Source of the DNA: Actinoplanes lobatus
GTDB taxonomy: Bacteria; Actinomycetota; Actinomycetes; Mycobacteriales; Micromonosporaceae
NCBI RefSeq assembly: GCF_014205215.1
Contig: NZ_JACHNC010000001.1
Coordinates: forward strand, 7,188,501 to 7,252,500
Reading direction: 5' to 3'
Length of the DNA stretch: 64,000 bases
The notes under the pieces are model-generated. The model was given only the letters and a program-made list of their open reading frames with translations. It was not told where the DNA came from and ran no database searches. Positions 1-64,000 of the stretch are shown in pieces (the stretch's first letter is position 1; every line of letters begins with the position of its first letter). The position numbers and the translations under genes were made by a program.

Positions 1-1
1 G

Positions 2-1207
2 GCCGCGCTGGAGAGCCTGCGCACCGCCGGGCTCGCCGACGCGGAGCGGGTGTTCGACCAGTACCCGCACCAGCTCAGCGGCGGTATGAAACAGCGCGCC
101 CTGATCGCGATCGCGCTCGCCGGCCAGCCGAAGATCATCGTCGCGGACGAGCCCACCAGCGCCCTCGACGTCACCGTGCAGAAACGCATCCTGGACCACC
201 TGGCCGGCCTGCGCGAGCAACTCGGCATCGGCATCCTGCTGGTCACCCACGACCTCGGCGTAGCGCTGGAGCGCAGCGACCGGATCCTGGTGATGCAGCA
301 CGGCGAGATCATCGAACAGGGCTCGGTCACGCGCGTCCTGACGGACGCCACCAGCGAATACACGCGGCGGTTGCTCGCCGCGGCGCCGTCACAGCACGCC
401 GGCCGCCTGCAACCCACCGACACGGTACGGGCGGACGGCTCCGGAGCCGTCGTGCTGCGCGCCACCGGCCTCACCAAGAACTACCGCGACCTGCGTGCGC
501 TCGACGCGGCCGACCTGATCGTGCGGGAGGGCACCACCCATGCCATCGTGGGCGAGTCCGGTGCCGGCAAGTCCACACTCGCCGGCATCCTGGCCGGCTT
601 CACCAGCGCCGACGCCGGCAGCGTGCAGCTACACGGCCGTGAGCTGACCGGCCTGAACCGCAAACAGCTGCGCGAGACCCGCCGGGACCTGCAGTTCGTC
701 TTCCAGAACCCGTTCACCTCGCTCGACCCGCGATTCACCGTCCGCAAGCTGATCGCCGAACCACTGAAGGCGTTCGGCCTGCCCTACGGCGAGCGGGTCG
801 GCGACCTGCTGCACGAGGTGGCGCTGAACGAGACGTACCTGAACCGGCTGCCGGCCCAGCTCTCCGGCGGCCAGCGCCAGCGTGTCGCCATCGCCCGGGC
901 GCTCGCGCTGAACCCGAAGGTGCTGATCCTCGACGAGGCGGTCAGCGCCTTGGACGTGTCGGTGCAGGCACAGATCCTGCAACTGCTGGTCGATCTGCAG
1001 GCCGAACTCGGCCTCAGCTACGTCTTCGTCACCCACGACCTCGGGGTGGTGCGCCTGATCGCGGACGACGTGACCGTGATGAAGGACGGCCGCGTCGTCG
1101 AGACCGGAACGGTCGAGCAGGTGTTCGCCGCGCCCGCCCACGAATACACCCGCCAGCTGCTGGCGGCCGTCCCCGGCGCGGACCTGGTGCCCGCCGCGCA
1201 CAGCTAG
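2..1207 (+). CDS. ABC transporter ATP-binding protein with two nucleotide-binding domains, 5'-truncated by the window edge
   Basis: This is a fused pair of peptide/nickel (Dpp/Opp)-type ATPase domains that would energise uptake of a small organic substrate. The frame is open to the first base, so the true start lies upstream. The first domain shows only its second half: signature LSGGMKQR, Walker B IIVADEPTSALD and the VTHD H-loop. The second domain is complete, with Walker A GESGAGKST about 170 residues in, Q-loop FVFQNPF, signature LSGGQRQR, Walker B VLILDEAVSALD and FVTHD. DppD-DppF fusions of this kind are common in actinobacteria. A monooxygenase gene follows after 8 bases, so the two are probably co-transcribed, and the permeases and binding protein should lie further upstream. 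The substrate is inferred from the neighbours to be an organosulfur compound; the sequence itself does not show it. Confidence 0.93.
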   Translation, partial: AALESLRTAGLADAERVFDQYPHQLSGGMKQRALIAIALAGQPKIIVADEPTSALDVTVQKRILDHLAGLREQLGIGILLVTHDLGVALERSDRILVMQHGEIIEQGSVTRVLTDATSEYTRRLLAAAPSQHAGRLQPTDTVRADGSGAVVLRATGLTKNYRDLRALDAADLIVREGTTHAIVGESGAGKSTLAGILAGFTSADAGSVQLHGRELTGLNRKQLRETRRDLQFVFQNPFTSLDPRFTVRKLIAEPLKAFGLPYGERVGDLLHEVALNETYLNRLPAQLSGGQRQRVAIARALALNPKVLILDEAVSALDVSVQAQILQLLVDLQAELGLSYVFVTHDLGVVRLIADDVTVMKDGRVVETGTVEQVFAAPAHEYTRQLLAAVPGADLVPAAHS

Positions 1208-1215
1208 GAGCGAGC

Positions 1216-2424
1216 GTGCTGCACATCAACGTCAACATCCTCAACGCCGGCGTCTTCGGCGGCTCGTGGCGTTTCCCGGGCACCGACGGCACCGCCGCCT
1301 ACCGCATCGAGCACTACACCGCGATCGCCAAGAAGGCCGAACAGGCCAAGCTCGACGCGGTCTTCCTGGCCGACGGGCCGGTGCTCGACCCGAGCGTACG
1401 GCACCGGCCCGGCAACAACCTGGAGCCGACCACGGTGCTGGCCCGCATCGCCGCACAGACCGAGCGGATCGGGCTGATCGGCACGCTGTCGTCGTCGTAC
1501 AACGATCCGGCCGAACTGGCCCGGCGCCTCGGCGACCTCGACCATGTCAGCGGCGGCCGGTTCGGCTGGAACGTGGTCACCACGGCGGGGCCGCTCGCGG
1601 CGCGCAACTTCGGCCGCACCGCCGAGCCCGAACACGGCTGGCGCTACCGGCGGGCGGCGGATGTCGCCGCCCACGTCGTTCGGGCCTGGGCCGGACGCGA
1701 CGACCTGGTCTCGCCGCAGGGCCGGCCGGTCGTGGTGCAGGCCGGCGGCTCCAGCGACGGGCGCCGGCTGGCCTCCCGCATCGGCGAGGTGATCTTCTCA
1801 GCGGATCAGGACCTCGGGCACGCCCGTGACTTCCGGGCCGAGATCCGCGCCGGAGCGGCCGCCTTCGGCCGGCGCCCGGAGGAGATCGTGGTCCTGCCCG
1901 GCCTGTCCACCGTGGTCGGCAGCACCGAGGCCGAGGCCAAGGCCCGCCGGGAGCTACTCGACGAGATCCTGCCGACGGCGTACGCCCGCGGCCGGCTCGC
2001 CGGTCAGCTCGGCATCTCCCTCGACGGGCTCTCCGACGACGAGCTGATCCCGGCCGAACTGCTCCGCGACCCGGACGAGGCCGGCGGTTCGCAAACCTTC
2101 TACCGGGTGGTCAAGGACATCATCGACCGGGACCGGCCCACCCTCGGCCAGCTGCTGAAACGGCTCTCCGGCGGCGGCGGCCACCGGATCGTCACCGGCA
2201 CCCCGGAGCAGATCGCCGACGACATCGAAACCTGGTACCGGGCCGGCGCGGCCGACGGCTTCAACGTCATGCCCGACGTGCTGCCGTCCGGCTTCGACGA
2301 CTTCGCCGACCACGTCATCCCCGAGCTACAGCGCCGCGGCCTGTTCCGCACCGAGTACGAGGGGTCCACCCTGCGCGCCCACCTCGGTCTCGCCGTCCCC
2401 GCCCTTCCGGAGGTCGCCGTTTAA
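1216..2424 (+). CDS. LLM-class flavin-dependent monooxygenase, NtaA/SnaA/DszA type
   Basis: A predicted FMNH2-dependent monooxygenase of 402 residues, the usual length for the NtaA/SnaA/DszA branch of the luciferase superfamily. Family features visible are the N-terminal strand LHINVNILNAG, the DAVFLADGP segment, the SSSYNDPAELARR loop and SGGRFGWNVVTT. Relatives cleave C-S or C-N bonds in nitrilotriacetate, dibenzothiophene sulfone or alkylated cysteines. The GTG start is supported by AGGAG five bases upstream. The stop codon touches the right end of a TnpB insertion that now separates this gene from the rest of its operon. The substrate is unknown. A reduced flavin must come from a separate reductase, and the nitroreductase at the operon end is a candidate. 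Confidence 0.92.
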   Translation: MLHINVNILNAGVFGGSWRFPGTDGTAAYRIEHYTAIAKKAEQAKLDAVFLADGPVLDPSVRHRPGNNLEPTTVLARIAAQTERIGLIGTLSSSYNDPAELARRLGDLDHVSGGRFGWNVVTTAGPLAARNFGRTAEPEHGWRYRRAADVAAHVVRAWAGRDDLVSPQGRPVVVQAGGSSDGRRLASRIGEVIFSADQDLGHARDFRAEIRAGAAAFGRRPEEIVVLPGLSTVVGSTEAEAKARRELLDEILPTAYARGRLAGQLGISLDGLSDDELIPAELLRDPDEAGGSQTFYRVVKDIIDRDRPTLGQLLKRLSGGGGHRIVTGTPEQIADDIETWYRAGAADGFNVMPDVLPSGFDDFADHVIPELQRRGLFRTEYEGSTLRAHLGLAVPALPEVAV

Positions 2425-3650
2425 CGATCCCCACGGATGAATCCGGGGGTTTTCCCTCCGGGGCCAGGCCCTGGATTCCCAGCTCGGACCGCACCTGATC
2501 CACCATCCCGGAAGGAGGCGATCAGATGTCTCACGTCGTCGGCACTGGCACGGTCGCGTTCAGCCGTGGCGAGAATCCGTCTCGCGGCGTTGAGGTCGCG
2601 GTCTGCGGTGTAGCCGCAGGCCGTGCACTCGAAGATGCGGACGCCCAGTCCGAGGCGGTGATTGGCTCTCTCGCCGCACCCGGAGCAGGTCATCGTGGTG
2701 TAGGCGGGCGGCACCAGCACCACCTTCCGGCCCGCCCGCATGCCACGCTCGACAAGTTCTCGCTTGCAGGCGCCGATCGCGGCGTCGGCGGCCTTGCGGG
2801 CCATCGTCGTCTTGGCGAGGAATGTCGGTTTGAAGTCCTCCACAGCGATCAAACTGTGATGCTCGGTGACGTTCTTGGCCCAGACCCGGGCGTCGTGGGT
2901 GTTCTGCCGGGCCGCCTTCTTCGCTACCCGGGCGGCCTGCCGCTTCGCGGTCTGGTAGCCCTTCGACTGCGGCTGCCCTCTCGGTCGGCGGCGGCGGGCC
3001 ATCCTGCGCTGGGATTTGGCCAGTTCAGCAGCGCACCGTTTGCGATGTCCGAGGTGCGGAAGGTCGAACGCGGGATCGGTGGTGGTGGCGGTTGCCTTCA
3101 CGCCCCAGTCGATGCCGATGCCGGGCAGGTCCGCCCCGGGTGTGGTGATCGTGTCCCGACGGACCACGAACGAGGCGTACCAATGCCCGAGGCTGTCACG
3201 GTAGACCCGCACGCTGGACGGTTCGGACGGCAGTTCCCGGGACCAGACGACAGGGATCGTGACCTTGTCCGGCAGGCGGAGCCGGCCGCCCTTGATCGAG
3301 AAGCCCCGAGTGGTGTATTCCAGGCTGGGCAGCGAGTCTTTGAGCCGCTTGACCTTCGGACTGCCCCGGCCCTTCACCGTGAACGAGTGATCCAGGGCGG
3401 TGCCGTAGGTGCGCAATGTCTGCTGCTGGGCGACCTGGGAACCGGCCCGCAGCCAGGCGTTGCGGCTGCGAGCCTCGGTCAGCAGCTGGGACAGTTTGCC
3501 GAACGTCGGCTTGCGGCGAGTCCTCTGCTGGTGGACGGCTTCGTTCCACAGCCACCGGCAGCGGCCCCACTCGCCGAGCAGTGCGGCCTCCGCGATGCGG
3601 CCGGGCCGCAGGCGGTAGGTGTAACGCACCGTCTCGTCCACATCGGACAC
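2421..3650 (-). CDS. tnpB: TnpB, RNA-guided endonuclease of an IS605-type element
   Basis: A protein of 409 residues from a GTG start; upstream in-frame codons look non-coding, and the homologous region begins with VRYTYRLRP. The RuvC-type catalytic triad is intact: GIDWGVK, IAVEDF and DRDLNAARRI. A C4 zinc-finger pair, CSGCGE and CTACG, sits between the last two motifs. It is therefore probably an active nuclease and not a nuclease-dead TldR-like regulator. The extreme C-terminus is proline/glycine-rich and runs into the right-end hairpin, as expected where the guide RNA overlaps the coding end. Its stop codon overlaps the stop codon of the convergent monooxygenase gene. It differs clearly in sequence and length from the second TnpB (387 residues) although the two elements share left ends. 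Confidence 0.92.
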   Translation of the reverse strand: MSDVDETVRYTYRLRPGRIAEAALLGEWGRCRWLWNEAVHQQRTRRKPTFGKLSQLLTEARSRNAWLRAGSQVAQQQTLRTYGTALDHSFTVKGRGSPKVKRLKDSLPSLEYTTRGFSIKGGRLRLPDKVTIPVVWSRELPSEPSSVRVYRDSLGHWYASFVVRRDTITTPGADLPGIGIDWGVKATATTTDPAFDLPHLGHRKRCAAELAKSQRRMARRRRPRGQPQSKGYQTAKRQAARVAKKAARQNTHDARVWAKNVTEHHSLIAVEDFKPTFLAKTTMARKAADAAIGACKRELVERGMRAGRKVVLVPPAYTTMTCSGCGERANHRLGLGVRIFECTACGYTADRDLNAARRILATAERDRASADDVRHLIASFRDGGSGAVRAGNPGPGPGGKTPGFIRGDR

Positions 3651-3825
3651 CCTACCCGCGCAGCCCACGACCCTGGAGACCGTGAAGAGGTATGTGGAGA
3701 ACCAGCGCAACGTCTGACCAGACGCCCATCCGCCTCGACGGCGAATGGGCTACCCCTGACCTGCTCCGCAGGCGATCCGTTTCCTCCCCACGGCTAAAGC
3801 CGGGGGTTTCCACGGAAGGCATTCG
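2425..3825 (-). mobile_element. IS200/IS605-family (IS1341-like) element with tnpB only, copy 1
   Basis: The insertion lies between two monooxygenase genes and encodes TnpB but no TnpA, so it cannot transpose unaided. The left end (about 3720-3825, read on the minus strand) holds a long hairpin with a GCCCAT/ATGGGC stem and a terminal hairpin. It matches the left end at 35789-35893 over about 105 bp, including the identical run CCTGCGGAGCAGGTCAGGG. The left boundary directly follows TCAT, the minus-strand reading of ATGA at 3826-3829. The right end is a hairpin of CCCCCGGAT/ATCCGTGGGG type near 2430-2450 and is less exactly placed. The 3' end of tnpB plus this right end should encode the guide (omega) RNA by family analogy; I see no direct proof of that. 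Confidence 0.8.
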
Positions 3826-3829
3826 ATGA
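3814..3829 (+). promoter_or_regulatory. Element-borne ribosome-binding site joined to the ATGA start of the next gene
   Basis: GGAAGG at 3814-3819 lies six bases before ATG at 3826. These bases belong to the left end of the TnpB element (its CCTTCC on the other strand), so the monooxygenase downstream now depends on an insertion-supplied Shine-Dalgarno. The ATGA itself is the complement of the TCAT that borders the element. Confidence 0.6.
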
Positions 3830-4749
3830 GCACACCCATCCAACTGGCCCTGGCGGTCGGCGGCCCGGGACTGACGTCGCTGGCCGAGGCCGACGCCGTC
3901 GCGTCCACCGCCGAGCAGGCCGGCATAGCGGCGATCCGGCTCGCCGACCGGACGACCACGGGCCGGGTGCTCGACCCGAGCGTGGTGGCCGCCTATCTGG
4001 CCGGCCGGCACGGGGGAGTCGGCTACCTGCCGGTGCTGCCGACCACCGGCAACGCCCCGTACAACGCGGCGCGACGGGTGCTCTCGCTGGACCGGGCCAC
4101 CGCGGGCCGCGCCGGTGTGGTGCTGCGTCCCGGCCGCGGCGACGAGGTGAGCGAGGCCAGCGTGCCGGTGCCCGCCGCCACCGACCCGGCGCGGCGCTGG
4201 AGCGAGTACGCGCGGGTCCTGACCCGCCTCTGGGAGTCCTTTCCCCGCGCCGCACTCGTCGGCGACCAGCACAGCGGTGTGGTCGTCGAGGACAGCCTGA
4301 TCCAGGCGATCCGGCACGAGGGCGAGTTCTACCGGGTCGCCGGCCCGCTGGACGGACCCTCGTCGGTCCAGGGCCGCCCGGTCCTCGCCGCCGACCTCGG
4401 CGTCCTTGACCCGGTGGCGGTGGCGGCGGTGGCCGACGTGGTGGTGGTCGAGCACGGCCACGCGGCGGGCACGGACGCCGTACTGACCCAGGCCCTGCGG
4501 CTGGCCGGCCGCGACCGAGGCGAGGTCACCCTGCTCGGCCGGGTCAAGGTGAGCCGCGCGGATGTGGCGCCCGGACTGGAGCAGCGGCTGCGCTCCTGGG
4601 CGGACGAACACCTGCTCGACGGCCTGGAACTGGTACCCGACAGCGCGGAGACGGCGATCACCGCGCTGCGGGCGCTCACCCCGCGGCCCCCGGCACCCAC
4701 CCTGCGGGCCGCCTACGGCCTGCGCGACGTCCGGGCGGTGCTGGCATGA
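3826..4749 (+). CDS. LLM-class flavin-dependent oxidoreductase, short form
   Basis: A luciferase-like monooxygenase of 307 residues, about 100 shorter than its NtaA-type neighbours. It keeps the N-terminal barrel strand, an ADRTTTGRVLDPSVV segment equivalent to the VLDPSV region of the upstream gene, and the HEGEFYRVAGPL stretch that in relatives precedes the flavin-phosphate loop. The usual C-terminal insertion is reduced. It is probably the partner or a diverged paralogue of the other monooxygenases here; activity cannot be judged from sequence alone. The ATG start lies directly against the TnpB element, which now provides its ribosome-binding site. The next gene starts 43 bases after its stop. 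Confidence 0.85.
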   Translation: MSTPIQLALAVGGPGLTSLAEADAVASTAEQAGIAAIRLADRTTTGRVLDPSVVAAYLAGRHGGVGYLPVLPTTGNAPYNAARRVLSLDRATAGRAGVVLRPGRGDEVSEASVPVPAATDPARRWSEYARVLTRLWESFPRAALVGDQHSGVVVEDSLIQAIRHEGEFYRVAGPLDGPSSVQGRPVLAADLGVLDPVAVAAVADVVVVEHGHAAGTDAVLTQALRLAGRDRGEVTLLGRVKVSRADVAPGLEQRLRSWADEHLLDGLELVPDSAETAITALRALTPRPPAPTLRAAYGLRDVRAVLA

Positions 4750-4792
4750 CACACCGCCCGGCCGCTCCCGGCGCTACCCGAGGAGGCACAGC

Positions 4793-5992
4793 ATGACCGC
4801 CGAAGTGATCGACTTCCGGTACACCGTGGCAGGCATCCGAGCCGGCGCCGAGCCGATCCTGCGCCGCCTCGCCGCCGGCTCGCGGGACCGCGAACTCACC
4901 CGCGCCTACGCGTACCAGGAGGTCCGCGCGCTCGCCGAGCAGCGGATCACCCTGGTCGGCATCGCCGAGGCGGACGGCGGCGCCGGCGGCACCCTGCGCG
5001 ACGTCGCCGACCTGATCATCGCGATCGCCCGGGCCGACTCCAACGTCGCCCAGGCCCTGCGCAGCAGCTTCCTCACCGCCAACCAGGTGGCCGGCCGCCC
5101 CGACCTGCCGAACCGGGCGGTCATCCTGCGGCGGCTGCGCAACGGCGACCTGTTCGCCGGCACCAACAACGAGCGCAGCGGCGGCGCGAACGGCACGGTG
5201 CACACCACCATCCGCCGCGACGGTGACGGCTATCTGGTCAACGGCGAGAAGTACTACTCGACCGGTGGGCTCTACTCCTCCTGGTTCACCGGGACCGCGC
5301 GGGGCGAGGACGGGGCCGTCTACAGCTTCACCGTTCCGGTCGACCGCGACGGCGTCGAGCGCCTCGACGACTTCGACGCGATCGGACAACGGCTCACCGC
5401 CAGCGGCACCACCCGTTTGCACGATGTGCGGGTCAGCGCCGAGGAGGTCGTGCCGCGCGACAACAGCCGGCTGGACAACCCGTGGCTCGGCTCGTTCGCC
5501 CAGCTGTACCTCGCCGCGGTGGAGGCCGGGATCGCCGCGGCCGTGCTCGACGACGCCGTCTGGTTCGGCCGGGAAAAGGCCCGGCCCATCAAACACAGCA
5601 CCGCGGACAGCAGCGCCGACGACCCGTACGTGCGGCACACGGTCGGCGAAATCGCGGCCCGTGCCCACGCCGCCCGCTCGGTCGTCCTGCTCGCGGCCGA
5701 GGCGCTTCAGGGCGTACGCCACCTCGAGGGTGCCCGGGCACGCGCCGCGGGCGCGGAAGCCGCGGTGACCGTCGCCCAGACCGGCGTGATCGCCGTGGAG
5801 AGCGCGCTGCGCGCCGCCGAGCTGCTGTTCGACGTCGGTGGCGGTTCGGCGACCAACCGGGACCTCGCCTTCGACCGGCACTGGCGCAACGCCCGCACGG
5901 TCGCCAACCACAACCCGCGCGACTGGAAGACGGCGGTGGCCGGCGCCTACCGGCTCACCGGCGAGGAACCCCCCACCACCGGACTGTTCTGA
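4793..5992 (+). CDS. Acyl-CoA dehydrogenase-fold flavin monooxygenase, SfnB/DszC type
   Basis: A protein of 399 residues starting at an ATG preceded by AGGAGG. It has the acyl-CoA dehydrogenase fold but matches the flavin-dependent monooxygenase branch (SfnB, DszC, dimethylsulfone-linked proteins) that uses FMNH2 and oxygen on sulfur compounds. Seen in the sequence are an N-terminal helical domain, the central GTNNERSGGANG and NGEKYYSTGGLYSSWFTG segments that shape the flavin pocket, and a C-terminal helical bundle ending GGGSATNRDLAFDRHWRNARTV. The last histidine/asparagine-rich segment is typical of DszC relatives. It belongs to the same run of genes as its neighbours. A role in sulfur-compound oxidation is inferred from family and context. 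Confidence 0.9.
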   Translation: MTAEVIDFRYTVAGIRAGAEPILRRLAAGSRDRELTRAYAYQEVRALAEQRITLVGIAEADGGAGGTLRDVADLIIAIARADSNVAQALRSSFLTANQVAGRPDLPNRAVILRRLRNGDLFAGTNNERSGGANGTVHTTIRRDGDGYLVNGEKYYSTGGLYSSWFTGTARGEDGAVYSFTVPVDRDGVERLDDFDAIGQRLTASGTTRLHDVRVSAEEVVPRDNSRLDNPWLGSFAQLYLAAVEAGIAAAVLDDAVWFGREKARPIKHSTADSSADDPYVRHTVGEIAARAHAARSVVLLAAEALQGVRHLEGARARAAGAEAAVTVAQTGVIAVESALRAAELLFDVGGGSATNRDLAFDRHWRNARTVANHNPRDWKTAVAGAYRLTGEEPPTTGLF

Positions 5993-6003
5993 GAGGAATC
6001 ACG

Positions 6004-7035
6004 ATGACCGTCAAGACCGACCGGGTGCTGGGGCGCACCGGCGTGCGGCTCAGCCCGCTCACCCTCGGCACCATGAACTTCGGCCGGTGGCAGGACGAGG
6101 CCGAGAGCATCCGGATCATCCACGCCGCGCTGGACGCGGGGATCACCGCGATCGACACCGCCGACGTCTACGCCCAGGGTGTCTCGGAGCAGATCGTCGG
6201 CAAGGCGATCCAGGGCCGCCGTGACGACGTCTTCCTGGCGACCAAGTTCCACGGCCAGATCGGCGACAACCCGCTGCACGCCGGCAACTCGCGCCGTTGG
6301 ATCGTCCAGGCCGTGGAGGCCAGCCTGCGCCGGCTCGGCACCGACCACCTCGACCTCTACCAGGCGCACCGGCCCGACCCGCACACCGACCTGCTCGAGA
6401 CGCTGCAGGCCCTCGACGACCTGATCCGCCAGGGCAAGATCCGCTACTACGGCACCTCGGTCTTCCCGGCCCACCAGCTCGTCGAGGCCCAGTGGCTGGC
6501 CCGTACCCACTCGCTGATCGGCCCGCACACCGAGCAGCTGCCCTACTCGCTGCTGGTGCGCAGCGCCGAGCGCGAGGTCTTCCCGGTCGTTCGCGACCAC
6601 GGGGTGGGCGTGCTCAGCTACGGCCCGCTCGCCGCGGGCTGGCTCTCCGGCGCGTACCGGCTCGGCGCCGAGCAGCCCGCGTCGGCCCGCGCCGACCTCA
6701 TCCCCGGCCGCTTCGACATCACCCTGGGACGCAACCGGCGCAAGCTCGCCGCCGCCGACGCCCTCGCGGCACTCGCCGAGGAGCACGGCCTGACCCTGGT
6801 CGAGCTGGCGGTGGCGTTCGCGCTGAACCATCCGGCGGTCAGCAGCGTGATCATCGGGCCGCGCACCGGGGAGCACCTGGAGGCGTACCTGAAGGCCGCC
6901 GCTGTCGTGCTCGACGACCAGGTGCTCGACCGCATCGACGAGATCGTCGACCCCGGCACCCATTTCCTGGAACGCGACACCGGTCGCGACACCCCGTCCC
7001 TGCAGCCCACCGCCCTGCGAAGGAGCCACCTATGA
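6004..7035 (+). CDS. Aldo/keto reductase
   Basis: An NADPH-dependent TIM-barrel oxidoreductase of 343 residues. The catalytic tetrad is visible: Asp and Tyr in IDTADVYAQG, Lys in LATKFHG and His in LYQAHRPD. A C-terminal NADP-binding SSVIIGPRTGEHLEAYL segment follows the usual pattern. The ATG is preceded by GAGAGGAA and lies 11 bases after the upstream stop. The gene ends with ATGA, in which its stop overlaps the start of a second aldo/keto reductase, so the two are translationally coupled. In this setting it probably reduces an aldehyde or ketone released when a monooxygenase splits a C-S bond; that is inference. Confidence 0.93.
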   Translation: MTVKTDRVLGRTGVRLSPLTLGTMNFGRWQDEAESIRIIHAALDAGITAIDTADVYAQGVSEQIVGKAIQGRRDDVFLATKFHGQIGDNPLHAGNSRRWIVQAVEASLRRLGTDHLDLYQAHRPDPHTDLLETLQALDDLIRQGKIRYYGTSVFPAHQLVEAQWLARTHSLIGPHTEQLPYSLLVRSAEREVFPVVRDHGVGVLSYGPLAAGWLSGAYRLGAEQPASARADLIPGRFDITLGRNRRKLAAADALAALAEEHGLTLVELAVAFALNHPAVSSVIIGPRTGEHLEAYLKAAAVVLDDQVLDRIDEIVDPGTHFLERDTGRDTPSLQPTALRRSHL

Positions 7036-8015
7036 GCACTCTGCCCTACCGCCGTGCCGGAAGGTCCGGCCTCGACCTCTCCGCCTTCTCCTTCGGGCTG
7101 TGGCAGAAGTTCGGCACCGACCACCCGTTCCAGACCCAGCGCGAGATCATCCTGCACGCCTTCGAGCTGGGCATCACCCACTTCGACAACGCCGACCGGT
7201 ACGGCCCGCCGCACCGCGCCGCGCAGAAGCTGTTCGGCCGGATCCTGCACCGGGACCTGGCCGCATACCGGGACGAACTGATCCTGTCCACCAAGGCCGG
7301 CAATCCGATCGGCGCGAGCCCCTACCTGCAGGGCGGCTCCCGCAAATCGCTGCTCGGCTCCCTCGACCACAGCCTGCGCGACCTCGGCACCGACTACGTC
7401 GACATCTTCTACCACCACCGCCAGGACGACAGCACCCCGCTGGAGGAGACGGTCGGCGCCCTGGTCAGCGCGGTGCAGCAGGGCAAAGCCCTCTACGTGG
7501 GCGTCTCCAACTACGACACCGAACGTGCGCATCAGGCCGCCGAGCTGCTGCGTGGCAGCGGCGTCCCGCTGCTCGTCCACCAGCCCCGGTACTCGATCTT
7601 CGACCGCAGGCCCGAACTCAACGGTCTGCTCGAGCAGGCGGCCACGGACGGATTCGGGCTGGTGGTCTACTCGCCGCTGGCCCAGGGGCTGCTGACCGAC
7701 AAGTACCTGGACGGCATCCCGGACGGCGCCCGCGCACAGAACAGCGCGTTCCTCAAACCCGACGTCATCGACGACACCTACCGGCAGCGAGCCGAAGCGC
7801 TCAACAAGATCGCCTCCGAGCGTGGCCAGTCCCTCGCCCAGCTGGCACTGCAGTGGGTGCTGCGACGCCCGGAGGTCACCTCGGCGCTGATCGGCGCCAG
7901 CTCCACGGCGCAGCTCGACCACAACGTGCAGGCGCTCGACTTCCCGGAGTTCACTGCCGAGGAACTGGCGCTGATCGACGAACACGGTGTGCATGGCACC
8001 GGCGTGCGGATCTGA
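7032..8015 (+). CDS. Aldo/keto reductase, YghZ-like
   Basis: A second aldo/keto reductase of 327 residues, more like E. coli YghZ (L-glyceraldehyde 3-phosphate reductase) than like the upstream paralogue. The tetrad is seen as Asp/Tyr in [16 protein letters not shown], Lys in LILSTKAG and His in [11 protein letters not shown]. Other YghZ-type landmarks are [14 protein letters not shown] and [11 protein letters not shown]. The start overlaps the previous stop in an ATGA, and AAGGAGCC lies just upstream. Two adjacent reductases of different subfamilies suggest two carbonyl products or two steps in one pathway. Confidence 0.93.
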
Positions 8016-8016
8016 G

Positions 8017-9042
8017 ATGGCCTTCCCGAGACCGTTCCGGCTCGGCTTCCTGCTGCACCTCGACGGCGATCTGCCGCCGGCCGTCGCGTACCGGCAGGCG
8101 ATCGACCTGTTCGTGGCGGCCGAGGAGCTCGGCTACGACTCCGGCTGGGTGATCCAGCGGCACTTCCGGCAGGGCAAGGAGCACGTCTCCGCCCCGCTGG
8201 TGGTGCTCGCCGCGATTGCCCAGCACACCCGGCGGATCCGGCTCGGCACCGGCGTGCTCGTGCTGCCGCTGGAAGACCCGTTGAAGGTCGCCGAGGACGC
8301 GGCCACCCTCGACGAGCTCAGCGGTGGCCGGCTCGAACTGGGTGTGGGCTCCGGTCCCTTCCCGGGCGCCTGGGAGGCGTTCGGGAAGGACCTCGGTGAC
8401 CGGCACCGGCTGTACGACGCCGCCGTGACCCGGCTGCACGCGGTCCTCGACGGGGCGCCGCTGAACAGCCTCGGCGAGGTCCTGCACCCGCCCGGCACCG
8501 GCGTACGGCAGCGGCTGTGGCAGGCCACCAGCAGCGACCCGTCGGTCGCGCACGCGGCGGCCGTCGCGGCCGGCAAGGCGGGGGACGGGCTGCAACTGTC
8601 GCGGGCCACCGCCTGGCGGGGCGCGACGATCCGCGACGCCCAGTCCCGGCAGGCCGAATGGATCGACGCCTACCGGGCCGCGGCAGCGGGCGAACCGCGG
8701 GTGCAGGTGTCGCGGGCGGTCTACCCGCATCCCGACCGGGCCGAGGCGGTCCGTCTGGTGACGCCCGGGGTCCGCCGCTGGCAGAGCTGGATGTCCTCGC
8801 AGCGCGACGTCGCCGGGCTCAGCGTCGAGGAGTACCTCGACGCCGACCACGCCCTGCTCGGCCCGGCCGACCTGCTGGCCGCCGAACTCGCCGCCGACCC
8901 CGCGCTGCAGCACGTCACCGACCTCCTGGTCAGTTTCGTGCCGGGAGTGCCCGACTTCGACGAGCACCTGCGGCTGCTCACCACCACGGCGCGCGATCTG
9001 GCGCCCCTGCTCGGCCGGCGGCCATCCGGAGGAACACGGTGA
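8017..9042 (+). CDS. LLM-class flavin-dependent oxidoreductase
   Basis: A luciferase-like monooxygenase of 341 residues. The sequence shows [23 protein letters not shown], the [28 protein letters not shown] block typical of bacterial-luciferase-like folds, and LGVGSG in the flavin region. It belongs to a different LLM subgroup from the NtaA/DszA-type genes on either side. The chosen ATG lies one base after the upstream stop; an upstream in-frame codon would overlap the reductase gene by 29 bases and lacks support. Its stop overlaps the next start as GTGA. The substrate is unknown. Confidence 0.9.
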
Positions 9043-10346
9043 CCCGATTCCATCTCAACCTCTCCCTGATGACGCCGGGACACTTCCGGCACGCCTGGCG
9101 GCTCCCGCACGTCGACCCGCTCGCCTACCTCGACATCGACTACTTCCGGCGGCTCGTCACGATCGCCGAGGACGCCAAGATCGACGCGGTGTTCCTCGGT
9201 GACGGGCCGGCGCTGCGCGGCGAGATCGAGGACGCGCCCGGCACCGGGCTCGACCCGTTGATCCTGCTCGGCCACCTGGCCGCAGTCACCTCCCACCTGG
9301 GCGTGGTGATCACCAGCTCGACCACCTACAACTCGCCGTACAACCTGGCCCGGCGCTTCCAGTCGCTCGACCACGTCACCAAGGGCCGGGCCGCGGTCAA
9401 CATCGTCACCACCGGCACACCGGCCGCGGCCGCGAACTTCGGCCTCGACGAGCACCCGGACAAGGACACCCGGTACCGGCGGGCGCACGAGTTCCTCGAC
9501 GTGGTGACCCGGCTCTGGGGCTCCTGGGAACCGGAAGCCATCATCGCGGACAAGGAGAGCGGACGTTACGCCGTACCGGAACGCATCCACCGCATCGACC
9601 ACCACGGCGAGTTCTTCTCCGTGGCCGGACCGCTGCCGGTGCCGGCCGGCCCCCAGGGCCGCCCGGTGATCGTGCAGGCCGGCGGCTCGGCGGGCGGACT
9701 GGAACTGGCCGCGCGTTTCGCCGACGTGGTGTTCACGGTCGCGCAGACCCGCGACCAGGCGGTCGCCTTCCGCGACGACATCCGCCGGCGGGCCGCTCTC
9801 GCCGGGCGCGACCCCGACGAGGTGAAAGTGTCGCTCGGCGTGGTCGTGCTGGTCGCCGCCACCGCAGAGCAGGCGCGGCAGCGGGCGCAGGACCTCTACG
9901 CGACGCTGCCGATCGAGCGGCTGTCCACGGTGCTGACCGGCAACCTGGGCCTGCCGCCGGGCCGGTTCGGGCCGGACGACCCGATCAGCGCGGCGGATCT
10001 GCCGCCGCCCGTACCCGATCAAGCCTTCTCGGCCGGCTTCAGCGCCTCGACCCGTGCGCTGATCGGACAGGCCCCCCACACGCCGCGCGAGCTGGTGCAG
10101 CGCAGCGCCGGCGGCGCCGGGCACCGGCTGCTGGCCGGATCGGCCGAGCAGGTCGCCGACGATCTGGAGGCCTGGTACGACGCCGGCGCTGCCGACGGGT
10201 TCACGATCATGCCCGCGGACACCGCGGTGGATCTGGAGAGCTTCGCCACCCTGGTCGTGCCGATCCTGCAGAAACGCGGCCTCTTTCAGAGCCAGTACGA
10301 CCAGGCCACGCTGCGTGGCCGCCTCTTCGGAAGGGAACCCGGCTGA
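9039..10346 (+). CDS. LLM-class flavin-dependent monooxygenase, NtaA/SnaA/DszA type
   Basis: A monooxygenase of 435 residues with full NtaA/SnaA/DszA architecture: N-terminal [29 protein letters not shown], the [19 protein letters not shown] block, [16 protein letters not shown], and [30 protein letters not shown] before the C-terminal barrel. The GTG start is coupled to the previous stop (GTGA) and is preceded by GGAGGAA. Its own stop overlaps the ATG of the nitroreductase. It is closer in pattern to the minus-strand monooxygenase at 11558-12868 than to the short form in this operon. Likely action is oxidative C-S or C-N cleavage with FMNH2 supplied in trans. Confidence 0.93.
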
Positions 10347-11143
10347 TGTCGTTCACCGCCCGCTACGCCGACCACACGACAGCGCTGGGCGTGGCCAATG
10401 ACCTGCTCACCTCGCTGCTCGCCCGCCGGTCGGTGCGCAAGTTCGGCCCGCGCGACGTCACCGACGACGAGCTGGCCGCGCTGATCGCCGCCGCCCAGTC
10501 CGCGCCCACCTCGTCCAACCTGCAACCGTGGAGCGTCGTCGCGGTCCGCGATCCGGACCGCAAGAAGCGGTTGTCGGTGCTCGCCGGCAACCAGGGCTTC
10601 GTCGCGCAGGCGCCACTGTTCCTGGTGTGGATCGCCGACCTGGGCCGGGCCCGTCGCCTCGCCGCCCGGTCTGGCGCCGACGTGCACGCCGCCGACTTCC
10701 TGGAGACCACCATCATCGGCTTCGTCGACACCGCCCTGGCCGCGCAGAACGCGGTCGTGGCCGCGGAGTCGCTGGGTCTCGGCTCGGTCTTCGTCGGCGG
10801 CATCCGCAACCATCCCGAGCAGGTGGCGGCCGAGCTGGCGTTGCCGCCGCACACGGTGGCGGCGTTCGGACTGGCGGTGGGGGAGCCGGACCCGTCCGAG
10901 CAGGCGGACGTCAAGCCACGGCTACCGCAGGCGGCGGTGCTGCACCGGGAGCGGTACGACGCGGAGGCCGCGGACCGGCACATCGACACCTACGACGAGC
11001 GGCTGGCGGCGTACAACAGCAGGTTCGGGCTGCCCGGCGGCTGGAGCGACCGGGTGCTGACCCGCTTGCGCGGGCCGGAGTCGATGGCCGGTCGGCACCT
11101 GCTGCGTGAGACCCTGGAACGCCTCGGCCTGCCGTCACGCTGA
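10346..11143 (+). CDS. Nitroreductase-family FMN-dependent oxidoreductase, NfsA/Frp type
   Basis: A protein of 265 residues of the NfsA/Frp-type nitroreductase family, which reduces flavins or nitro compounds with NAD(P)H. The FMN-contacting start RRSVRKF, the SAPTSSNLQPWSVVAVRD loop and AAESLGLGSVFVGGIRN are visible, followed by the VAAFGLAVGEP strand. The C-terminal extension (QAAVLHRERYDAEAADRHIDTYDERL) is typical of NfsA/Frp and not of short nitroreductases. The start ATG overlaps the upstream stop. As the last gene of the operon it is a reasonable candidate for the FMN reductase that feeds the two-component monooxygenases; this is inferred. Confidence 0.9.
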   Translation: MSFTARYADHTTALGVANDLLTSLLARRSVRKFGPRDVTDDELAALIAAAQSAPTSSNLQPWSVVAVRDPDRKKRLSVLAGNQGFVAQAPLFLVWIADLGRARRLAARSGADVHAADFLETTIIGFVDTALAAQNAVVAAESLGLGSVFVGGIRNHPEQVAAELALPPHTVAAFGLAVGEPDPSEQADVKPRLPQAAVLHRERYDAEAADRHIDTYDERLAAYNSRFGLPGGWSDRVLTRLRGPESMAGRHLLRETLERLGLPSR

Positions 11144-11190
11144 TCGCGCGACGCCGCCCGGGGCCTGAGTTCCACCTACGCCCGGCCGAA

Positions 11191-11508
11191 GTTGAGCTAG
11201 TTCGCAGCCCGGGCTTCACCAGCGGGGCGCGTGAGATCCGCGGATTCTCCCCGGCGCAGAGCGAGCGGATCCTCGATCTGCTGTGGTCGGAGGCCACCCG
11301 CACCGAGTACACGGTGCGTTTCCGGTGGGCCGCCGGCAGTGTCGCGTTCTGGGACAACCGGGCCACCGCGCACCTGGCGATCGCTGACGCCGGCCATCTC
11401 GGCCACGACCGGGTCCTTTACCGGGTGGCCCTGGAAGGTGACGTGCCGAAGGGCGTGGACGGCCGGGAGTCCGAACCGGTTTCCGGTGAGCCGTTCCACG
11501 GCAACTGA
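11191..11508 (+). pseudogene. TauD/TfdA-family alpha-ketoglutarate dioxygenase, C-terminal relic
   Basis: Only the last third of a TauD-like Fe(II)/alpha-ketoglutarate dioxygenase remains. The frame reads through VRSPGFTSGAREIRGF, RILDLLW, VRFRWAAGSVAFWDNRATAHLAI and RVALEGDVPKGVDG, which match the C-terminal barrel, including the distal iron-ligand histidine (RATAH) and the 2-oxoglutarate-binding arginine region. The N-terminal two thirds with the HxD motif are missing, and the reading frame upstream shows nothing recognisable. TauD/AtsK enzymes release sulfite from sulfonates or sulfate esters, so the relic fits the sulfur theme of the region. Confidence 0.72.
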
Positions 11509-11521
11509 CCGGTCCGCGAGC

Positions 11522-11554
11522 GAAGGCGCCCCGGCCGACGGCCGGGGCGCCTTC
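11522..11554. terminator. Bidirectional hairpin terminator between convergent genes
   Basis: A perfect 15-bp inverted repeat (GAAGGCGCCCCGGCC and its complement) with a GAC loop lies between the relic ending at 11508 and the convergent monooxygenase ending at 11558. There is no clear T-tract, as is common for actinomycete terminators. Confidence 0.8.
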
Positions 11555-11557
11555 GTG

Positions 11558-12868
11558 TCAGCGGCTACGCGGATCGGGCAGTTTCAGCCGCTCGCGGATG
11601 GTCGAGCCGTCGTAGGCGGTGGGGAAGGCGCCCGCCTCCTGCAGCAGCGGGATGACCTTCTCGTTGAACTCGGCGATGCCGTCGGGCAGTACCGGAATGT
11701 GGATGTTGAAGCCGGCCACCGCACCGGAACTCCACCAGTCCAGGATGGTGTCGGCGACCTCGCGCGGCGTGCCGACGGCCAAGCGGTGGCCGCCTTCGAC
11801 GCGGCGCACCAGCTGGCGCGGGGTGACCGGCTCGGCCGCGGCGAGTTCGGCGAACGACTTGACGAAGCCGACCGGCCGTTTCTGGTCCTCGGTGTAGGCG
11901 AACAGCGCCGGATCGAGGGGAACGTCGGGATCGATCCGGGCGTCCAGGTCGACGGCCCAGTTGCGCCGGAGGAAGTCGGCGATCAGGCCGTCCTCGCCGC
12001 GGCGGCCGTGCAGCGCCTCGTGCTTGCGGTACGCCTCCTCGCGGGTCGCACCCAGGATGACGGTCAGGCCCGGCAGCAGCCGGATGTCGCCGGGATCGCG
12101 GCCGTGCGCCAGCGCCCGCTCCCGCAGCCGGGCCTGGTAGTCGAACGCGGACTGCTTGTGCAGCAGGGACGCGTACACGATGTCGGCGTGCCTGGCGGCC
12201 AGGTCGATGCCGGCGTCGGAGGCGCCGGCCTGGGCGATGACCGGGTGGCCCTGTGGCCCGATCGGCACGTTGAGCGGGCCGGCGACGTCGAAGAACTCGC
12301 CGTGGTGGTCGATGCGCCGCGCGGTCGTCTCGTCCCACAGCGCGCCCTGCGGCGCCGGTCCTGCCGGGGTGTCCCAGCTCAGCCACAGGTCCTTGACCAC
12401 CTGGAGGAACTCCTCGGCGCGCCGGTACCGCTCGGCTCGTTCGGGCAGCGGCGCCGCCCCGAAGTTCGCGGCGATGTCCGGGTTGAAGCTGGACACGACG
12501 TTCCAGATGACCCGGCCGCCGGAGATGTGGTCGAGGGTGGCCAGCCGGCGGGCCAGGTTGTAGGGCGAGTTGTACGAGGTGGAGGCGGTGAGCAGGAACC
12601 CGATGTCGGGTACGGTCGCGGCCACCGCGGAGAACAGCACGGTCGGGTCGAAACTGTGGATCGGCCGTGAGGTGTTGTCGCGTTGCAGGGCCGGGTGGTC
12701 GGAGACGAAGACGATGTCGAAGACGCCCTCGTGGGCGAGCTGAGCCGAACGCAGGTAGTGGTTCCAGTCAGCGAACCGGTTCCAGCGGGTGCCCGGTGCG
12801 GCCCAGGAGCGGGCCGCGGAGCCGGTGCTGTTGAGCGCGACGCTCAGATAGAGGCGGTGTGTGGTCAT
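11558..12868 (-). CDS. LLM-class flavin-dependent monooxygenase, NtaA/SnaA/DszA type
   Basis: A monooxygenase of 436 residues, the fifth LLM gene of the region. It shows LYLSVALNSTGSAARSW, the [19 protein letters not shown] block shared with the plus-strand paralogue, VIWNVVSSFNPDIAANFG and DHHGEFFDVAGPLNVP, then a C-terminal AVAGFNIHIPVLPDGI segment. The ATG overlaps the TGA of the FAD-dependent monooxygenase gene upstream (ATGA), so the two form a coupled operon of opposite orientation to the main cluster. Likely FMNH2-dependent cleavage of an organosulfur or amine substrate; the exact substrate is unknown. Confidence 0.93.
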   Translation of the reverse strand: MTTHRLYLSVALNSTGSAARSWAAPGTRWNRFADWNHYLRSAQLAHEGVFDIVFVSDHPALQRDNTSRPIHSFDPTVLFSAVAATVPDIGFLLTASTSYNSPYNLARRLATLDHISGGRVIWNVVSSFNPDIAANFGAAPLPERAERYRRAEEFLQVVKDLWLSWDTPAGPAPQGALWDETTARRIDHHGEFFDVAGPLNVPIGPQGHPVIAQAGASDAGIDLAARHADIVYASLLHKQSAFDYQARLRERALAHGRDPGDIRLLPGLTVILGATREEAYRKHEALHGRRGEDGLIADFLRRNWAVDLDARIDPDVPLDPALFAYTEDQKRPVGFVKSFAELAAAEPVTPRQLVRRVEGGHRLAVGTPREVADTILDWWSSGAVAGFNIHIPVLPDGIAEFNEKVIPLLQEAGAFPTAYDGSTIRERLKLPDPRSR

Positions 12869-14271
12869 GCGGCTTCTCCTGTGGCGACCGGTTCGGCGTG
12901 TGGTGTCCAGACAGCGTGGGCGTACTCGTCGCGCGACGGCGGCGCCGGGGGAGTGGGCCGGGGCGGGTCCGCCAGGACGAAGTCGCGGGTGACGGCGTCG
13001 ACGAGGCGGGTCACCCCGGAGCGCAGGCTGGGCACATCGCCGACCGGCAGTCCGAAGCTCTGGCTCGCTCCGGCGTTGAACACGTGGATCTGCGACAGCC
13101 ACCCGTCGTCCGGGTCACGGGCGGTCAGCTGGTAACCGGGTCCGAGGTAGGGAAAGGCGCCGAGATACTCGGAGCGTGACTCGGCCGGGGGTTCGTACAC
13201 GTCCCGCCACAGGGCGATCTTCGAGGCGATCCCGGCGAGCTCCGGCCTGGTGGCGGGATCGTGCTGGTACCCGGTGCCGGCGATCACGAAGTCGTAGGTG
13301 TGTGTCCCGTCGGCGGCGGTGACCTCGACCTGCCCGCCGGTCTCGGCGGTGCGCTGCCAGGGCGCGGCCAGGTGGATCCGGAAGTTCGGGTGGGCGGTGG
13401 CCCGCAGCACCGAGTCCAGCGGGGTGCTGGCGGTGAAGGCGAAACGGCGACGCCATCGTTCGGCGGCCGGCAGCAGGTGGAAGGTGTCGAACAGGGCGAG
13501 GGCGGGCGGTTTGCCGCCGGGCCGCACGATGGCCAGGTCGGCGCGTCGGGAGAACAGGTGCACCTCGGCCGCGCCGGCCTCGAGCGCGGTGGCGGCGGCG
13601 TCGAAGGCCGAGGCCGCAGAGCCGAGAACAGCGACGGTACGGCCGTGCAGCGCGGCGAAGTCGACATGGTGTCCGGTGTGCGCGAACACCGCCGAGGACA
13701 GGCCGGCCACCTCCGCGGGGATGCGGGGGCCACCGGTGCCCTCGACGCCGTTGGCCAGGATCACCTTGCGGGCGACCTCGACGGTGTCCACGCCGTCAAG
13801 GCGCAGGCGCAGGCGGCCGGAGCTGTCCGGCTCGATGCTCAGCACGCGGACGCCGTGCCGGACCGGTACTCGTACCTGGCGCCGGAACCATCGCAGGTAG
13901 GCGATCCAGTCGGCGGTGGCGGCCCGGTCGATCGCTGTCCACGCCTGTGCACCGTCGCGGGCCTCGAGCCAGGCGCGGAAGCCGAGCGCCGGATTGCCCA
14001 GCTCGGGGCCGACGAGGTTCTTGTCCGTGCGCAGCCGCAACATCCGGGCCTTCGCCGCCCAGCTGCCCACATGTTGTTCGTCGTCGGCGGCGTCGAGCAC
14101 GGTGACCCGGGTGATGCCGGCGCGGCGCAACGCGTACGCGATGGTCAGCCCGCTCTGCCCGGCGCCGACGACTGCCACGTCGTGGTCGGCGCCGTCGGTC
14201 GGCGGCACCCAGCCGGCCGGGTCGTCTCCGAGTAGACGCAGTGATTCGCTCGCCAGTAGATCGGCGTTCAC
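12865..14271 (-). CDS. FAD/NAD(P)-binding monooxygenase-like oxidoreductase
   Basis: A flavoprotein of 468 residues related to flavin-containing monooxygenases. Seen are a first Rossmann motif VAVVGAGQSGLTIAYAL about 40 residues in, a second nucleotide-binding motif VAVLGSAASAFDAA mid-protein, and DFVIAGTGYQHDP near the end, which corresponds to the conserved ATG-containing strand of the family. The GTG start is chosen because AAGGAG precedes it by five bases; the longer reading frame upstream runs into the decayed regulator region. It is coupled to the monooxygenase gene downstream. Likely role: oxygenation at sulfur or nitrogen, by family and context. Confidence 0.9.
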   Translation of the reverse strand: MNADLLASESLRLLGDDPAGWVPPTDGADHDVAVVGAGQSGLTIAYALRRAGITRVTVLDAADDEQHVGSWAAKARMLRLRTDKNLVGPELGNPALGFRAWLEARDGAQAWTAIDRAATADWIAYLRWFRRQVRVPVRHGVRVLSIEPDSSGRLRLRLDGVDTVEVARKVILANGVEGTGGPRIPAEVAGLSSAVFAHTGHHVDFAALHGRTVAVLGSAASAFDAAATALEAGAAEVHLFSRRADLAIVRPGGKPPALALFDTFHLLPAAERWRRRFAFTASTPLDSVLRATAHPNFRIHLAAPWQRTAETGGQVEVTAADGTHTYDFVIAGTGYQHDPATRPELAGIASKIALWRDVYEPPAESRSEYLGAFPYLGPGYQLTARDPDDGWLSQIHVFNAGASQSFGLPVGDVPSLRSGVTRLVDAVTRDFVLADPPRPTPPAPPSRDEYAHAVWTPHAEPVATGEAA

Positions 14272-14359
14272 GAGGCTCCTTTCCACGGTTGTCGGCGATG
14301 GGCCGCTGAACGGACGTCGAGGGGCGCCCGTTGCGCGTAACGGATGATCTGTTCCTGGT

Positions 14360-15029
14360 CTATGAGGCGATGACGAATCGGCTGGTGCGCAGAGACGGGG
14401 CGATGTCGTCCGCGACGGTGCGAAGGATCCGCAGGACGGAGGCGATGTTGGGGTCGCGGTGGCGGCCCTCCCGGACCACCGCGCTGATGGTCCGCCCTCC
14501 GAGGGCAGGTCCCTCGACGATGAGCCCCTCCAGGTGCGCCGGAACGGCGAGCCGGGGGACGATCGCGGCGGCCACCTCGGTGGCGGCCAGTTCGCAGACG
14601 TTCGGTGCGCCGATGACCCGGTGTTTGACCTGGGGAACGAATCCGCCGGACCGGCCGGCACGCATGACTGCCGTGTCGAGTCCGGAGTCGCGCCGGCCGG
14701 TGACCCACGGCTCGTCGGCGAGCGCGGCCAGGCCGCGGCCGCGGATCCGCAGGTGGAGATACGACGGCGCCATCAGGACCAGGGGCTCGTGGAGCAGGTG
14801 CTCGCCGGTGAGCCCGCCCCATGGCTCGTCGGCGCGGAAGTCGTACCGGCAGGACAGGGCGATGTCGACCTCGCCCTGTCGCAGCAGCCGGACGGCTTCG
14901 GGGCTGGTGGACTGCTGGACCTCGATCTGCAGGTCGGGTCGTGATGGATCGTCGCTCCGCCACGGCTGTCACCGTGCCGAGCTCGGCGAGGTCGTTGAGA
15001 AGCATCATGCGGCGAAGGTCGAGCATCAC
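14360..15029 (-). pseudogene. LysR-family regulator with internal deletion and frameshift
   Basis: The start reads as the beginning of a LysR helix-turn-helix (LDLRRMMLLNDLAELGTVTAVAE, near 15026-14960). After about 28 codons the frame changes and the sequence resumes well inside the effector-binding domain (DLQIEVQQSTSPEAVRLLRQGEVDIALSC), continuing to a normal LysR C-terminus (TISAVVREG, ILRTVADDIAPSL). The recognition helix, the linker and the start of the effector domain are lost, so it cannot bind DNA in the usual way. It lies just upstream of the minus-strand monooxygenase operon and was presumably its regulator. Confidence 0.78.
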
Positions 15030-15111
15030 GCGCCGCCGATGACGCCTCGGCCGGCTTGCCGGCGGCTGGTGAGGTTCGCGCGCTCCACGAGAATCAATAT
15101 CCCACGCACCG

Positions 15112-15155
15112 GCGCCATAACCTAGTTTACCTATGTAACTACTAGGCTATGGCGC
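15112..15155. promoter_or_regulatory. Long operator-like palindrome
   Basis: Outer arms GCGCCATA (15112-15119) and TATGGCGC (15148-15155) enclose CCTAGT/ACTAGG and a central TTACCTATGTAA. The two sides match over nearly 20 bp each with few mismatches, and the core is AT-rich against a 70% G+C background. It lies about 80 bases before the start of the broken LysR gene. A regulator-binding site is the most likely reading; which protein binds is unknown. Confidence 0.55.
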
Positions 15156-15276
15156 GGAGCGGCGGCTCGGCCACGACCGGACGGGCCACCTCCACGATGG
15201 CGAGCAGCGGGGATCGCGGCGCGTTGTCAGCCGGCCGAGTCGCCGGGCCCGTCGGCGCGGTAGCCGACGGCGACCA

Positions 15277-15681
15277 TCACGAGGCGACGGCAGCGGCGCG
15301 GTCCTCCGCCTCCGCCACGGCGCTCCGGTCCTCGTCGCGGTGGAGGCGGTACTCGCGGACGGTGTACGTCAACGCGGCCGGCCAGACGACAGCGATGGCG
15401 AGATGGAACCCGTACCGGACGCCGTCGGAGGCATCGATCCAGTCGCTGCGCAGCAGCGAGCGGGCGTTGGTGAGGATGATCAGACCGCCGACCGTGGTGC
15501 CCGCCACCCGCGGTGGGATGGGGCGCACGAGCCACGGGGCGATCGGCGCGGCGATCACTCCACCGAGCAGAAGCCTGAGGACCCAGACCAGGCTGATGTT
15601 CTCCGAACCCAGCCCTGCCAGGAACCCGAGGCTCGCGGCGACCGCGACCAGGAACTCACGGATCGACAACGAGATCGACAT
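15277..15681 (-). pseudogene. TauE/SafE-family sulfite/sulfonate exporter, C-terminal relic
   Basis: The translated segment IREFLVAVAASLGFLAGLG, RLLLGGVIAAPIAPWLVRPIPPRVAG and VGGLIILTNARSLL matches the last membrane helices of TauE/SafE (TSUP) permeases, including the conserved AAPIA-W-L-V and P-R-V-G pattern. The other half of the transporter is absent and the sequence upstream of the ATG at 15681 has no family resemblance. The open frame extends to 15828 but that part looks random. A charged C-terminal tail (YRLHRDEDRS) follows the last helix. This is a third decayed sulfur-related gene beside the regulator and dioxygenase relics. Confidence 0.62.
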
Positions 15682-15925
15682 CGACTCCCGCCCGTCATCG
15701 GCAGTCATCCGGCAACCTGCACCGTGAACGACATACTGGATGCCGCTACAGGTCACCCCTTCTCGAGGCAACTCCCGAGCCGACCGAACCGCAGTGAGAA
15801 GGCCAGCCACGTTCGCGATCGGCGACAAGTCTTCAGGGCGCTGGACAGAAGTCCGCGCGGTGCTGGCAGCTTCATGATCGGGTGGATGCCCGTTTGGATC
15901 GCCGGGAACGGAAACTCAGGCGATC

Positions 15926-16162
15926 ATGTCGTCGACCATCACACCGTACGAGGACGGCCCGCTGATCGTGCGCGGTGACTTCGAGCTGCGTACCCCGGAG
16001 GGTGAACCGATCGACCCGGCACGCGACACCATCGCGCTCTGCCGGTGCGGCAGATCCGCCGACAAACCGTTCTGCGACGGAACCCACAAGACGTTCCGGT
16101 TCAAGGCCGGCGCCGGACGCGACCTCCCGCCCGCGCGGCCCGGCGACCCCCAAGATGCCTGA
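15926..16162 (+). CDS. CDGSH-type iron-sulfur protein
   Basis: A small cytosolic protein of 78 residues with the mitoNEET-like motif CRCGRSADKPFCDGTHK (three cysteines and one histidine ligating a 2Fe-2S cluster) near residue 40. The N-terminal GPLIVRGDFELRTPEGEPI is the beta strand region normal for bacterial CDGSH proteins of this size. Such proteins act in redox or iron-sulfur handling, but the bacterial role is poorly defined. It is followed after 58 bases by the convergent end of the catalase gene. Confidence 0.9.
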   Translation: MSSTITPYEDGPLIVRGDFELRTPEGEPIDPARDTIALCRCGRSADKPFCDGTHKTFRFKAGAGRDLPPARPGDPQDA

Positions 16163-16220
16163 CCGGATCGCCGACACCGCCACGTTCGACGCCGGTGCCG
16201 TGCCGGTGCGGGCATGGTGG

Positions 16221-18479
16221 TCATACCATGGAGGTGGAGAACCGCTGCCAGACCCGGTGGGAGCCGAGGAACCGCTCGACGGCGTCGAGAGTCTCCGGAC
16301 CCGACTCCGTGGCGATCACACCGGGCGTGCCGATGATGCCGGCCTGATCGAGAACCGATGCGCCGTCGCCCCAGGCACCGATCGCCTTGGCGTGCCGCCA
16401 CGCCTCGTCGACCATCAGCAGCACGCGCGGGTCGACCGTGACGTCGTCGGCGGCTGCGGCCTTGGCGTCGCGGGCAGGTAGCGCGTCCGGGGCGGGCGGC
16501 GGCGCGGCGGCGAGCAGCAAGGCGTCGAACTCGACGGACCGTGCCGTGGCGAACGTGCGCTGCGCGGTCACTGTGCCGATCGTCCCGCCGTGCGGCGCGA
16601 TGATCAGCGGCACCATGCCGGCGGCGATCAACGCCTCCCGCACCGAGGCCACCCCGTCGGGCTCCTCATCGCCGATGACGATGCCGACGATCCGGCCGTC
16701 GGCCGGCCATGTCTGGCCCATCTGGGACAGCGCCGGGCTCGGGGTGACCTCGGTAACCGGCTGCGCCGGCTCCGGCACGGGCATTCCGAGACCGGCCGCG
16801 ACCTGCTCGCACAGCAGCGGGTCCACGTTGGCCAGGCACTGCAGCTGTCGTTGTTTGATCGCCTGCTCGTAGCACTTGCCGAGTTCGAAGGTGTATGCCG
16901 CGATGATGTGCTCCTTCTCCACCGGCGACATGCTCTGCCAGAAGAGGCGGACCTGGCTGAAGTGGTCATCGAAGGAGACCGGGTTGGCCCGGATCTTGGG
17001 TGCTTCGGCGACCCGGACCGGCACGTCGACGAAGGCGTTCTCGGCGTCGCCCGCCTCGAACGGGTTGCCGCCGTCGAGCGAGTTGGGCCGGTAGGGCGCG
17101 ACTCCCGCGTGGACGGCCTGCTGGTGGAAGCCGTCGCGCAGCATGTCGTTGACCGGGGCGTGCGGGCGGTTGATCGGGATCTGCGGGAAGTTCGGCCCGG
17201 CGAGCCGGGTCAGCTGCGTGTCGACGTAGGAGAAGAGCCGGCCCTGCAGCAGCGGGTCATTGGTGACGTCGATGCCGGGCGGCAGGTTGCCGAGGTGGAA
17301 GGCGACCTGCTCGGTCTCGGCGAAGAAGTTGGTCGGCGTGCGGTTGAGCACGAGGCGGCCGACCGGCTGCACCTCGGCCAACTCCTCCGGAACGATCTTG
17401 GTCGGGTCGAGTAGGTCGATCCCCGCGAACGTCTCCTCGGGGGTGTCCGGGAAGACCTGCAGGCCAAGTTCCCACTCGGGGTAGGCGCCGGCCTCGATCG
17501 CGTCGTAGAGATCGCGACGGTGGAAGTCGGGGTCGACACCGCAGATCAGTTGTGCCTCCTCCCACGTCAGCGAGTGCACGCCGAGCTTGGGCTTCCAGTG
17601 GAACTTGACCAGCACCGTCTCTCCGGCGTTGTTGATCAGCCGGAAGGTGTGCACCCCGAAACCTTCCATGGTCCGGAAGGAGCGCGGGATGCCCCGATCG
17701 GACATGTTCCAGATCGTGTGGTGCTGCGCCTCGGTGTGCAGTGACACGAAGTCCCAGAACGTGTCGTGCGCGCTCTGCGCCTGCGGGATCTCGCGGTCCG
17801 GGTGCGGCTTGGCGGCGTGGATGATGTCCGGGAACTTGATCGCGTCCTGGATGAAGAAGACCGGGATGTTGTTGCCGACCAGGTCGAAGGTGCCCTCGTC
17901 GGTGTAGAACTTCGTGGCGAAGCCGCGTGTGTCACGGACCGTGTCGGCCGAGCCGCGGGAGCCGAGCACGGTGGAGAATCGGACGAAGACCGGTGTCTGC
18001 GCGTCCTTCTTCAGAAAGGCCGCCCGGGTGAGCCCCGCCGCAGTGCCGTACGAGGTGAACGATCCGTGCGCGCCGGTTCCGCGAGCGTGCACCACCCGCT
18101 CGGGGATGCGTTCGTGGTCGAAGTGGGTGATCTTCTCGCGCAGGTGGTGATCCTGCAGAAGCACCGGACCGCGCGGACCGGCCTTGAGTGAATGGTCGGT
18201 GTCTCGCAGCCGCGCTCCCTGCGCCGTGGTGAGGTAGGCGCCCTGCTGCCCGTTCGCGGTGGGCGCGGCGCCGGTCTCGGCGCCGGTGGGGGTACGAGTG
18301 TCCGGTGTGCCCTGCTCGCCCTTTGGGGGCAGCGGGTCGTGCGGGATGGTCACTTCCTCCACCGTCGGCGTGCCGCTGCCCGGCGCGCCGGGCACATGCG
18401 AGCTGAGCGCATCAGCCACCTTGGCCGCGGCGTTCTCCACGACATCCTCGACCTTCTCGACGGGCTTGCGCGGGACCAT
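16221..18479 (-). CDS. katE: Large-subunit monofunctional catalase, HPII/KatE type
   Basis: A haem catalase of 752 residues, typical for the large-subunit clade. An N-terminal extension of about 70 residues is followed by the core with the distal histidine region RVVHARGTGAHGSF, the distal asparagine strand FDLVGNNIPVFFIQD, and the proximal haem-ligand tyrosine in GRLFSYVDTQLTR. The last 150 residues (GRIVGIVIGDEEPDG onward) form the flavodoxin/class-I-amidotransferase-like domain that defines this clade. The ATG at 18479 is preceded by AAGGAG seven bases away; a longer in-frame reading exists but lacks support. It decomposes hydrogen peroxide in the cytoplasm, often in stationary or spore stages. 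Confidence 0.96.
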   Translation of the reverse strand: MVPRKPVEKVEDVVENAAAKVADALSSHVPGAPGSGTPTVEEVTIPHDPLPPKGEQGTPDTRTPTGAETGAAPTANGQQGAYLTTAQGARLRDTDHSLKAGPRGPVLLQDHHLREKITHFDHERIPERVVHARGTGAHGSFTSYGTAAGLTRAAFLKKDAQTPVFVRFSTVLGSRGSADTVRDTRGFATKFYTDEGTFDLVGNNIPVFFIQDAIKFPDIIHAAKPHPDREIPQAQSAHDTFWDFVSLHTEAQHHTIWNMSDRGIPRSFRTMEGFGVHTFRLINNAGETVLVKFHWKPKLGVHSLTWEEAQLICGVDPDFHRRDLYDAIEAGAYPEWELGLQVFPDTPEETFAGIDLLDPTKIVPEELAEVQPVGRLVLNRTPTNFFAETEQVAFHLGNLPPGIDVTNDPLLQGRLFSYVDTQLTRLAGPNFPQIPINRPHAPVNDMLRDGFHQQAVHAGVAPYRPNSLDGGNPFEAGDAENAFVDVPVRVAEAPKIRANPVSFDDHFSQVRLFWQSMSPVEKEHIIAAYTFELGKCYEQAIKQRQLQCLANVDPLLCEQVAAGLGMPVPEPAQPVTEVTPSPALSQMGQTWPADGRIVGIVIGDEEPDGVASVREALIAAGMVPLIIAPHGGTIGTVTAQRTFATARSVEFDALLLAAAPPPAPDALPARDAKAAAADDVTVDPRVLLMVDEAWRHAKAIGAWGDGASVLDQAGIIGTPGVIATESGPETLDAVERFLGSHRVWQRFSTSMV

Positions 18480-18690
18480 CCCGGTCTCCTTCCGCTCGGT
18501 GAGCGTCTGGCGGATACCCGCCACAAAGCGGGTCAATCTTCACGCCCGCCAGGCAGCGGAATTGCGCATTCCGCCGCCGGCGAATCTTGTAGTTCGCGCG
18601 ACATCGCCCGCACGGGGGCGCCTGGGAGCGGCACGTAACGCTTAGGCTGGCCTGGCGCGCTGCGACGTGTCAGCGGCGACCTCGCGCCCG

Positions 18691-19893
18691 TTAGTACGGC
18701 GGCGAGCCGGAGGTAGCCGTCGGTTGCCATTCGACGAGGACCGCGCTGGCGTCGTCCTGCAGTTGTCCGTCTTGGTAATCGAGGATGGCGTGAACGAGCC
18801 GGCGCATGGTTTCGGGCGCCGAGAGTTGATCGGCCAGGGCACGGGTGATGAACTCGACGAGTCGGGCGGTGCCGAAGAATTCGTTGTCGAGCGTGCGGGC
18901 TTCGATGACGCCGTCGGTGTAGAGCAGGATGCGATCGCCCGGCTGCAAGGTCTCTTCCGTCACCGTGGGGCTGCGCCCGAACCGACGACCGAGTCCCAGG
19001 GGTAGCGCGGTGGGCGCGACGAACTCCGTGACCAGTTTTCCATCGCGTAGGAGTAGTTCGGCGGGATGTCCGGCGGAGATCCGGCGTAGTGCGCCGGTGG
19101 CGGCGTTGAGTTCGCACAGGACTGCGGTGACGAAGGCGTGCGGGTGTTTGCGGGCGATCCAGCCGTCGACGGAGTTGTAGATCTCCGCCAGGTCGAGCCC
19201 GCCGCGGCGGGCATTGCGGTAGGCGTTGATCGCCAGCGAGGTGATCGTGCTGGCGTCGAGGCCGTGCCCGGCGGCGTCAAAGATCGCCAGGCGGAGGATG
19301 TCGCCGTTGACGGCATAGTCGAAGGCGTCACCACCGACGTCGTAGCAGGGTTCCAGCACGGCGCTGACCGCGATGTCACAGCCGATGAAGGTCAATGGTG
19401 GCAGGAGATTCCACAACACCTCAGCGGCCAGCTGCATCGGTTGCCGGCGGCGGGTGAGCTCAACCGCGTCGCCGTAGGCACGCCGTGTCATGACCAGCTC
19501 GGCCAGCAGGCTGGCTACCAGCGGGAGGTCGTGCCGATGCTGGTCGGATATCGCATCGGTGACGGCTTCCAATACGCCGAGGCGCTCGGTGCCGTTGAGC
19601 AGTGGCACCCACAGACGGTGCGCGTGTTCGTCTCTGGTCTCGTAGATCTCGGTCAGTGCGAATGCCCGTCCGGGCAGGGTGCCGTCGACGGCGATCGGCG
19701 CTCTGGCGGGAGCTTCCGGACCGGGCAGTGGTCGTAGCTGTCGTTGGTCGTAGTCAACGAGATAGACGACCACTTCCCGCGCGTTGACCAGAGGTGCGAA
19801 CCGCGTTATTGCGGCCGCGACATCTTCGGGCCGGGCATGATGCGAAGCGGTCAGCAGCCGACTGAGCAGCCGCAGCAGATCGGCCACCAGCAC
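18691..19893 (-). CDS. GAF-domain PP2C-type serine phosphatase, RsbU-like
   Basis: A protein of 400 residues. The first 150 form a GAF-like sensor, and the rest is a SpoIIE/RsbU-type PP2C phosphatase: CYDVGGDAFDYA (metal-binding aspartate), LAIFDAAGHGLDAS, and near the end GDRILLYTDGVIEARTLDNEFFG and DDASAVLVEW. Such enzymes dephosphorylate anti-anti-sigma factors, linking a signal to a stress sigma factor. No partner anti-sigma or STAS gene is seen adjacent, so the target is unknown. Catalase lies downstream in the same orientation but 211 bases away; shared stress regulation is possible, not shown. Confidence 0.92.
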   Translation of the reverse strand: MLVADLLRLLSRLLTASHHARPEDVAAAITRFAPLVNAREVVVYLVDYDQRQLRPLPGPEAPARAPIAVDGTLPGRAFALTEIYETRDEHAHRLWVPLLNGTERLGVLEAVTDAISDQHRHDLPLVASLLAELVMTRRAYGDAVELTRRRQPMQLAAEVLWNLLPPLTFIGCDIAVSAVLEPCYDVGGDAFDYAVNGDILRLAIFDAAGHGLDASTITSLAINAYRNARRGGLDLAEIYNSVDGWIARKHPHAFVTAVLCELNAATGALRRISAGHPAELLLRDGKLVTEFVAPTALPLGLGRRFGRSPTVTEETLQPGDRILLYTDGVIEARTLDNEFFGTARLVEFITRALADQLSAPETMRRLVHAILDYQDGQLQDDASAVLVEWQPTATSGSPPY

Positions 19894-20246
19894 CTCCGCC
19901 TCACATTGTGATCAGCGGCCGCGAGCACGTGTGGATCGAGCATATCGGCCGGGGTGCGGGGCACGCCGAAAACCGCGGACGATGATGATGGTGTGCCGAA
20001 GACGCGGGCACGAACCAAGCCGGCGGGGCGGGCACCACACCAGTGCCGCTCTACCCGACAGCACACTCGTGATATTCCGGGCAACCGATGACCTTCCCGG
20101 TGCCAGGTGTCAGAGCAGCATAGAGGCTGGAGGTACTGGCCCGGATGTTTCCTGGGCGGCCGGACCCGGTAACCATGGGCGCTCCGCGGAACGTACCCCT
20201 GGCAAGGTGTGGTTAGCGTCCCCGGCAGGCCGAAATACTTTGTGAC
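19894..20246. other. Intergenic region between divergent genes
   Basis: About 350 bases separate the phosphatase (leftward) from the XRE regulator (rightward). I see no convincing gene or strong inverted repeat; promoters for both genes should lie here. Confidence 0.5.
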
Positions 20247-20684
20247 GTGAACGCGAAACGACAGCTCGGCGAGTTCCTGCAGACCCGCCGCTCACAGCTG
20301 AAGCCGGAGGACGTCGGTCTGGCCACCTACGGCGACCGGCGGAGGGTGAGCGGGCTGCGCCGGGAAGAACTGGCGCTGCTTGCCGGAGTCAGTGCCTCGT
20401 ACTATTCGAGACTCGAACAGGGGCAGTTCTCGAATGCCTCGGCGCAGGTTCTGGACGCCATCGCCGCGGCGCTGCGACTCGACGAGACGGAGCGCAGGCA
20501 CCTGCACGATCTGGCCGGTGGGACCCGGCGGCGGGCCGGCGTCCGGCGAGCACCGCTGGAGCGCGTCACCCCAGCGGTGCGCCAGCTCATGGCGGCGCTG
20601 GGGGAGGTGCCTGTTCTAGGTCTCATCCTTGCCTGGCGCCGGCCACGACCAGGTTGGGGTAACGAGGTGTGTATCGGCCGGTGA
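20247..20684 (+). CDS. XRE-family (MmyB-type) regulator, 3'-truncated
   Basis: The N-terminal half of a MmyB-like regulator: a helix-turn-helix at residues 8-80 with VSGLRREELALLAGVSASYYSRLEQGQFSNAS and VLDAIAAALRLDETERRHLHDLA. The family normally has about 270 residues with a C-terminal ligand-binding domain that begins LGRRxDVLAWN. Here the match stops near residue 124 (ALGEVPVLGLILAW) and runs into the 3' end of the convergent oxidoreductase gene, which it overlaps by about 60 bases. It may still make a DNA-binding fragment but has lost its effector domain. In intact relatives the regulator usually controls an adjacent short-chain dehydrogenase or similar gene. Confidence 0.8.
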   Translation: MNAKRQLGEFLQTRRSQLKPEDVGLATYGDRRRVSGLRREELALLAGVSASYYSRLEQGQFSNASAQVLDAIAAALRLDETERRHLHDLAGGTRRRAGVRRAPLERVTPAVRQLMAALGEVPVLGLILAWRRPRPGWGNEVCIGR

Positions 20685-21753
20685 CTTGGAGGACGAAGTT
20701 CTTGAGCATTGCCACCGGGAGGCCGGTGCGTACCTTCCCGTGCGGGTTGCCGTCGAGGTCCGTGGGCTGGAGGATGCCGTCACGCCTGCCGAGGCTGATG
20801 CACAGTGCGTCGTCCTTTGCGCGTAGTGGGGCGGGGGTGCGTCCGGCCAGGCGGGCGGTGATCGCGTGGAAGGCGCACGCGGCGGCCAGGCTTCCGGGCC
20901 CGCAGCCCATGCGTAGCATCCGCCCGTCCTGGTTGTGTGCGGCCGCGGCGTCCCCGACGCCGTAGACCTCGAGGTGGGAAAGCGAGCGCAGGGTTCCGTC
21001 CACGACCATGCGTCCGCGTTCGTCGACGGCCAGGCCGGCCTCGCGTGCCAGTTCCGGGACTCTGAAGCCGGCGGTCCACGCCACCGCGTCGGCGCCGATG
21101 TGATCGCCACCCGCCAGCAACAGTCCGTCCGCGTCGACCTTGGCGACGTCGGCGTTCTCCCATACCTGGATGCCGAGGCGGTCGAGGGCCCGGTGCAGGT
21201 ATTCCCGGCCGTGCCAGGACAGCCCTTCGCCCAGCGCTCCTCGGGAGACCAGTCGCACCGTACGGTCGGGATAGCTTTCGGCCAGTTCGGTGGCCGTCTC
21301 CAGACCGGTCGGCCCGGCGCCGACGACGGCGACCGTGCCGGCGGTGCGCATCTGATCGCGGAGCCGTTCGGCCTGTTCGGCGACGGCCACGGAACAGGCG
21401 TGCTCGGCCGCGCCGGGGACGGCATCGGTGTCGGCGTGGCTGCCCAGCGCGTACACCAGCAGGTCGTAGTCGATCGGTGGGACGCCGCCTGCCAGCTCGA
21501 TCTGGCGTTCCTGCAGGTCGATGCGAGTGACCTGATCGATGATCAGCCGGATGCGGCTGCCTCTGAGAAGGTCGTGCAACGGCAGGTGGCGAACCTGCTT
21601 GCCGCCGGCGAGCTGGTGGTTGCGCATACGCTCGACGAACCGGTCACGGTTGTTGACCAGTGTGACGGTCGCGCCGGTACGTTTGGCGAGCAGCTGGGCG
21701 GTCGCCAGACCGGTGTATCCGGCGCCCAGGACCGCGATGTGCGGGGTGTTCAT
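20623..21753 (-). CDS. FAD-dependent NAD(P)H oxidoreductase, NDH-2-like, ECF41-associated
   Basis: A flavoprotein of 376 residues with an N-terminal FAD motif HIAVLGAGYTGLATAQLL, a central NAD(P)-binding motif VAVVGAGPTGLETATELA, and EVYGVGDAAAAHNQDG, the conserved GD that contacts FAD. It resembles type II NADH dehydrogenases and carotenoid/disulfide-type oxidoreductases without a cysteine pair. ATG 21753 is chosen because homology begins there. The gene lies next to a sigma factor with ECF41 landmarks. ECF41 genes are known to pair with a carboxymuconolactone decarboxylase, an oxidoreductase or an epimerase, so this is the expected target gene. Confidence 0.9.
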   Translation of the reverse strand: MNTPHIAVLGAGYTGLATAQLLAKRTGATVTLVNNRDRFVERMRNHQLAGGKQVRHLPLHDLLRGSRIRLIIDQVTRIDLQERQIELAGGVPPIDYDLLVYALGSHADTDAVPGAAEHACSVAVAEQAERLRDQMRTAGTVAVVGAGPTGLETATELAESYPDRTVRLVSRGALGEGLSWHGREYLHRALDRLGIQVWENADVAKVDADGLLLAGGDHIGADAVAWTAGFRVPELAREAGLAVDERGRMVVDGTLRSLSHLEVYGVGDAAAAHNQDGRMLRMGCGPGSLAAACAFHAITARLAGRTPAPLRAKDDALCISLGRRDGILQPTDLDGNPHGKVRTGLPVAMLKNFVLQVTGRYTPRYPNLVVAGARQG

Positions 21754-21787
21754 GAACGTGGTGTCCCTTCGTCGTTCGGCACCGGAT

Positions 21788-21815
21788 GAACGGGCGAGGG
21801 ACGTGATTCGTGACA
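21788..21815 (-). promoter_or_regulatory. Candidate ECF41 promoter
   Basis: On the minus strand TGTCAC, a 17-base spacer and CGTTC precede the oxidoreductase start by about 35 bases. This closely resembles the TGTCACA/CGTC promoter described for ECF41 sigma factors. Confidence 0.6.
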
Positions 21816-21831
21816 ACAACCAGAGAAACAA

Positions 21832-22704
21832 TCAGATTTTCTGCTTCTTGAGGAAAGCCAGCTTGTCCGGGTTCGCTATGGTACGGATCGCAGCGATACG
21901 GTCGCCCTCGAACTCGACAACGGTGACCCCGGACAGCAGGCCGTCGAGGTACAGCACGACGGCGGGCTCGCCGTTCACCACCTCCGGCGTCATGCGGATC
22001 CGCGGTGAATACCTGGTCAGCGCGAGCAGGTGCCGCAGGACCTCCTGCCTGCCGGCCAGCGGACGCCGCGTCGCCGTCGCCTTGCCGCCACCGTCGGCCC
22101 AGGCCACCACGTCCTCGGCCAGCATCCCCTCCAGTGCCGGCACGTCCCCGCTCAAGGTGGCCTCCAAGAACCGCTCCAGCAGCTTTCGATGCTGCCCCGG
22201 CTCGGCGGTGAACCGCGTCCGCGCCGCGGCGACATGGCGCTGCGCCCGGCGGTACAACTGCCGCACATGCGGCTCGTTGTCCTCAAGGATCTGCGCGATT
22301 TCACGGTGGCTGTGGCCGAACGCCTCACGCAGTACGAACACGGCCCGTTCCGGTGGTGTCAGCCGCTCCAGCAGCACCAGCATCCCCATCGACAGCGACT
22401 CCCGCTGTTCTACGGTCTCGATCGGATCGAGTGCGTCACCATCGATGATCACCGGTTCAGGCAGCCACGGTCCGACGTAACTCTCCCGCCGCACCCGCGC
22501 CGAGGTGAGCCGGTCCAGGCACAGGTTGGTGACCACCTTGGTCAGCCATGCCTCCGGCGAAACCGCTGTGTCATGGCGCTCCCAGCGCAGGTAGGCGTCC
22601 TGGACCACGTCCTCCGCCTCGGACGCCTCCCCTAGCATCCGGTAGGCCACCCCGAACAGGCGCCGACGGTTGGCCTCGAACCGTTGCAGCCGCTCCGGGA
22701 TCAT
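21832..22704 (-). CDS. sigJ: ECF41-type RNA polymerase sigma factor, SigJ-like
   Basis: A sigma factor of 290 residues with regions 2 (RLFGVAYRMLGEASEAEDVVQDAYLRW) and 4 (LTPPERAVFVLREAFGHSHREIAQIL), followed by a SnoaL-like C-terminal domain. All three ECF41 signatures are present: WLPEP between the sigma regions, DGGGK in the C-terminal domain, and NPDKL near the end. In this group the fused C-terminal domain tunes activity in place of a separate anti-sigma factor. ATG 22704 was chosen since the protein family begins with a short run before RLFGVAYRML; GTG 22710 is an alternative. It lies upstream of the oxidoreductase it probably controls. Confidence 0.93.
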   Translation of the reverse strand: MIPERLQRFEANRRRLFGVAYRMLGEASEAEDVVQDAYLRWERHDTAVSPEAWLTKVVTNLCLDRLTSARVRRESYVGPWLPEPVIIDGDALDPIETVEQRESLSMGMLVLLERLTPPERAVFVLREAFGHSHREIAQILEDNEPHVRQLYRRAQRHVAAARTRFTAEPGQHRKLLERFLEATLSGDVPALEGMLAEDVVAWADGGGKATATRRPLAGRQEVLRHLLALTRYSPRIRMTPEVVNGEPAVVLYLDGLLSGVTVVEFEGDRIAAIRTIANPDKLAFLKKQKI

Positions 22705-22830
22705 GCCCACACCATAGCCAGCGGCAGGATCCTCACATGGCCGAAGCGAGGGCATTCACATGTGCCACGACGTGACTGCGGACAGTAATCTGCTGGAGGT
22801 GTCGGCACGTCCCGTGCTTTCCTCATTTTC

Positions 22831-23469
22831 ATGGTGTCTGCCGATCACTTGCTCGCTTTCGCGGCCATGTCGTTCCTGCTGATATTGATGCCTGGACCCA
22901 GCGTGTTGTTCGTGGTCGGGCGGGCGCTGGCACACGGGCGCCGCGCCGCGCTGACCACGGTCGTAGGCAACACGCTTGGCGCCTACCTGCTCGTCGTGGC
23001 CGTGGCCTTGGGGACTGCGTCCATCGTCGAACGTTCGGTCGTCGTATTCACTGTGCTCAAGTTGGCGGGCGCTGCCTATCTGATCTACCTCGGTGTCAAA
23101 GCCTGGCGGGAGCGCGACTCGCTGGAGGCTGCCGTTGCCGACGCACGAGCGGCGAGCGGCGGCCTGCGCACCTTCTGGGAGGGATTCATGGTCGGTGTGT
23201 CGAACCCCAAGACCATCGTGTTCTTCCTGGCTGTGCTGCCGCAATTCGTCGACCGTAGCCAGGGTCATGTCGGGGTGCAGATGTTGGTGCTCGGTCTGGT
23301 TTTCAACGTCATTGCCGTGGTCTCCGACAGCATCTGGGGTCTGGCCGCGGCCACTGCACGGGACTGGTTCACCCGCTCACCACGACGGCTTTCCCTGGTC
23401 GGCGGTATCGGTGGGCTCACCTTGATCGGTCTGGGCGTCACGGTGGCCGTCACCGGACGCAAGGACTGA
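22831..23469 (+). CDS. LysE/RhtB-family exporter
   Basis: An inner-membrane protein of 212 residues with the six-helix pattern of LysE/RhtB amino-acid exporters. It begins LLAFAAMSFLLILMPGPSVLFVVGRAL, containing the conserved PGP of helix 1, then has GNTLGAYLLVVAVALG, AYLIYLGVKAWR, and the FMVGVSNPKTIVFFLAVLPQFV block that marks the family. The substrate (amino acid, homoserine lactone or other) cannot be told. It is transcribed away from the sigma factor gene with about 125 bases between the two starts, so a shared divergent promoter region is possible. Confidence 0.93.
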   Translation: MVSADHLLAFAAMSFLLILMPGPSVLFVVGRALAHGRRAALTTVVGNTLGAYLLVVAVALGTASIVERSVVVFTVLKLAGAAYLIYLGVKAWRERDSLEAAVADARAASGGLRTFWEGFMVGVSNPKTIVFFLAVLPQFVDRSQGHVGVQMLVLGLVFNVIAVVSDSIWGLAAATARDWFTRSPRRLSLVGGIGGLTLIGLGVTVAVTGRKD

Positions 23470-23824
23470 GTTAGCCGCCGATCGCGAGTACAAATACTTC
23501 ACGCAGACCGTGCGGCGCCTGGCCTGCGGCCTGTTCACCGAGTACTCGACCAGGTCCCGCGTCCACCCCGAGCCAGTGCGGTGTCGCATCTTGACGCCGA
23601 AGGTCGAGACATCGCCACTGCACGCACCAGCGGTCAGCAGGCTGGCCGACTCGTGCTCGAACCTGTCAAGCCCCGGGTTTGATGGAGAGGACCCTTCCGG
23701 CTGCGGCGTTTGCTTGCGGGATCCGGTGTCCACCGTGCCGGAGGTGTGACACGAAAGCAGGAGACGAGCTGTGCTCACGTCCTCATAGGATTTGCGTATT
23801 AGCAGCTAGGGTGCGGGGGATCCC
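23470..23824. other. Intergenic region without a recognised gene
   Basis: No family-like reading frame is seen on either strand. The stretch just before the RTX gene should hold its promoter. A purine-rich GTGCGGGGGAT lies before its ATG as a weak ribosome-binding site. Confidence 0.4.
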
Positions 23825-24733
23825 ATGATTAATCTCGACCGTAAGAAGCTGGCCGCGATCGGTGTGGCGGCCGCTGCCGCGACTACTCTCTTCGCTTCGC
23901 CGGCGCAGGCTGCCACGGCGGCCAAGGCCCAGGTGGTGGGGAAGAACGGAACCATCGTCCGGTTCACCGCGGCGCCGGGGCAGGCGAATTCGTTGGTCAT
24001 CACGATCTCTGGGCGTACCGTGACGCTCGACGACAAGGTCGCCATCAAGGCCGGCGATGGTTGCAAAGCGGTCAAGGGTGACAAGACCAAGGTCAGGTGC
24101 GCCACGTCGAAGACGCCGACCGAACTCAGCGTCACGCTCGGCGACAAGAACGACAAGGTCGCCAACAAGACCAAGGTTCCCCTGACTGCCGAGGGCGGCA
24201 CCGGTGACGATGTCCTGCGGGGCGGGTCGGGCCGCGACCGCCTCTTCGGTGGCGCCGGCAAGGACCAGCTGTTCGGCGGTGCGGGAAGGGACGCTCTCGA
24301 TGGAGAGGCCGGTGTTGACTTCGTCGACGGTGGAGCCGGCGATGACTGGCTGCAGGGCGGGCTCGGTGACGACACCGTGTTCGGTGGCGCCGGCAACGAC
24401 ACCGTCTACGGCCACGACGGCATCGACGACCTCCAGGGCGGGCTCGGCAACGACACCATCCGCGGCGGCCGTGGCAACGACCACGTGCAGGGCGGCCCGG
24501 GTAAGGACAAGATTTACGGCGAGGCCGGCAACGACGACCTGATCGGCGGCGTCCTCGACGGCGACGCGCCGGACAGCGGCGACATCATCCGCGGCGGCAG
24601 GGGTAACGACTACCTGCTCGGCGGCTACGGCGACGACACCCTGTACGGCGAGGCCGGCGACGACAACCTGGTCGGCGGCTTCGGTAAGGACAGGCTGGTC
24701 GGCGGTCCCGGCACCGACACCCTCACCCAGTAG
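23825..24733 (+). CDS. Secreted RTX-type calcium-binding repeat protein
   Basis: A protein of 302 residues with a Sec signal peptide (positive start, hydrophobic AAIGVAAAAATTLFA, cleavage after SPAQA near residue 29), a 90-residue beta-rich linker, and 18 nonapeptides of GGxGxDxLx type from about residue 124 to the end. These fold as a calcium-binding beta roll. One longer insertion (VLDGDAPDSGD) interrupts the array near residue 245. No type I secretion genes are nearby and the signal peptide indicates Sec export. No enzymatic domain is present, so the function may be structural, adhesive or calcium-dependent; I cannot assign it further. Confidence 0.93.
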   Translation: MINLDRKKLAAIGVAAAAATTLFASPAQAATAAKAQVVGKNGTIVRFTAAPGQANSLVITISGRTVTLDDKVAIKAGDGCKAVKGDKTKVRCATSKTPTELSVTLGDKNDKVANKTKVPLTAEGGTGDDVLRGGSGRDRLFGGAGKDQLFGGAGRDALDGEAGVDFVDGGAGDDWLQGGLGDDTVFGGAGNDTVYGHDGIDDLQGGLGNDTIRGGRGNDHVQGGPGKDKIYGEAGNDDLIGGVLDGDAPDSGDIIRGGRGNDYLLGGYGDDTLYGEAGDDNLVGGFGKDRLVGGPGTDTLTQ

Positions 24734-24748
24734 TCCGCAGTCGAAGTC

Positions 24749-24782
24749 AGCGTGGGCCGGGCGTTGCCGCCCGGCCCACGCT
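24749..24782 (+). terminator. Hairpin terminator after the RTX gene
   Basis: A perfect 15-bp inverted repeat (AGCGTGGGCCGGGCG and its complement) with a 4-base loop starts 15 bases after the stop codon. No T-tract follows. Confidence 0.8.
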
Positions 24783-24955
24783 GTGTAGGTCAGCCGCCGT
24801 GGAACGAACCGTCGTAGACCTTGAAGTCCAGTCGCGTGATCAAGTCGAATCTGGTCCGGCTGCCGGCGAGCGCCCCGGATTCCGTGTGCCCGCACGCGGC
24901 GAGTTCGTGGTAAGCCCACCCCGGAACCGCCGCCTACACCGCTGACTAGGGCGGC

Positions 24956-25135
24956 AGGTCGTCCCATGACCTGCGGCGCTGCCAGGCCATCGAGAAGGCC
25001 AGCCGGTTGCAGGGCGCGAAACGCGTTGCGGCGGCCCGTGGTGAGCTGCCGCTGCCGGTCGGGCTGGTCTACGGCATCGACGGGCAGATTGTGCTCGATG
25101 CGGACGAGCAGGTCCGTCAGGCGGTGGCCGGTCGC
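24956..25135 (+). pseudogene. Serine recombinase, internal fragment
   Basis: One frame reads LRRCQAIEKASR, GAKRVAAARGELPLPVGLVYG and IDGQIVLDADEQVRQAV. This matches the conserved middle of large serine recombinases/IS607-Tn-type resolvases (G-RLPVGLVYDxxGxVVLDPDExV). Nothing before or after in this frame continues the protein. It is a relic of a recombinase or transposon remnant, left between the RTX gene and a small membrane protein. Confidence 0.5.
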
Positions 25136-25238
25136 AGAACCGGCGGTGGGTGTCGTCAACATCGAGCCCGACCGCTCCGCAGTGAACCAGCCAGGCCGAG
25201 GCGCGTGCGCCTGGCGTACCGGATCTACGCTGTCGATC

Positions 25239-25607
25239 ATGGGTGAGGAGGATGGCGGTAACCCGATGCGCCGGGCCTTTACGGCGCTTTCCGTGTCGTA
25301 CGCGGTGGCCTGGTTTCTGCCGGCCGCCCTGGCAGGGCTGCTCGACGACTCGGATCCCGGCGTCCAGCCCGGTTACACCGTCGTCAGCGGCCGGGTGCAG
25401 AGCTGCGCCGGCGATTTCGGATGTCCCACGGGCCCGCCGGACATCGGCGGCATCCTGCAGGACACGGGTCTGGCCCTGCTGCCGAGCCTGCTGGTGGCGG
25501 TGCCGCTCTGCGCGTACCTCGCCCGCGGGTCACGTATCCCGGACCTGGCCGGGGTCGGTGCCGCCCTCACCGGCTGGATGGCTCTCTGCCTGTTCCATCT
25601 TTCCTGA
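25239..25607 (+). CDS. Small membrane protein of unknown function
   Basis: A protein of up to 122 residues with a hydrophobic N-terminal helix (AVAWFLPAALAGLL), a polar middle with two cysteines (VQSCAGDFGCPTGPP), a second helix (LALLPSLLVAVPLCAYLA) and a third (LAGVGAALTGWMALCLF). The two cysteines lie in the predicted extracytoplasmic loop and could form a disulfide. ATG 25239 is taken; ATG 25266, with GAGGAGG upstream at longer spacing, is an alternative. I do not recognise a family. Confidence 0.6.
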   Translation: MGEEDGGNPMRRAFTALSVSYAVAWFLPAALAGLLDDSDPGVQPGYTVVSGRVQSCAGDFGCPTGPPDIGGILQDTGLALLPSLLVAVPLCAYLARGSRIPDLAGVGAALTGWMALCLFHLS

Positions 25608-25641
25608 TCAGCGACGGGTCAGCGATCAGGACGCCAGCCGA

Positions 25642-25788
25642 TCAGGCGGCGGCGAGAAGGTCGGCCGACGGCTCCAGGGACTCCTGCCAGATCGCCCACC
25701 GGGTCTGCGGGCCATGCGACTTCGCTTTGTACATGGTTAGGGCAGCACGGTGCACGACACCGGTCGCCCGTCCCGGGTGATCGGAACA
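25642..25788 (-). pseudogene. GGDEF-domain protein, C-terminal tail relic
   Basis: The minus strand reads ALTMYKAKSHGPQTRWAIWQ followed by about a dozen residues to a stop. The MYKAK-GP-R pattern is the last helix and strand of diguanylate cyclase (GGDEF) domains. Upstream of it no GGDEF sequence continues, so only the very end of a gene remains. Confidence 0.4.
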
Positions 25789-25792
25789 CGGG

Positions 25793-26689
25793 TCAGTCCT
25801 TGATCGAGTCCCGGCCGCGCCGCACGATCAGCGGGTCCGCGGGGTAGACCACCGACGTGTCCTTGCCCTCGTAGTCGAACTGGTCAAGGAAGAACCGCAT
25901 CGCGTTGATCCGGGCACGTTTCTTGTCGTTGCTTCTGATCGAGGTCCACGGGGCGTGATCGGTGTCCGTGTGCGCGATCATCGCCTCCTTGGCGGCGGTG
26001 TAGGCGTCGCTGCGGTCCAGGGACTCGATGTCCATCGGTGAGAGCTTCCACCGGCGTACCGGGTCGATCTGCCGGATCGCGAACCGGGTGCGCTGTTCGG
26101 CGTGGGTCACCGAGAACCACAATTTCGTCAGTGAGAAGCCGCTCTCCACCAGCATCTGCTCAAAGAGCGGGGCCTGCCGCAGGAAAATCTCGTAGTCGCG
26201 GTCGGTGCAGAAACCCATCACCTTCTCGACCCCGGCCCGGTTGTACCAGGACCGATCGAACAGCACGATCTCCCCGGCGGTCGGCAGCTGCGCGACGTAC
26301 CGGTGGAAATACCACTGACCGAGCTCGGTCTCGGTGGGTTTGGTCAGGGCGACCACCCGGGCGGCGCGCGGGTTGAGGTGCTCCATGAACCGCTTGATCG
26401 TGCCGCCCTTGCCGGCGGCGTCGCGGCCCTCGAACAGGATCACGTGCTTGGAACCGGTGTCCTGCGTCCAGTACTGGAACTTCAGCAGCTCGATCTGCAG
26501 CTGATACTTCTCCTGCTCATAGAGGTCGCGATCGAGCCGCCCGGGATAAGGGTAGTCCTCGCGCCAGGTCTCCACCGGATTGCCGCCCGGGTCGATCAGG
26601 TCCGGATCGGAGAGATGCTCGTCATGCCGCACGCTGTAGCCCTCACGCAGCAGATGGTCGAGGTACTCCCGGAACTTCTCCCGTATCAC
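25793..26689 (-). CDS. ppk2: Polyphosphate kinase 2
   Basis: A PPK2-family kinase of 298 residues that transfers phosphate between polyphosphate and nucleotides. Walker A is EGRDAAGKGGTIKRF, Walker B is IVLFDRSWYNRAGVE, and the lid region FSVTHAEQRTRFAIRQIDPVRRWKLSPMD is typical of one-domain class I enzymes. The GTG at 26689 begins the conserved REKFREYLDHL helix; a TTG 22 codons upstream is possible but has no ribosome-binding site. Its upstream neighbours are a DUF3349 protein and the PiT phosphate transporter, all in the same orientation, which suggests a phosphate-storage operon. Confidence 0.93.
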   Translation of the reverse strand: MIREKFREYLDHLLREGYSVRHDEHLSDPDLIDPGGNPVETWREDYPYPGRLDRDLYEQEKYQLQIELLKFQYWTQDTGSKHVILFEGRDAAGKGGTIKRFMEHLNPRAARVVALTKPTETELGQWYFHRYVAQLPTAGEIVLFDRSWYNRAGVEKVMGFCTDRDYEIFLRQAPLFEQMLVESGFSLTKLWFSVTHAEQRTRFAIRQIDPVRRWKLSPMDIESLDRSDAYTAAKEAMIAHTDTDHAPWTSIRSNDKKRARINAMRFFLDQFDYEGKDTSVVYPADPLIVRRGRDSIKD

Positions 26690-26776
26690 CCTACGAGTAT
26701 CGGTCCCCGTGATCCTTGCTGTGGTAGCGAGGAGGTGAACGAACGGGCACGTCAATACGTCGGACCGATCGCACGC

Positions 26777-27097
26777 TCAGTCGAGCGGCGGGTCGGCCAG
26801 CGGCCATCCTCCGGCCGCGAGGTGGGCGGAGACCCGGACGACGTCCTCGGGCAGCGCCGGCTGCAGAACCGCGGTCTTGATCATCTGTTCGATGTCGTCC
26901 GCGCTGACCGGCTCGCCGTTGGGGACGGATTCGTCCGCGAGGCTCCGGGCGATCGCACGGACCTCGTCCTCGGTGAGCTTGCGCTGCAGCAGCCCGAGCA
27001 GCACCACGTAGTCCTGCCGTGGAACCCCGGTCGGGTACCCGGCGCGCAGCCATCCCACGGCACGGCGCAGGAAGCTCGACCTCTGGTCACTCACCAC
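26777..27097 (-). CDS. DUF3349-family small protein
   Basis: A protein of about 106 residues matching the actinobacterial DUF3349 family: FLRRAVGWLRAGYPTGVPRQDYVVLLGLLQRKLTEDEV is its hallmark, followed by a short helical tail (ADDIEQMIKTAVLQPALPEDV). GTG 27097 is preceded by GAGGAA at good spacing; a GTG at 27109 that overlaps the upstream stop is the alternative. The function of the family is unknown. It lies between a small membrane protein gene and ppk2. Confidence 0.85.
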   Translation of the reverse strand: MVSDQRSSFLRRAVGWLRAGYPTGVPRQDYVVLLGLLQRKLTEDEVRAIARSLADESVPNGEPVSADDIEQMIKTAVLQPALPEDVVRVSAHLAAGGWPLADPPLD

Positions 27098-27105
27098 AGA
27101 ATTCC

Positions 27106-27417
27106 TCACTTATCGACGATCGTCGGGAACACGTGCTCGAAACTCAGTGTCTTGCCGAGGCCGGACGCGACGATGAACGCTATCCCCAGGGCCACGCCGA
27201 GCAGTACCGTCGCGAACAGGATCCACGCGACGACGGTGCCGATGCGGTGCGGTGCCGGACCGGCCACGCCGCTCTCGTGCACCTCCGCGTCGCCGCCGGC
27301 GCCGTAGGCGAGCGCACGCACGCCGAGCCCGAACAGCGCCGGCAGACCGGCACCGAGGACGAGGCTGACCAGCAGCACCCGCCAGGCGCCCTCGACGGCG
27401 AATTCCAGGTTGTGCAT
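27106..27417 (-). CDS. Small two-helix membrane protein downstream of the phosphate transporter
   Basis: A protein of 103 residues with two strong membrane helices (VLLVSLVLGAGLPALFGLGVRALAY and GTVVAWILFATVLLGVALGIAFIVASGL) joined by an acidic loop. It starts 11 bases after the stop of the PiT transporter gene and overlaps or abuts the DUF3349 gene, so it is part of that operon. PiT genes in many bacteria are paired with a PhoU-like DUF47 protein; here this small membrane protein takes that place. It may be an accessory subunit; that is inference. Confidence 0.82.
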   Translation of the reverse strand: MHNLEFAVEGAWRVLLVSLVLGAGLPALFGLGVRALAYGAGGDAEVHESGVAGPAPHRIGTVVAWILFATVLLGVALGIAFIVASGLGKTLSFEHVFPTIVDK

Positions 27418-27428
27418 GATCCGGCCTC

Positions 27429-28649
27429 TCAATCGCCGGCGCCGACCGGCGTACGGCCCCGGGTCGACGCGTCCTGCCACTCGTCGTTGACGTTCGTGTG
27501 GTTCACCGGCGTCCGGCGCGAGCGCAGGTACATCGCCGCGGCCGCGGCGACCAGCAGCGCGAAGATCAGCACCGCGCCCGGGAGCCCGCCGACCAGGTCG
27601 CCGATCCACCACATGCCGGCGCCGACCCCGGCCGCGGCCGGGATCGTGACCAGCCAGGCGACCACCATCCGCCCGGCCACCGCCCACCGCACGGCGGCAC
27701 CGCGCCGGCCGACCCCGCTGCCGAGGATCGACCCGGTGGCGACCTGGGTGGTGGACAGCGCGAAGCCCAGATGGCTGGAGGAGAGGATGACCGCGGCCGA
27801 CGCCGACTCGGCCGCAAAGCCCTGCGGCGGGGCGATCTCCACCAGACCCTTGCCGAGGGTACGCATGATCCGCCAACCGCCCAGGTAGGTGCCGAACGAG
27901 ATCGCCAGGGCGCAGACCAGCTTCACCCAGAACGGGATGTCGTCGGTGTCGGTCCACTCGCCCGCCGCGATGAGAGCAAGCGTGATCACACCCATGGTCT
28001 TCTGCGCGTCATTGGTGCCGTGCGCCAGTGACACCAGCGAGGCGCTGCCGATCTGACCCCACCGGAACCCGCTGTCGGTGAACCGCGCCGCGACGCCCGT
28101 GGTGACCTTGTAGATCAACCAGGTGCCGACCGCGGCGACCACCCCCGCGATCACCGGCGACATCACCGCGGGCAGCAACACCTTGCCGATCACGCCGTCG
28201 AGCTTCGACCCGTTACCGCTCCAGTTCACTCCGGCCCACCCGAGGCCCGCGATCGTGGCGCCGATCAGTCCGCCGAACAGCGCGTGCGACGAACTCGACG
28301 GCAGCCCGAGCAGCCAGGTGAACAGGTTCCAGACGATGCCGCCGACCAACCCGGCCAGCACGATCAGCAGCAGCGCGAAGCCACCGTCGCCGATGAGTTC
28401 CGGCTTGGGAGCCCCGTCCGGGTTCTGGATCTTCACTACCGCGTTGGTGACCGTCAGGGCCACCTCGATGGAGAGAAACGCCCCGATCAGGTTCAGCGTC
28501 CCGGACAGGGCCACCGCCACCTTCGGCCGCAGCGCACCGGTGGCGACAGAGGTCGCCATCGCGTTCGCCGTGTCGTGGAACCCGTTGGTGAAGTCGAATG
28601 CGAGCGCGGTGACGACCACCAAGGCGAGAAGGACAGCGGTTTCGGTCAC
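27429..28649 (-). CDS. Inorganic phosphate transporter, PiT family
   Basis: A permease of 406 residues. The two PiT signature repeats are seen: ALAFDFTNGFHDTANAMATSVATGAL at the N-terminus, and SLVSLAHGTNDAQKTMGVITLAL in the second half, each with its GxxDxANxxxT-type core. About ten hydrophobic helices are present, ending with LPGAVLIFALLVAAAAAMYL. It imports phosphate with protons at low affinity. It is the first gene of a likely operon with the two-helix protein, DUF3349 protein and polyphosphate kinase 2. Confidence 0.95.
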   Translation of the reverse strand: MTETAVLLALVVVTALAFDFTNGFHDTANAMATSVATGALRPKVAVALSGTLNLIGAFLSIEVALTVTNAVVKIQNPDGAPKPELIGDGGFALLLIVLAGLVGGIVWNLFTWLLGLPSSSSHALFGGLIGATIAGLGWAGVNWSGNGSKLDGVIGKVLLPAVMSPVIAGVVAAVGTWLIYKVTTGVAARFTDSGFRWGQIGSASLVSLAHGTNDAQKTMGVITLALIAAGEWTDTDDIPFWVKLVCALAISFGTYLGGWRIMRTLGKGLVEIAPPQGFAAESASAAVILSSSHLGFALSTTQVATGSILGSGVGRRGAAVRWAVAGRMVVAWLVTIPAAAGVGAGMWWIGDLVGGLPGAVLIFALLVAAAAAMYLRSRRTPVNHTNVNDEWQDASTRGRTPVGAGD

Positions 28650-28834
28650 CCCTGGATCGTCATCCCGGTGACGGCCGATGGAAAGCGGAGGCGGCAGGCC
28701 GGGACAAGAGTTCGATGCCGGGCCACCCGCCCTTCATCTCCTGCCCAACCACCGGTAGACAACCGGGCCAGGCAGCGACCTGTTGACCGGACGAGTCACC
28801 ATGACGAGAGCCGACATTCCATTCAGGAGTGGCA

Positions 28835-30577
28835 ATGTATCAACGCGATACGTTCGGGCCGTACCGGATAGCCACACGCGTGCGGGTGATCGGGGCGGTC
28901 ATACTGGCCGCCCCGATCTTGGGGTTGATCGGGGTCGTGTTCGACGAGGACGCCGGGCTGCCGTTGCGGGCGACCTTCATCGTCGTGTTCGGCGCGATGG
29001 TCGTGCTGGTGCCGTGGCTGTGGTCAGCGAACACCCGGGCCGATGCCGACGGCATCGAGGTGCGGCTGTTGTGGATGCGGCGACGCATCCCGTGGCGAGA
29101 GGTACAGGATATCCGGGTCGAGGCGAGCCTCGAGGCGGAAGCGTTCGGGGCAGGCGCGACCAGGTACGCGGTCGTCTACGACGCCGTACCGCGGCGCCGG
29201 TTCCTGGTCGCCGTCGACAACCTTCAACTCGCGTCGGACGGCCGGGACGTCGACGCCGAGGTCGAGGCACTGCGGGGTGCCTGGGAGCGGCATCGAGGGC
29301 CGGACTGGCGGCTGCTCCCGGCGGCGGTGGCGCTGATCCGGGACCGGGAACGGTACGGCGATCCGTTCACCCGCGCCATGCGCACCTCGCTTGTCGGCGT
29401 CGTCGCGGCCCTCGTGCTCGTGCTCGGCGGGCTCTTCGTCGGCGCGCCCGAGTGGGATAGTCCGTGGGCCTGGCCGTTCCATCCGGTGATGTTCCTGATC
29501 CTGCCCGCCGTCGCGGTCGTCGTCAGCCTGGTCCGCTCGTACTCTCGCGCGCGGCGGCGGATCGCAGCGACCGCCACGGCCACGGGTTCCCTACCGGAGG
29601 CGGATACGGCTGAAACGGCATTCCGAGTCACCCCCGGCGGCATCGTGCTCGGGGTCGCGAGCTCGCCCGAAGGTACCCGGGTCGCGGTGGTGACCATGGT
29701 GGACGCGAGCGCGCCGAACATCGTCGCCGAGTACGCGGTCGACGATGCCGACGCGCCACTGCGTACCTGGTCGGTGCCCGGTCCGTGGGTGACCGACGTG
29801 CTGCACCTCGGCCATACGATCGTGCTCCGGGTCGAGGAGTTCATGGGTGGCACCCGCCTGGTCCGTCTCACGGGGGAGACGCCGGCCGACTTCGGCGGCG
29901 GGATCCCGGTAGGCGCGCTGCGCCAACTACCCGGCGGCTTCGTCTGCGTGACCGGCGACGACGTTCTCTCGCTGGCGGCCGCCGGCCACGGCGAGCTGCA
30001 TCCGATGATGTTGGATCGCGTGCCCTCGGGGACGGACGTCTGGACGATCGCGACCGATCCGGAGACCGGGCTTGTCGCGCTCGGCGGACGCGCTCTGGTC
30101 GTGCTCGATGTGCGGACCGGTGAAGTCGTCGCCTGCGCATCCCCGCCCCGCCGACACGACGTCGTCGGCGCCGTCGTGTTCGTCGGTGCCGGCCGGATCG
30201 TCACCCGGCTCGGCCGACCGGACGGCACCGGAAGGTACGAAACGCTCGCGTCCTGGCAGCTCGACGGTACGACATTGGTGTACGAGACCGCGGCGCCGAT
30301 CGTCACCTGGGGCAGTGCCTGGCCGGCCGCGATACCCGCGCTGGGCCTGGTGGCCACCGTCATGTTCGGTGCGAAGCCGCACCAGGGCGGGCCGGTGCTG
30401 TGCTACGACGCGGCCACGCTGACCCCGGTCCCGGTGCCGTTCGCCCGCGACAGGGTCACTCACCTCCCGTCGTCGCCGGCCGGCGGCCTGCTGCCGATGA
30501 TCCGGCGGCAGGAGCCGGGCGCGGAGTACGACGACACCGCAGAGCTGCTGCGGCTTGCGGCGAAGCCACTCCGGTAA
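28835..30577 (+). CDS. Membrane protein with bacterial PH domain and C-terminal beta-propeller-like region
   Basis: A protein of 580 residues. Two N-terminal helices (VIGAVILAAPILGLIGVVF and ATFIVVFGAMVVLVPWLW) precede a bPH-type segment (NTRADADGIEVRLLWMRRRIPWREVQDIRV), known from actinobacterial low-molecular-weight antigen CFP-6 relatives. Two more helices follow at about 190-240. The last 330 residues are beta-rich with repeating GxxLVxLDxRTGEVV-like blades, as in WD40/PQQ-type propellers. ATG 28835 is preceded by AGGAG. No function is assigned; the layout suggests a membrane-tethered scaffold or sensor. Confidence 0.8.
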   Translation: MYQRDTFGPYRIATRVRVIGAVILAAPILGLIGVVFDEDAGLPLRATFIVVFGAMVVLVPWLWSANTRADADGIEVRLLWMRRRIPWREVQDIRVEASLEAEAFGAGATRYAVVYDAVPRRRFLVAVDNLQLASDGRDVDAEVEALRGAWERHRGPDWRLLPAAVALIRDRERYGDPFTRAMRTSLVGVVAALVLVLGGLFVGAPEWDSPWAWPFHPVMFLILPAVAVVVSLVRSYSRARRRIAATATATGSLPEADTAETAFRVTPGGIVLGVASSPEGTRVAVVTMVDASAPNIVAEYAVDDADAPLRTWSVPGPWVTDVLHLGHTIVLRVEEFMGGTRLVRLTGETPADFGGGIPVGALRQLPGGFVCVTGDDVLSLAAAGHGELHPMMLDRVPSGTDVWTIATDPETGLVALGGRALVVLDVRTGEVVACASPPRRHDVVGAVVFVGAGRIVTRLGRPDGTGRYETLASWQLDGTTLVYETAAPIVTWGSAWPAAIPALGLVATVMFGAKPHQGGPVLCYDAATLTPVPVPFARDRVTHLPSSPAGGLLPMIRRQEPGAEYDDTAELLRLAAKPLR

Positions 30578-30772
30578 CAGCCAGCCGAGAGGATCCGCAG
30601 CGATGCCTGCCGCCTTACCGGAACGAGGCTGGCGCGGAGTTGCGGGCGCTCGACGGCGGTAATCCCTGTCCGGGTGGGCGGGACGAATAGCTGACTCCGG
30701 TTTCGAGGCGGCCGATCTCGACGCGTAGAACCTCGGCGGCCTGGGAGTGCCCGGCCTGATCGACATGGAGCA

Positions 30773-30805
30773 GCGGCAGCCACCCAGCACGGGGGTGGCT
30801 GCCGC
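30773..30805 (-). terminator. Hairpin terminator after the phospholipase gene
   Basis: GCGGCAGCCACCC and its complement form a 13-bp stem around a 7-base loop, 26 bases beyond the minus-strand stop. It also stands 196 bases after the convergent plus-strand gene and could serve both. Confidence 0.75.
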
Positions 30806-30830
30806 CGGTGGTTTGTCGTTGCGGGTCGGG

Positions 30831-31418
30831 TCAGACGGTGGCGTTTGCGGGGAGTAGTTCGGCTGCCGCGTCGATGTCGGCGGGGCTGACCGAGCCGGCT
30901 GAGCCGAAGATGGCGACGGCCTGGTAGTAGGTCCACGCCAAGCTGTTGCAGGCCGGCCGGACCGCGGTCGAGTAGGTGGCACACTTACGTTTGAGATCTT
31001 CGTAGAACGCCGAGTCCAGTCGGCTCTTGTTGGCGTCGAAGGCGCTCATCTCTTTGTAGTTGCGGTAGCCGAAGTCGTGTCGCGCGCAGGCGAGGGTGAA
31101 ATCGAAGCCGAGTGGGTTGTCCGGGCTGCTCGAGCAGTAGTCGGTGCTCCAGTTGAACGCGTACGCCGCCCAAGCGCTCTGGTTCTGCCTGGCGGCGTTC
31201 CAGCTGTTGTAGCTGGAGACGCTGGTCTGGGTGAAGGAGGACAGGACCGCCAGCTTCTCCGCGGGGGTCACGGCGGCCGCCGGGCCGGCAACGCCGAAGA
31301 CGGTCAGGGTGGCGAACAGTGCGACGAGTAGGGATCGCAGGGATGCGCGCCGGATGGGCGCGCCGCCGGTGGGTGTGGAGTGAGCGACAGCTACCGCGAT
31401 CGGTCGTGACACGAGCAT
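30831..31418 (-). CDS. Secreted prokaryotic phospholipase A2
   Basis: A protein of 195 residues with an N-terminal signal region (hydrophobic LLVALFATLTVFGVAGPAAA, cleavage near residue 49). The mature part matches the bacterial PLA2 family: TDYCSSSPDNPLGFDFTLACARHDFGYRNYK with the catalytic His-Asp pair (about residues 113-114), and later cysteines in KRKCATYSTAVRPACNSLA. It would hydrolyse the sn-2 ester of phospholipids outside the cell. The signal peptide is preceded by about 25 extra residues, so a later start is possible. An AT-rich patch around 31550 (two ATTAAT) lies in its upstream region. Confidence 0.92.
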   Translation of the reverse strand: MLVSRPIAVAVAHSTPTGGAPIRRASLRSLLVALFATLTVFGVAGPAAAVTPAEKLAVLSSFTQTSVSSYNSWNAARQNQSAWAAYAFNWSTDYCSSSPDNPLGFDFTLACARHDFGYRNYKEMSAFDANKSRLDSAFYEDLKRKCATYSTAVRPACNSLAWTYYQAVAIFGSAGSVSPADIDAAAELLPANATV

Positions 31419-31558
31419 CCAGGACTCCTAAGAATCGGTCCACCCGCTGGTGGGATGGGCTGCCGGTGGATGGTCGGTTGGTTCGGCACCATTCGCGCCG
31501 TCCTCCCGAACGATGACTAAGCCTGGGCTCGCAATGCGGACGAAACAGCACCAATAAA

Positions 31559-32047
31559 TTAATGATCGTCTATTAATGCGGGAACTGTGCCGCACTTACC
31601 ATGCTCAGCGGCAGATCCTGATGGCCTTATCGGTGACTGGCCTCGCCTTGCAAGTCGGCTTCGATTCGAACGGCTGCCGCGACCAGGTCTCGGTTCTCTT
31701 CGTCGAACGCGACCAGAAGGATTCTGCGGACGGCGGTAGCTGTCGACCGGATGGCGTTTACCGCGATCCGGGCCGACGGTGTGGATGATGTGCCGCACCG
31801 GCGAGTTCGAGTCGAAGGCGGGGGTGGGGCCTGGCCGCCGGCTTGGTCAGGGTCGCCGCGGTCCATCTCGCTGGCCTGACCTGACCGGGTCCACCGCACG
31901 GCTGCCGGTACGGCCAGGCCGGTAAGGAGAAACAGTGCGGCGAGGACGTACCAGCCCGGCGTTCTCCAGGTGATGCAGAGCCCGATCAACAACCCTGACC
32001 GGATGGTCTCGGCCAGCCCGGCCCCGAGTCCGAAAATTCCCCAGGTA
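31559..32047. other. Region without a secure gene; possible small membrane-protein frame on the minus strand
   Basis: A minus-strand frame (32079-31627) encodes two hydrophobic stretches (SGLLIGLCITWR and WYVLAALFLLTGLAVPAAV) followed by a proline/arginine-rich tail of low plausibility. It overlaps the glycosyltransferase gene end by about 30 bases and I recognise no family. It may be the decayed end of a membrane protein. Confidence 0.3.
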
Positions 32048-33208
32048 CTAGCTAGCCGGCCGCAACTTCGGATTCCCACCGGCTACCGACGTCCTGCCCT
32101 CGGGCAGACTTGCCATAGCGGCACGGTAGTGCCCGATCAGCTGGTCGCCGACCGCGGACCAGCTGCGGCCTTCGATCGCTGCTCGGCCCGCGGCGCCGAA
32201 CGCGGCCCGCATCTCGCGGTCCGCGGCCAGTGCCGCGACGGCCGCTGTGAAACCGGCCGCTTCGAAGGGCGGCACCAGCAGGCCGGTACGTTCGTGGGTG
32301 ACCAGGTCGAGTGGCCCGCCGAGGGCGGGTGCCACCACGGGAACGCCACTGGCCATCGCCTCCTGCACTGTCAGCCCGAACGTCTCGTACGGGCCGGTGT
32401 GCGCGAAAACATCCAGGCTGGCATACAGCTGGGCCAGCTGTGCGCCGTGCCGTACCCCGACGAAGACCGCGCTGGGCAATGCCCTGCGTAACGGCGCCGC
32501 CGCGGGCCCGTCGCCGACGATGACCAGTCGGACGCCCGGTAGCCGGCTCGCCTCAGCCAGCAGGTGCACCTGCTTCTCCACGGCCAGACGCCCGACGAAT
32601 CCGATCAGGACCTCGCCGTTCGGCGCGAGTGCGCGATGCAGTCCTGCGTCACGGTGCCGTGGGTGGAACCGGGCGTCGTCCACGCCGTGTCGCCACAGAT
32701 GGACCCGGTGGACGCCGTGTGCAGCGAGTTTGTGGACTGAGCTGGTGGAGGGCGCGAGGGTGCGCTCTGCCGAGTTGTGTACCGCCCGGATCCACCGCCA
32801 CGCGGCGGTTTCGGTCATGCCGACGCCGTATGCGTGAGCGTACGCGGCGATGTCGGTCTGATAGACCGCCACGGCGGGTACCCTCAGCGACTTCGCGGCT
32901 GCCGCAGCCCAGGCACCCAGAACGAACGGGCTGGCCAGATGGACCACCTCGGCTCGGTGGATCCGGATCGCCGCGCTGAGCGCAGGGGTGGGCAGCCCCA
33001 GGCGGATCTTCGGGTAGCCCGGCATCGGCACCGACGGTATCCGCACCACCGGGTACGGCATATCAACGGGGACCCGGTGGGTGACTTGAGGGGCGATCAC
33101 CATCGGTTCGTGCCCACGACGCAGCAGGTGGTCCGCCGCGTGAACGACCGAGTTCGCGACACCGTTGACGTCAGGCAGGAACGACTCCGTGACGAGCGCG
33201 ATTCGCAT
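32048..33208 (-). CDS. GT4-family glycosyltransferase, MgtA/PimB-like
   Basis: A glycosyltransferase of 386 residues. The N-terminal half has RIALVTESFLPDVNGVANSVVHAADHLLRRGHEP, and the C-terminal half has IGFVGRLAVEKQVHLLAEA, LVIVGDGPAAAPLRRAL and the EAMASGVPVVAPALGGPLDLV block with the E-x7-E type nucleotide-sugar site. It closely follows the pattern of GDP-mannose-dependent alpha-mannosyltransferases that build mannosylated glycolipids in actinobacteria. ATG 33208 is where homology begins. It acts at the cytoplasmic face of the membrane. No other glycolipid gene lies next to it. Confidence 0.92.
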   Translation of the reverse strand: MRIALVTESFLPDVNGVANSVVHAADHLLRRGHEPMVIAPQVTHRVPVDMPYPVVRIPSVPMPGYPKIRLGLPTPALSAAIRIHRAEVVHLASPFVLGAWAAAAAKSLRVPAVAVYQTDIAAYAHAYGVGMTETAAWRWIRAVHNSAERTLAPSTSSVHKLAAHGVHRVHLWRHGVDDARFHPRHRDAGLHRALAPNGEVLIGFVGRLAVEKQVHLLAEASRLPGVRLVIVGDGPAAAPLRRALPSAVFVGVRHGAQLAQLYASLDVFAHTGPYETFGLTVQEAMASGVPVVAPALGGPLDLVTHERTGLLVPPFEAAGFTAAVAALAADREMRAAFGAAGRAAIEGRSWSAVGDQLIGHYRAAMASLPEGRTSVAGGNPKLRPAS

Positions 33209-33327
33209 GCCCACACGATGAAAGGCATCGGCGCTCCACCGGGCCACCCCAGCATGGCCGAGAGTTGAACCCCCGACGACAACTTGCAGGGTGTAATCGA
33301 CGCCGAACCGCCGCTCGATCAGCTTCC

Positions 33328-33466
33328 ATGCAGGGCACGGGCATTCTCTGCACCATCGGCGGCCCGGTAGTCCGCGGTAAGCCCGGCTCCAAGATCCACG
33401 CGATCGGTGATCGGAACGGGCTTCCGCTGTACGCCGACATCTCGGCTGCGACGCTGGCCTCGGCGC
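33328..33466 (+). mobile_element. IS5-family transposase fragment
   Basis: The plus strand reads GTGILCTIGGPVVRGKPGSKIHAIGDRNGLPLYADISAATL, the DDE-domain segment of IS5-type transposases (pattern RGKPGSKxHxxxDRxGLPL). Only about 45 codons remain and no terminal repeats were found. Confidence 0.65.
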
Positions 33467-33476
33467 ACTGTTGCGT

Positions 33477-33758
33477 TTACAGGCGCATGGTCTTCCCGAT
33501 CGGATCGAGGTCGAAGGCGATCAGGCCGGTCTGAACTGCCAGCAGCCCGTTCAGGACATCGGTGGCTTCGTCAGCAGAGTCGACCTCCATGAACAGCACG
33601 ACTCCAGGAACGTCTCCTACCTTGAGCGCATACTCGGTCACGACTCGGTGACGTACCAGATCCCAGGCTGCAGCCGAGAACCCGTTCTCGTCGATGAACT
33701 TGGCGATCTGCTGTGCCGTGACCCCGTCTGCGGGACGCGAATTGGCCATGTACCGCAT
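33477..33758 (-). CDS. Small alpha/beta-barrel (muconolactone-isomerase-like) protein
   Basis: A protein of 93 residues: RYMANSRPADGVTAQQIAKFIDENGFSAAAWDLVRHRVVTEYALKVGDVPGVVLFMEVDSADEATDVLNGLLAVQTGLIAFDLDPIG. The pattern of an N-terminal strand, helix, strand with VVLFMEVDSADEA, and GLIAFDLDPI corresponds to the dimeric ferredoxin-like superfamily that includes muconolactone isomerase and similar small proteins of unknown role. The ATG is preceded by GGAGGA. The neighbouring IS fragment shows that the local context is rearranged. Confidence 0.75.
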   Translation of the reverse strand: MRYMANSRPADGVTAQQIAKFIDENGFSAAAWDLVRHRVVTEYALKVGDVPGVVLFMEVDSADEATDVLNGLLAVQTGLIAFDLDPIGKTMRL

Positions 33759-34105
33759 GCTTCCTCCGATTCCGCCGTACAGGAGCGTGGCTGTCTCGCC
33801 TGGCCGGGATCGCCGCCCTGAACGCCCAACCTGCGCTCATGCTGACGGCTTGGGTAGCCGGCAGTCCTACGTGGCGCTGAACAGTGGGTTGCCGTTGGTC
33901 GGACGCGGCGGCTATGACGGCCGTCCCGTTTGATCCGGCACCGCAGCAGTTGAGCGTGGTTCTCGAACGTCAAGCGGGCGGATTGCCGTCGTCCACGCTG
34001 GCCTGGTGTATCCGCAGGAACTACTGTCCCGGGCGATGCGCACCAGGTGCGCGCAAACAACCGCCCGCCGGGGCCAGGGCCGGCCGGCGGCGATGGCCGA
34101 GGCAC
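33759..34105. other. Intergenic region without a recognised gene
   Basis: About 350 bases with no frame resembling a protein family and no strong inverted repeat. It lies between the small barrel protein start and the end of the PstS-like gene, close to an IS relic. Confidence 0.4.
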
Positions 34106-35686
34106 TCAGGCGGGTTGGCAGATCGCCGGGTTGGCCAGGTCGGCGCAGGGTCGGTCGCCGTTGGCGCGGATGATGTCCGCGCCGACCTGGTTGGTGAGAT
34201 ACCGCAGGAAGCTGGCGGCCAGTGAGTGGGCATCCGGTTCGCCGAGGGTGTAGCCGTACTCGGTCTCCCAGAACGGGTAGGCGCCGTGGTCGGCTTCGGA
34301 GACTGTGGCGCGATGGCCGCTGATGCGGACCAGCGTCAGGTCGTCGTGGCCGGTTGCTGCTCCGAGTTCGGCGTAGCCGAGTGCGCCCGGTGTCTCGGCC
34401 ACCGCGCGCACAACGTCCTCGGTGGAGTCGCGGGCGCAGCGCAGCACCCCCTGTGCGGCGCCGGGGTCGAGCGTGCGGCAGTCGTCGGAGTTGCTGCCCG
34501 GTTCGCGTACCCCGCCCAGCACCCGTCGTTGCAGTGCGGCCCGCGTACCGGATCCGGGGTTGCGGCTGATCAGCCGCACCGGCACGTCCTTGCCGCCGAT
34601 CTCCTGCCAGTTCGTCACCTCACCGCGATAGATCCGCTGGATCTGTTCGGGGGTGAGGTCCTGTACGCCGGTGCCCGCGTTGGTCATCATGGTGAACAGG
34701 AAGAAGGCAATCGGCCGGGGCAGCAGCGCGGGCATGCCGTCCGGCTTCTCGCCGTCGGAGAAGGCCAGCGTGTTCGCGTCGGCGGTGGTGTGCAGCGCCT
34801 GCAGCCCTTCGCCGCTGCCGCGCATGTCGATCACGAACTCGGCGCCCGGGCAGAGTTGACGGTAGGACTCGGCGGCTTCCCGGACGATGGGTGCGAACGC
34901 CGTGGAGCCGACCACCTTGAGCCGGCCGGTGGCGCAGTCCATCGGCGTCGTGGTGTTACTGCGCAGGAAGACAAGCAGTTGGGCGACGACCAGGACGACC
35001 AGAAATCCGATCAGGGCGATGGCGCGCTTCGGTGTTCCGGTGCGGCTCTGGGTCTCCACGATCCGGCCGCCCTTGATTCCCCCGATCACCTCCGGCGGGT
35101 CGAAGGTGGCGCCGGCACTGCCGTCGGCGCGTTCCAAAGCGGCGAGGATCTTGTAGTGCGCCGATCGGTTCATCGGTGTGCGGGGTAGTTCGATCAGGTC
35201 GCCGTCGGCGGCGAACCCACCGCCGTTGGTGAAGCTGTCGCGCAGGTAGTCGTCGCTGAGTTCGGTCACCACCATGCCGGCGACGCGGCGGCCGGGGAAG
35301 CGCACCCGGAGGCCGACGAGGCTGTCGTCGAGCACGGCGTAGTCGTGTGTGTCGATGAAGGTGGCGCCGTTGTTCTCGATCCGCAGCAGCACGAGTGTGG
35401 GCTTGGCGAGCGGGTCGCCGCCCTCGCGTAGTTCCCGCAGTGGCCCGGCGTGCTCGCTCTGCACGACGTCGGTGACCGTGGTGTCCATCTGGACCCGGTA
35501 GCCGAGCCGTTTGCGGCCCTTGAGGACGAACTCGTATACGGCAGCGACGGTCGTCACTGCCACGCCGATCATGGCGAGCGCCACGCTCCACCAGAACTCG
35601 ATGACCGCCTCCGGCCTGACTCCTCGATTTGAGGCGATGCTAGGGCCGGTGTGGGCCGATCGCGCCGGGCTGCACCGAGGGTTCAA
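34106..35686 (-). CDS. Membrane-anchored PstS-like substrate-binding protein
   Basis: A protein of roughly 500-526 residues. An N-terminal membrane helix (FWWSVALAMIGVAVTTVAAVYEF) is followed by a beta-rich domain of about 170 residues, a second helix (AIALIGFLVVLVVAQLLVFL), then a periplasmic-binding domain: LKVVGSTAFAPIVREAAESYRQLCPGAEFVIDMRGSGEGLQAL, EIGGKDVPVRLISRNPGSGTRAALQRRVL and GALGYAELGAA. The SxGS/T and S-R-GSGT elements are those that bind phosphate in PstS. No ABC permease or ATPase is adjacent, so it is more likely a sensor or scavenger than an importer subunit. The start is unclear: TTG 35686 is the only in-frame start before the first helix, while GGAGG precedes a GTCATC at about 35605. 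Confidence 0.82.
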   Translation of the reverse strand: MNPRCSPARSAHTGPSIASNRGVRPEAVIEFWWSVALAMIGVAVTTVAAVYEFVLKGRKRLGYRVQMDTTVTDVVQSEHAGPLRELREGGDPLAKPTLVLLRIENNGATFIDTHDYAVLDDSLVGLRVRFPGRRVAGMVVTELSDDYLRDSFTNGGGFAADGDLIELPRTPMNRSAHYKILAALERADGSAGATFDPPEVIGGIKGGRIVETQSRTGTPKRAIALIGFLVVLVVAQLLVFLRSNTTTPMDCATGRLKVVGSTAFAPIVREAAESYRQLCPGAEFVIDMRGSGEGLQALHTTADANTLAFSDGEKPDGMPALLPRPIAFFLFTMMTNAGTGVQDLTPEQIQRIYRGEVTNWQEIGGKDVPVRLISRNPGSGTRAALQRRVLGGVREPGSNSDDCRTLDPGAAQGVLRCARDSTEDVVRAVAETPGALGYAELGAATGHDDLTLVRISGHRATVSEADHGAYPFWETEYGYTLGEPDAHSLAASFLRYLTNQVGADIIRANGDRPCADLANPAICQPA

Positions 35687-35788
35687 TCAGCGTTCACGGC
35701 CCGGCTATTGATCGGGCGGTAGGTCATGCCGCCCGACAAGGCGAGGCCTCCGGCAACCCGGTGCCTGCCGGCTCCGGAGAGCCTTCAT

Positions 35789-37175
35789 CAGATTCCTCCG
35801 TGGAGACTCCGGCCTTCAGGCCGGAGAGGAAACGGAACCCCTGCGGAGCAGGTCAGGGACAGCCCATTCGCCGTCAAGGCGGATGGGCGTCTACCCACGG
35901 ACCGTCCGCGAGGGTGGTTCCACATAGGTGTGTTAGCTTGTGAGCCGTGTCCGAACGTGCTGTGAAGCGGGCTTTCAAGTTCCGCTTCCACCCGACTCCG
36001 GAGCAGGCCGACCTGCTGAACCGGACGTTCGGGTGTGTGCGCAAGGTGTACAACCTGGCCCTGGAGGCCCGCACCACCGCCTGGTATCAGCGCCGGGAGC
36101 GGGTCAACTACAACGCCACCAGCGCCATGCTGACGGCGTGGAAGAAGACCGAGGAACTCGCGTTCCTCAACGAGGTCTCCGCCGTGCCGCTGCAGCAGGG
36201 CCTGCGGCATCTGCAAGGTGCGTTCGCCGCGTTCTGGGAGAAACGGGCCCGGTATCCGCGGTTCAAGTCCAAACACAAGTCGCGGGCCTCGGCCGAGTTC
36301 ACCCCGTCCGCGTTCCGCTGGAACAACGGCGAACTGACCCTGGCCAAGACGGCCACCCCGCTGGACATTGTCTGGTCGAGGCCACTGCCCGAAGGGCAGT
36401 CGCCGTCGACCGTGACCGTGTCCCGCGACAGCGCCGGCCGCTGGTTCGTGTCCCTGCTCTGCCAGGACACGATCGAACCCCTCCCGACCGTCGAGAACGC
36501 GGTCGGGATCGACGCCGGACTCGACCACCTGATCACCCTGTCCACCGGCGAGAAGATCACCAATCCCCGTCACGAACGCGCCGACCGTGAGCGGCTGGCC
36601 CGCGCCCAGCGGGAACTGGCCCGTAAAGAAAAGGGCTCCAGGAACCGGGACAAGGCCCGGCTGAAGGTCGCCCGCATCCACGCCCGCATCAGCGACCGGC
36701 GCCGCGACCACCTGCACAAACTGACCACTCGGCTCGTGCGTGAGACCCAAACGCTCGTGATCGAGGACCTGACCGTGCGCAACATGGTCAAGAACCACAC
36801 CCTGGCCCGCGCCATCAGTGACGCGGCCTGGACCACCTTCCGCGAACAGTTGACCTACAAATGCCAGTGGTACGGCCGGAACCTGGTCGTGATCGACCGC
36901 TGGTACCCGTCGTCCAAGGTCTGCTCGGCCTGCGGGCACCTCACCGAGAAAATGCCGCTCAACGTGCGGTCGTGGACCTGCCCCTGCGGGGCCGCCCACG
37001 ACCGTGACGTCAACGCGGCACGCAACATCCTGGCCGCCGGGCAGGCGGTGTCGGCCTATGGAGCTGGCGTAAGACCTCAACGGAAACCTCCGTCCGGGGC
37101 AGCAGGCTGAGAAGTAGGAAACCCGGTGGGCGACCACCGGAATCCCCGTCCCTTCAGGGCGGGGAGGATGTCAAG
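35789..37175 (+). mobile_element. IS200/IS605-family (IS1341-like) element with tnpB only, copy 2
   Basis: The left end (35789-35893) begins directly after TTCAT (35784-35788). It contains a CTCCGGCC/GGCCGGAG hairpin and a GCCCAT/ATGGGC hairpin, and matches the left end of copy 1. The right end is a CCCCGTCCC/GGGCGGGG hairpin at 37144-37164 followed by AGGATGTCAAG, typical of this family. No tnpA is present. The region covering the tnpB 3' end and right end should encode the guide RNA, by analogy with characterised TnpB elements; the exact right boundary is uncertain. Confidence 0.82.
35947..37110 (+). CDS. tnpB: TnpB, RNA-guided endonuclease of an IS605-type element
   Basis: A protein of 387 residues, close to the usual TnpB size. 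The N-terminus shows KRAFKFRFHPTPEQADLLNRTFGCVRKVYN, the catalytic triad is GIDAGLD, LVIEDL and HDRDVNAARNI, and the zinc finger is CSACGH with CPCG. All catalytic acids are present, so it is probably active. The GTG start lies 54 bases after the left-end hairpin. It is only distantly similar to the other TnpB of the window, particularly in the N-terminal half, although the element left ends are nearly the same. Confidence 0.94.
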   Translation: MSERAVKRAFKFRFHPTPEQADLLNRTFGCVRKVYNLALEARTTAWYQRRERVNYNATSAMLTAWKKTEELAFLNEVSAVPLQQGLRHLQGAFAAFWEKRARYPRFKSKHKSRASAEFTPSAFRWNNGELTLAKTATPLDIVWSRPLPEGQSPSTVTVSRDSAGRWFVSLLCQDTIEPLPTVENAVGIDAGLDHLITLSTGEKITNPRHERADRERLARAQRELARKEKGSRNRDKARLKVARIHARISDRRRDHLHKLTTRLVRETQTLVIEDLTVRNMVKNHTLARAISDAAWTTFREQLTYKCQWYGRNLVVIDRWYPSSKVCSACGHLTEKMPLNVRSWTCPCGAAHDRDVNAARNILAAGQAVSAYGAGVRPQRKPPSGAAG

Positions 37176-37189
37176 CCCTGGGGCGGTGA

Positions 37190-38119
37190 TCAGGCGGTCA
37201 GCCGAGTCAGCTCCACCCGCGTGGTGAGTTCAGCGATGGCGTCGCGGTGGCCGGTTCCCAGGCCGTGGCGCGTCACGTTGAGGGCGCCGGCCGCAGCGCC
37301 GGTGCGTACGGCTTCACGCAGGTCCCCGCCGCGGGCGAGCACGGTCGCGACGCCCGCGGTCATGGAGTCGCCCGCGCCGCGGTGGTCGACGGTCTGCAGC
37401 GGCGGCAGGCGGACGAGATACGCCTTGTCATCGAGCAAGGCGATGCTGGGCCGTTCCGCCCGGCTGATCAGTACGGCCGCAGCGCCGTCCGCCCGCAGCT
37501 GGCGTGCCGCGTCGAGCAGCGCATCGTCGTCGTAGCCGGCAGCGCGACCCGAGTCGATCAGCTCCTCGTGACTGATCTTCAAGAAGGCGACGCCGCCCTG
37601 CAGAACGGCGTTGAGGTGGTCACCGGTGAGGTCGGCCACGACTTGCACGCCGTGATTGTTGAGGTCCGTGGCGAGCCGGCGGTACACGTCCGGGCGCACG
37701 ACCCCGGGTGCGGCGGCGCCGCTGAGTACCGCCAGCCGGGCACGCAAGCCCTCGGCGAGGGCGGCGGTGTAGAGCTCGTCAAGGTCGTGGCGGCCCAGCG
37801 GGGCGCCGGGGTACTCCGCGACCTCGGTTCGTCCCCCGTCGCGGCGGTCGTGCACGTACCATCCGCTGCCGGTGTCACGGGTGACCGCGCGTACCCGAAG
37901 GTTCTCCTGTTCCAGCAGGCCGGCGATGACGCGCCCGATCTCGCCGCCGACGGCGGCGCACAAGGTGACCGACGCGCCCAGCGCGGCGCACATCCGGGCC
38001 TGCCAGATCCCCTGACCACCGGGATGAACATGCAGCTCCGGCATCTCGCCCGGTTCCTCGACGGTGACGGTGAGCTGCGGAACCGGCGCGAAGACCAGGA
38101 TCTTTTCGTCATCGACCAT
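37190..38119 (-). CDS. PfkB-family carbohydrate kinase, 1-phosphofructokinase-like
   Basis: A kinase of 309 residues. Seen are the substrate-binding GGQGIWQARMCAALGA, VVADLTGDHLNAVL, FLKISHEEL, and the ATP/catalytic motif VDHRGAGDSMTAG with the catalytic aspartate. The early FAPVPQLTVTVEEPGE resembles the N-terminus of 1-phosphofructokinase/tagatose-6-phosphate kinases. The ATG follows the family start; an in-frame codon 7 residues upstream is weaker. The gene ends 15 bases after the right end of the TnpB element. No sugar-transport gene is adjacent, so the substrate remains open. Confidence 0.88.
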   Translation of the reverse strand: MVDDEKILVFAPVPQLTVTVEEPGEMPELHVHPGGQGIWQARMCAALGASVTLCAAVGGEIGRVIAGLLEQENLRVRAVTRDTGSGWYVHDRRDGGRTEVAEYPGAPLGRHDLDELYTAALAEGLRARLAVLSGAAAPGVVRPDVYRRLATDLNNHGVQVVADLTGDHLNAVLQGGVAFLKISHEELIDSGRAAGYDDDALLDAARQLRADGAAAVLISRAERPSIALLDDKAYLVRLPPLQTVDHRGAGDSMTAGVATVLARGGDLREAVRTGAAAGALNVTRHGLGTGHRDAIAELTTRVELTRLTA

Positions 38120-38312
38120 GCCCCGGCGATACCCGGGCACGACCCAATCAACCTGGAGCCCGGGTGAACATCATCCCAACGGCGTGGGTCGCAGCACCCG
38201 GATTGCGGTCAACGTGCGGTGAAGACGCCGGGTCACGGCATCCAGATCCGGCCGAGCATCTGCCGGCTGATCCCGTCGCACGGTCGGCCCGATGGGCCTC
38301 AGCGCGCCTTGG

Positions 38313-38900
38313 TCACGCTGCCGACGGCAGGTGGTCGATCATGGCGAGTCGGTGCTGGACGCGTACGACCGCGGCGCGCAGCAGTGGTGTGCGGAGCTGG
38401 CGTGCGGCCGCGTTCGGGGAGTCGGGTCCGTGCCGGCGGAGCATGTCGGCGAGGCGCTGCTCGAAGTTGATGACCCTGCCGTTCGGGGTGACCGTCTGGT
38501 CCGCGTAGGTCAGCGCGTCGGACACTCGTGACTGTTCGCGCGGGAATCGGGTGAGTTTTTCGGCCAGTCCGCGGGCCTGGGCCGTGTGCATCGCCGCGGA
38601 GTGGTGGGCGACCAGTGCGACGATCCGTGACGGCCACCCCGTCGTCTCCAGGTGGCGAGCGCCGTCGAGCGGGTGGAAGCCGGTGTCGTACAGGGTGGCG
38701 GCGTATCCGATGTCGTGCAGCCAGGCTGCCGCCAGCAGGATCTCGCCCTCGCTGCGCGGCCCGACCGTGGCGGCCGCCATGTCGGCCCGTCGCGCCACCC
38801 CGATCGTGTGTAGCCAGCGCTCCGGTAGATCCACCAGCAATCGTTGTGCGAGGTCGCGGGCACGGTGGACATCCCCGACGGAACGAAGAGCGTCGGTCAT
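38313..38900 (-). CDS. HD-domain phosphohydrolase-like protein
   Basis: A protein of 195 residues with an HD domain: the histidine in ERWLHTIGVARRA, the HD pair in LLAAAWLHDIGYA (about residues 62-63), and HHS further on, which together bind metal. Such proteins hydrolyse phosphates of nucleotides or similar. The start ATGA is the complement of TCAT at 38897-38900, and directly upstream lies a degenerate copy of the TnpB-element left end. GGAGGA, supplied by that left end, stands five bases from the ATG. So its translation start signal appears to derive from an insertion. Confidence 0.88.
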   Translation of the reverse strand: MTDALRSVGDVHRARDLAQRLLVDLPERWLHTIGVARRADMAAATVGPRSEGEILLAAAWLHDIGYAATLYDTGFHPLDGARHLETTGWPSRIVALVAHHSAAMHTAQARGLAEKLTRFPREQSRVSDALTYADQTVTPNGRVINFEQRLADMLRRHGPDSPNAAARQLRTPLLRAAVVRVQHRLAMIDHLPSAA

Positions 38901-38985
38901 GAGATTCCTCCGTGGATGTTGCGGCGTTCAGGCGGGAGCGGAACGGATTGCCAGCCCGGCAGGCCCAGGGCGGCTCTATTTGCCG
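38901..38985 (+). mobile_element. Solo left-end relic of the TnpB element family
   Basis: Aligned with the left end at 35789, the relic shares AGATTCCTCCGTGGA, a degenerate GCGGCGTTCAGGCGGG hairpin in place of the CCGGCCTTCAGGCCGG one, GGAACGGA, GCAGG and ATTTGCCGT (for ATTCGCCGT) in the same order, about 80% identical over the first 46 bases. It begins directly after TCAT, as the two full elements do. No tnpB or right end follows. Confidence 0.7.
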
Positions 38986-39372
38986 TGGGTAACAGTGCTG
39001 GAAACGCGTGAAGTTAAGATGAACGATAGGTAAACGCCGTTTGGCTCGGGGTGCCGCTGGCTGGTCCGAGCGGCACCTGCCGTGTCGCTGAGAAGCATTG
39101 ATGCACGTGGCCGAAAGATACACACAGCCGGTGAGATATCCATCACGCTTACGGCAGGTGTCCGGGGCACGTCCTTGAGTCCTGCCTGTCCTCGTTTGCC
39201 ACGGCTCGGGCGACGGGCATCCGGCCGCCGGGGGGCGCGGGCGAGTATGGCCTCTGCCGTCGGGCGACCGTACGCTGGCCTGCCCGTGCGGTGCGTGCGG
39301 CTGCTGGGACCTCGAGGCCGGTGGTCGTGCACTGGTCGGGCGCCTCGTCGAAGTTTCGACTGGGGCGCGCTG
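38986..39372. other. Region before the GDPD gene without a secure gene
   Basis: An open plus-strand frame runs from 39082 into the GDPD gene but its first 90 codons are arginine-rich and lack family resemblance until SFDWGALMRMRQ near 39349. It may hold the scar of whatever removed the 5' end of that gene. Confidence 0.4.
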
Positions 39373-40785
39373 ATGCGGATGCGGCAGGTCGAGTCACGGC
39401 TGCCGCTGGTGGCGCTCACCAACTACGACTTCCTGCAGGTCGGCCAGCCCGGCGCCTCGCCGTGGCTGGGCGGCATCGACATCGACGACTTCGGCGGTGA
39501 CCCGATCCGGGCCATCCGCAGCTTCGGGGCCACCACCTTCTCGCCCGTGCAGGGCTTCCCGCAGAACGGCACCGTGACCGACTCCGCCTACCGGCCCTGC
39601 GTGACCCGGGAACTGGTGCGCCACGCGCACGCCAACGGGATCAAGGTGGTGCCGTGGACCGTCGACGACATCCCGACGATGAGCAAGCTCGTCGACGACG
39701 GCGTAGACGGCATCATCACCGATTACCCGGACCGGCTGCGTACGGTGCTCGCCTCGCACGGCCGGCGGCTGCCGCAGGCGTACGCGTCGCCCTTCGACGT
39801 GCAGGCGCACCGTGGCGGCCGGGCCACACGGCCGGAGAACACCCTGCCGGCCTTCGCCCATGCGCTGGAGAACCCGGCGATATCCACCCTGGAACTGGAC
39901 ACCGGTGTCACCGCCGACGGGCAGCTCGTGGTCCTGCACGACCGTACCGTCAACGGTTCGCACTGCGCCGACACCGCGCCGGTTCGCCCCCGTGACCCGC
40001 AGTTCCCGTACGTCGGCGACCTGGTCCGAGACCTGACCCTCGCCCAGCTCAAGACCCTGGACTGCGGTTCGAGAACTCCGGCGGATCACCCGCGGCAGGT
40101 CGCGGTGCCGGGCGCCCGCATCCCCACGCTCGCGGAGGTGTTCGCCCTGGTCGGGAGCAGCGGCCGCACGGACGTGGCGCTGAACATCGAGACGAAGATC
40201 AGCCCCCTGGTCGCGGACACCGCGCCCTATCAGATCTTCACCCGTACGCTGGTCCGCGAGATCCAGCGTGCCGGGTTCACCGACCGGGTGACCGTGCAGT
40301 CGTTCGACTGGCGCACCATCCGCTACGCCCGCCAGCTGGATCGCCGTCTCGAGACGGTCGCGCTGATCTGGCAGTACGGTCCGGCCGAGTGCACGACTGC
40401 GGCCGACGAGTGTTCGTTGCGGGCCGTCTACGGCGATCCGACGGTGAAAAGCCTGTGGACCGGCGATCTCGACTGGTGGCGCCACCACGACGTCGGTGCC
40501 CTGGTGCGTGCGGCCGGCGCCGGCACGGTGTCGGCGAACTGGCAGGTGCACGACCCGCGGCAGCCGGTCGTCGCGTCCGCCGACTGGTACCTGCGGCAGA
40601 ACCCGGCCTACTTCCACGGCCCGCAGGTCGCGGTCCTGCAGGACAGATACCGGCTGAAGGTGGTGCCGTACACGGTGAACGACGCCACGGTCATGCAGCG
40701 GGTGATCGACCTCGGGGTGGACGGCATCATCAGCGACGACCCGGACCTGCTGATCGGCGTGCTGATCCGCAACGGGCTGCGCTGA
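39373..40785 (+). CDS. Tandem glycerophosphodiester phosphodiesterase, first domain truncated
   Basis: From the first supported ATG it encodes 470 residues. The first 130 are the C-terminal half of a GDPD barrel (PLVALTNYDFLQVGQPGASPWLGGIDIDDF, IKVVPWTVDDIPTMSKLVDDGVDGIITDYPDRLR). A complete second GDPD domain follows: QAHRGGRATRPENTLPAFAHALE (the catalytic HRG and PENT), LELDTGVTADGQLVVLHDRTVNG (E, D and H), and a final IKVVPYTVN-like strand with VDGIISDDPDLLIGVL. The catalytic half of domain 1 is missing, so only domain 2 can be active. Resemblance to the lost domain extends a few codons upstream of this ATG. The intact ancestor would have been secreted, but no signal peptide remains. Confidence 0.82.
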   Translation: MRMRQVESRLPLVALTNYDFLQVGQPGASPWLGGIDIDDFGGDPIRAIRSFGATTFSPVQGFPQNGTVTDSAYRPCVTRELVRHAHANGIKVVPWTVDDIPTMSKLVDDGVDGIITDYPDRLRTVLASHGRRLPQAYASPFDVQAHRGGRATRPENTLPAFAHALENPAISTLELDTGVTADGQLVVLHDRTVNGSHCADTAPVRPRDPQFPYVGDLVRDLTLAQLKTLDCGSRTPADHPRQVAVPGARIPTLAEVFALVGSSGRTDVALNIETKISPLVADTAPYQIFTRTLVREIQRAGFTDRVTVQSFDWRTIRYARQLDRRLETVALIWQYGPAECTTAADECSLRAVYGDPTVKSLWTGDLDWWRHHDVGALVRAAGAGTVSANWQVHDPRQPVVASADWYLRQNPAYFHGPQVAVLQDRYRLKVVPYTVNDATVMQRVIDLGVDGIISDDPDLLIGVLIRNGLR

Positions 40786-40789
40786 CACC

Positions 40790-40828
40790 GGCTCGGCGGG
40801 GCGCCGGTCCCGGGCGCCCCGCCGAGCC
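40790..40828 (+). terminator. Hairpin terminator after the GDPD gene
   Basis: A 16-bp inverted repeat (GGCTCGGCGGGGCGCC and its complement) around a 7-base loop begins 4 bases after the stop codon. Confidence 0.8.
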
Positions 40829-41049
40829 CCACTGCGACCATCGCCGACGCTTGTGCGCGGCCAGCGCCTCGTTGCCCTGTCGTGACCTAGATGAACCCTT
40901 CCTCTGTGCACTCGACCGGAGATTCGGCTCCCACTACGTAATATTGGTTGTGCGGCGGCAGCCCGGTTCCAGCCGGGGCGTCGTAGCTGTCGCTACGTCG
41001 CTCGGAGAACGCTGGAACGGGCTGCCGGTCAGAGGGGACTGGTCGTGGG

Positions 41050-42162
41050 TCAGCGACTCTCGGCGAAGTACTCGTAGTTGTCGGCGTTGTCGACGGCGTT
41101 GCTCGGGCTCGACGCGGCGAGTTGCTTCGCCGCGGTTTGGCCGTACGCGTGGTCGTCGGTGCCGCCGTTGACGGTGAAGTGACTCGACTCGTGGATCAGT
41201 GTTCCGGCCTTCGAGTCGGTACCCGTGGCCGGCGCTGTCCAGAACGCGTTGCAGAGGTAGATGATGTAGGGCTCGTCCGGGTAGACGTAGGCGTAGTAGT
41301 CCTCGTTGCTGGTGCAGTCGAGCGTCAGGGCCTTGCTGGTCAGCTCGCTGGTGATTTTGCTGTATGCCGAGGTGACACGCGTGAACCGCGACGAGCTGTA
41401 GGTGCCGAACCAGGTGGTGTAGGCGCCCCCGCCGGACGGGTTCGCCGCGAGCCAGGTTTGGGACTTCTGCGAGTACGTTGCGGCGTTGGTGACGGCCGTC
41501 TTCAGCGCGGTCTGTTCACTCGTCGTACAGCCGCGGTAGGTGATGCTGACTGCGGCGGCGGCGAGTTTTACCTGCTCAGTGGTTGTCGGTGCGACGCTGG
41601 ACACCTTGCTGGTGCTTCGGATGCCGGCGCTGGTGCGGACGGTGGCGCGACCGGCGTCGACCCGGAGCGTGTCCTGACGGGGTGCGGTTGCCCCGTTCAG
41701 GGCCCGAACCTGGGTCGATGCCAAAGCGACGGTGAAGGTTCCCGGCCGTGACAGGTCATAGTTGTCCGCCAGGTTCACGGTCACGGCGTAGGTACCACCG
41801 GCGGGAATGTGTGTGTAGTCGGCGGCGGTCGGCGCCGTGAGCTTTGCCAGCTTGCCTCGATAGGGCACCGGTACGCCGTCTCTGGTCACGGCCAGGACCG
41901 CTTTGGACTCGCGTGCCTGCGGCAGGTCCCGGGAGAGCACGTCGACCGCCGACGATGACGTGTTCCGCACCGTGACACGCACGGTGAGGCCGCTACTGGT
42001 CACCTGACCGATCTGGATGGTCGTAGTGAGGCCGGCGGTGCTGGCGGCTGCCGCCGCGCTCGCCCCGACGGCGGCGCCTGCCGGGATCGCTATCCCGACA
42101 GCGAGGCACGCTGCCCAGAGCGGACGTCGAGAGATGCGCACGCGGTTTCCCTTCTCAGCCAT
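41050..42162 (-). CDS. Secreted M35-like (deuterolysin/aspzincin) metalloprotease
   Basis: A protein of 370 residues with a signal peptide (basic start, ACLAVGIAIPAGAAVGASAAAAA). An Ig-like N-terminal domain (TVRVTVRNTSSSAVDVLSRDLP, AGGTYAVTVNLADNYDLSRPGTFTVAL) typical of peptidyl-Lys metalloendopeptidases precedes the catalytic domain. The zinc site is HESSH at 324-328 with the third ligand in GTDDHAYG at 334-341 (aspzincin motif GTxDxxYG). Two cysteine-bearing segments (YRGCTTSE, LTLDCTSNE, IYLCNAFW) could form disulfides. It should cleave proteins extracellularly, possibly at acyl-lysine bonds. Bacterial members are less common than fungal ones. Confidence 0.92.
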   Translation of the reverse strand: MAEKGNRVRISRRPLWAACLAVGIAIPAGAAVGASAAAAASTAGLTTTIQIGQVTSSGLTVRVTVRNTSSSAVDVLSRDLPQARESKAVLAVTRDGVPVPYRGKLAKLTAPTAADYTHIPAGGTYAVTVNLADNYDLSRPGTFTVALASTQVRALNGATAPRQDTLRVDAGRATVRTSAGIRSTSKVSSVAPTTTEQVKLAAAAVSITYRGCTTSEQTALKTAVTNAATYSQKSQTWLAANPSGGGAYTTWFGTYSSSRFTRVTSAYSKITSELTSKALTLDCTSNEDYYAYVYPDEPYIIYLCNAFWTAPATGTDSKAGTLIHESSHFTVNGGTDDHAYGQTAAKQLAASSPSNAVDNADNYEYFAESR

Positions 42163-42339
42163 CGACTCCCACGGGTGACCACTCCAGGGGGCAGGAGCGA
42201 GGGAGTCGAAGCCTAAAAATCAACGATTCTCTATCTACTCGATCATCTCCTTGCGTCGATGAACTTCTCTCATCCCTGGTGGGTCATATCGCGGCGGCCA
42301 GACCGCGACGGCGCAGTTCGCCGCCAACACCCACCGGGC

Positions 42340-42720
42340 GCAGACGGCGCAACTATGGAGCCCGGCTGTGAACGCCGGGAGGGGCTGTCCCGAACGGGGT
42401 TGCTGAAGCTGTTCACCAAGAACGTTCTGGAAGCAGCTTTGAACGAGGAGACGACCGAGCATCTCGGTCGTGAAAGGAATCGGGCCGGTCGTCGGCGAAC
42501 GTGCGGAACCGCGCCCGGTCAAAACCGTGGTGTGGGATGCGAGGGCCAGGTCGCGAACCGGCCGGTCTACGCGGCCGTCGGAGTCACCCTGGAGGGCCGC
42601 AAGGACGTCCTGGGCCTGTGGGCCGGCACGGGCGGCGAGGGTGCCAAGTTCTGGATGAGCGTGCTGGTCGACCTCAAGAACCGAGGCGTCCGCGACGCCT
42701 TCTTCGGTCGGCGAGAACGT
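42340..42720 (+). mobile_element. IS256-family transposase relic
   Basis: The plus strand reads GLLKLFTKNVLEAALNEETTEHLGRER, then after a gap RPVYAAVGVTLEGRKDVLGLWAGTGGEGAKFWMSVLVDLKNRGVRDAFF. Both are conserved IS256 transposase blocks, normally about 100 residues further apart and in a protein of about 400 residues. The catalytic region is partly deleted and the frame degenerates after about 42710. No terminal repeats were found. It immediately precedes a fumarylacetoacetase tail. Confidence 0.75.
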
Positions 42721-42857
42721 CTGGCCGTTGGCGGTCGTGCCTGGCGGCAATCCGGCAGCGGGCTGCCGGCTGTGGCCAGGAGGTCCTGGCCCGGATCAGG
42801 CCGCTTCGACGGGTGGGCCGGCCGGTATGTGGTCTCCAGCGAGGCCACCTTCCGGGC

Positions 42858-43070
42858 ACGGTGAGCGGGCCTGAACCGGACCAACGCGGTTCGCTGATGG
42901 AGTTGAGTCGGGGCGGCCGGAACCCGATCATCCTGCCCGACGGCACGGTACGCGCTTTCCTGGAGGACGGTGACGAGGTGCGCGTCTCGGCGACCGCGCC
43001 CGGCCCGGGTGGCACCCGGATCAGCCTGGGCGAGGTCACCGGAGTCGTCCTGCCGGCAAACGACGCCTGA
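42858..43070 (+). pseudogene. Fumarylacetoacetase C-terminal fragment
   Basis: The frame reads TVSGPEPDQRGSLMELSRGG, NPIILPDGTVRAFLEDGDEV and RISLGEVTGVVLP, the C-terminal end of fumarylacetoacetase (FAH), including the conserved SGP and RGSLMELSxGG. The first 80% of the enzyme is missing, and the IS256 relic stands where it should be. Tyrosine catabolism genes are not otherwise present in the window. The tail could be translated as a 57-residue peptide from ATG 42897, but no function is likely. Confidence 0.75.
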
Positions 43071-43119
43071 TCGGGTCGGCTTCCCCGGCTTGGCGTTCCA
43101 GTCCGGGACGGCACCGGTC

Positions 43120-44025
43120 TTACCGCGGGAGTTCCGCCAGCGAGGGTGGGTCGGCTCCCCTTCTGCCGCAGGTGATCGCGGCGGTGTGGGCGGCGAACCG
43201 CAGCGTGGCGGTCAGCGCGGTCTCGTCCATGTCGGCGAGGGCGTCACGTCGATCGGCGCCGAGCAGGTTCCTTTCGGCGCAGGCGAACAGCAGGCCCGCG
43301 GTGAAGGCGTCACCGGCACCGACGGTGTCCGCGATCTCCACGGGTACGGCGTTCACCGTGATGGAACACAGGTGGGTGATGGCCCAGGCACCGGCGGCGC
43401 CGAGCGTCACCGCGGCCAGCCGGACGCCGCGTTCCAGCCACCCTTCCGCGACTTGCCGATACGGCTGGTTCGGATAGAGCCAGGCGAGGTCGTCAAGGCT
43501 GATCTTGACGATGTCGCTCATGCCGATCAGGGCTTCCACTTTTCGCCGGGCCCGCTCCGGATCGCCCATCAGCGAGGGCCGGCAGTTGGGGTCGTAGCTG
43601 ATCGTGGCGGATCCGCGCGCCTCGCGCAGCAACGCCGCCACACTCTGGGCGCCCGGCGACACCACTGCGGCGACCGACCCGGTGTGTGCGCACTTGGTGC
43701 CCGGTGGCACCGTGCCGCGGAAGGACCGCCAGCGCAGGTTGAAGGTGTAGCTGGCGTGTCCGTCGGCGTCGGTGCGTGCCACGCTGGTCGACGCGTCGTC
43801 GAGCAGGGAGTCGGCGGTGAGCCGGACCCCGCTTCGCGTCAGGTGGTCCAGCAGCAGCCGGCCGTGGCTGTCCGTGCCGATCTGGGTCAACAGGGATACC
43901 GGCTGCCCGAGTCGGGCGAGTGCCGTGGCCACGTTCGCCGGGCTGCCGCCGGGGTGGGCGACCGTCCGGCCGGTCACCGGGTCCGTGATGAGGTCGACGA
44001 GGCTCTCGCCCGCGACGAGGATCAT
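43120..44025 (-). CDS. Fructokinase, PfkB family
   Basis: A sugar kinase of 301 residues: N-terminal ILVAGESLVDLI, the substrate loop HPGGSPANVATALARLG, TISYDPNCRPSLM, VKISLDDLAWLYP, and the catalytic ADTVGAGDAFTAGLL. The pattern fits fructokinase/ribokinase, and its place as the last gene of an ABC sugar-import operon next to a GH32 fructan hydrolase makes fructose the likely substrate. Its start overlaps the stop of the ABC ATPase gene (ATGA), so translation is coupled. It acts in the cytoplasm to phosphorylate the imported sugar. Confidence 0.93.
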   Translation of the reverse strand: MILVAGESLVDLITDPVTGRTVAHPGGSPANVATALARLGQPVSLLTQIGTDSHGRLLLDHLTRSGVRLTADSLLDDASTSVARTDADGHASYTFNLRWRSFRGTVPPGTKCAHTGSVAAVVSPGAQSVAALLREARGSATISYDPNCRPSLMGDPERARRKVEALIGMSDIVKISLDDLAWLYPNQPYRQVAEGWLERGVRLAAVTLGAAGAWAITHLCSITVNAVPVEIADTVGAGDAFTAGLLFACAERNLLGADRRDALADMDETALTATLRFAAHTAAITCGRRGADPPSLAELPR

Positions 44026-44825
44026 GAGGTTTCCTCAGCTTCGCCGGTGATCCCGGCGGCGGTCTCGGCGAGTGTGGTGGCACCGGTCATGATGGCCACG
44101 GCCTCCGACATGGTGTGCGATCGCGGGGTGATCACTCCGGCTGCCCGGCCGAGGCGCTGGATGTGGATGCGGTCGGCGACCTCGAAGACGTGTGGCATGT
44201 TGTGGCTGATCAGCACCACCGGCAGGCCTCGGGAACGGACCTGGTCGATCATTCGGAGTACTTGTTGGGACTCGCGTACGCCGAGCGCCGCGGTCGGCTC
44301 GTCGAGCACGATCACTTTGCTGCCGAAGGCGGCGGCCCGCGCGACCGCCACGGCTTGCCGCTGCCCGCCGGAGAGGGTTTCGACCGCTTGCGACATGTTC
44401 TGCAGTGTGCCGATGCCGAGTTCGGTCAGTGCCTTTTCGGCCTCCTGCCGCATACCCTTCTTGTCGATCATCCGGAATACCGAGCCGAGCAGCCCGGGCC
44501 GGCGGCGTTCCCGGGCCAGGAACAGGTTGCTGGCGATGTCCAGGGCGGGCGCCACGGCCAGCGTCTGGTAGACGGTTTCGATACCGACGTCGCGGGCGTC
44601 CTGCGGCCGGCGGAAGTGCACCGGCCGGCCGTCGAGCAGTATCTCGCCGGAGTCGGGGGCGAGCGCGCCGGTGAGGCATTTGATCAGCGTCGACTTGCCG
44701 GCACCGTTGTCGCCGATGATGGCGAGCACCTCGCCCGGGTAGAGGTCGATGTCCACGCCGTCCAGGCCGACCACCCGGCCGTACGTCTTGATCAGGCCAC
44801 GCGCGGACAGCACCGGGGTCGTCAC
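44022..44825 (-). CDS. Sugar ABC transporter ATP-binding protein, single-domain FrcA type
   Basis: An ATPase of 267 residues with Walker A GDNGAGKSTL, Q-loop ETVYQTLAVAPAL, signature LSGGQRQAVAVARA, Walker B VIVLDEPTAALG and H-loop LISHNM. It is a single nucleotide-binding domain, unlike the double-domain RbsA, and so resembles FrcA of fructose importers. The GTG start overlaps the permease stop (GTGA), and its stop overlaps the fructokinase start. Confidence 0.93.
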   Translation of the reverse strand: MTTPVLSARGLIKTYGRVVGLDGVDIDLYPGEVLAIIGDNGAGKSTLIKCLTGALAPDSGEILLDGRPVHFRRPQDARDVGIETVYQTLAVAPALDIASNLFLARERRRPGLLGSVFRMIDKKGMRQEAEKALTELGIGTLQNMSQAVETLSGGQRQAVAVARAAAFGSKVIVLDEPTAALGVRESQQVLRMIDQVRSRGLPVVLISHNMPHVFEVADRIHIQRLGRAAGVITPRSHTMSEAVAIMTGATTLAETAAGITGEAEETS

Positions 44826-45850
44826 GACTTCACCTTCCGGATCCACTGGTCGACGGCGACGGCGAGCAGCACGAGCAGCCCGACGGCGAGCACCCGGTAT
44901 TGGTCGTCGACCCCGGCGAGGGACAAGCCGCTGCGGAAGGAGCCGACGATGAGGGCGCCGAGCAGGGTTCCGACCAGGACGCCGCGACCGCCGAAGAGGC
45001 TGGTGCCGCCGATGACCACCGCGGTGATGCTTTCCAGGTTCGCGTCGGTGATCGCGTTGGGGCTGGCGGCACCGGCCCGGCCGATCAGGATCCAGGCGGC
45101 GAGGCCGTAGACGGCGCCGGCGGTGAGGTAGACGCTCAGCAGCACCCGATCGACCCGGATGCCGGCGAGGCGGGCGGCCTCCTTGTCGTCGCCGACGGCA
45201 TACACATGCCGACCCCAGGCGGTGTTCGCCAGCGCGTACCCGACGAGCAGATAGAGGACGGCCACCAGCACCACCCCGACGCTGATCCGGAATTCGCCGA
45301 CCGGGAAGGTCTCACCGGTCCAGTTGAGCAGGTCGGGCAGGTCCACGGCCTGCACGCTCTGTCCCTTGGTGTAGAGCAGTGCGATGGCTCCGAAGACGCT
45401 CAGTGTGCCGAGGGTGACGATGAAAGGTGGCAGGCCGACACGGGTCACGAGGGCACCGTTGATCAGCCCGGCCAGCAGGCCGACACCGATGCCCAGGGCG
45501 ACCGCGAGGATGCCCGGCAGGCTTTGGCCTTCGGCGACCTTGGCGGCGAGCATCATCGCCAGGATGGTGACGGCGCCGACCGACAGGTCGATGCCGGCGG
45601 TGAGGATGACCAGGGTCTGCCCGACGGCGAGCGCCCCGACGACCGCGACCTGTTGCAGCACCAGTGACAGGGAGTTGGGTGAGGCGAACCGCGGCGTGAC
45701 GGCGCTGAACACGACGAAGGCGAGAATCAGCACCAACAGCGGGCTGATCGACGGGTGCGCGTGCAGGATGTGCTGGAGCCGCTCCAGCGGTCTGCGCCGA
45801 CGCGGCGCGAACTGCTCGACTGCGGTGGCGGCCGCGGGGGTGGTGGTCAC
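44822..45850 (-). CDS. Sugar ABC transporter permease, RbsC/FrcC type
   Basis: A permease of 342 residues with about ten hydrophobic helices and the CUT2 family pattern: SLSLVLQQVAVVGALAVGQTLVILTAGIDLSVGAV near the start, NGALVTRVGLPPFIVTLGTL in the middle, and TAVVIGGTSLFGGRGVLVGTLLGALIVG towards the end. The GTG start lies two bases after the stop of the binding-protein gene. It should form a homodimer at the membrane with the ATPase downstream and take sugar from the lipoprotein encoded upstream. Confidence 0.94.
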   Translation of the reverse strand: MTTTPAAATAVEQFAPRRRRPLERLQHILHAHPSISPLLVLILAFVVFSAVTPRFASPNSLSLVLQQVAVVGALAVGQTLVILTAGIDLSVGAVTILAMMLAAKVAEGQSLPGILAVALGIGVGLLAGLINGALVTRVGLPPFIVTLGTLSVFGAIALLYTKGQSVQAVDLPDLLNWTGETFPVGEFRISVGVVLVAVLYLLVGYALANTAWGRHVYAVGDDKEAARLAGIRVDRVLLSVYLTAGAVYGLAAWILIGRAGAASPNAITDANLESITAVVIGGTSLFGGRGVLVGTLLGALIVGSFRSGLSLAGVDDQYRVLAVGLLVLLAVAVDQWIRKVKS

Positions 45851-45852
45851 GG

Positions 45853-46929
45853 TCAGGCCTTGCCCCAGCACGTGCTCGCGCCCGCGGCGCTGTCGATGCT
45901 GTCGACGCCGGACGCGGGCTGGTCGGTCACCAGGCTGACGCCGGTGTCGAAGAAGTCGAGGCCGCCGGTGGTCTGCGGCTTCTCTCCGCCCCGTGCGATC
46001 TTCTTGATCGCTTGAACGCCGAGCTCGGCCATCTTGACCGGGTACTGCTGGCTGGTGGCGTTGATCAGGCCGTCCTTGACCTGCTGCACACCGGCGCAGC
46101 CGCCGTCGATCGACACGACCAGTACGTCTTTGGTGCCGGCGGCCTGAATCGCTTTCCGCGCGCCTACCGCGGCCGGTTCGTTGATCGTGTAGACCACGTT
46201 GATCGCCGGGTTCTTGGCGAGGCAGCGTTCCATCGCCGTACGGCCGCCGTCCTCGGCGCCGCTGGTGGGCTCGTTGCAGACGATGCTGTAGGTGCCAGCG
46301 GCGTAGGAGCCGGTCTTCGCCTCGTCACCGTTGACCTTGGGGTCTTTGGTGTCGATGCCCATGCCTTTCAGGAAGCCCTGGTCCCGGTTGTAGTCCACCG
46401 AGACGATCTTGTCGGCGAACAGGTCGAGCAGGGCGATGCTGGCCGGCTTGCCGGCCAGTTGCTTGGCGGTCCACTGGCCGATCAGTTCGCCGGCCTTGAA
46501 GTTGTCGGTGGCGAAGGTGATGTCGACGGTGTTCGCGGGATCGGGCGGGGTGTCCAGGGCGATGACGTAAAGGCCCGCGTCACGCGCCTTCTTGATGGCC
46601 GGGTTCACGCCCGGACCATTGGGGGTGATCAGGATTCCCTCGTCGCCGCGGGCGATCGCGTCCTCGATGGCCTGGACCTGGCCGGCCTCGTCGCCGTCCT
46701 CCTTGCCGGCGGCGACGGTGAGCTTCACGCCTTCGGCCTCAGCGGCCTTACGCGCCCCGTCTTGCATGGTCACGAAGAACGGGTTGGTGGAGTTCTTCGT
46801 GATCAGGGCGACGGCGACGTTGTCGTCACCACCGGCGCCCTCGTCCGCGCCGCAGGCGGTACTCATCAGGCAGGTGGCCGTCGCGAGGGCGAGCAGCAGG
46901 GTGCCTCGCCGTCCTCCGGGCAGGATCAT
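45853..46929 (-). CDS. Sugar ABC transporter substrate-binding lipoprotein
   Basis: A protein of 358 residues with a lipoprotein signal (LLALATATCLMSTAC; the modified cysteine follows STA). The mature part is a ribose-type periplasmic-binding protein: VAVALITKNSTNPFFVTMQDGARKAAEAEG, ILITPNGPGVNPAIKKARDAGLYVIALDTPP, VYTINEPAAVGARKAI and VVSIDGGCAGVQQVKDG. This is the B1/CUT2 class, as in FrcB. It is the first gene of the import operon, transcribed divergently from a LacI regulator. Fructose or short fructans are the likely ligand from the GH32 gene nearby. Confidence 0.94.
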   Translation of the reverse strand: MILPGGRRGTLLLALATATCLMSTACGADEGAGGDDNVAVALITKNSTNPFFVTMQDGARKAAEAEGVKLTVAAGKEDGDEAGQVQAIEDAIARGDEGILITPNGPGVNPAIKKARDAGLYVIALDTPPDPANTVDITFATDNFKAGELIGQWTAKQLAGKPASIALLDLFADKIVSVDYNRDQGFLKGMGIDTKDPKVNGDEAKTGSYAAGTYSIVCNEPTSGAEDGGRTAMERCLAKNPAINVVYTINEPAAVGARKAIQAAGTKDVLVVSIDGGCAGVQQVKDGLINATSQQYPVKMAELGVQAIKKIARGGEKPQTTGGLDFFDTGVSLVTDQPASGVDSIDSAAGASTCWGKA

Positions 46930-47253
46930 GTGCACTCCTATGTGCTCGCCGGCGGTCTGCCGCCGGATTCCGACAACGATGTCAACGAAGTGTTGGATGT
47001 CGATTCATGTTCTGTCAATGGCACTAGTCGATCGCGTCATGTAACGAAGCGGAAACGGTCTATGCGTCTTGACAACGTGGTCATCGCAGACTCAGGATGG
47101 CGTCCACGATCCGGATGCGAATTTATGACGATCAATGAGAGGGGGCGGGGTCGACGGGGACAGCCGATACGGGTTGCCCTCCGCCGCGGCGATAGCCTTC
47201 TGCTGGCCCGGCGCCACCCCGCGGCCGGCGCCGACTGTTGCCGAGGAGAACTT
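46930..47253. promoter_or_regulatory. Divergent control region of the fructan locus with two operator-like palindromes
   Basis: The two starts are 324 bases apart. GACAACGATGTC (46972-46983) and TGACAACGTGGTCA (47070-47083) are near-palindromes with a shared GACAACG half and a central CG, the shape of LacI-family operators. TTGACA on the minus strand near 47022 could be a -35 element for the import operon. The AAACGGTC stretch and AT-rich segments nearby may hold the other promoter. Confidence 0.5.
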
Positions 47254-48315
47254 GTGCCGCACCATGCCGAAGAGATCGCCGCCGCGGTGACAACGCGAGC
47301 CACGCTGCGCGACGTCGCGATGCTCGCGGGGGTAAGCCCCAAGACCGCGTCGCGCGTCGTCAACGGAGAAACCGGCGTGAGCCCCGCCAAGGTCAACGCT
47401 GTGCAGCGGGCCGTCGCTCAGCTCAATTACCGGCCCAACTTCACGGCGAGCGCCCTGCGCCGGTCGACCGGCCGGACGGCGGCGATCGGCGCGGTGCTGG
47501 AGAACGTCGCGAACCCGTTCTCCTCCGCGCTGCACCGGGCGCTGGAGGACGTTGCCCGCAGCCGTGACGTCATGATCTTCGCCGGTAGCGTCGACGAGGA
47601 TCCCGCACGAGAGAAGATCCTGGTCCAGGCGTTCACCGCACGTCAGGCCGACGCGCTTGTCGTGGTGCCGGCCAGCGACAACCAGGCATACCTCGCCCAC
47701 GAGATCGCCGCCGGCACGCCGGTGATCTTCGTGGACCGGCCGCCCGTGGGAGTGCTCGCCGACGCCGTCCTGGCCGACAATCGCGCCGGCGCCGCGGCGG
47801 CCGTGCACCACCTGGTGGCACACGGTCATCGCGACATCGGCTACCTGGGTGACCTGTCCACCATCGCCACGGCCGCGGAGCGCCTTCAGGGCTACAAGGA
47901 GGCGCTCAGCGACCACGGCATCCGCCCGCAACCCGACCACATCGTCCACGACCTGCACACCGAGGACGCCGCCCGCGCGGCGGCACTGCGCCTGACCACC
48001 GGTCGCAGACCGCCGACGGCCTACTTCACCGCACAGAACCTGGTGACCATCGGCGCCATTCGAGCATTACGCGAACTCCACCAGCACGAACGGATCGCGC
48101 TCGTCGGATTCGACGACTTTCCCCTCGCCGACCTCCTGCAACCCGCCGTCACGGTGGTGGCCCAGGACCCATTCCGGATGGGCCTGGTCGCCGCCGAATT
48201 GATCTTCCGCCGCCTCGATGGACAGCGGTGGGAGCCCACCACCCATGTCGTGCCGACCCGACTGATCCCGCGCGGCTCCGGTGAGATCACCGGCCCGTAC
48301 CCGAGGCAGTCATGA
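47254..48315 (+). CDS. LacI-family transcriptional regulator
   Basis: A regulator of 353 residues. The helix-turn-helix is TRATLRDVAMLAGVSPKTASRVVNGETGVSPAKVNAVQRAVAQLNYRPN (residues 15-62), and the ligand-binding domain has IGAVLENVANPFSSALHRALEDVA, ADALVVVPASDNQAYL, GHRDIGYLGDLSTIATAAERLQGYKEAL and LVGFDDFPLADLLQPAVTVVAQDP. The GTG start is preceded by GAGGAGAA. It ends 34 bases before the GH32 gene in the same direction. It probably represses both the import operon and the hydrolase until a fructose derivative binds. Confidence 0.94.
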   Translation: MPHHAEEIAAAVTTRATLRDVAMLAGVSPKTASRVVNGETGVSPAKVNAVQRAVAQLNYRPNFTASALRRSTGRTAAIGAVLENVANPFSSALHRALEDVARSRDVMIFAGSVDEDPAREKILVQAFTARQADALVVVPASDNQAYLAHEIAAGTPVIFVDRPPVGVLADAVLADNRAGAAAAVHHLVAHGHRDIGYLGDLSTIATAAERLQGYKEALSDHGIRPQPDHIVHDLHTEDAARAAALRLTTGRRPPTAYFTAQNLVTIGAIRALRELHQHERIALVGFDDFPLADLLQPAVTVVAQDPFRMGLVAAELIFRRLDGQRWEPTTHVVPTRLIPRGSGEITGPYPRQS

Positions 48316-48349
48316 CCGCCGCCGTCCGTCTACCCGCGAAGGGTGACCC

Positions 48350-50785
48350 ATGTCCGCAGCAGCACCGACCGCCCTGAAACGTGCCGTCCTCACCGCGTTC
48401 CTGATCCTTGCCGCAGTGATCAGCCTGCCGGCACCCGCCTCCGCCGGGACGGTCAGCACCTACCCCGAGTTCCCGTACCCGGCCACCGACTACCACGAGC
48501 CGCAACGCGGGCAGTTCCACTTCAGCGCCCGCTCCGGGTGGATGAACGACGTGAACGCCCCGCTGTACTACCGCGGCACCTATCACCTGTTCTTCCAGCA
48601 CAACCCGCACGGGCTCGCCTGGGACACGATGCACTGGGGCCACGCCACCAGCACCGACCTGACGCACTGGACCCAGAAACCGATCGCCCTGGAGCCCGGC
48701 GTGCACCCCGGCGACCTGTGGTCCGGAGCCGGCGTCGTGGACACCGCCAACGTCACCGGGCTCAAATCCGGTGACGACGATCCCATCGTGGTCTTCACCG
48801 GCACCAACGGGGTCAGCATGGCGTACAGCACCGACGGGGCGAAGACCTTCACCAGCTTCGACAACGGCCGCAAGCTCGTCACCATGCCCGGCACCAGCCG
48901 CGACCCGAAAGTACTCTGGCACGAGCCGACCAAACGCTGGGTCATGGTGGTCTGGTCCGACGCCGGCGGCAACGGCGTCAACATCTACACCTCCACCAAT
49001 CTGATCGACTGGACGTTGCGCAGCCGGTACGCCGCGAACTGGCTGTTCGAATGCCCCGACCTGTTCCAGCTGCCGCTCGACGGCAACGCCGCCGACAAGC
49101 GTTGGGTCCTCACCGACGCCAGCGGCGAATACGTGGTCGGCGGCTTCGACGGCACCGCGTTCAGCACCACCTGGACCGGACCGCAGGTGATGGACCACGG
49201 CCGCAACAGCGCCGACGGCACCTTCTACGCGGGTCTCGTCTTCGCCGACATGCCCGACAACCGTGTCGTCCAGATGGCCTGGCAGCCGGGAAACAAGGGT
49301 GGTACCTGGACCGGCAACGCCAGCATCCCGGCCCAGCTCGGGCTGCGAACCCTGCCGGCGGGCATCCGGGTGACCCGGTTCCCGGTCGCTGAGGTGTCCG
49401 CGCTGCGCACCGGCACACGGACCTGGACTTCCCGAACGGTGACCGCGGACCCGGCGACCGATCCGCTGGCCGGCGTCAGCGCCGACACGTACGAACTGGA
49501 AGCCACGTTCGAGGTTTCCACCGCGACCGCGACCCGCTTCGGCTTCCGCCTGCACACCCGCCCCGACGGCAGCTACGACCGGGCGGTCAGCTACGACCGC
49601 GCCAGCCAGACTCTCGACGGCAAACCACTGCCGACGGTGAACGGTTCCATCAAACTTCGACTGCTGGTAGACCGGGGACAACTGGAGATCTTCGGCAACG
49701 ACGGCACGTTCTCCTGGACCGACAATGTCGCGTTCGACTCCACGCCGACCAGCCAAGGCATCCGGCTGTTCGCCGAGAACGGCTCGGTACGCCTCACCAC
49801 ACTGCGGCTGCACCAGATCAACTCCACCTGGGGCGTCGGCGAGTCCACCCTCGACAGCAATCTGGCCGGTCCATGGCGGGCGGCCGGCGGCACCTGGACC
49901 GACACCGCCGGCGGCAAGCGCGGGTCAGCCGGTGGAGACGGTTTCTACCTCGGCCCGCAGACCGCGGGCGACGCCAGCTATGAAGGTGACGTACGGCTGG
50001 ACACCGCCACCGCGGCGGGTCTCACGTTCCGGGCCAGCGCGGACGGCGCCGCCCACTACACGGCCAACATCGACGCGAGCGGGCTGGTGAAGCTGTGGCG
50101 GCCGGGCCGCGACATCGCGGTGTATCCGACACCGATCGAGCGCCAACGCACCTACCACCTCAAGGTGACGACCAACGGCGGCCGCATCCGGGTCTACCTG
50201 GACCACGGGCCGGTACCGGTCATCGACGCCACCGACACCGCCTACGCCACGGGACGATTCGGCGCGAACGTCTTCGCCGGCGCCGCGACGATCCAGAACC
50301 TCTACTCCGGCGCGACCGGGTTCGTCACCACGGTGAACAGCCGGTGGTATCCGGTCGGCGGTGGCTGGACCGTGCCCGGCGCCGGCGTCCGCGGCCAGGC
50401 GAGCGGCGACGCGTTCCTGCTCAGCGACCAGGTCGGCACGGACTTCAGCTACTCCGGCGACCTACGCGTCGAGACCGGTGTCGCCGCCGCCCTCACCTTC
50501 CGGGCCAATACCGACGCCACTGAGCACTACACCGCCAACATCGATACCGGCGGCGTCGTCAAACTGTGGCGACCGGGCCGGGTGATCGCCGAGCACCGCA
50601 CGACCATCCGGGCCGGTCGCACCTACCACCTGCGGGTGGTGGCGACCGGATCGAGCCTGCGGGTCTACCTGGACGGCGGCGCCACCCCGGTGATCGACAC
50701 GACCGACACCGCTTACCCGAGTGGCCGGTTCGGCGTCAACGTCTTCGAAGGTTCCGGTGTGATTCAGAACGTGGCGGTGTCCTAG
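48350..50785 (+). CDS. Secreted GH32 fructan hydrolase with two C-terminal fructan-binding-like modules
   Basis: An exported enzyme of 811 residues: signal peptide to about residue 32, GH32 five-bladed propeller to about 370, beta-sandwich to about 495, then two tandem modules (about 500-660 and 665-811) that align with each other (YEGDVRLDTATAAGLTFRA/YSGDLRVETGVAAALTFRA; HYTANIDxxGxVKLWRPGR in both) and resemble CBM66-type domains of levanases. Catalytic residues are D67 in WMNDVN, D185 in RDPK and E234 in FECPD. The first motif is WMNDVNAP where the family norm is WMNDPNG. It should release fructose from levan or inulin outside the cell for the adjacent importer and fructokinase. Confidence 0.94.
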   Translation: MSAAAPTALKRAVLTAFLILAAVISLPAPASAGTVSTYPEFPYPATDYHEPQRGQFHFSARSGWMNDVNAPLYYRGTYHLFFQHNPHGLAWDTMHWGHATSTDLTHWTQKPIALEPGVHPGDLWSGAGVVDTANVTGLKSGDDDPIVVFTGTNGVSMAYSTDGAKTFTSFDNGRKLVTMPGTSRDPKVLWHEPTKRWVMVVWSDAGGNGVNIYTSTNLIDWTLRSRYAANWLFECPDLFQLPLDGNAADKRWVLTDASGEYVVGGFDGTAFSTTWTGPQVMDHGRNSADGTFYAGLVFADMPDNRVVQMAWQPGNKGGTWTGNASIPAQLGLRTLPAGIRVTRFPVAEVSALRTGTRTWTSRTVTADPATDPLAGVSADTYELEATFEVSTATATRFGFRLHTRPDGSYDRAVSYDRASQTLDGKPLPTVNGSIKLRLLVDRGQLEIFGNDGTFSWTDNVAFDSTPTSQGIRLFAENGSVRLTTLRLHQINSTWGVGESTLDSNLAGPWRAAGGTWTDTAGGKRGSAGGDGFYLGPQTAGDASYEGDVRLDTATAAGLTFRASADGAAHYTANIDASGLVKLWRPGRDIAVYPTPIERQRTYHLKVTTNGGRIRVYLDHGPVPVIDATDTAYATGRFGANVFAGAATIQNLYSGATGFVTTVNSRWYPVGGGWTVPGAGVRGQASGDAFLLSDQVGTDFSYSGDLRVETGVAAALTFRANTDATEHYTANIDTGGVVKLWRPGRVIAEHRTTIRAGRTYHLRVVATGSSLRVYLDGGATPVIDTTDTAYPSGRFGVNVFEGSGVIQNVAVS

Positions 50786-50994
50786 CCGGCAGGAGCCCGG
50801 GCAGGCGGGCCGAGCCACCCGCCTGCCCGGTCGCGGCCGGCGGGTGGACGCCTGGAACTCCGCGATCCGCACGTTGCCCGCCTGGACGCTGGCGCTCGCG
50901 CAGTCGGTGCCCACCCGTGGGTCGGCGTCCTGGCCGCGATCCGAACGCTGCGCAGTGTCATGCCAGCTGGTGTGTGGTCACCCGGCCGCGGCGG

Positions 50995-51735
50995 TTACGC
51001 CGTCGGCCGCGCCTGGTGCAGGATTGCGGCCAGCTCGTTCGGTCGGCTGAGCATCGGCCAATGCCAGGTCGGTAGTTCCTCGTAGCGCCACCCGTCGCCG
51101 GCCATGTGGCGGTACAGCGGCATTGCCGCGGCCATCCCCTGCGCCTGCGCGGCGGTGAAGCTCGACAGCACGCCGAGTCTGGGCAGCTTCTCCCACGCCC
51201 CGGTCAGCCGGACCGGGGCTGTGGCGGTCGCCCACGGCTGGTCGATCGACCGCTCGTGCAGCAGCGTGACGATCGAGTCATCCACGTCGGGTACGCCGGC
51301 GGCCACGTCGGCCCAGGGCGGCGGCGGCAGCCGCCATCCGTCACCGTGGTCGGCCACCAATGCCGCGTTGCGCTCGCGCTCGTCCGGCGGGGTGAACTCG
51401 ACCTGGGCCACCCCGTCGGGCAGCGGGCCGGTGTCGACATAGACCAGCTGGGCGACGCGGTCGGTGACGCGGTCGGCGGCCGCGGTGACGACGCTACCGG
51501 CGTAGCTGTGCCCGACGAGGACCACGTCGTGAAGGTCCTCGTAGCGCAGGAGGTTGACCACGTCGGTGACGTGGACATCGAGGTCGGTGTCGGGACGGGC
51601 CAGATGAGCGCGCTCCCCGAGGCCGGTCAGGCTGATCGGGTACACGTCGTGGCCGTGCCGGCGTAGTTCAGCGGCCGTCGCATGCCAGGCCCAGGCGCCG
51701 AGCCAGAACCCGGGGACCAGTACGAATGTCGTCAT
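50995..51735 (-). CDS. Alpha/beta hydrolase
   Basis: A protein of 246 residues of the esterase-like alpha/beta hydrolase fold: FVLVPGFWLGAWAWHATAAELRRHGHDVYPISLTGLGER, the nucleophile elbow VVLVGHSYAGSVV (serine about residue 80), a lid with HGDGWRLPPPPW, and the catalytic histidine in LPTWHWPMLSRPNELA. It resembles the short esterase group that includes plant methyl esterases and EstC-like bacterial enzymes. ATG 51735 lies 57 bases from the divergently transcribed WYL regulator, which probably controls it. Substrate unknown. Confidence 0.92.
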   Translation of the reverse strand: MTTFVLVPGFWLGAWAWHATAAELRRHGHDVYPISLTGLGERAHLARPDTDLDVHVTDVVNLLRYEDLHDVVLVGHSYAGSVVTAAADRVTDRVAQLVYVDTGPLPDGVAQVEFTPPDERERNAALVADHGDGWRLPPPPWADVAAGVPDVDDSIVTLLHERSIDQPWATATAPVRLTGAWEKLPRLGVLSSFTAAQAQGMAAAMPLYRHMAGDGWRYEELPTWHWPMLSRPNELAAILHQARPTA

Positions 51736-51791
51736 GCGCGGCACGCTACGGTCAATACCGGGCAGTTTCCGCCCGGATTAGGAGGACTTCT

Positions 51792-52754
51792 TTGGCCAGG
51801 CCGACAGCGCGGGTACTGGCCCTGCTGGAGATCCTCCAGTCGGGCGGCGCATTCAGCGTCGCCGACCTGGCCCGCCGGATCGGCGTCGACGAGCGCACCG
51901 TCCGCCGCTACGCGACCCACCTCCTCGACCTGGGCATCCCGGTCGATGCACGCCGTGGCCGCTACGGCGGGTACCGGCTCGCGCCCGGATACAAGTTGCC
52001 GCCGCTCATGCTCACCGACGAGGAGGCGGTCGCCATCGTCCTCGGCCTTGCCGCCGGACGCCGCGCGGGACTCGTCACAGCCGACCACACGGCCACCGAG
52101 AGCGCCACCGCCAAGCTGCGCCGGGTACTGCCAGCCGCCCTTGCCCGGCGCATCGACGCCCTACTGGCCACCATGGACGTCACCGGACCGGTCCGGCAAC
52201 AAGCCCCACCCGGCATCGAGGTGCTGCTGGTGCTCGCCGAGGCGGCCCGCCACCGACACCCGGTACAGCTGACATACACCACCTGGCATGGCCACTCCAG
52301 CGAGCGCGGCCTCGACCCGTACGGGCTGGTCTTCCACAACGGCCGCTGGTACGTCACGGGTCGCGACCACCCCAGCGGATCCGCGCGGACCTTCCGACTC
52401 GACCGCATCGGCGCCATCCGCGCCACCGACGGGGCATTCGAGGTGCCGGCCGGGTTCGATCCCACCGGACACGTCCTTGCCGGCCTGGCCTCGGTGCCCT
52501 ACGCCCACAACGTCTCGGTCCTGCTGCACACCAACCTCGCCCAGGCACGGCGGCGGATCCCTCCCTCGGTCGGCACACTCACCGAGGTCGCCAACGGGGT
52601 GCGGCTGACCACCCGAGTCGAACACCTCGACGGCGCCGCCCAGATGCTGGCCGGGCTCGGCTGGCCCTTCACCATCGAACGGCCCGCCGAACTCAAAGCC
52701 GAGGTGCGCGCCCTGGCCGCCCGCCTACTCACCCACGCAGACGCAGGCGAGTAG
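51792..52754 (+). CDS. YafY-type transcriptional regulator with HTH and WYL domain
   Basis: A regulator of 320 residues from TTG 51792, preceded by AGGAGGA. The N-terminal HTH is RVLALLEILQSGGAFSVADLARRIGVDERTVRRYATHLLDLGIPV, followed by GRYGGYRLAPGYKLPPLMLTDEEAVAI typical of YafY/DeoR-type proteins. The WYL-domain pattern appears at DPYGLVFHNGRWYVTGRDHPSGSARTFRLDRIGAI. Such proteins sense small ligands or nucleic acids. It is transcribed away from the hydrolase gene with a short shared promoter region, so it is the probable regulator of that gene. Confidence 0.92.
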   Translation: MARPTARVLALLEILQSGGAFSVADLARRIGVDERTVRRYATHLLDLGIPVDARRGRYGGYRLAPGYKLPPLMLTDEEAVAIVLGLAAGRRAGLVTADHTATESATAKLRRVLPAALARRIDALLATMDVTGPVRQQAPPGIEVLLVLAEAARHRHPVQLTYTTWHGHSSERGLDPYGLVFHNGRWYVTGRDHPSGSARTFRLDRIGAIRATDGAFEVPAGFDPTGHVLAGLASVPYAHNVSVLLHTNLAQARRRIPPSVGTLTEVANGVRLTTRVEHLDGAAQMLAGLGWPFTIERPAELKAEVRALAARLLTHADAGE

Positions 52755-53080
52755 GCCGCCACAGCGGCCCGCCGACGCTGGTAAACCGGGCAGTGTGAAA
52801 CATCCGCTCTTGGCCGCAGACAAGGCGTGGCCTGTCTCAGGCACCCGTCACCGTGCGTGAACGGTGGGGCCGGCTGTCCGCTGTCATTGAAGTTGGTTCG
52901 ATGCGAAGGCCGGCGAATACACCCAAGACTGACGGAGCCGCCGCCGCGCTGGCACCGTGCGTGGAACTGGCAGTCAAAACCCGGACATCTCAATGGGTAT
53001 GCACCGCGGCGGGGCTCACGGCGATGCAGCGGACGCCGTCAGGAGCTCTGACGACGGCGTTCACCCCCGTTGCGCCCGCG

Positions 53081-53224
53081 GTTAGCCCGCAGCAAACCGA
53101 CGTCGGCGTCCTCGCCGACGACTACGACACCTGGTGCGAGAACGCCAGCACCTGCCGGCGCAAACTCAGCGCCTACATCGCCGAGACCAAGGGCAATGCC
53201 GCGTACGGCAACAGCCAAGGCCTT
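53081..53224 (+). pseudogene. Fragment of a secreted actinobacterial protein of unknown function
   Basis: The frame reads ADDYDTWCENASTCRRKLSAYIAETKGNAAYGNSQG. This cysteine-bearing segment with YIAETKGNAAYG recalls a family of secreted actinomycete proteins whose function is not known to me. The reading frame then diverges, and a neighbouring frame (AFDVRYKT) could continue it after a frameshift. Low confidence. Confidence 0.3.
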
Positions 53225-53342
53225 CGATGTGCGATACAAGACGGCGCCGGTGGCAGCACCCGCCTGTCCATCCGTGCCGGTGCCTCGTGCGACACACCCG
53301 CTGTCCTCTGAGCCGTCCTCGGATGCGGAAAGCTCAGAGACT

Positions 53343-54116
53343 ATGCTTCGGCGCTCCTTCACCCTCGGCTCGCTGGCCGGTCTGACTGCCGCCATCGCCG
53401 GTCTGTCGCCCGACGCTCGGGCCCAGGTCAGCCGGCCGTCCGGCGGCATCGTGGACCGCGCCACGGTGCGGGAGTTGCGATCGATCGGCGCCAGCTACCG
53501 TCGTTCCTACAAGTCGTTTCCGGCTTCCAGCCTCGCCCATGTCGCCCATGACCAGGTCCAACTGGTCATCTCGCTGCGGCCGAAGGACCAACCGGCTCAT
53601 CTCCGGGATTCGCTGTTAGCGCACATGGCCGAGATGGCCGCGCTCGCCAGCGCCCTGCTGTCGCTTGACCTCGGCGACCCGGGCCAGGCCGACGCTTACA
53701 TGGATCTCGGCTACCAGATCGCGAAGGAGATCGATAGTCAGGAGCTGGCCGCGCTGATCCTGGCCGGGCGGGCCTTCCGCACCTGCTACGGCGGTGATCC
53801 CGCCGGCGGGCTGGACTACGCGCTCGCGGCCGTGGACACCGCCGAGTGCGGCGCCTCGATGCGGATGCGTGCCTGGACGAACGCGGTCGCCTCCGAGATG
53901 CATGCCTGCACGGGCGACCACCACGGCTTCCGAACGTGTTTGGAGCAGGCTCGCATCCTGCTGTCCGGCTCGATGGACGACGATCGTTGGGGCGGGATCG
54001 CCTGGTTCGATCTGTCCAAGGCCGATGCGTACGAGGGCAGCAACCTGGTCGGCTCTGTTGCGTTGAGCGATCGGGTGTCCGTGGTGGGGCCTCGCCAAGC
54101 ATTCAGGCACAGTTGA
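53343..54116 (+). pseudogene. TPR-type regulator-like protein interrupted by an IS6-family element
   Basis: From ATG 53343 the frame reads MLRRSFTLGSLAGLTAAIAG, then a helical repeat region: HVAHDQVQLVISLRPKDQPAHLRDSLLAHMAEMAALASALLSLDLGDPGQADAYMDLGYQIAKEIDSQELAALILAGRAF and RMRAWTNAVASEMHACTGDHHGFRTCLEQARILLSGSMDDDRWGGIAWFDLSKADAYEGSNLV. This matches the TPR half of actinobacterial XRE-linked regulators, similar in style to the gene at 58732-60033, but the N-terminal HTH is absent. Host sequence ends at 54050 where the insertion begins, and the rest of the frame is IS sequence. No continuation is recognisable beyond the IS. Confidence 0.7.
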
Positions 54117-54895
54117 TCGGTGAGGTCGTCAGCCCGGTCGCGTTCGTGGTCTGCGCCGTCGTCGGCGTTCTCCGGATTCCGGGTTTCCGCCGGAGGTGAT
54201 CGTGGTGGCGGTGCGCTGGTACCTGCGCTACAACCTGTCCTACCGCGACGTCGAGGAACTGCTCGCCGAGCGCGGTGTCGAGGTCGATCACGTCACGGTG
54301 TATCGATGGGTGCAGCGGTTCACGCCGTTGCTGGCTGACGCGGCCCGGTTCACCCGCCGCGCTCCGGGCGACCGCTGCTTCGTGGATGAAACATATGTCA
54401 AGGCCAACGGTGTCTGGCGGTACGTGTACCGGGCTGTCGACCAGCATGGCCAGGTCATCGACGTGCTGGTGTCAGCCCGCCGGGACGCTGCCGCGGCTCG
54501 CCGGTTCTTCACTCGCGCCCTGAAGGCGTTGAAGGTGGTGCCGGTCGAGGTGGTGACCGACGCCGCCGCCGTCTACCCGGCCGTGCTCGCCGACCTGGTC
54601 CCAGCAGCGTGGCATCACGTCGAGCAGTATGCGAACAACCCGGTCGAAGCCGATCACAGCCAGCTCAAACACCGGCTCCGGCCGATGCGCGGCTTACGGA
54701 CCGACCGGACCGCCCAGACCGTGATCGCCGGACATGCCTTCGTGCAGAACCTGCGCCGCGGACACTACGAGATCGCCACCGAAACCTCACCCCGGCTACG
54801 CCTGGCCGCCGTGTTCACCGAACTCGCCACCGCGATCTGACCACGCCACCCTGCTGAGCCGAACACGTCTCCCAATCGAACAACGCAACAGAGCC
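54051..54895 (+). mobile_element. IS6-family insertion sequence, 845 bp, with terminal inverted repeats
   Basis: The ends carry an identical 15-base inverted repeat, GGCTCTGTTGCGTTG at 54051-54065 and its complement at 54881-54895, extended imperfectly inward (GCGATCGGGTG against TCGATTGGGAG). One transposase gene fills the element. The flanking 8 bases (ACCTGGTC and CTCAAGAG) are not duplicated, so the flanks were altered after insertion or the element arrived by another route. It interrupts a TPR regulator-like gene. Confidence 0.85.
54120..54840 (+). pseudogene. IS6-family DDE transposase with an apparent N-terminal frameshift
   Basis: The main frame, from GTG 54196, encodes VRWYLRYNLSYRDVEELLAERGVEVDHVTVYRWVQRF (HTH), the DDE residues in CFVDETYVKANG, VVTDAAAVYP and NNPVEADHSQLKHRLRPMRG, and a normal C-terminus. 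The expected N-terminal GFRFPPEVI is split: SSAFSGFR is read in one frame from 54120 and FPPEVI in another, with one extra G in the GGG run near 54179-54183. Either this is a disabling frameshift or translation starts at 54196 and gives a 214-residue protein short by about 24 residues. A sequencing error at the G run is also possible. Confidence 0.75.
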
Positions 54896-55015
54896 CTCAA
54901 GAGACAACCTCTGCTCGCCGCCAGAGCCACTCGACGAATCTCCATCCCCCACCCGTACGTGCTGTAAGGGCTGTTGACCTCGGCACTCCGTTACGATGGG
55001 CCGTCTCCACGCCGA

Positions 55016-55043
55016 GGCTGCCCGTTCACGTGAACGGGCAGCC
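55016..55043. repeat. Perfect 28-bp palindrome between an IS6 element and a convergent gene end
   Basis: GGCTGCCCGTTCAC (55016-55029) is followed directly by its exact complement with no loop. It stands 28 bases past the stop codon of the minus-strand methyltransferase, so it may act as its terminator; an alternative is a protein-binding site. Confidence 0.7.
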
Positions 55044-55070
55044 AATCGACGGCACCGGCTGGGCCGTGGG

Positions 55071-55835
55071 TCATACCGCGCTCAGGTTGTGTTCGTAGAT
55101 GGATACGTGGCGGCTGCTGACAGTGGTCAACGGCCGCCAGTCCCAGCCACCGTACCGGTCGAGTAGCCGCATTCCGGCAATGCTGGCCATCAAGTCGAGT
55201 TCGGGCAGCGTGACGTAACGCATCACGGACGGCAACATGCGGCAGGTGCCGTCCGCTTTGAACGTGATCTCCTGAGAGACGACCAGCTGGGTGGTCGGGT
55301 CATGGGCCTGGATGGTCAGGTGGGCGTGCCCGTCGTCGACGTGCCGGACGATGATCTGCCTGCCATCGCCGATGACGGTGTGCGGCAGAGCCGCCTCGAT
55401 GACGAATCGGCCGCCGGCCGCCAGGACCCCCGCGATCGCGCGTAGGCACGATATCTGCCGGTCGGCGGTGCCGAGCAGGTAGAACGTGGACGCGGCGACG
55501 TAGACCAGGGGGAACGGGAACGGGGCGGGTGCCCGGAAATCGGCCATGTCCGCGATCCGGGCGTCGACCGGCAGGCCAGCGCGCCGCTGGTGCAGGATGT
55601 CGATCATCTCCGGGGAGGCGTCGATGCCGCAGACCGGGATACCGCGGGCGGCCAGCGGAAGGGCGAGTCGGCCGGAGCCGATGCCGAGTTCGAGGGCCGG
55701 GCCGTCGCCGGCGAGGTCGCACAGCGCGTCGACGGCGGGGCTGGGGTCGAGGTGGCCAGCGGAGTCGGCGTCGTAGAACGCTGCCCACCGCCTCCAGTGG
55801 TCAGCCTGCTGGTCGAAGGGCCCGGGATTTTCCAT
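55071..55835 (-). CDS. Class I SAM-dependent methyltransferase
   Basis: A protein of 254 residues. The SAM-binding motif I is ALELGIGSGRLALPLAARGI, with motif II acidic residue in VCGIDASPEMIDIL, then ARIADMADFRAP and FPLVYVAASTFYLLGTADRQISCLRAIAGVLAAGGRFVIEA. The C-terminal half is beta-rich (MLPSVMRYVTLPELDLMASIAGMRLLDRYGGWDW) and typical of small-molecule O/N/C-methyltransferases. It is divergent from an MFS exporter gene, which, with the PhyH dioxygenase further on, suggests a small-molecule tailoring role; that is inference. Confidence 0.92.
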   Translation of the reverse strand: MENPGPFDQQADHWRRWAAFYDADSAGHLDPSPAVDALCDLAGDGPALELGIGSGRLALPLAARGIPVCGIDASPEMIDILHQRRAGLPVDARIADMADFRAPAPFPFPLVYVAASTFYLLGTADRQISCLRAIAGVLAAGGRFVIEAALPHTVIGDGRQIIVRHVDDGHAHLTIQAHDPTTQLVVSQEITFKADGTCRMLPSVMRYVTLPELDLMASIAGMRLLDRYGGWDWRPLTTVSSRHVSIYEHNLSAV

Positions 55836-56001
55836 TGATCACCTTTCACGTACGCGGACGGGTGAGAGGTTCCACCGGTGGTGTGTCGGGCCCCTGCGGC
55901 CGGTCGGGAGTCGCTAGGTTGCCGCGGTGGCCCCCGCCTACGGACTCGCCCGTGGCCGGGGACCGCTTTGCCCGGTCCCGGCTCCACCGATCTTGTGAGG
56001 T

Positions 56002-57270
56002 ATGGCGCGCGTGGGTTACCTGCAGCTGCTGCGGAAACGTCCGGTGCTGGTGTTGTGGTCGTCGGCGGCGCTGAGTGTGCTCGGCGACCGGCTGTACGGG
56101 CTCGCGGTCATGTGGGTGGTGTACGAGTCGACGCAGTCGGCGAAGTGGATGGGTGTCGCCGCGGTGGTCGAGTCGATCCCGTACATCCTGATCGGCACGT
56201 TCGGCCGGGACCTGGTCGCCCGGTTCTCGACGTACCGGGCGCTCGGCTGGCTGGATGCCGGCCGGGCGGTGGCGGCGTGCGTGCTGCCGGTGCTGTGGTC
56301 GCCGGGCGGTGGCGGCCTGGCGGTGCTGCTGGCGCTCGTGTTCGTGCTCGGCACGCTGGGGGCGCTGTTCGGGCCGAATCTGGGGGCCCTGGTGCCGGAC
56401 CTGGTCGAGCCGGGCAAGGTTCGGCAGGTAATCGGGCTGTTGGACCTGACGACACGGATTGCGGCGATCGCCGGGCCCGGCGCGGTCGGATTGATCCTGC
56501 TGGCCGTGTCCGAGGTGCAGCTGTTCGCGCTGGACGGGGCCACCTTCGCGGTGTCGGCCGTGGCGATGTGGTGGCTGCACGTCCATGTCCGCCGTACTGC
56601 TCGGGTAGCCGCCGCGACCTCGCCGGCTGACACCCCTCCGCCGGTTGACGCGCCGGCGGCCGCCGCGTGGCCGGTGCTGCGCCGCCACCCGGATGTGACC
56701 CTTGGGATCGGTCTGCACGGTGTTGGGTTCTTCGTGGCTGCCGTGTCCGCGGTCGGTCTGCCCGCCCTGCTGGCGGTGCAGCTCGGCCAAGGCGCCGCCG
56801 GGTACGGGCTCGCCCTGGCGGCGGTCGGCGCGGGGGCGCTGGTCGGGAACTTGCTGGTCGGGAACCTGCGGCTGGGCCACTGGCTGACGGTGTACTGCGG
56901 GGCGTGGGCGGTCGCCGGGCTGACGCTGTTCGGGTACGGGATCGCACCGTCGATGCCGGTCGTGCTGGCGGTCGGGTTCATCGCCGGCCTGGCCACCCCG
57001 GCGGCCGCTGTCACGCTGCGAACCCGGCTGTCGGAGTTCGGCGGACCGGAGCGGCTTCGGCTGATCACCGTCGACCAGACGGTGATCCGGACCGCGGGCA
57101 CCGTCGGCATGTTGACCTTCCCGATGGCGGTCGATGCGGCGCCGGCCACCGCGTTCGCTGGGGCCGGTGTGCTGCTGCTGGGGGCTGCTGTGGCGGCTGC
57201 CGTCGTGGGACGGCGGTGGGCGGCGGTGCCGGAGCTCGCCGCCGAGCCGGTCGGGGGACGCGCGTCCTGA
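56002..57270 (+). CDS. MFS transporter, EntS/MFS_3-like exporter
   Basis: A membrane protein of 422 residues with about 12 helices. The N-terminus LRKRPVLVLWSSAALSVLGDRLYGLAVMWVVYESTQSAKWMGVAAV is the usual MFS_3 start, with LVARFSTYRALGWLDAGRAV as the cytoplasmic loop 2-3 region and LFGPNLGALVPDLV later. A longer cytoplasmic loop around residue 200 (HVHVRRTARVAAATSPADTPP) joins the two six-helix halves. It is divergent from the methyltransferase gene with about 165 bases between starts. Relatives export siderophores, macrolides and other small molecules. Confidence 0.92.
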   Translation: MARVGYLQLLRKRPVLVLWSSAALSVLGDRLYGLAVMWVVYESTQSAKWMGVAAVVESIPYILIGTFGRDLVARFSTYRALGWLDAGRAVAACVLPVLWSPGGGGLAVLLALVFVLGTLGALFGPNLGALVPDLVEPGKVRQVIGLLDLTTRIAAIAGPGAVGLILLAVSEVQLFALDGATFAVSAVAMWWLHVHVRRTARVAAATSPADTPPPVDAPAAAAWPVLRRHPDVTLGIGLHGVGFFVAAVSAVGLPALLAVQLGQGAAGYGLALAAVGAGALVGNLLVGNLRLGHWLTVYCGAWAVAGLTLFGYGIAPSMPVVLAVGFIAGLATPAAAVTLRTRLSEFGGPERLRLITVDQTVIRTAGTVGMLTFPMAVDAAPATAFAGAGVLLLGAAVAAAVVGRRWAAVPELAAEPVGGRAS

Positions 57271-57336
57271 CGTGAGACGGGTCCGCCCATCACGCACAGG
57301 GGGTGCGGGACGGGCGGATCCTGTCGGCCGGGATGC

Positions 57337-57846
57337 TCAGATCGTCGCGCCAGCCGCCAGCGCGGCGGGCGAGTCCGGGACGTCCTCGGTGGCGGTGAAC
57401 CGGGCCACGTCGGCGCACAGGAAGTGCTGGATGGTGATGGCATCCTCCGGGATGCCGATCAGCTCGTAGACCTTGCGGTGCATGCGGGAGAAGCCGGCGC
57501 CGCCGCGTTCGGTGAAGAACTCCATGTCGTACCAGGCGACGCCGAGGAATACGATGCCGCCGCCCGAGCGGGGGTCGTCCGGGTTGTCGAATTGGACGTG
57601 CGTGTCGTCCCAGTCCCACAGCATGAGGTCGTCGGGCCGGGCGCGGAGCTTGTCGTCGGAGTCCTTGATGGCGTCGACGCACCTCACCAGGGTGGCGAAG
57701 TCCGCGCACCGGTAACGGCAGTCGCTGAACGCCACGACCTTCTTGTCACCGCGGCGGGCCGGGTCGCTGCTCTCACCCGTGAGCACCTGGGTGCGGGTCC
57801 GGGGGGTGGGGCCGGACAGGATCGCTTCGAGCACGCTCTGAACCAT
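57337..57846 (-). CDS. Conserved-looking protein of unknown function, 169 residues
   Basis: I do not recognise a family. The protein has no signal peptide or membrane helix. It contains a compact alpha/beta core: KKVVAFSDCRYRCADFATLVRCVDAIKDSDD, LMLWDWDDTHVQFDNPDD, GGGIVFLGVAWYDMEFFTERGGAGFSRMHRKVYELIGIP and ITIQHFLCADVARFTA. It has five cysteine or histidine residues spread through the core. Coding character is good and it sits 26 bases downstream of the PhyH dioxygenase gene in the same orientation, so the two are probably co-transcribed. A partner or regulatory role beside that oxygenase is possible but unproven. Confidence 0.78.
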   Translation of the reverse strand: MVQSVLEAILSGPTPRTRTQVLTGESSDPARRGDKKVVAFSDCRYRCADFATLVRCVDAIKDSDDKLRARPDDLMLWDWDDTHVQFDNPDDPRSGGGIVFLGVAWYDMEFFTERGGAGFSRMHRKVYELIGIPEDAITIQHFLCADVARFTATEDVPDSPAALAAGATI

Positions 57847-57872
57847 GGTTCCTCCTTGCTCGTTGGGGCGGA

Positions 57873-58550
57873 CTACCAGCTGGGCCCGGCGATCGGGTAC
57901 AGCTGGGGTTCTTGGCCGTCGCGGCGGGTCACCGCGCCGGGGGCGACGTACCGCAGGTTCAGCCCGATGCGGGGCTGGCCGGAGGTGTTGGGCGGGCTGG
58001 AATGCAGCAGCCGCACGTCCATCAGCAGGGCCTGGCCGGCGGGTACCGGAACTACGATCGGGTCCGGGCTGCCTGGCGGCACGTCGGTGGTGAGGGCTCG
58101 GCCGTGCTGGCCGCCGTGCGGGTCCTCACGGCGGGTCGGCAGGTAACCGCGCCGGTGCGAGCCGGGGATGAGGCGGAGCGCCCCGTTGCCGGCGGTTGCC
58201 TCGGTGAGGGCCACCCACACGGTCACCGCACGGTCCGGGTCCAGTTCCATGCGGTCGCCGGCGCCGTCCTGATGCCAGGGCACCCGAAAGTCGGCGCCGG
58301 GCCACTTGGTCAGCAGGAAGCCACCTTCGAGGGCGATGTCGGCGCCAATGACGTCGGCCACCGCGTTGACGATGGCGGGCCGGCGGACCAGGGCGGCGAT
58401 CTCCGGCAGGATCAGCCAGGGCTGTCTGACGACGTCACCGTGTCCGGCGACCTGTTGGGCGATCCGGGTGGCCTCGCCGGTGTCGGCCCAGCGGATCCCC
58501 GTCAGGTAGCCGACCGAACCGAGCCCTTCCGTGTTGGTGAGCACGGTCAT
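57873..58550 (-). CDS. Phytanoyl-CoA dioxygenase (PhyH)-family Fe(II)/2-oxoglutarate oxygenase
   Basis: A protein of 225 residues. The iron site is seen as HQD in FRVPWHQDGAGDRMELDPDRAVTVWVALTEATAGNGALRLIPGSHRRG and a distal histidine in LLMDVRLLHSSPPNTSGQPRIGLNLRYV, with the arginine for 2-oxoglutarate following. These are the PhyH landmarks. ATG 58550 is supported by GGAGAGG upstream; a longer reading overlaps the divergent regulator region. Small-molecule hydroxylases and halogenases of natural-product pathways belong to this family. The divergent XRE/TPR regulator starts 182 bases away. Confidence 0.92.
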   Translation of the reverse strand: MTVLTNTEGLGSVGYLTGIRWADTGEATRIAQQVAGHGDVVRQPWLILPEIAALVRRPAIVNAVADVIGADIALEGGFLLTKWPGADFRVPWHQDGAGDRMELDPDRAVTVWVALTEATAGNGALRLIPGSHRRGYLPTRREDPHGGQHGRALTTDVPPGSPDPIVVPVPAGQALLMDVRLLHSSPPNTSGQPRIGLNLRYVAPGAVTRRDGQEPQLYPIAGPSW

Positions 58551-58731
58551 CACCTCTCCCCTGCTGCGGGGAGACGACCCCGCGCCGATCACCTATCGAT
58601 GGATTCCACTTTCGGTGGACGGCGGGCGGGATCGGAACCCCCGTGACGGGGCCCCCATGAGGGGGTGGATGTCGATCTACCAGCGGGTTTACGATGCGCC
58701 CACTCGGCACCCACCGGCTCGGAGGGGCGAT

Positions 58732-60033
58732 GTGGAACGTGCGACAGTGCGACCTTTGCCCGCGGATCTGCTGACCGCTCCGGAGATCGTGGATGCGTTG
58801 CGGCGCCGAGAGTTCGGGCCCGTTTTCGCCGCCGCGCACCGGCACGGGATCAGCTGGATCGGGCTGGAGGAGGTGACCGGGCTCAAATCCGAGCGAATCA
58901 GTGACGGTGCGAAGAGCAGCTACTCAAATCCGAAGATCGAGACGGTCGAGCGGATCGTGGACGGTTTGCAGATCCCGGGTTGGATGGTCGGCTTGGCTGC
59001 GCGACACTGGGAAATCACTCCGCCGACCAACTCCGGGAGGGAGCTGAGCGCCGTGAATCGTCGAGACCTGCTCACCGCGGGCCTGGTGGTGCCGCTAGCC
59101 GGGATCACGGCCGCACGTGACGAGACCGAGGCCGCGCTCGCCTACGCCGGTGTGCAGGACGTGACCGGTGTTGAGGCGGCTGCCGAGCGGTACAGCGCTG
59201 GGTACGGCGGGAGAGCGCCGGAGGAGATGCTTGGCCTGTTGGCCGGGGAACTGACGGCGGCCGCGCCGCTGTTGAAGTTGCGGCACAGTCGGGCAGTTGG
59301 CAAGGATTTGGCCCGTGCCATGGCACAGCTGGGCGGGATGGCGGCGATCGTGTTGCACGACATGGGCCGTCACGAACTCGCCGACCAGTGGTTCGTGACG
59401 GCGGTGAAGACCGCCCGCCGGTCGACGGACCGGCAGACGGTGGCGTGGGTGCAGGCCCGGCGTGCGATGGTGCCGCTGAACTATGGGGCGCCGCGCACTG
59501 CGGCGAAGCTCGCGGAGGAGGCCCTGCGGGAGGCCGGGAGTGCGGACACCGCTGCGGCTGTGCTCGCCGCGTCGGTGGCGGCGCGGGCGTACGCGCTCTC
59601 CGGGCAGCGTGACCAGGCGGTAGAGGCGTTGCAGGCTGCCGACCGGGTCGCTGGCCGGCTACCGCGCGGGGAGTCAGCGGATACATGGGTGGGCTACTGC
59701 GAGCAGAAGCACCATGTGCACCGGTCTCAGGCGCTCACGTCCCTGGGCGACACTGCGGCGGCAAGGGAGAGTCAGCAGGCGGGGATTGAGCTGGCCAGCA
59801 GGTCGGGCATGACTCGGACGCTGTTGCTGCTGGATGGGGCGATGTGCGTAGGGCGGGACGGCGATCCGACCGGTGCGTGTGAGGCGGCGGTGGAGGCGTA
59901 CGGGCAGGCGCCGGGCCGTTTCCGTGGCGGTCTGGTGCAACAGCGGGCCCTGGAGTTGTACGGCAGCGTGCCCGAGGATGCGCGCCGATCGGCGGCGGGA
60001 CGGACACTCGCTGAGGTTCTGGCGGCCGCCTAA
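58732..60033 (+). CDS. XRE/TPR-type transcriptional regulator
   Basis: A protein of 433 residues from a GTG with GGAGGGG upstream. The first 90 form a helix-turn-helix domain (FGPVFAAAHRHGISWIGLEEVTGLKSERISDGAK and ETVERIVDGLQIPGWMVGLAAR). An RRDLLTAGLVVPLAG segment follows, then TPR-like helices to the end (RRAMVPLNYGAPRTAAKLAEEALREAG, AARAYALSGQRDQAVEALQAADR, SQALTSLGDTAAARESQQAGIELAS). This architecture is common in actinobacterial regulators of specialised metabolism that respond to peptide or other signals. It is divergent from the PhyH gene and is the probable regulator of that set. Confidence 0.88.
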   Translation: MERATVRPLPADLLTAPEIVDALRRREFGPVFAAAHRHGISWIGLEEVTGLKSERISDGAKSSYSNPKIETVERIVDGLQIPGWMVGLAARHWEITPPTNSGRELSAVNRRDLLTAGLVVPLAGITAARDETEAALAYAGVQDVTGVEAAAERYSAGYGGRAPEEMLGLLAGELTAAAPLLKLRHSRAVGKDLARAMAQLGGMAAIVLHDMGRHELADQWFVTAVKTARRSTDRQTVAWVQARRAMVPLNYGAPRTAAKLAEEALREAGSADTAAAVLAASVAARAYALSGQRDQAVEALQAADRVAGRLPRGESADTWVGYCEQKHHVHRSQALTSLGDTAAARESQQAGIELASRSGMTRTLLLLDGAMCVGRDGDPTGACEAAVEAYGQAPGRFRGGLVQQRALELYGSVPEDARRSAAGRTLAEVLAAA

Positions 60034-60308
60034 GTCAGGGAGTCAGCAGGGTGGCGGCACCATCGCGGGCCGCAACATGTAGCGGGGTACGCGGCTGACC
60101 ATATCCGTAGATCTTGTCCCGTGTCGGCGGCATTCACCCTCACCCACAGTTACTCACTGTAGTCATGGAGGGAGGCGGTGGCAACTTGTCTACACCACTC
60201 AAAGGTCCAGCTCAGCACCCAGATCCACTATGGATGGAACAGCTTTTCGACACGCGATCACCATCCGATCACCACACTCCCGCCAGATGGGAGGATTGGG
60301 CCCAGAAA

Positions 60309-60355
60309 TGGGAAAGAAGAAGGCCGTATCCCTTGTTTCCGCAGGTCACGGCCTT
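60309..60355 (-). terminator. Rho-independent terminator behind the tRNA-Arg fragment
   Basis: On the minus strand AAGGCCGT, a 20-base loop and ACGGCCTT form an 8-bp stem followed by TTCTTCTTTCC. It begins ten bases after the tRNA 3' end and looks like the native terminator of that tRNA gene. Confidence 0.7.
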
Positions 60356-60364
60356 GATCGTTTG

Positions 60365-60402
60365 TGCGCCCGAAGGGACTTGAACCCCTAACCTTCTGAT
60401 CC
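60365..60402 (-). other. 3' half of a tRNA-Arg(ACG) gene; candidate attachment-site junction
   Basis: The minus strand reads from within the anticodon (CGG) through the ATCAG stem side, the variable loop, the T arm (GGGGTTCAAGTCCC) and the acceptor side CTTCGGGCGCA. The 5' half of the tRNA is absent; what precedes it is unrelated sequence. Integrases of actinobacterial islands recombine in the 3' half of tRNA genes and leave exactly such a partial copy at one end. No second copy of this segment was seen in the window. Confidence 0.75.
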
Positions 60403-60988
60403 GGTGCGCCGTGAGGCGCTGTTGTTCGAGTGGAGGTGAAAGGCCGCCACCGTCTTCCTGTCGCAGCAGGTGGGCGTAGCTGAGGGCAGCCTGGTCCGGG
60501 TGGTGCCGGATCGGGTGGAAGCGGCCCTGACAAAGCCGGGGCGTGCCAGCACTGCCAGATGGTGCGGGTCCGGCGAGCGAGACGAAGAGGAGTACGCGAG
60601 GAACCGGCGATATTACGTCCCTTAATGGGTTACCGGCTCAAAACCTGGTGGATCAGGGCCGGATGACGGTGGTTCTCCGAGCGCGTCATGCGGGCTGGGG
60701 AGCTTCCGGGCTGGATTGGATTGCTGGTCCGGGAGGCGGTGGGGAAGGTCTGCGGCGTACCCATCGCGAGGGCCGTCAGGGGCAAAGTCGGGCTCCTCCT
60801 TCGACGAACGAGCAGCAGTGAACATGGGAACCACCCGGCCGCGATTCCCGAGCCGTCCGCGTCCAGCGGGCCGGTCCGGGATAGGCGCACCGACCGTCGA
60901 ACGGGTCGGGTGGGGCGGAGCCGCCGTAGTACTCCGAGCTGGGGAAAGCCCGGCGCATGGGGAAGGGCGGCAGCGGTTACGCGAAGGG

Positions 60989-62458
60989 ATGGATGCTGTA
61001 ATGCCGCAAGACGCGCCGCCGAACGGCGACGCCCGACCGGACGTGAGTCCGGTTGATCGGGTAGCGGAGATACAGGCCAAACTTCATCGTTGGGCGGCGG
61101 CCGATACCGGCCGCCGGTTTGATGACCTGTTCAACCTCGTGCACGACCCGGCGACGCTGATCATGGCGTTCCACCGGGTCGCTGGTAACCGGGGAGCCCG
61201 CACTCCCGGCGTCGACGGCCTGACCGTCGACCACGTCGAGCAGTACGTGGGCGTCCCCGGGTTCCTGACCGACCTGCGTGCCCAGTTGAAGGCGGGCACC
61301 TTCCGGCCGCTGCCGGTTCGGGAACGCAAGATCCCGAAGCCTGGCGGGTCGGGCAAGGTCCGCAAGCTCGGTATTCCGACCGTGGCGGACCGGGTCGTGC
61401 AGGCGGCGTTGAAGCTGGTGCTGGAACCGATCTTCGAGGCCGGTTTCGAGCCGGTCTCCTACGGGTTCCGGCCCAAGCGGCGAGCCCAGGACGCGATCGC
61501 CGACATCCACCAATTCGGCACCAACGGGTACCGGTGGGTGCTCGACGCGGACATCGAAGCGTGCTTCGACTCCATCGACCACACCGCGTTGATGGACCGC
61601 GTCCGAGCCAGGGTGAAAGACAAACGCGTGCTGACGCTGGTGAAGGCGTTCCTCAAAGCCGGGATCCTCACCGAACTCGGTGACCGGCGGAACACCCACA
61701 CCGGCACGCCGCAGGGCGGCATCCTGTCTCCGCTGCTGGCCAACATCGCTTTGTCCGTGCTCGACGAGCATTTGACGGCGCCGTGGAAGCCGGGCGGGAC
61801 AATGTCGACCAGCGGACGCCGTAACTACCGGCGCAGCCGGGGGTTACCGACGTGGCGGCTGGTCCGTTACGCCGACGACTTCGTGGTCCTGGTCCACGGA
61901 ACCCAGGACCACACGGCCGCGTTGCGCGAGGACGTCGCCGCAGTGCTCGCTCCGATGGGTCTGCGCCTGTCGCCGGCCAAGACGCGGATCGTGCACCTGA
62001 GCGACGGGTTCGACTTCCTCGGCTTTCACATCCAGTGGCAGCGCAAGCGAGGCTCGAACCGCTGGCATGTGTATACGTTCATCGCCGCCCGGCCGATCCG
62101 GTCGCTGAAGGCGAAGATCCGAGCACTGACCCGCAGGACATCACAACAGGACCTGAGATCCGTGCTGACCAGGCTCAACCAGGTCACGCACGGCTGGGCC
62201 AACTACTTCCGGCACGCCGTCGCCAAGCACACCTTCCACACCCTGGACCGGTTCGCCTGGCAACGGCTGATCACGATGCTCATGCACCGACACCGCTGGA
62301 ACTGGAAGGCCGTCCGCAAGCAGTTCACCACGCCGACCGGCAGGTGGCTGCCCATCACCGCGGACGGGACCGCGCACCAGCCGATCGCGGCCACCCCGGT
62401 GACCCGCTACCGGCAACGCACGATCCCCAACCCTTGGCCCACACCCGACAACGCCTGA
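60989..62458 (+). CDS. ltrA: Group II intron reverse transcriptase/maturase
   Basis: A protein of 489 residues. The RT domain shows RKIPKPGGSGKVRKLGIPTVADRVVQAALKLVLEPIFEAGFEPVSYGFRP, WVLDADIEACFDSIDH, GTPQGGILSPLLANIALS, the catalytic YADDF in LVRYADDFVVLV, and FDFLGFHIQ. The maturase (X) domain is at the end (RLNQVTHGWANYFRHAVAKHTFHTLDRFAWQRL). No HNH endonuclease domain follows, so the element would depend on other priming for mobility, as in En-lacking classes. ATG 60989 is taken; ATG 61001 with AAGGGATGG upstream is the alternative. Confidence 0.94.
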   Translation: MDAVMPQDAPPNGDARPDVSPVDRVAEIQAKLHRWAAADTGRRFDDLFNLVHDPATLIMAFHRVAGNRGARTPGVDGLTVDHVEQYVGVPGFLTDLRAQLKAGTFRPLPVRERKIPKPGGSGKVRKLGIPTVADRVVQAALKLVLEPIFEAGFEPVSYGFRPKRRAQDAIADIHQFGTNGYRWVLDADIEACFDSIDHTALMDRVRARVKDKRVLTLVKAFLKAGILTELGDRRNTHTGTPQGGILSPLLANIALSVLDEHLTAPWKPGGTMSTSGRRNYRRSRGLPTWRLVRYADDFVVLVHGTQDHTAALREDVAAVLAPMGLRLSPAKTRIVHLSDGFDFLGFHIQWQRKRGSNRWHVYTFIAARPIRSLKAKIRALTRRTSQQDLRSVLTRLNQVTHGWANYFRHAVAKHTFHTLDRFAWQRLITMLMHRHRWNWKAVRKQFTTPTGRWLPITADGTAHQPIAATPVTRYRQRTIPNPWPTPDNA

Positions 62459-62474
62459 CGACAGCAACCGTGGA

Positions 62475-62508
62475 GAGCCCGTTGCGCGGAGACGCGCACG
62501 GCGGGTTC
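62475..62508 (+). ncRNA. Group II intron domain V
   Basis: A 34-base segment starting GAGC and ending GTTC with a GAGA-type tetraloop region and an inner GCGC/GCGC stem. It fits the domain V consensus in length, in the AGC catalytic triad position and in its closing pairs, and it sits directly downstream of the maturase gene. Confidence 0.85.
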
Positions 62509-62603
62509 GGCGAGCGGCCTGGAGAAACGGACCAGCGGCAACGCGGCACCGCGCTCCAGGCCGACTCAACTAGTCAGGCGCCCGTACGCTCGAAGCACGA
62601 TCC

Positions 62604-63254
62604 TTATGGCCGGATATGTTCCTCGCGGGTGTTGTCCGCCCAGCCGAGCACCCCGATGGCCCCACACTCCGTCGCGACTGCCGTCGCTTCGTCGAGCAGT
62701 CGCTCGGCTTCGTCTGAACGACCGTCCCGATAGGCCAGGTCCGCCAGCGCCACCAGCCCGGCCGCTACCCCCGCCGGGAAATCGAGCTCCCGGCGGAGCG
62801 CTACCGACTCCTCCAGCAGGAGGCGCGCCGTGGCGTGATCCCCGGCCATGCCCGCCGCGAAGCCCAAGTGCCGCACCGCGTAGGACAGTGTCAGCCGATT
62901 GTCGGTCGCCCGGGCCAGGGTCGCAGAGCGCTGCAGGTGCGGGTGCGCCGCATCCCCGTCCTCGCGCACAACCTGGTGGAAACAACCCAGCCAGAACTCC
63001 GCCTCGGCCAGCGCGTGGTCGTCGCCGAGCGCGGCGTACAGCTCGGCGGCCCGCTCGAAGGCGACCAACTCGCGCGGGTCCTCCCGGCGGTCACGGAGGA
63101 ACGCCGCGTGCAGAACCCGACCCCGCGCCAACGCCAGGTCGGCTTCGAGGCTGTCTAACTGCCCGGTCGCGGCCCGTACCGCTTCAGGATCGCCGTTGAA
63201 GGTGGCGGCGTGGTAAAGCTCAGCTGCTCGTTGGAGTCTGGGATCTTGCGACAT
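62604..63254 (-). CDS. Tetratricopeptide-repeat protein
   Basis: A soluble all-helical protein of 216 residues with about five TPR-like helix pairs: QRAAELYHAATFNGDPEAVRAA, AFERAAELYAALGDDHALAEAEFWLGCFHQ, HPHLQRSATLARATDNRLTLSYAVRHLGFAAGMAGDHATARLLLEESVALRRELDF and LVALADLAYRDGRSDEAERLLDEAT. No other domain is present. TPR proteins mediate protein contacts; no partner is evident. The stop lies 38 bases from the 3' end of the group II intron. Confidence 0.88.
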   Translation of the reverse strand: MSQDPRLQRAAELYHAATFNGDPEAVRAATGQLDSLEADLALARGRVLHAAFLRDRREDPRELVAFERAAELYAALGDDHALAEAEFWLGCFHQVVREDGDAAHPHLQRSATLARATDNRLTLSYAVRHLGFAAGMAGDHATARLLLEESVALRRELDFPAGVAAGLVALADLAYRDGRSDEAERLLDEATAVATECGAIGVLGWADNTREEHIRP

Positions 63255-63634
63255 TGCCCAAAGCTAGCGCAAGCCCGCCCGGCCGTGGCACCCGTCGATG
63301 AATGCAGCCGGCCCGCTGGGTCGCGCGGAGGCTGGACGTGCAGGTAGCGGCAGTCGTCCTCGGTCAACGGGGGATCTGAACGGGCACCTGGTGGCGCTAC
63401 ATCGCGACGTTAGCGGACGGCAGCCGGCAGACAAACATGACTGGCAAAACCCTTGCCAGGACAAGTTCGCTGGCACGCGGACACACTTCGTTGGCAAAGG
63501 ACAGGACCGGTTTTGCGCCGATCCTGGGTGTCCCGTCCTGCTTGAGTTGGTGTTGTCTCGCTCGAGTTGGTTCGATCTGCGGTTTCCTCTCGCTCAAGTT
63601 GCTCTCGGGCTGTCGTCGTCTGGAGCTTGTGTTC
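63255..63634. other. Intergenic region with short repeated motifs, probable IS debris
   Basis: No gene is recognised. CTGGCAAAACCCTTGCCAG (about 63439-63457) is a 7-bp-stem hairpin, followed by TTCGCTGGCA and TTCGTTGGCA in direct order. GAGTTGGTGTTG, GAGTTGGTTCG and CAAGTTGCTC follow near 63545-63602. The pattern suggests iterated ends of an insertion element without its gene. Confidence 0.35.
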
Positions 63635-64000
63635 TCAGCCGTCCTTGCGCAGGTAGAGGTCGCGTAGCAGGCAGATTTCCGCGCCGTGGTGGATGACTTC
63701 GCGGTGGATGTGCATGACGAGCCTGGCCATCGGGACGTCCGCGTACTGAGGTGGGGAGAGCTTGCCCTGAGGCTGGATGAGACCTGCCGTGCCGAGGTTG
63801 CGTACGTCCCGGACCCAGGCATCGTGACCTTCGTCGAGTTGACGCAATGCCGTTTCGGCGGTTCCCGCGTAGTCGATGACATGTTGACCGTGACCGGTCC
63901 AGGGTTGGTCGAAGTGGAACGCGTCCGGAGGCCCGAGCACGGCAATGAGATGTGCCAGCCGCCAGGCGATCGTGGTGACGGGTTCACGATCGTACGGCGG
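63635..64000 (-). CDS. DinB-family protein, N-terminus cut by the window edge
   Basis: The frame is open to the last base, so the start lies to the right. The visible 121 residues include TTIAWRLAHLIAVLGPPDAFHF, AETALRQLDEGHDAWVRDVRNLG and ARLVMHIHREVIHHGAEICLLRDLYLRK. The late H-R-E-x-x-x-H-G-A-E is the C-terminal metal-binding helix of DinB/YfiT-like proteins, many of which are thiol transferases (mycothiol- or bacillithiol-dependent) in actinobacteria. The WRLAH motif gives another metal-binding histidine. Confidence 0.88.
   Translation of the reverse strand, partial: PPYDREPVTTIAWRLAHLIAVLGPPDAFHFDQPWTGHGQHVIDYAGTAETALRQLDEGHDAWVRDVRNLGTAGLIQPQGKLSPPQYADVPMARLVMHIHREVIHHGAEICLLRDLYLRKDG

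Follow-up and report, generated by a model that had tools for sequence, protein, structure and literature searches.

A family of IS200/IS605-type elements, met here in Actinoplanes lobatus, inserts 3′ of TCAT, and its two ends are likely to restore the Shine–Dalgarno (SD) sequence and the stop codon at the start/stop junctions that they enter. On the other strand the target reads ATGA, which can be a gene start and, in 4-nt overlaps, the stop of the previous gene as well. An insertion at such a site keeps the ATG on one side and separates it from the native SD and from the upstream stop. The left end has an outward SD of its own, mostly 5–7 nt from that ATG. The right end finishes in TCAA, TTAA or TCAC, read as TTGA, TTAA or GTGA on the gene strand, and so provides a stop at the codon that lost one. 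The observation was made in a 64,000-nucleotide stretch of DNA (the window) and holds for a family of soil-actinobacterial elements, not for one locus.

The tnpB-only element E1 lies between two luciferase-type genes that overlap in the empty site (Table 1). The preliminary description had placed its left end directly after TCAT on the minus strand, the complement of the ATGA start of the downstream monooxygenase gene, with GGAAGG six bases before that ATG, and both features can be read in the sequence, where GGAAGG is followed by CATTCG and then by ATGA on the plus strand. The empty counterpart comes from the same genus (L293), with upstream and downstream proteins 97% and 93% identical to the neighbours of E1. 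It reads ...ccggaggtcgccgt up to the insertion point and ATGAGT beyond it, a 4-nt stop/start overlap in which the first gene ends GTC GCC GTA TGA and the ATG opens the second, and the window has the same left part as far as ...gccgt, then E1, then ATGAGC. The native SD, GGAGG at 7 nt before the ATG, remains with the upstream flank after the E1 insertion. The occupied upstream gene ends GTC GCC GTT TAA, whose last T and TAA come from E1; this stop rebuilt by the right end was absent from the preliminary description. The TTAA at the terminus of E1-type elements, a palindrome, ends the tnpB frame on one strand, at the last element base, and the host gene on the other.

Table 1. Features of the two elements and the left-end relic in the window (positions counted from the first nucleotide of the window)
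Feature	Position	Strand	Remarks
Upstream luciferase-like monooxygenase gene	1216..2424	+	Pfam PF00296; last codon and stop from E1
Element E1, tnpB-only, IS200/IS605-type, 3′ of TCAT	2421..3825	−	1405 bp; boundaries from the L293 empty site
E1 right-end terminus TTAA	2421..2424	+	rebuilt stop of the upstream gene
E1 tnpB open frame	2421..3710	−	429 aa counted from the first TTG (putative start)
E1 left-end subterminal hairpin	3786..3806	−	from sequence
Outward SD-like GGAAGG	3814..3819	+	6 nt before ATG; from sequence
ATGA, complement of the TCAT target	3826..3829	+	start of the downstream monooxygenase gene
Downstream luciferase-like monooxygenase gene	3826..4749	+	307 aa; Pfam PF00296
TCAT target of E2	35785..35788	+	
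E2 TCCTCC	35794..35799		complement of GGAGGA
Element E2	35789..37174	+	1386 bp; tnpB 35947..37110 (Pfam); right end ...GGGGAGGATGTCAA
Left-end relic, now leader of an HD-domain gene	38897..38955	+	right limit by eye; TCAT 38897..38900, TCCTCC 38906..38911
HD-domain gene	38313..38900	−	ATG at 38900..38898

A second pair of empty and occupied sites was found on Streptomyces plasmids. Of the ten listed plasmid matches touching both rfbA and rfbB, the three that were taken (L288, L289 and L291) are empty, with rfbA annotated at 137–1204 and rfbB at 1201–2193, again a 4-nt overlap, and three other plasmids (L097, L098 and L290) carry an element between the two genes. The occupied rfbA is still 1068 nt long and keeps its C-terminus ISS* (TCA TGA in the empty form, TCT TGA in the occupied one), and the occupied rfbB starts at the left end of the element in all three plasmids. 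By eye, the empty rfbA/rfbB junction has no SD at the usual spacing, so that this case shows stop and start repair, and an SD may not have been lost. The third occupied plasmid carries a different-looking TnpB element (L290:1272–2600); the gene start there is annotated as TTG (TTGA), which may be a third target variant, and a search of plasmids for relatives matched only the element itself. The E1 and rfbA/rfbB sites are both ATGA overlaps with insertion 3′ of a fixed tetranucleotide and no target duplication, and the target first proposed withstands the comparison.

For the survey, the handle was a stretch of the left end lying roughly 45 to 75 bp in and free of both the target and the SD. 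It matched 33 stretches in the named genome collection and 50 of 300 genomes of the bacterial family (at most two mismatches). From the 300 genomes, the 30 places given as loci were used together with 92 more among the matches listed; omitted were places at contig edges, copies from the genome of the window, presumed duplicates and a few others. Fifteen plasmid loci were collected by similarity, of which six fit the handle and were counted (L096, L097, L098, L099, L105 and L106), and 13 copies came from the A. lobatus genome itself. IS605 families of that genome with other ends (L034–L038, L048–L051) served only as a contrast outside the scoring; two of these TnpB elements (L036 and L048) are interrupted by apparently the same unrelated sequence, beginning GACTCCGTT. 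Removal of identical sequences left 159; three of these (L113, L120 and L123) were chance matches that lack a left end and were set aside, which gave 156. TCAT stood at the boundary in 144 of the 156, which together with the two empty sites bears out the proposed subfamily target; the other 12 were excluded from start scoring. Starts were called with a codon model whose training set was the long reading frames of the same DNA, and the null consisted of 1721 ordinary ATGA sites that lie in these loci but not within elements.

The enrichment at gene starts that the preliminary description had led one to expect was found. The ATGA opened an in-frame coding stretch at 90 of the 144 elements versus 360 of the 1721 null sites, and where both flanks were known 64 of 99 were start-like versus 114 of 1721, a comparison made conservative by the impurity of the null start set, only half of which has an SD energy at or below −6. 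Internal in-frame positions accounted for 0 of the 64 start-like insertions and for 246 of the 360 null sites. With four related flank pairs merged and two doubtful boundaries (L075 and L157) dropped in this count only, 60 of 93 were start-like (p = 4e-42). Stop/start overlaps made up 30 of the 64 start-like insertions versus 19 of the 114 null starts (p = 2e-5). Among 11 annotated plasmid loci, six have an annotated start exactly at the left end (five ATG, one GTG), two of these six being the same rfbA/rfbB junction. The 35 two-flank elements that were not start-like divide into 20 in non-coding and 15 in coding context. The strict start call was failed by 54 of the 144, some of which resemble starts with weak codon bias; about a third of the elements are at no called start, and E2, L040, L043, L045 and L099 are plainly not at starts.

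The outward SD of the left end is a strong one. Compared by medians, the anti-SD duplex energy was −9.3 kcal/mol for the element leaders (n = 144) and −7.8 kcal/mol for the native leaders of the 64 start-like insertions, with −4.2 and −3.6 kcal/mol for shuffled leaders and random genome DNA, respectively. In 130 of the 144 the ATG has a core of AAGGA, GGAGG, GGAGGA, AAGG, AAGGAG or AAGGAGG at a distance of 4–10 nt, and 11 of the 14 without a listed core are GGAAGA types. Predicted accessibility of the SD and start was no better in the element leader than in the native one (0.40 vs 0.42, p = 0.12). The suggestion that the subfamily has evolved an outward ribosome-binding site is upheld as to the SD-like core, and evolution for that role is not proven: the left-end hairpin is enclosed by an outer stem, and the GGA(A) of the SD also forms one of its arms, so that SD conservation is not evidence of translation alone, and part of the left-end SD may be structural.

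At the right end, 100 motif-recognised termini read TTGA (84), TTAA (12), GTGA (2) and TTGG (2) on the gene strand, a tally that is not an unbiased sample since the motif list was compiled by eye with every motif ending TCAA, TCAC, TCAG, TTAA or CCAA, and other tails could be missed. In 98 of these 100 the end gives a stop in the frame formerly ended by ATGA, and in 32 of 36 overlap calls the last codon of the upstream gene was changed silently. No right end was recognised in 44 of 138 non-redundant elements, owing to contig ends or unmatched motifs. The E1 and rfbA/rfbB empty-site cases do not depend on the motif list.

The window also contains a second complete element and a left-end relic. 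E2 does have TCAT and the complement of GGAGGA at matching distance, as had been described; no gene is evident there (the outward open reading frame has 27 aa), and the coding-model call was not start-like. Its left and right ends recur in identical form at four further genomic places, one of the five places being on the 35.5-kb contig C2. At one locus (L061, G000:C1:3562000–3577000) three same-end copies of E2 lie within 10 kb: two are at ATGA overlaps, and the third is at an in-frame ATGA, 13 codons into a reading frame. No phage match to the E2 left end was found. The genome as a whole gave 23 TnpB matches, and 7 of the 13 own-genome copies in the survey were at clear gene starts. A 19-nt pattern searched with up to three mismatches matched 19 times on the forward and 6 times on the reverse strand of this genome versus 1 and 0 for the backwards pattern, which exceeds chance, although several of the 25 matches are ordinary gene leaders. 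At the HD-domain gene, the geometry noted earlier for the solo relic proved to be as stated (Table 1); by eye, the relic can be aligned with the left end of E2 over about 60–95 bp, and it looks like a real left-end remnant. A second copy (L012, G000:C1:6568454) lies 0.66 Mb away in the same flank, next to a paralogue of the HD gene, so that one duplicated relic rather than two insertions is indicated; no right end was recognised beside either copy. In another genome of the genus (G186), the left end is identical to one already in the set, and its handle is that of A. palleronii L086/L089.

Several variants also occur. MITE-like elements of ~335–350 bp (L077, L084, L086, L089, L126, L128, L144, L145, L166 and others) have the same left end and a related right end (GGGGAGATGTCA) without tnpB; they use the same target and geometry, and 9 of 11 copies were at starts. 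A sister group (L094, L138, L151, L152 and L088) apparently targets TTCA, or TGAA on the gene strand; it makes no start codon, and its GGAG or AAGG pairs more weakly (−4.2 to −6.1 kcal/mol, n = 5). A Streptomyces subfamily uses TCAC, the complement of GTGA, with 29 TCAC, one TCAT and one neither among 31 unique left ends, 29 of which were found with a search pattern that fixed part of the SD and not the target, and two of which were plasmid loci added by hand. At 11 of the 29 TCAC ends an in-frame coding stretch is opened versus 214 of 957 null GTGA sites under the same rule (83 of 957 being start-like), a comparison in which the elements themselves were unmasked in the null and the element call was made without the upstream test. 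The adjoining genes include an annotated acyl-CoA dehydrogenase and one that we take from its protein sequence to be CobH-like. The position of the TCAC/GTG subfamily at starts is suggestive, not firm.

The assignment to IS200/IS605 (IS608 and ISDra2, and IS1341-like tnpB-only elements) rests on TnpB, Y1 TnpA in relatives, subterminal hairpins, a short fixed target that is not duplicated and has the insertion on its 3′ side, and a TCAA right end. E1 and E2 both encode TnpB (OrfB_IS605 and TNB domain); that of E1 matches Pfam PF07282/PF01385 and, by phmmer, TnpB 8h1j/8bf8 (E = 3.5e-23). No TnpA was seen in E1 or E2. When the 2 kb behind the 144 left ends were searched by tblastn, 15 had a Y1 TnpA match, which in 13 lies 118–531 nt inside the left end, between it and tnpB, and in the other two far from the left end (L198, 1466–1717; L150, 1323–1547, weak). 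The plasmid copy L101 has a TnpA matching that of ISHp608 (IS608) with E = 3.2e-22. A simple scan found a left-end stem of at least 6 in 92 of the 144, and right-end stems were required by the automatic finder and are not an independent count. As regards internal bases that might guide target choice by pairing, the base before the hairpin C is A in most TCAT ends (ATAC 93, AAAC 27), with four TCAT ends reading ATGC, and it is G in the TCAC group, but the TCAC search pattern itself fixed TG. The right end of IS608 is also TCAA, and the stop may therefore be an inherited property put to use and not one evolved for stop repair. Unlike known IS200/IS605 elements, the TCAT family has a target that equals ATGA, an outward SD in its left end and a right end that doubles as a stop, and most of its two-flank copies are at gene starts.

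IStrons, which combine a group I intron with IS605/IS607, are likewise TnpB-associated elements that reduce the cost to the host, and most of them start with a stop triplet according to excerpts of PMC4227781. IStrons excise by RNA splicing, whereas the TCAT family rebuilds the gene junction and involves no splicing. At Rfam gathering thresholds the window gave no group I intron, and no Rfam match fell at the elements; the sole Rfam match in the window is a group II intron (RF00029, 62473–62570, 42.7 bits). The target motif itself is familiar from gene architecture, the NTGA (−4 nt) overlap being the commonest spacing motif of co-directional genes in the excerpts of PMC12548453, where such overlaps and translational coupling are described as host architecture and not as something used by a mobile element. 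Among the matches listed from open-licence PMC titles and abstract openings, no earlier description of such elements was found.

The same junctions could have arisen as a structural by-product combined with survivorship, with the CCTTCCGTGG block kept as a hairpin arm or TnpA site, insertions within genes purged, and ATGA starts simply the most frequent of the TCAT sites where a GC-rich genome takes no harm. We hold this explanation to be possible but doubtful. The outer stem fits it, five pairs being Watson–Crick in 85–99% of 72 unique leaders (from 133 of the 144 elements), as does the GGAG-like stretch of the TTCA sister group, and only 15 of 99 two-flank elements are in coding context without being at a start versus 1241 of 1721 null sites. 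However, survivorship alone expects 114/480 (24%) starts and 64/99 (65%) were observed (p = 2e-14). The two bases that follow the five-pair stem are G in 43/44 and 36/44 of the unique main-class leaders and in 15/16 and 16/16 of the shorter-class ones, a sixth pair at that point being Watson–Crick in only 56%, and the SD cores differ between subfamilies (AAGGA, GGAGG, AAGGAG) yet stay 4–10 nt from the ATG. An excess over the survivor model could also come from active targeting, by which the transposase or its ssDNA substrate would favour starts via a longer consensus, GTCAT, or the local translation/transcription state. ATGAC was present in 57 of 90 start-like insertions versus 66 of 157 null start-like sites (p = 0.0015), although the null start set is impure and this fifth-base bias may reflect real starts. 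Of the five E2 copies that share their ends, and are for that reason probably young, two are at clear overlaps, one is at the start of a small ORF and one at an internal ATG in frame. The rfbA/rfbB insertions on three plasmids point the same way but are not necessarily independent, and some insertions are at no start. On balance, targeting by itself appears unlikely. The fifth-base bias, like the excess over what survivorship alone would give, leaves room for both selection and targeting; we infer that start enrichment comes mainly from lower fitness cost, with target choice contributing.

It is very improbable that a domesticated TnpB or its guide RNA regulates the operon beside the element, in the manner of TldR. 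A guide, as judged from the right-end flank, would match the upstream gene end and the native SD, which suits such a role, but many copies stand beside unrelated genes in one genome, the E2 ends are identical at five places, and the MITE-like copies keep the same geometry at starts without tnpB. The reading that we prefer remains that of ends which restore the SD and the stop; under it both neighbouring genes would still be translated, and the elements probably sit inside an operon with little harm. By homology, TnpB would use TCAT as its TAM. We are evenly divided on a wider form of this reading, in which the two ends form a translational junction, the target changes within the NTGA code (mostly TCAT/ATG, TCAC/GTG in the Streptomyces subfamily, and TTG once, in L290), and a decayed end is left as a host ribosome-binding site.

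If true, this would be a transposon made harmless by rebuilding the translation signals that it breaks, not by self-splicing, and it would explain how tnpB elements spread, nearly cost-free, inside the operons of gene-dense genomes. It predicts that a start codon serves the TnpB nucleases of the TCAT family as TAM and that transposon ends can be domesticated as host leaders, such as that of the HD-domain gene.
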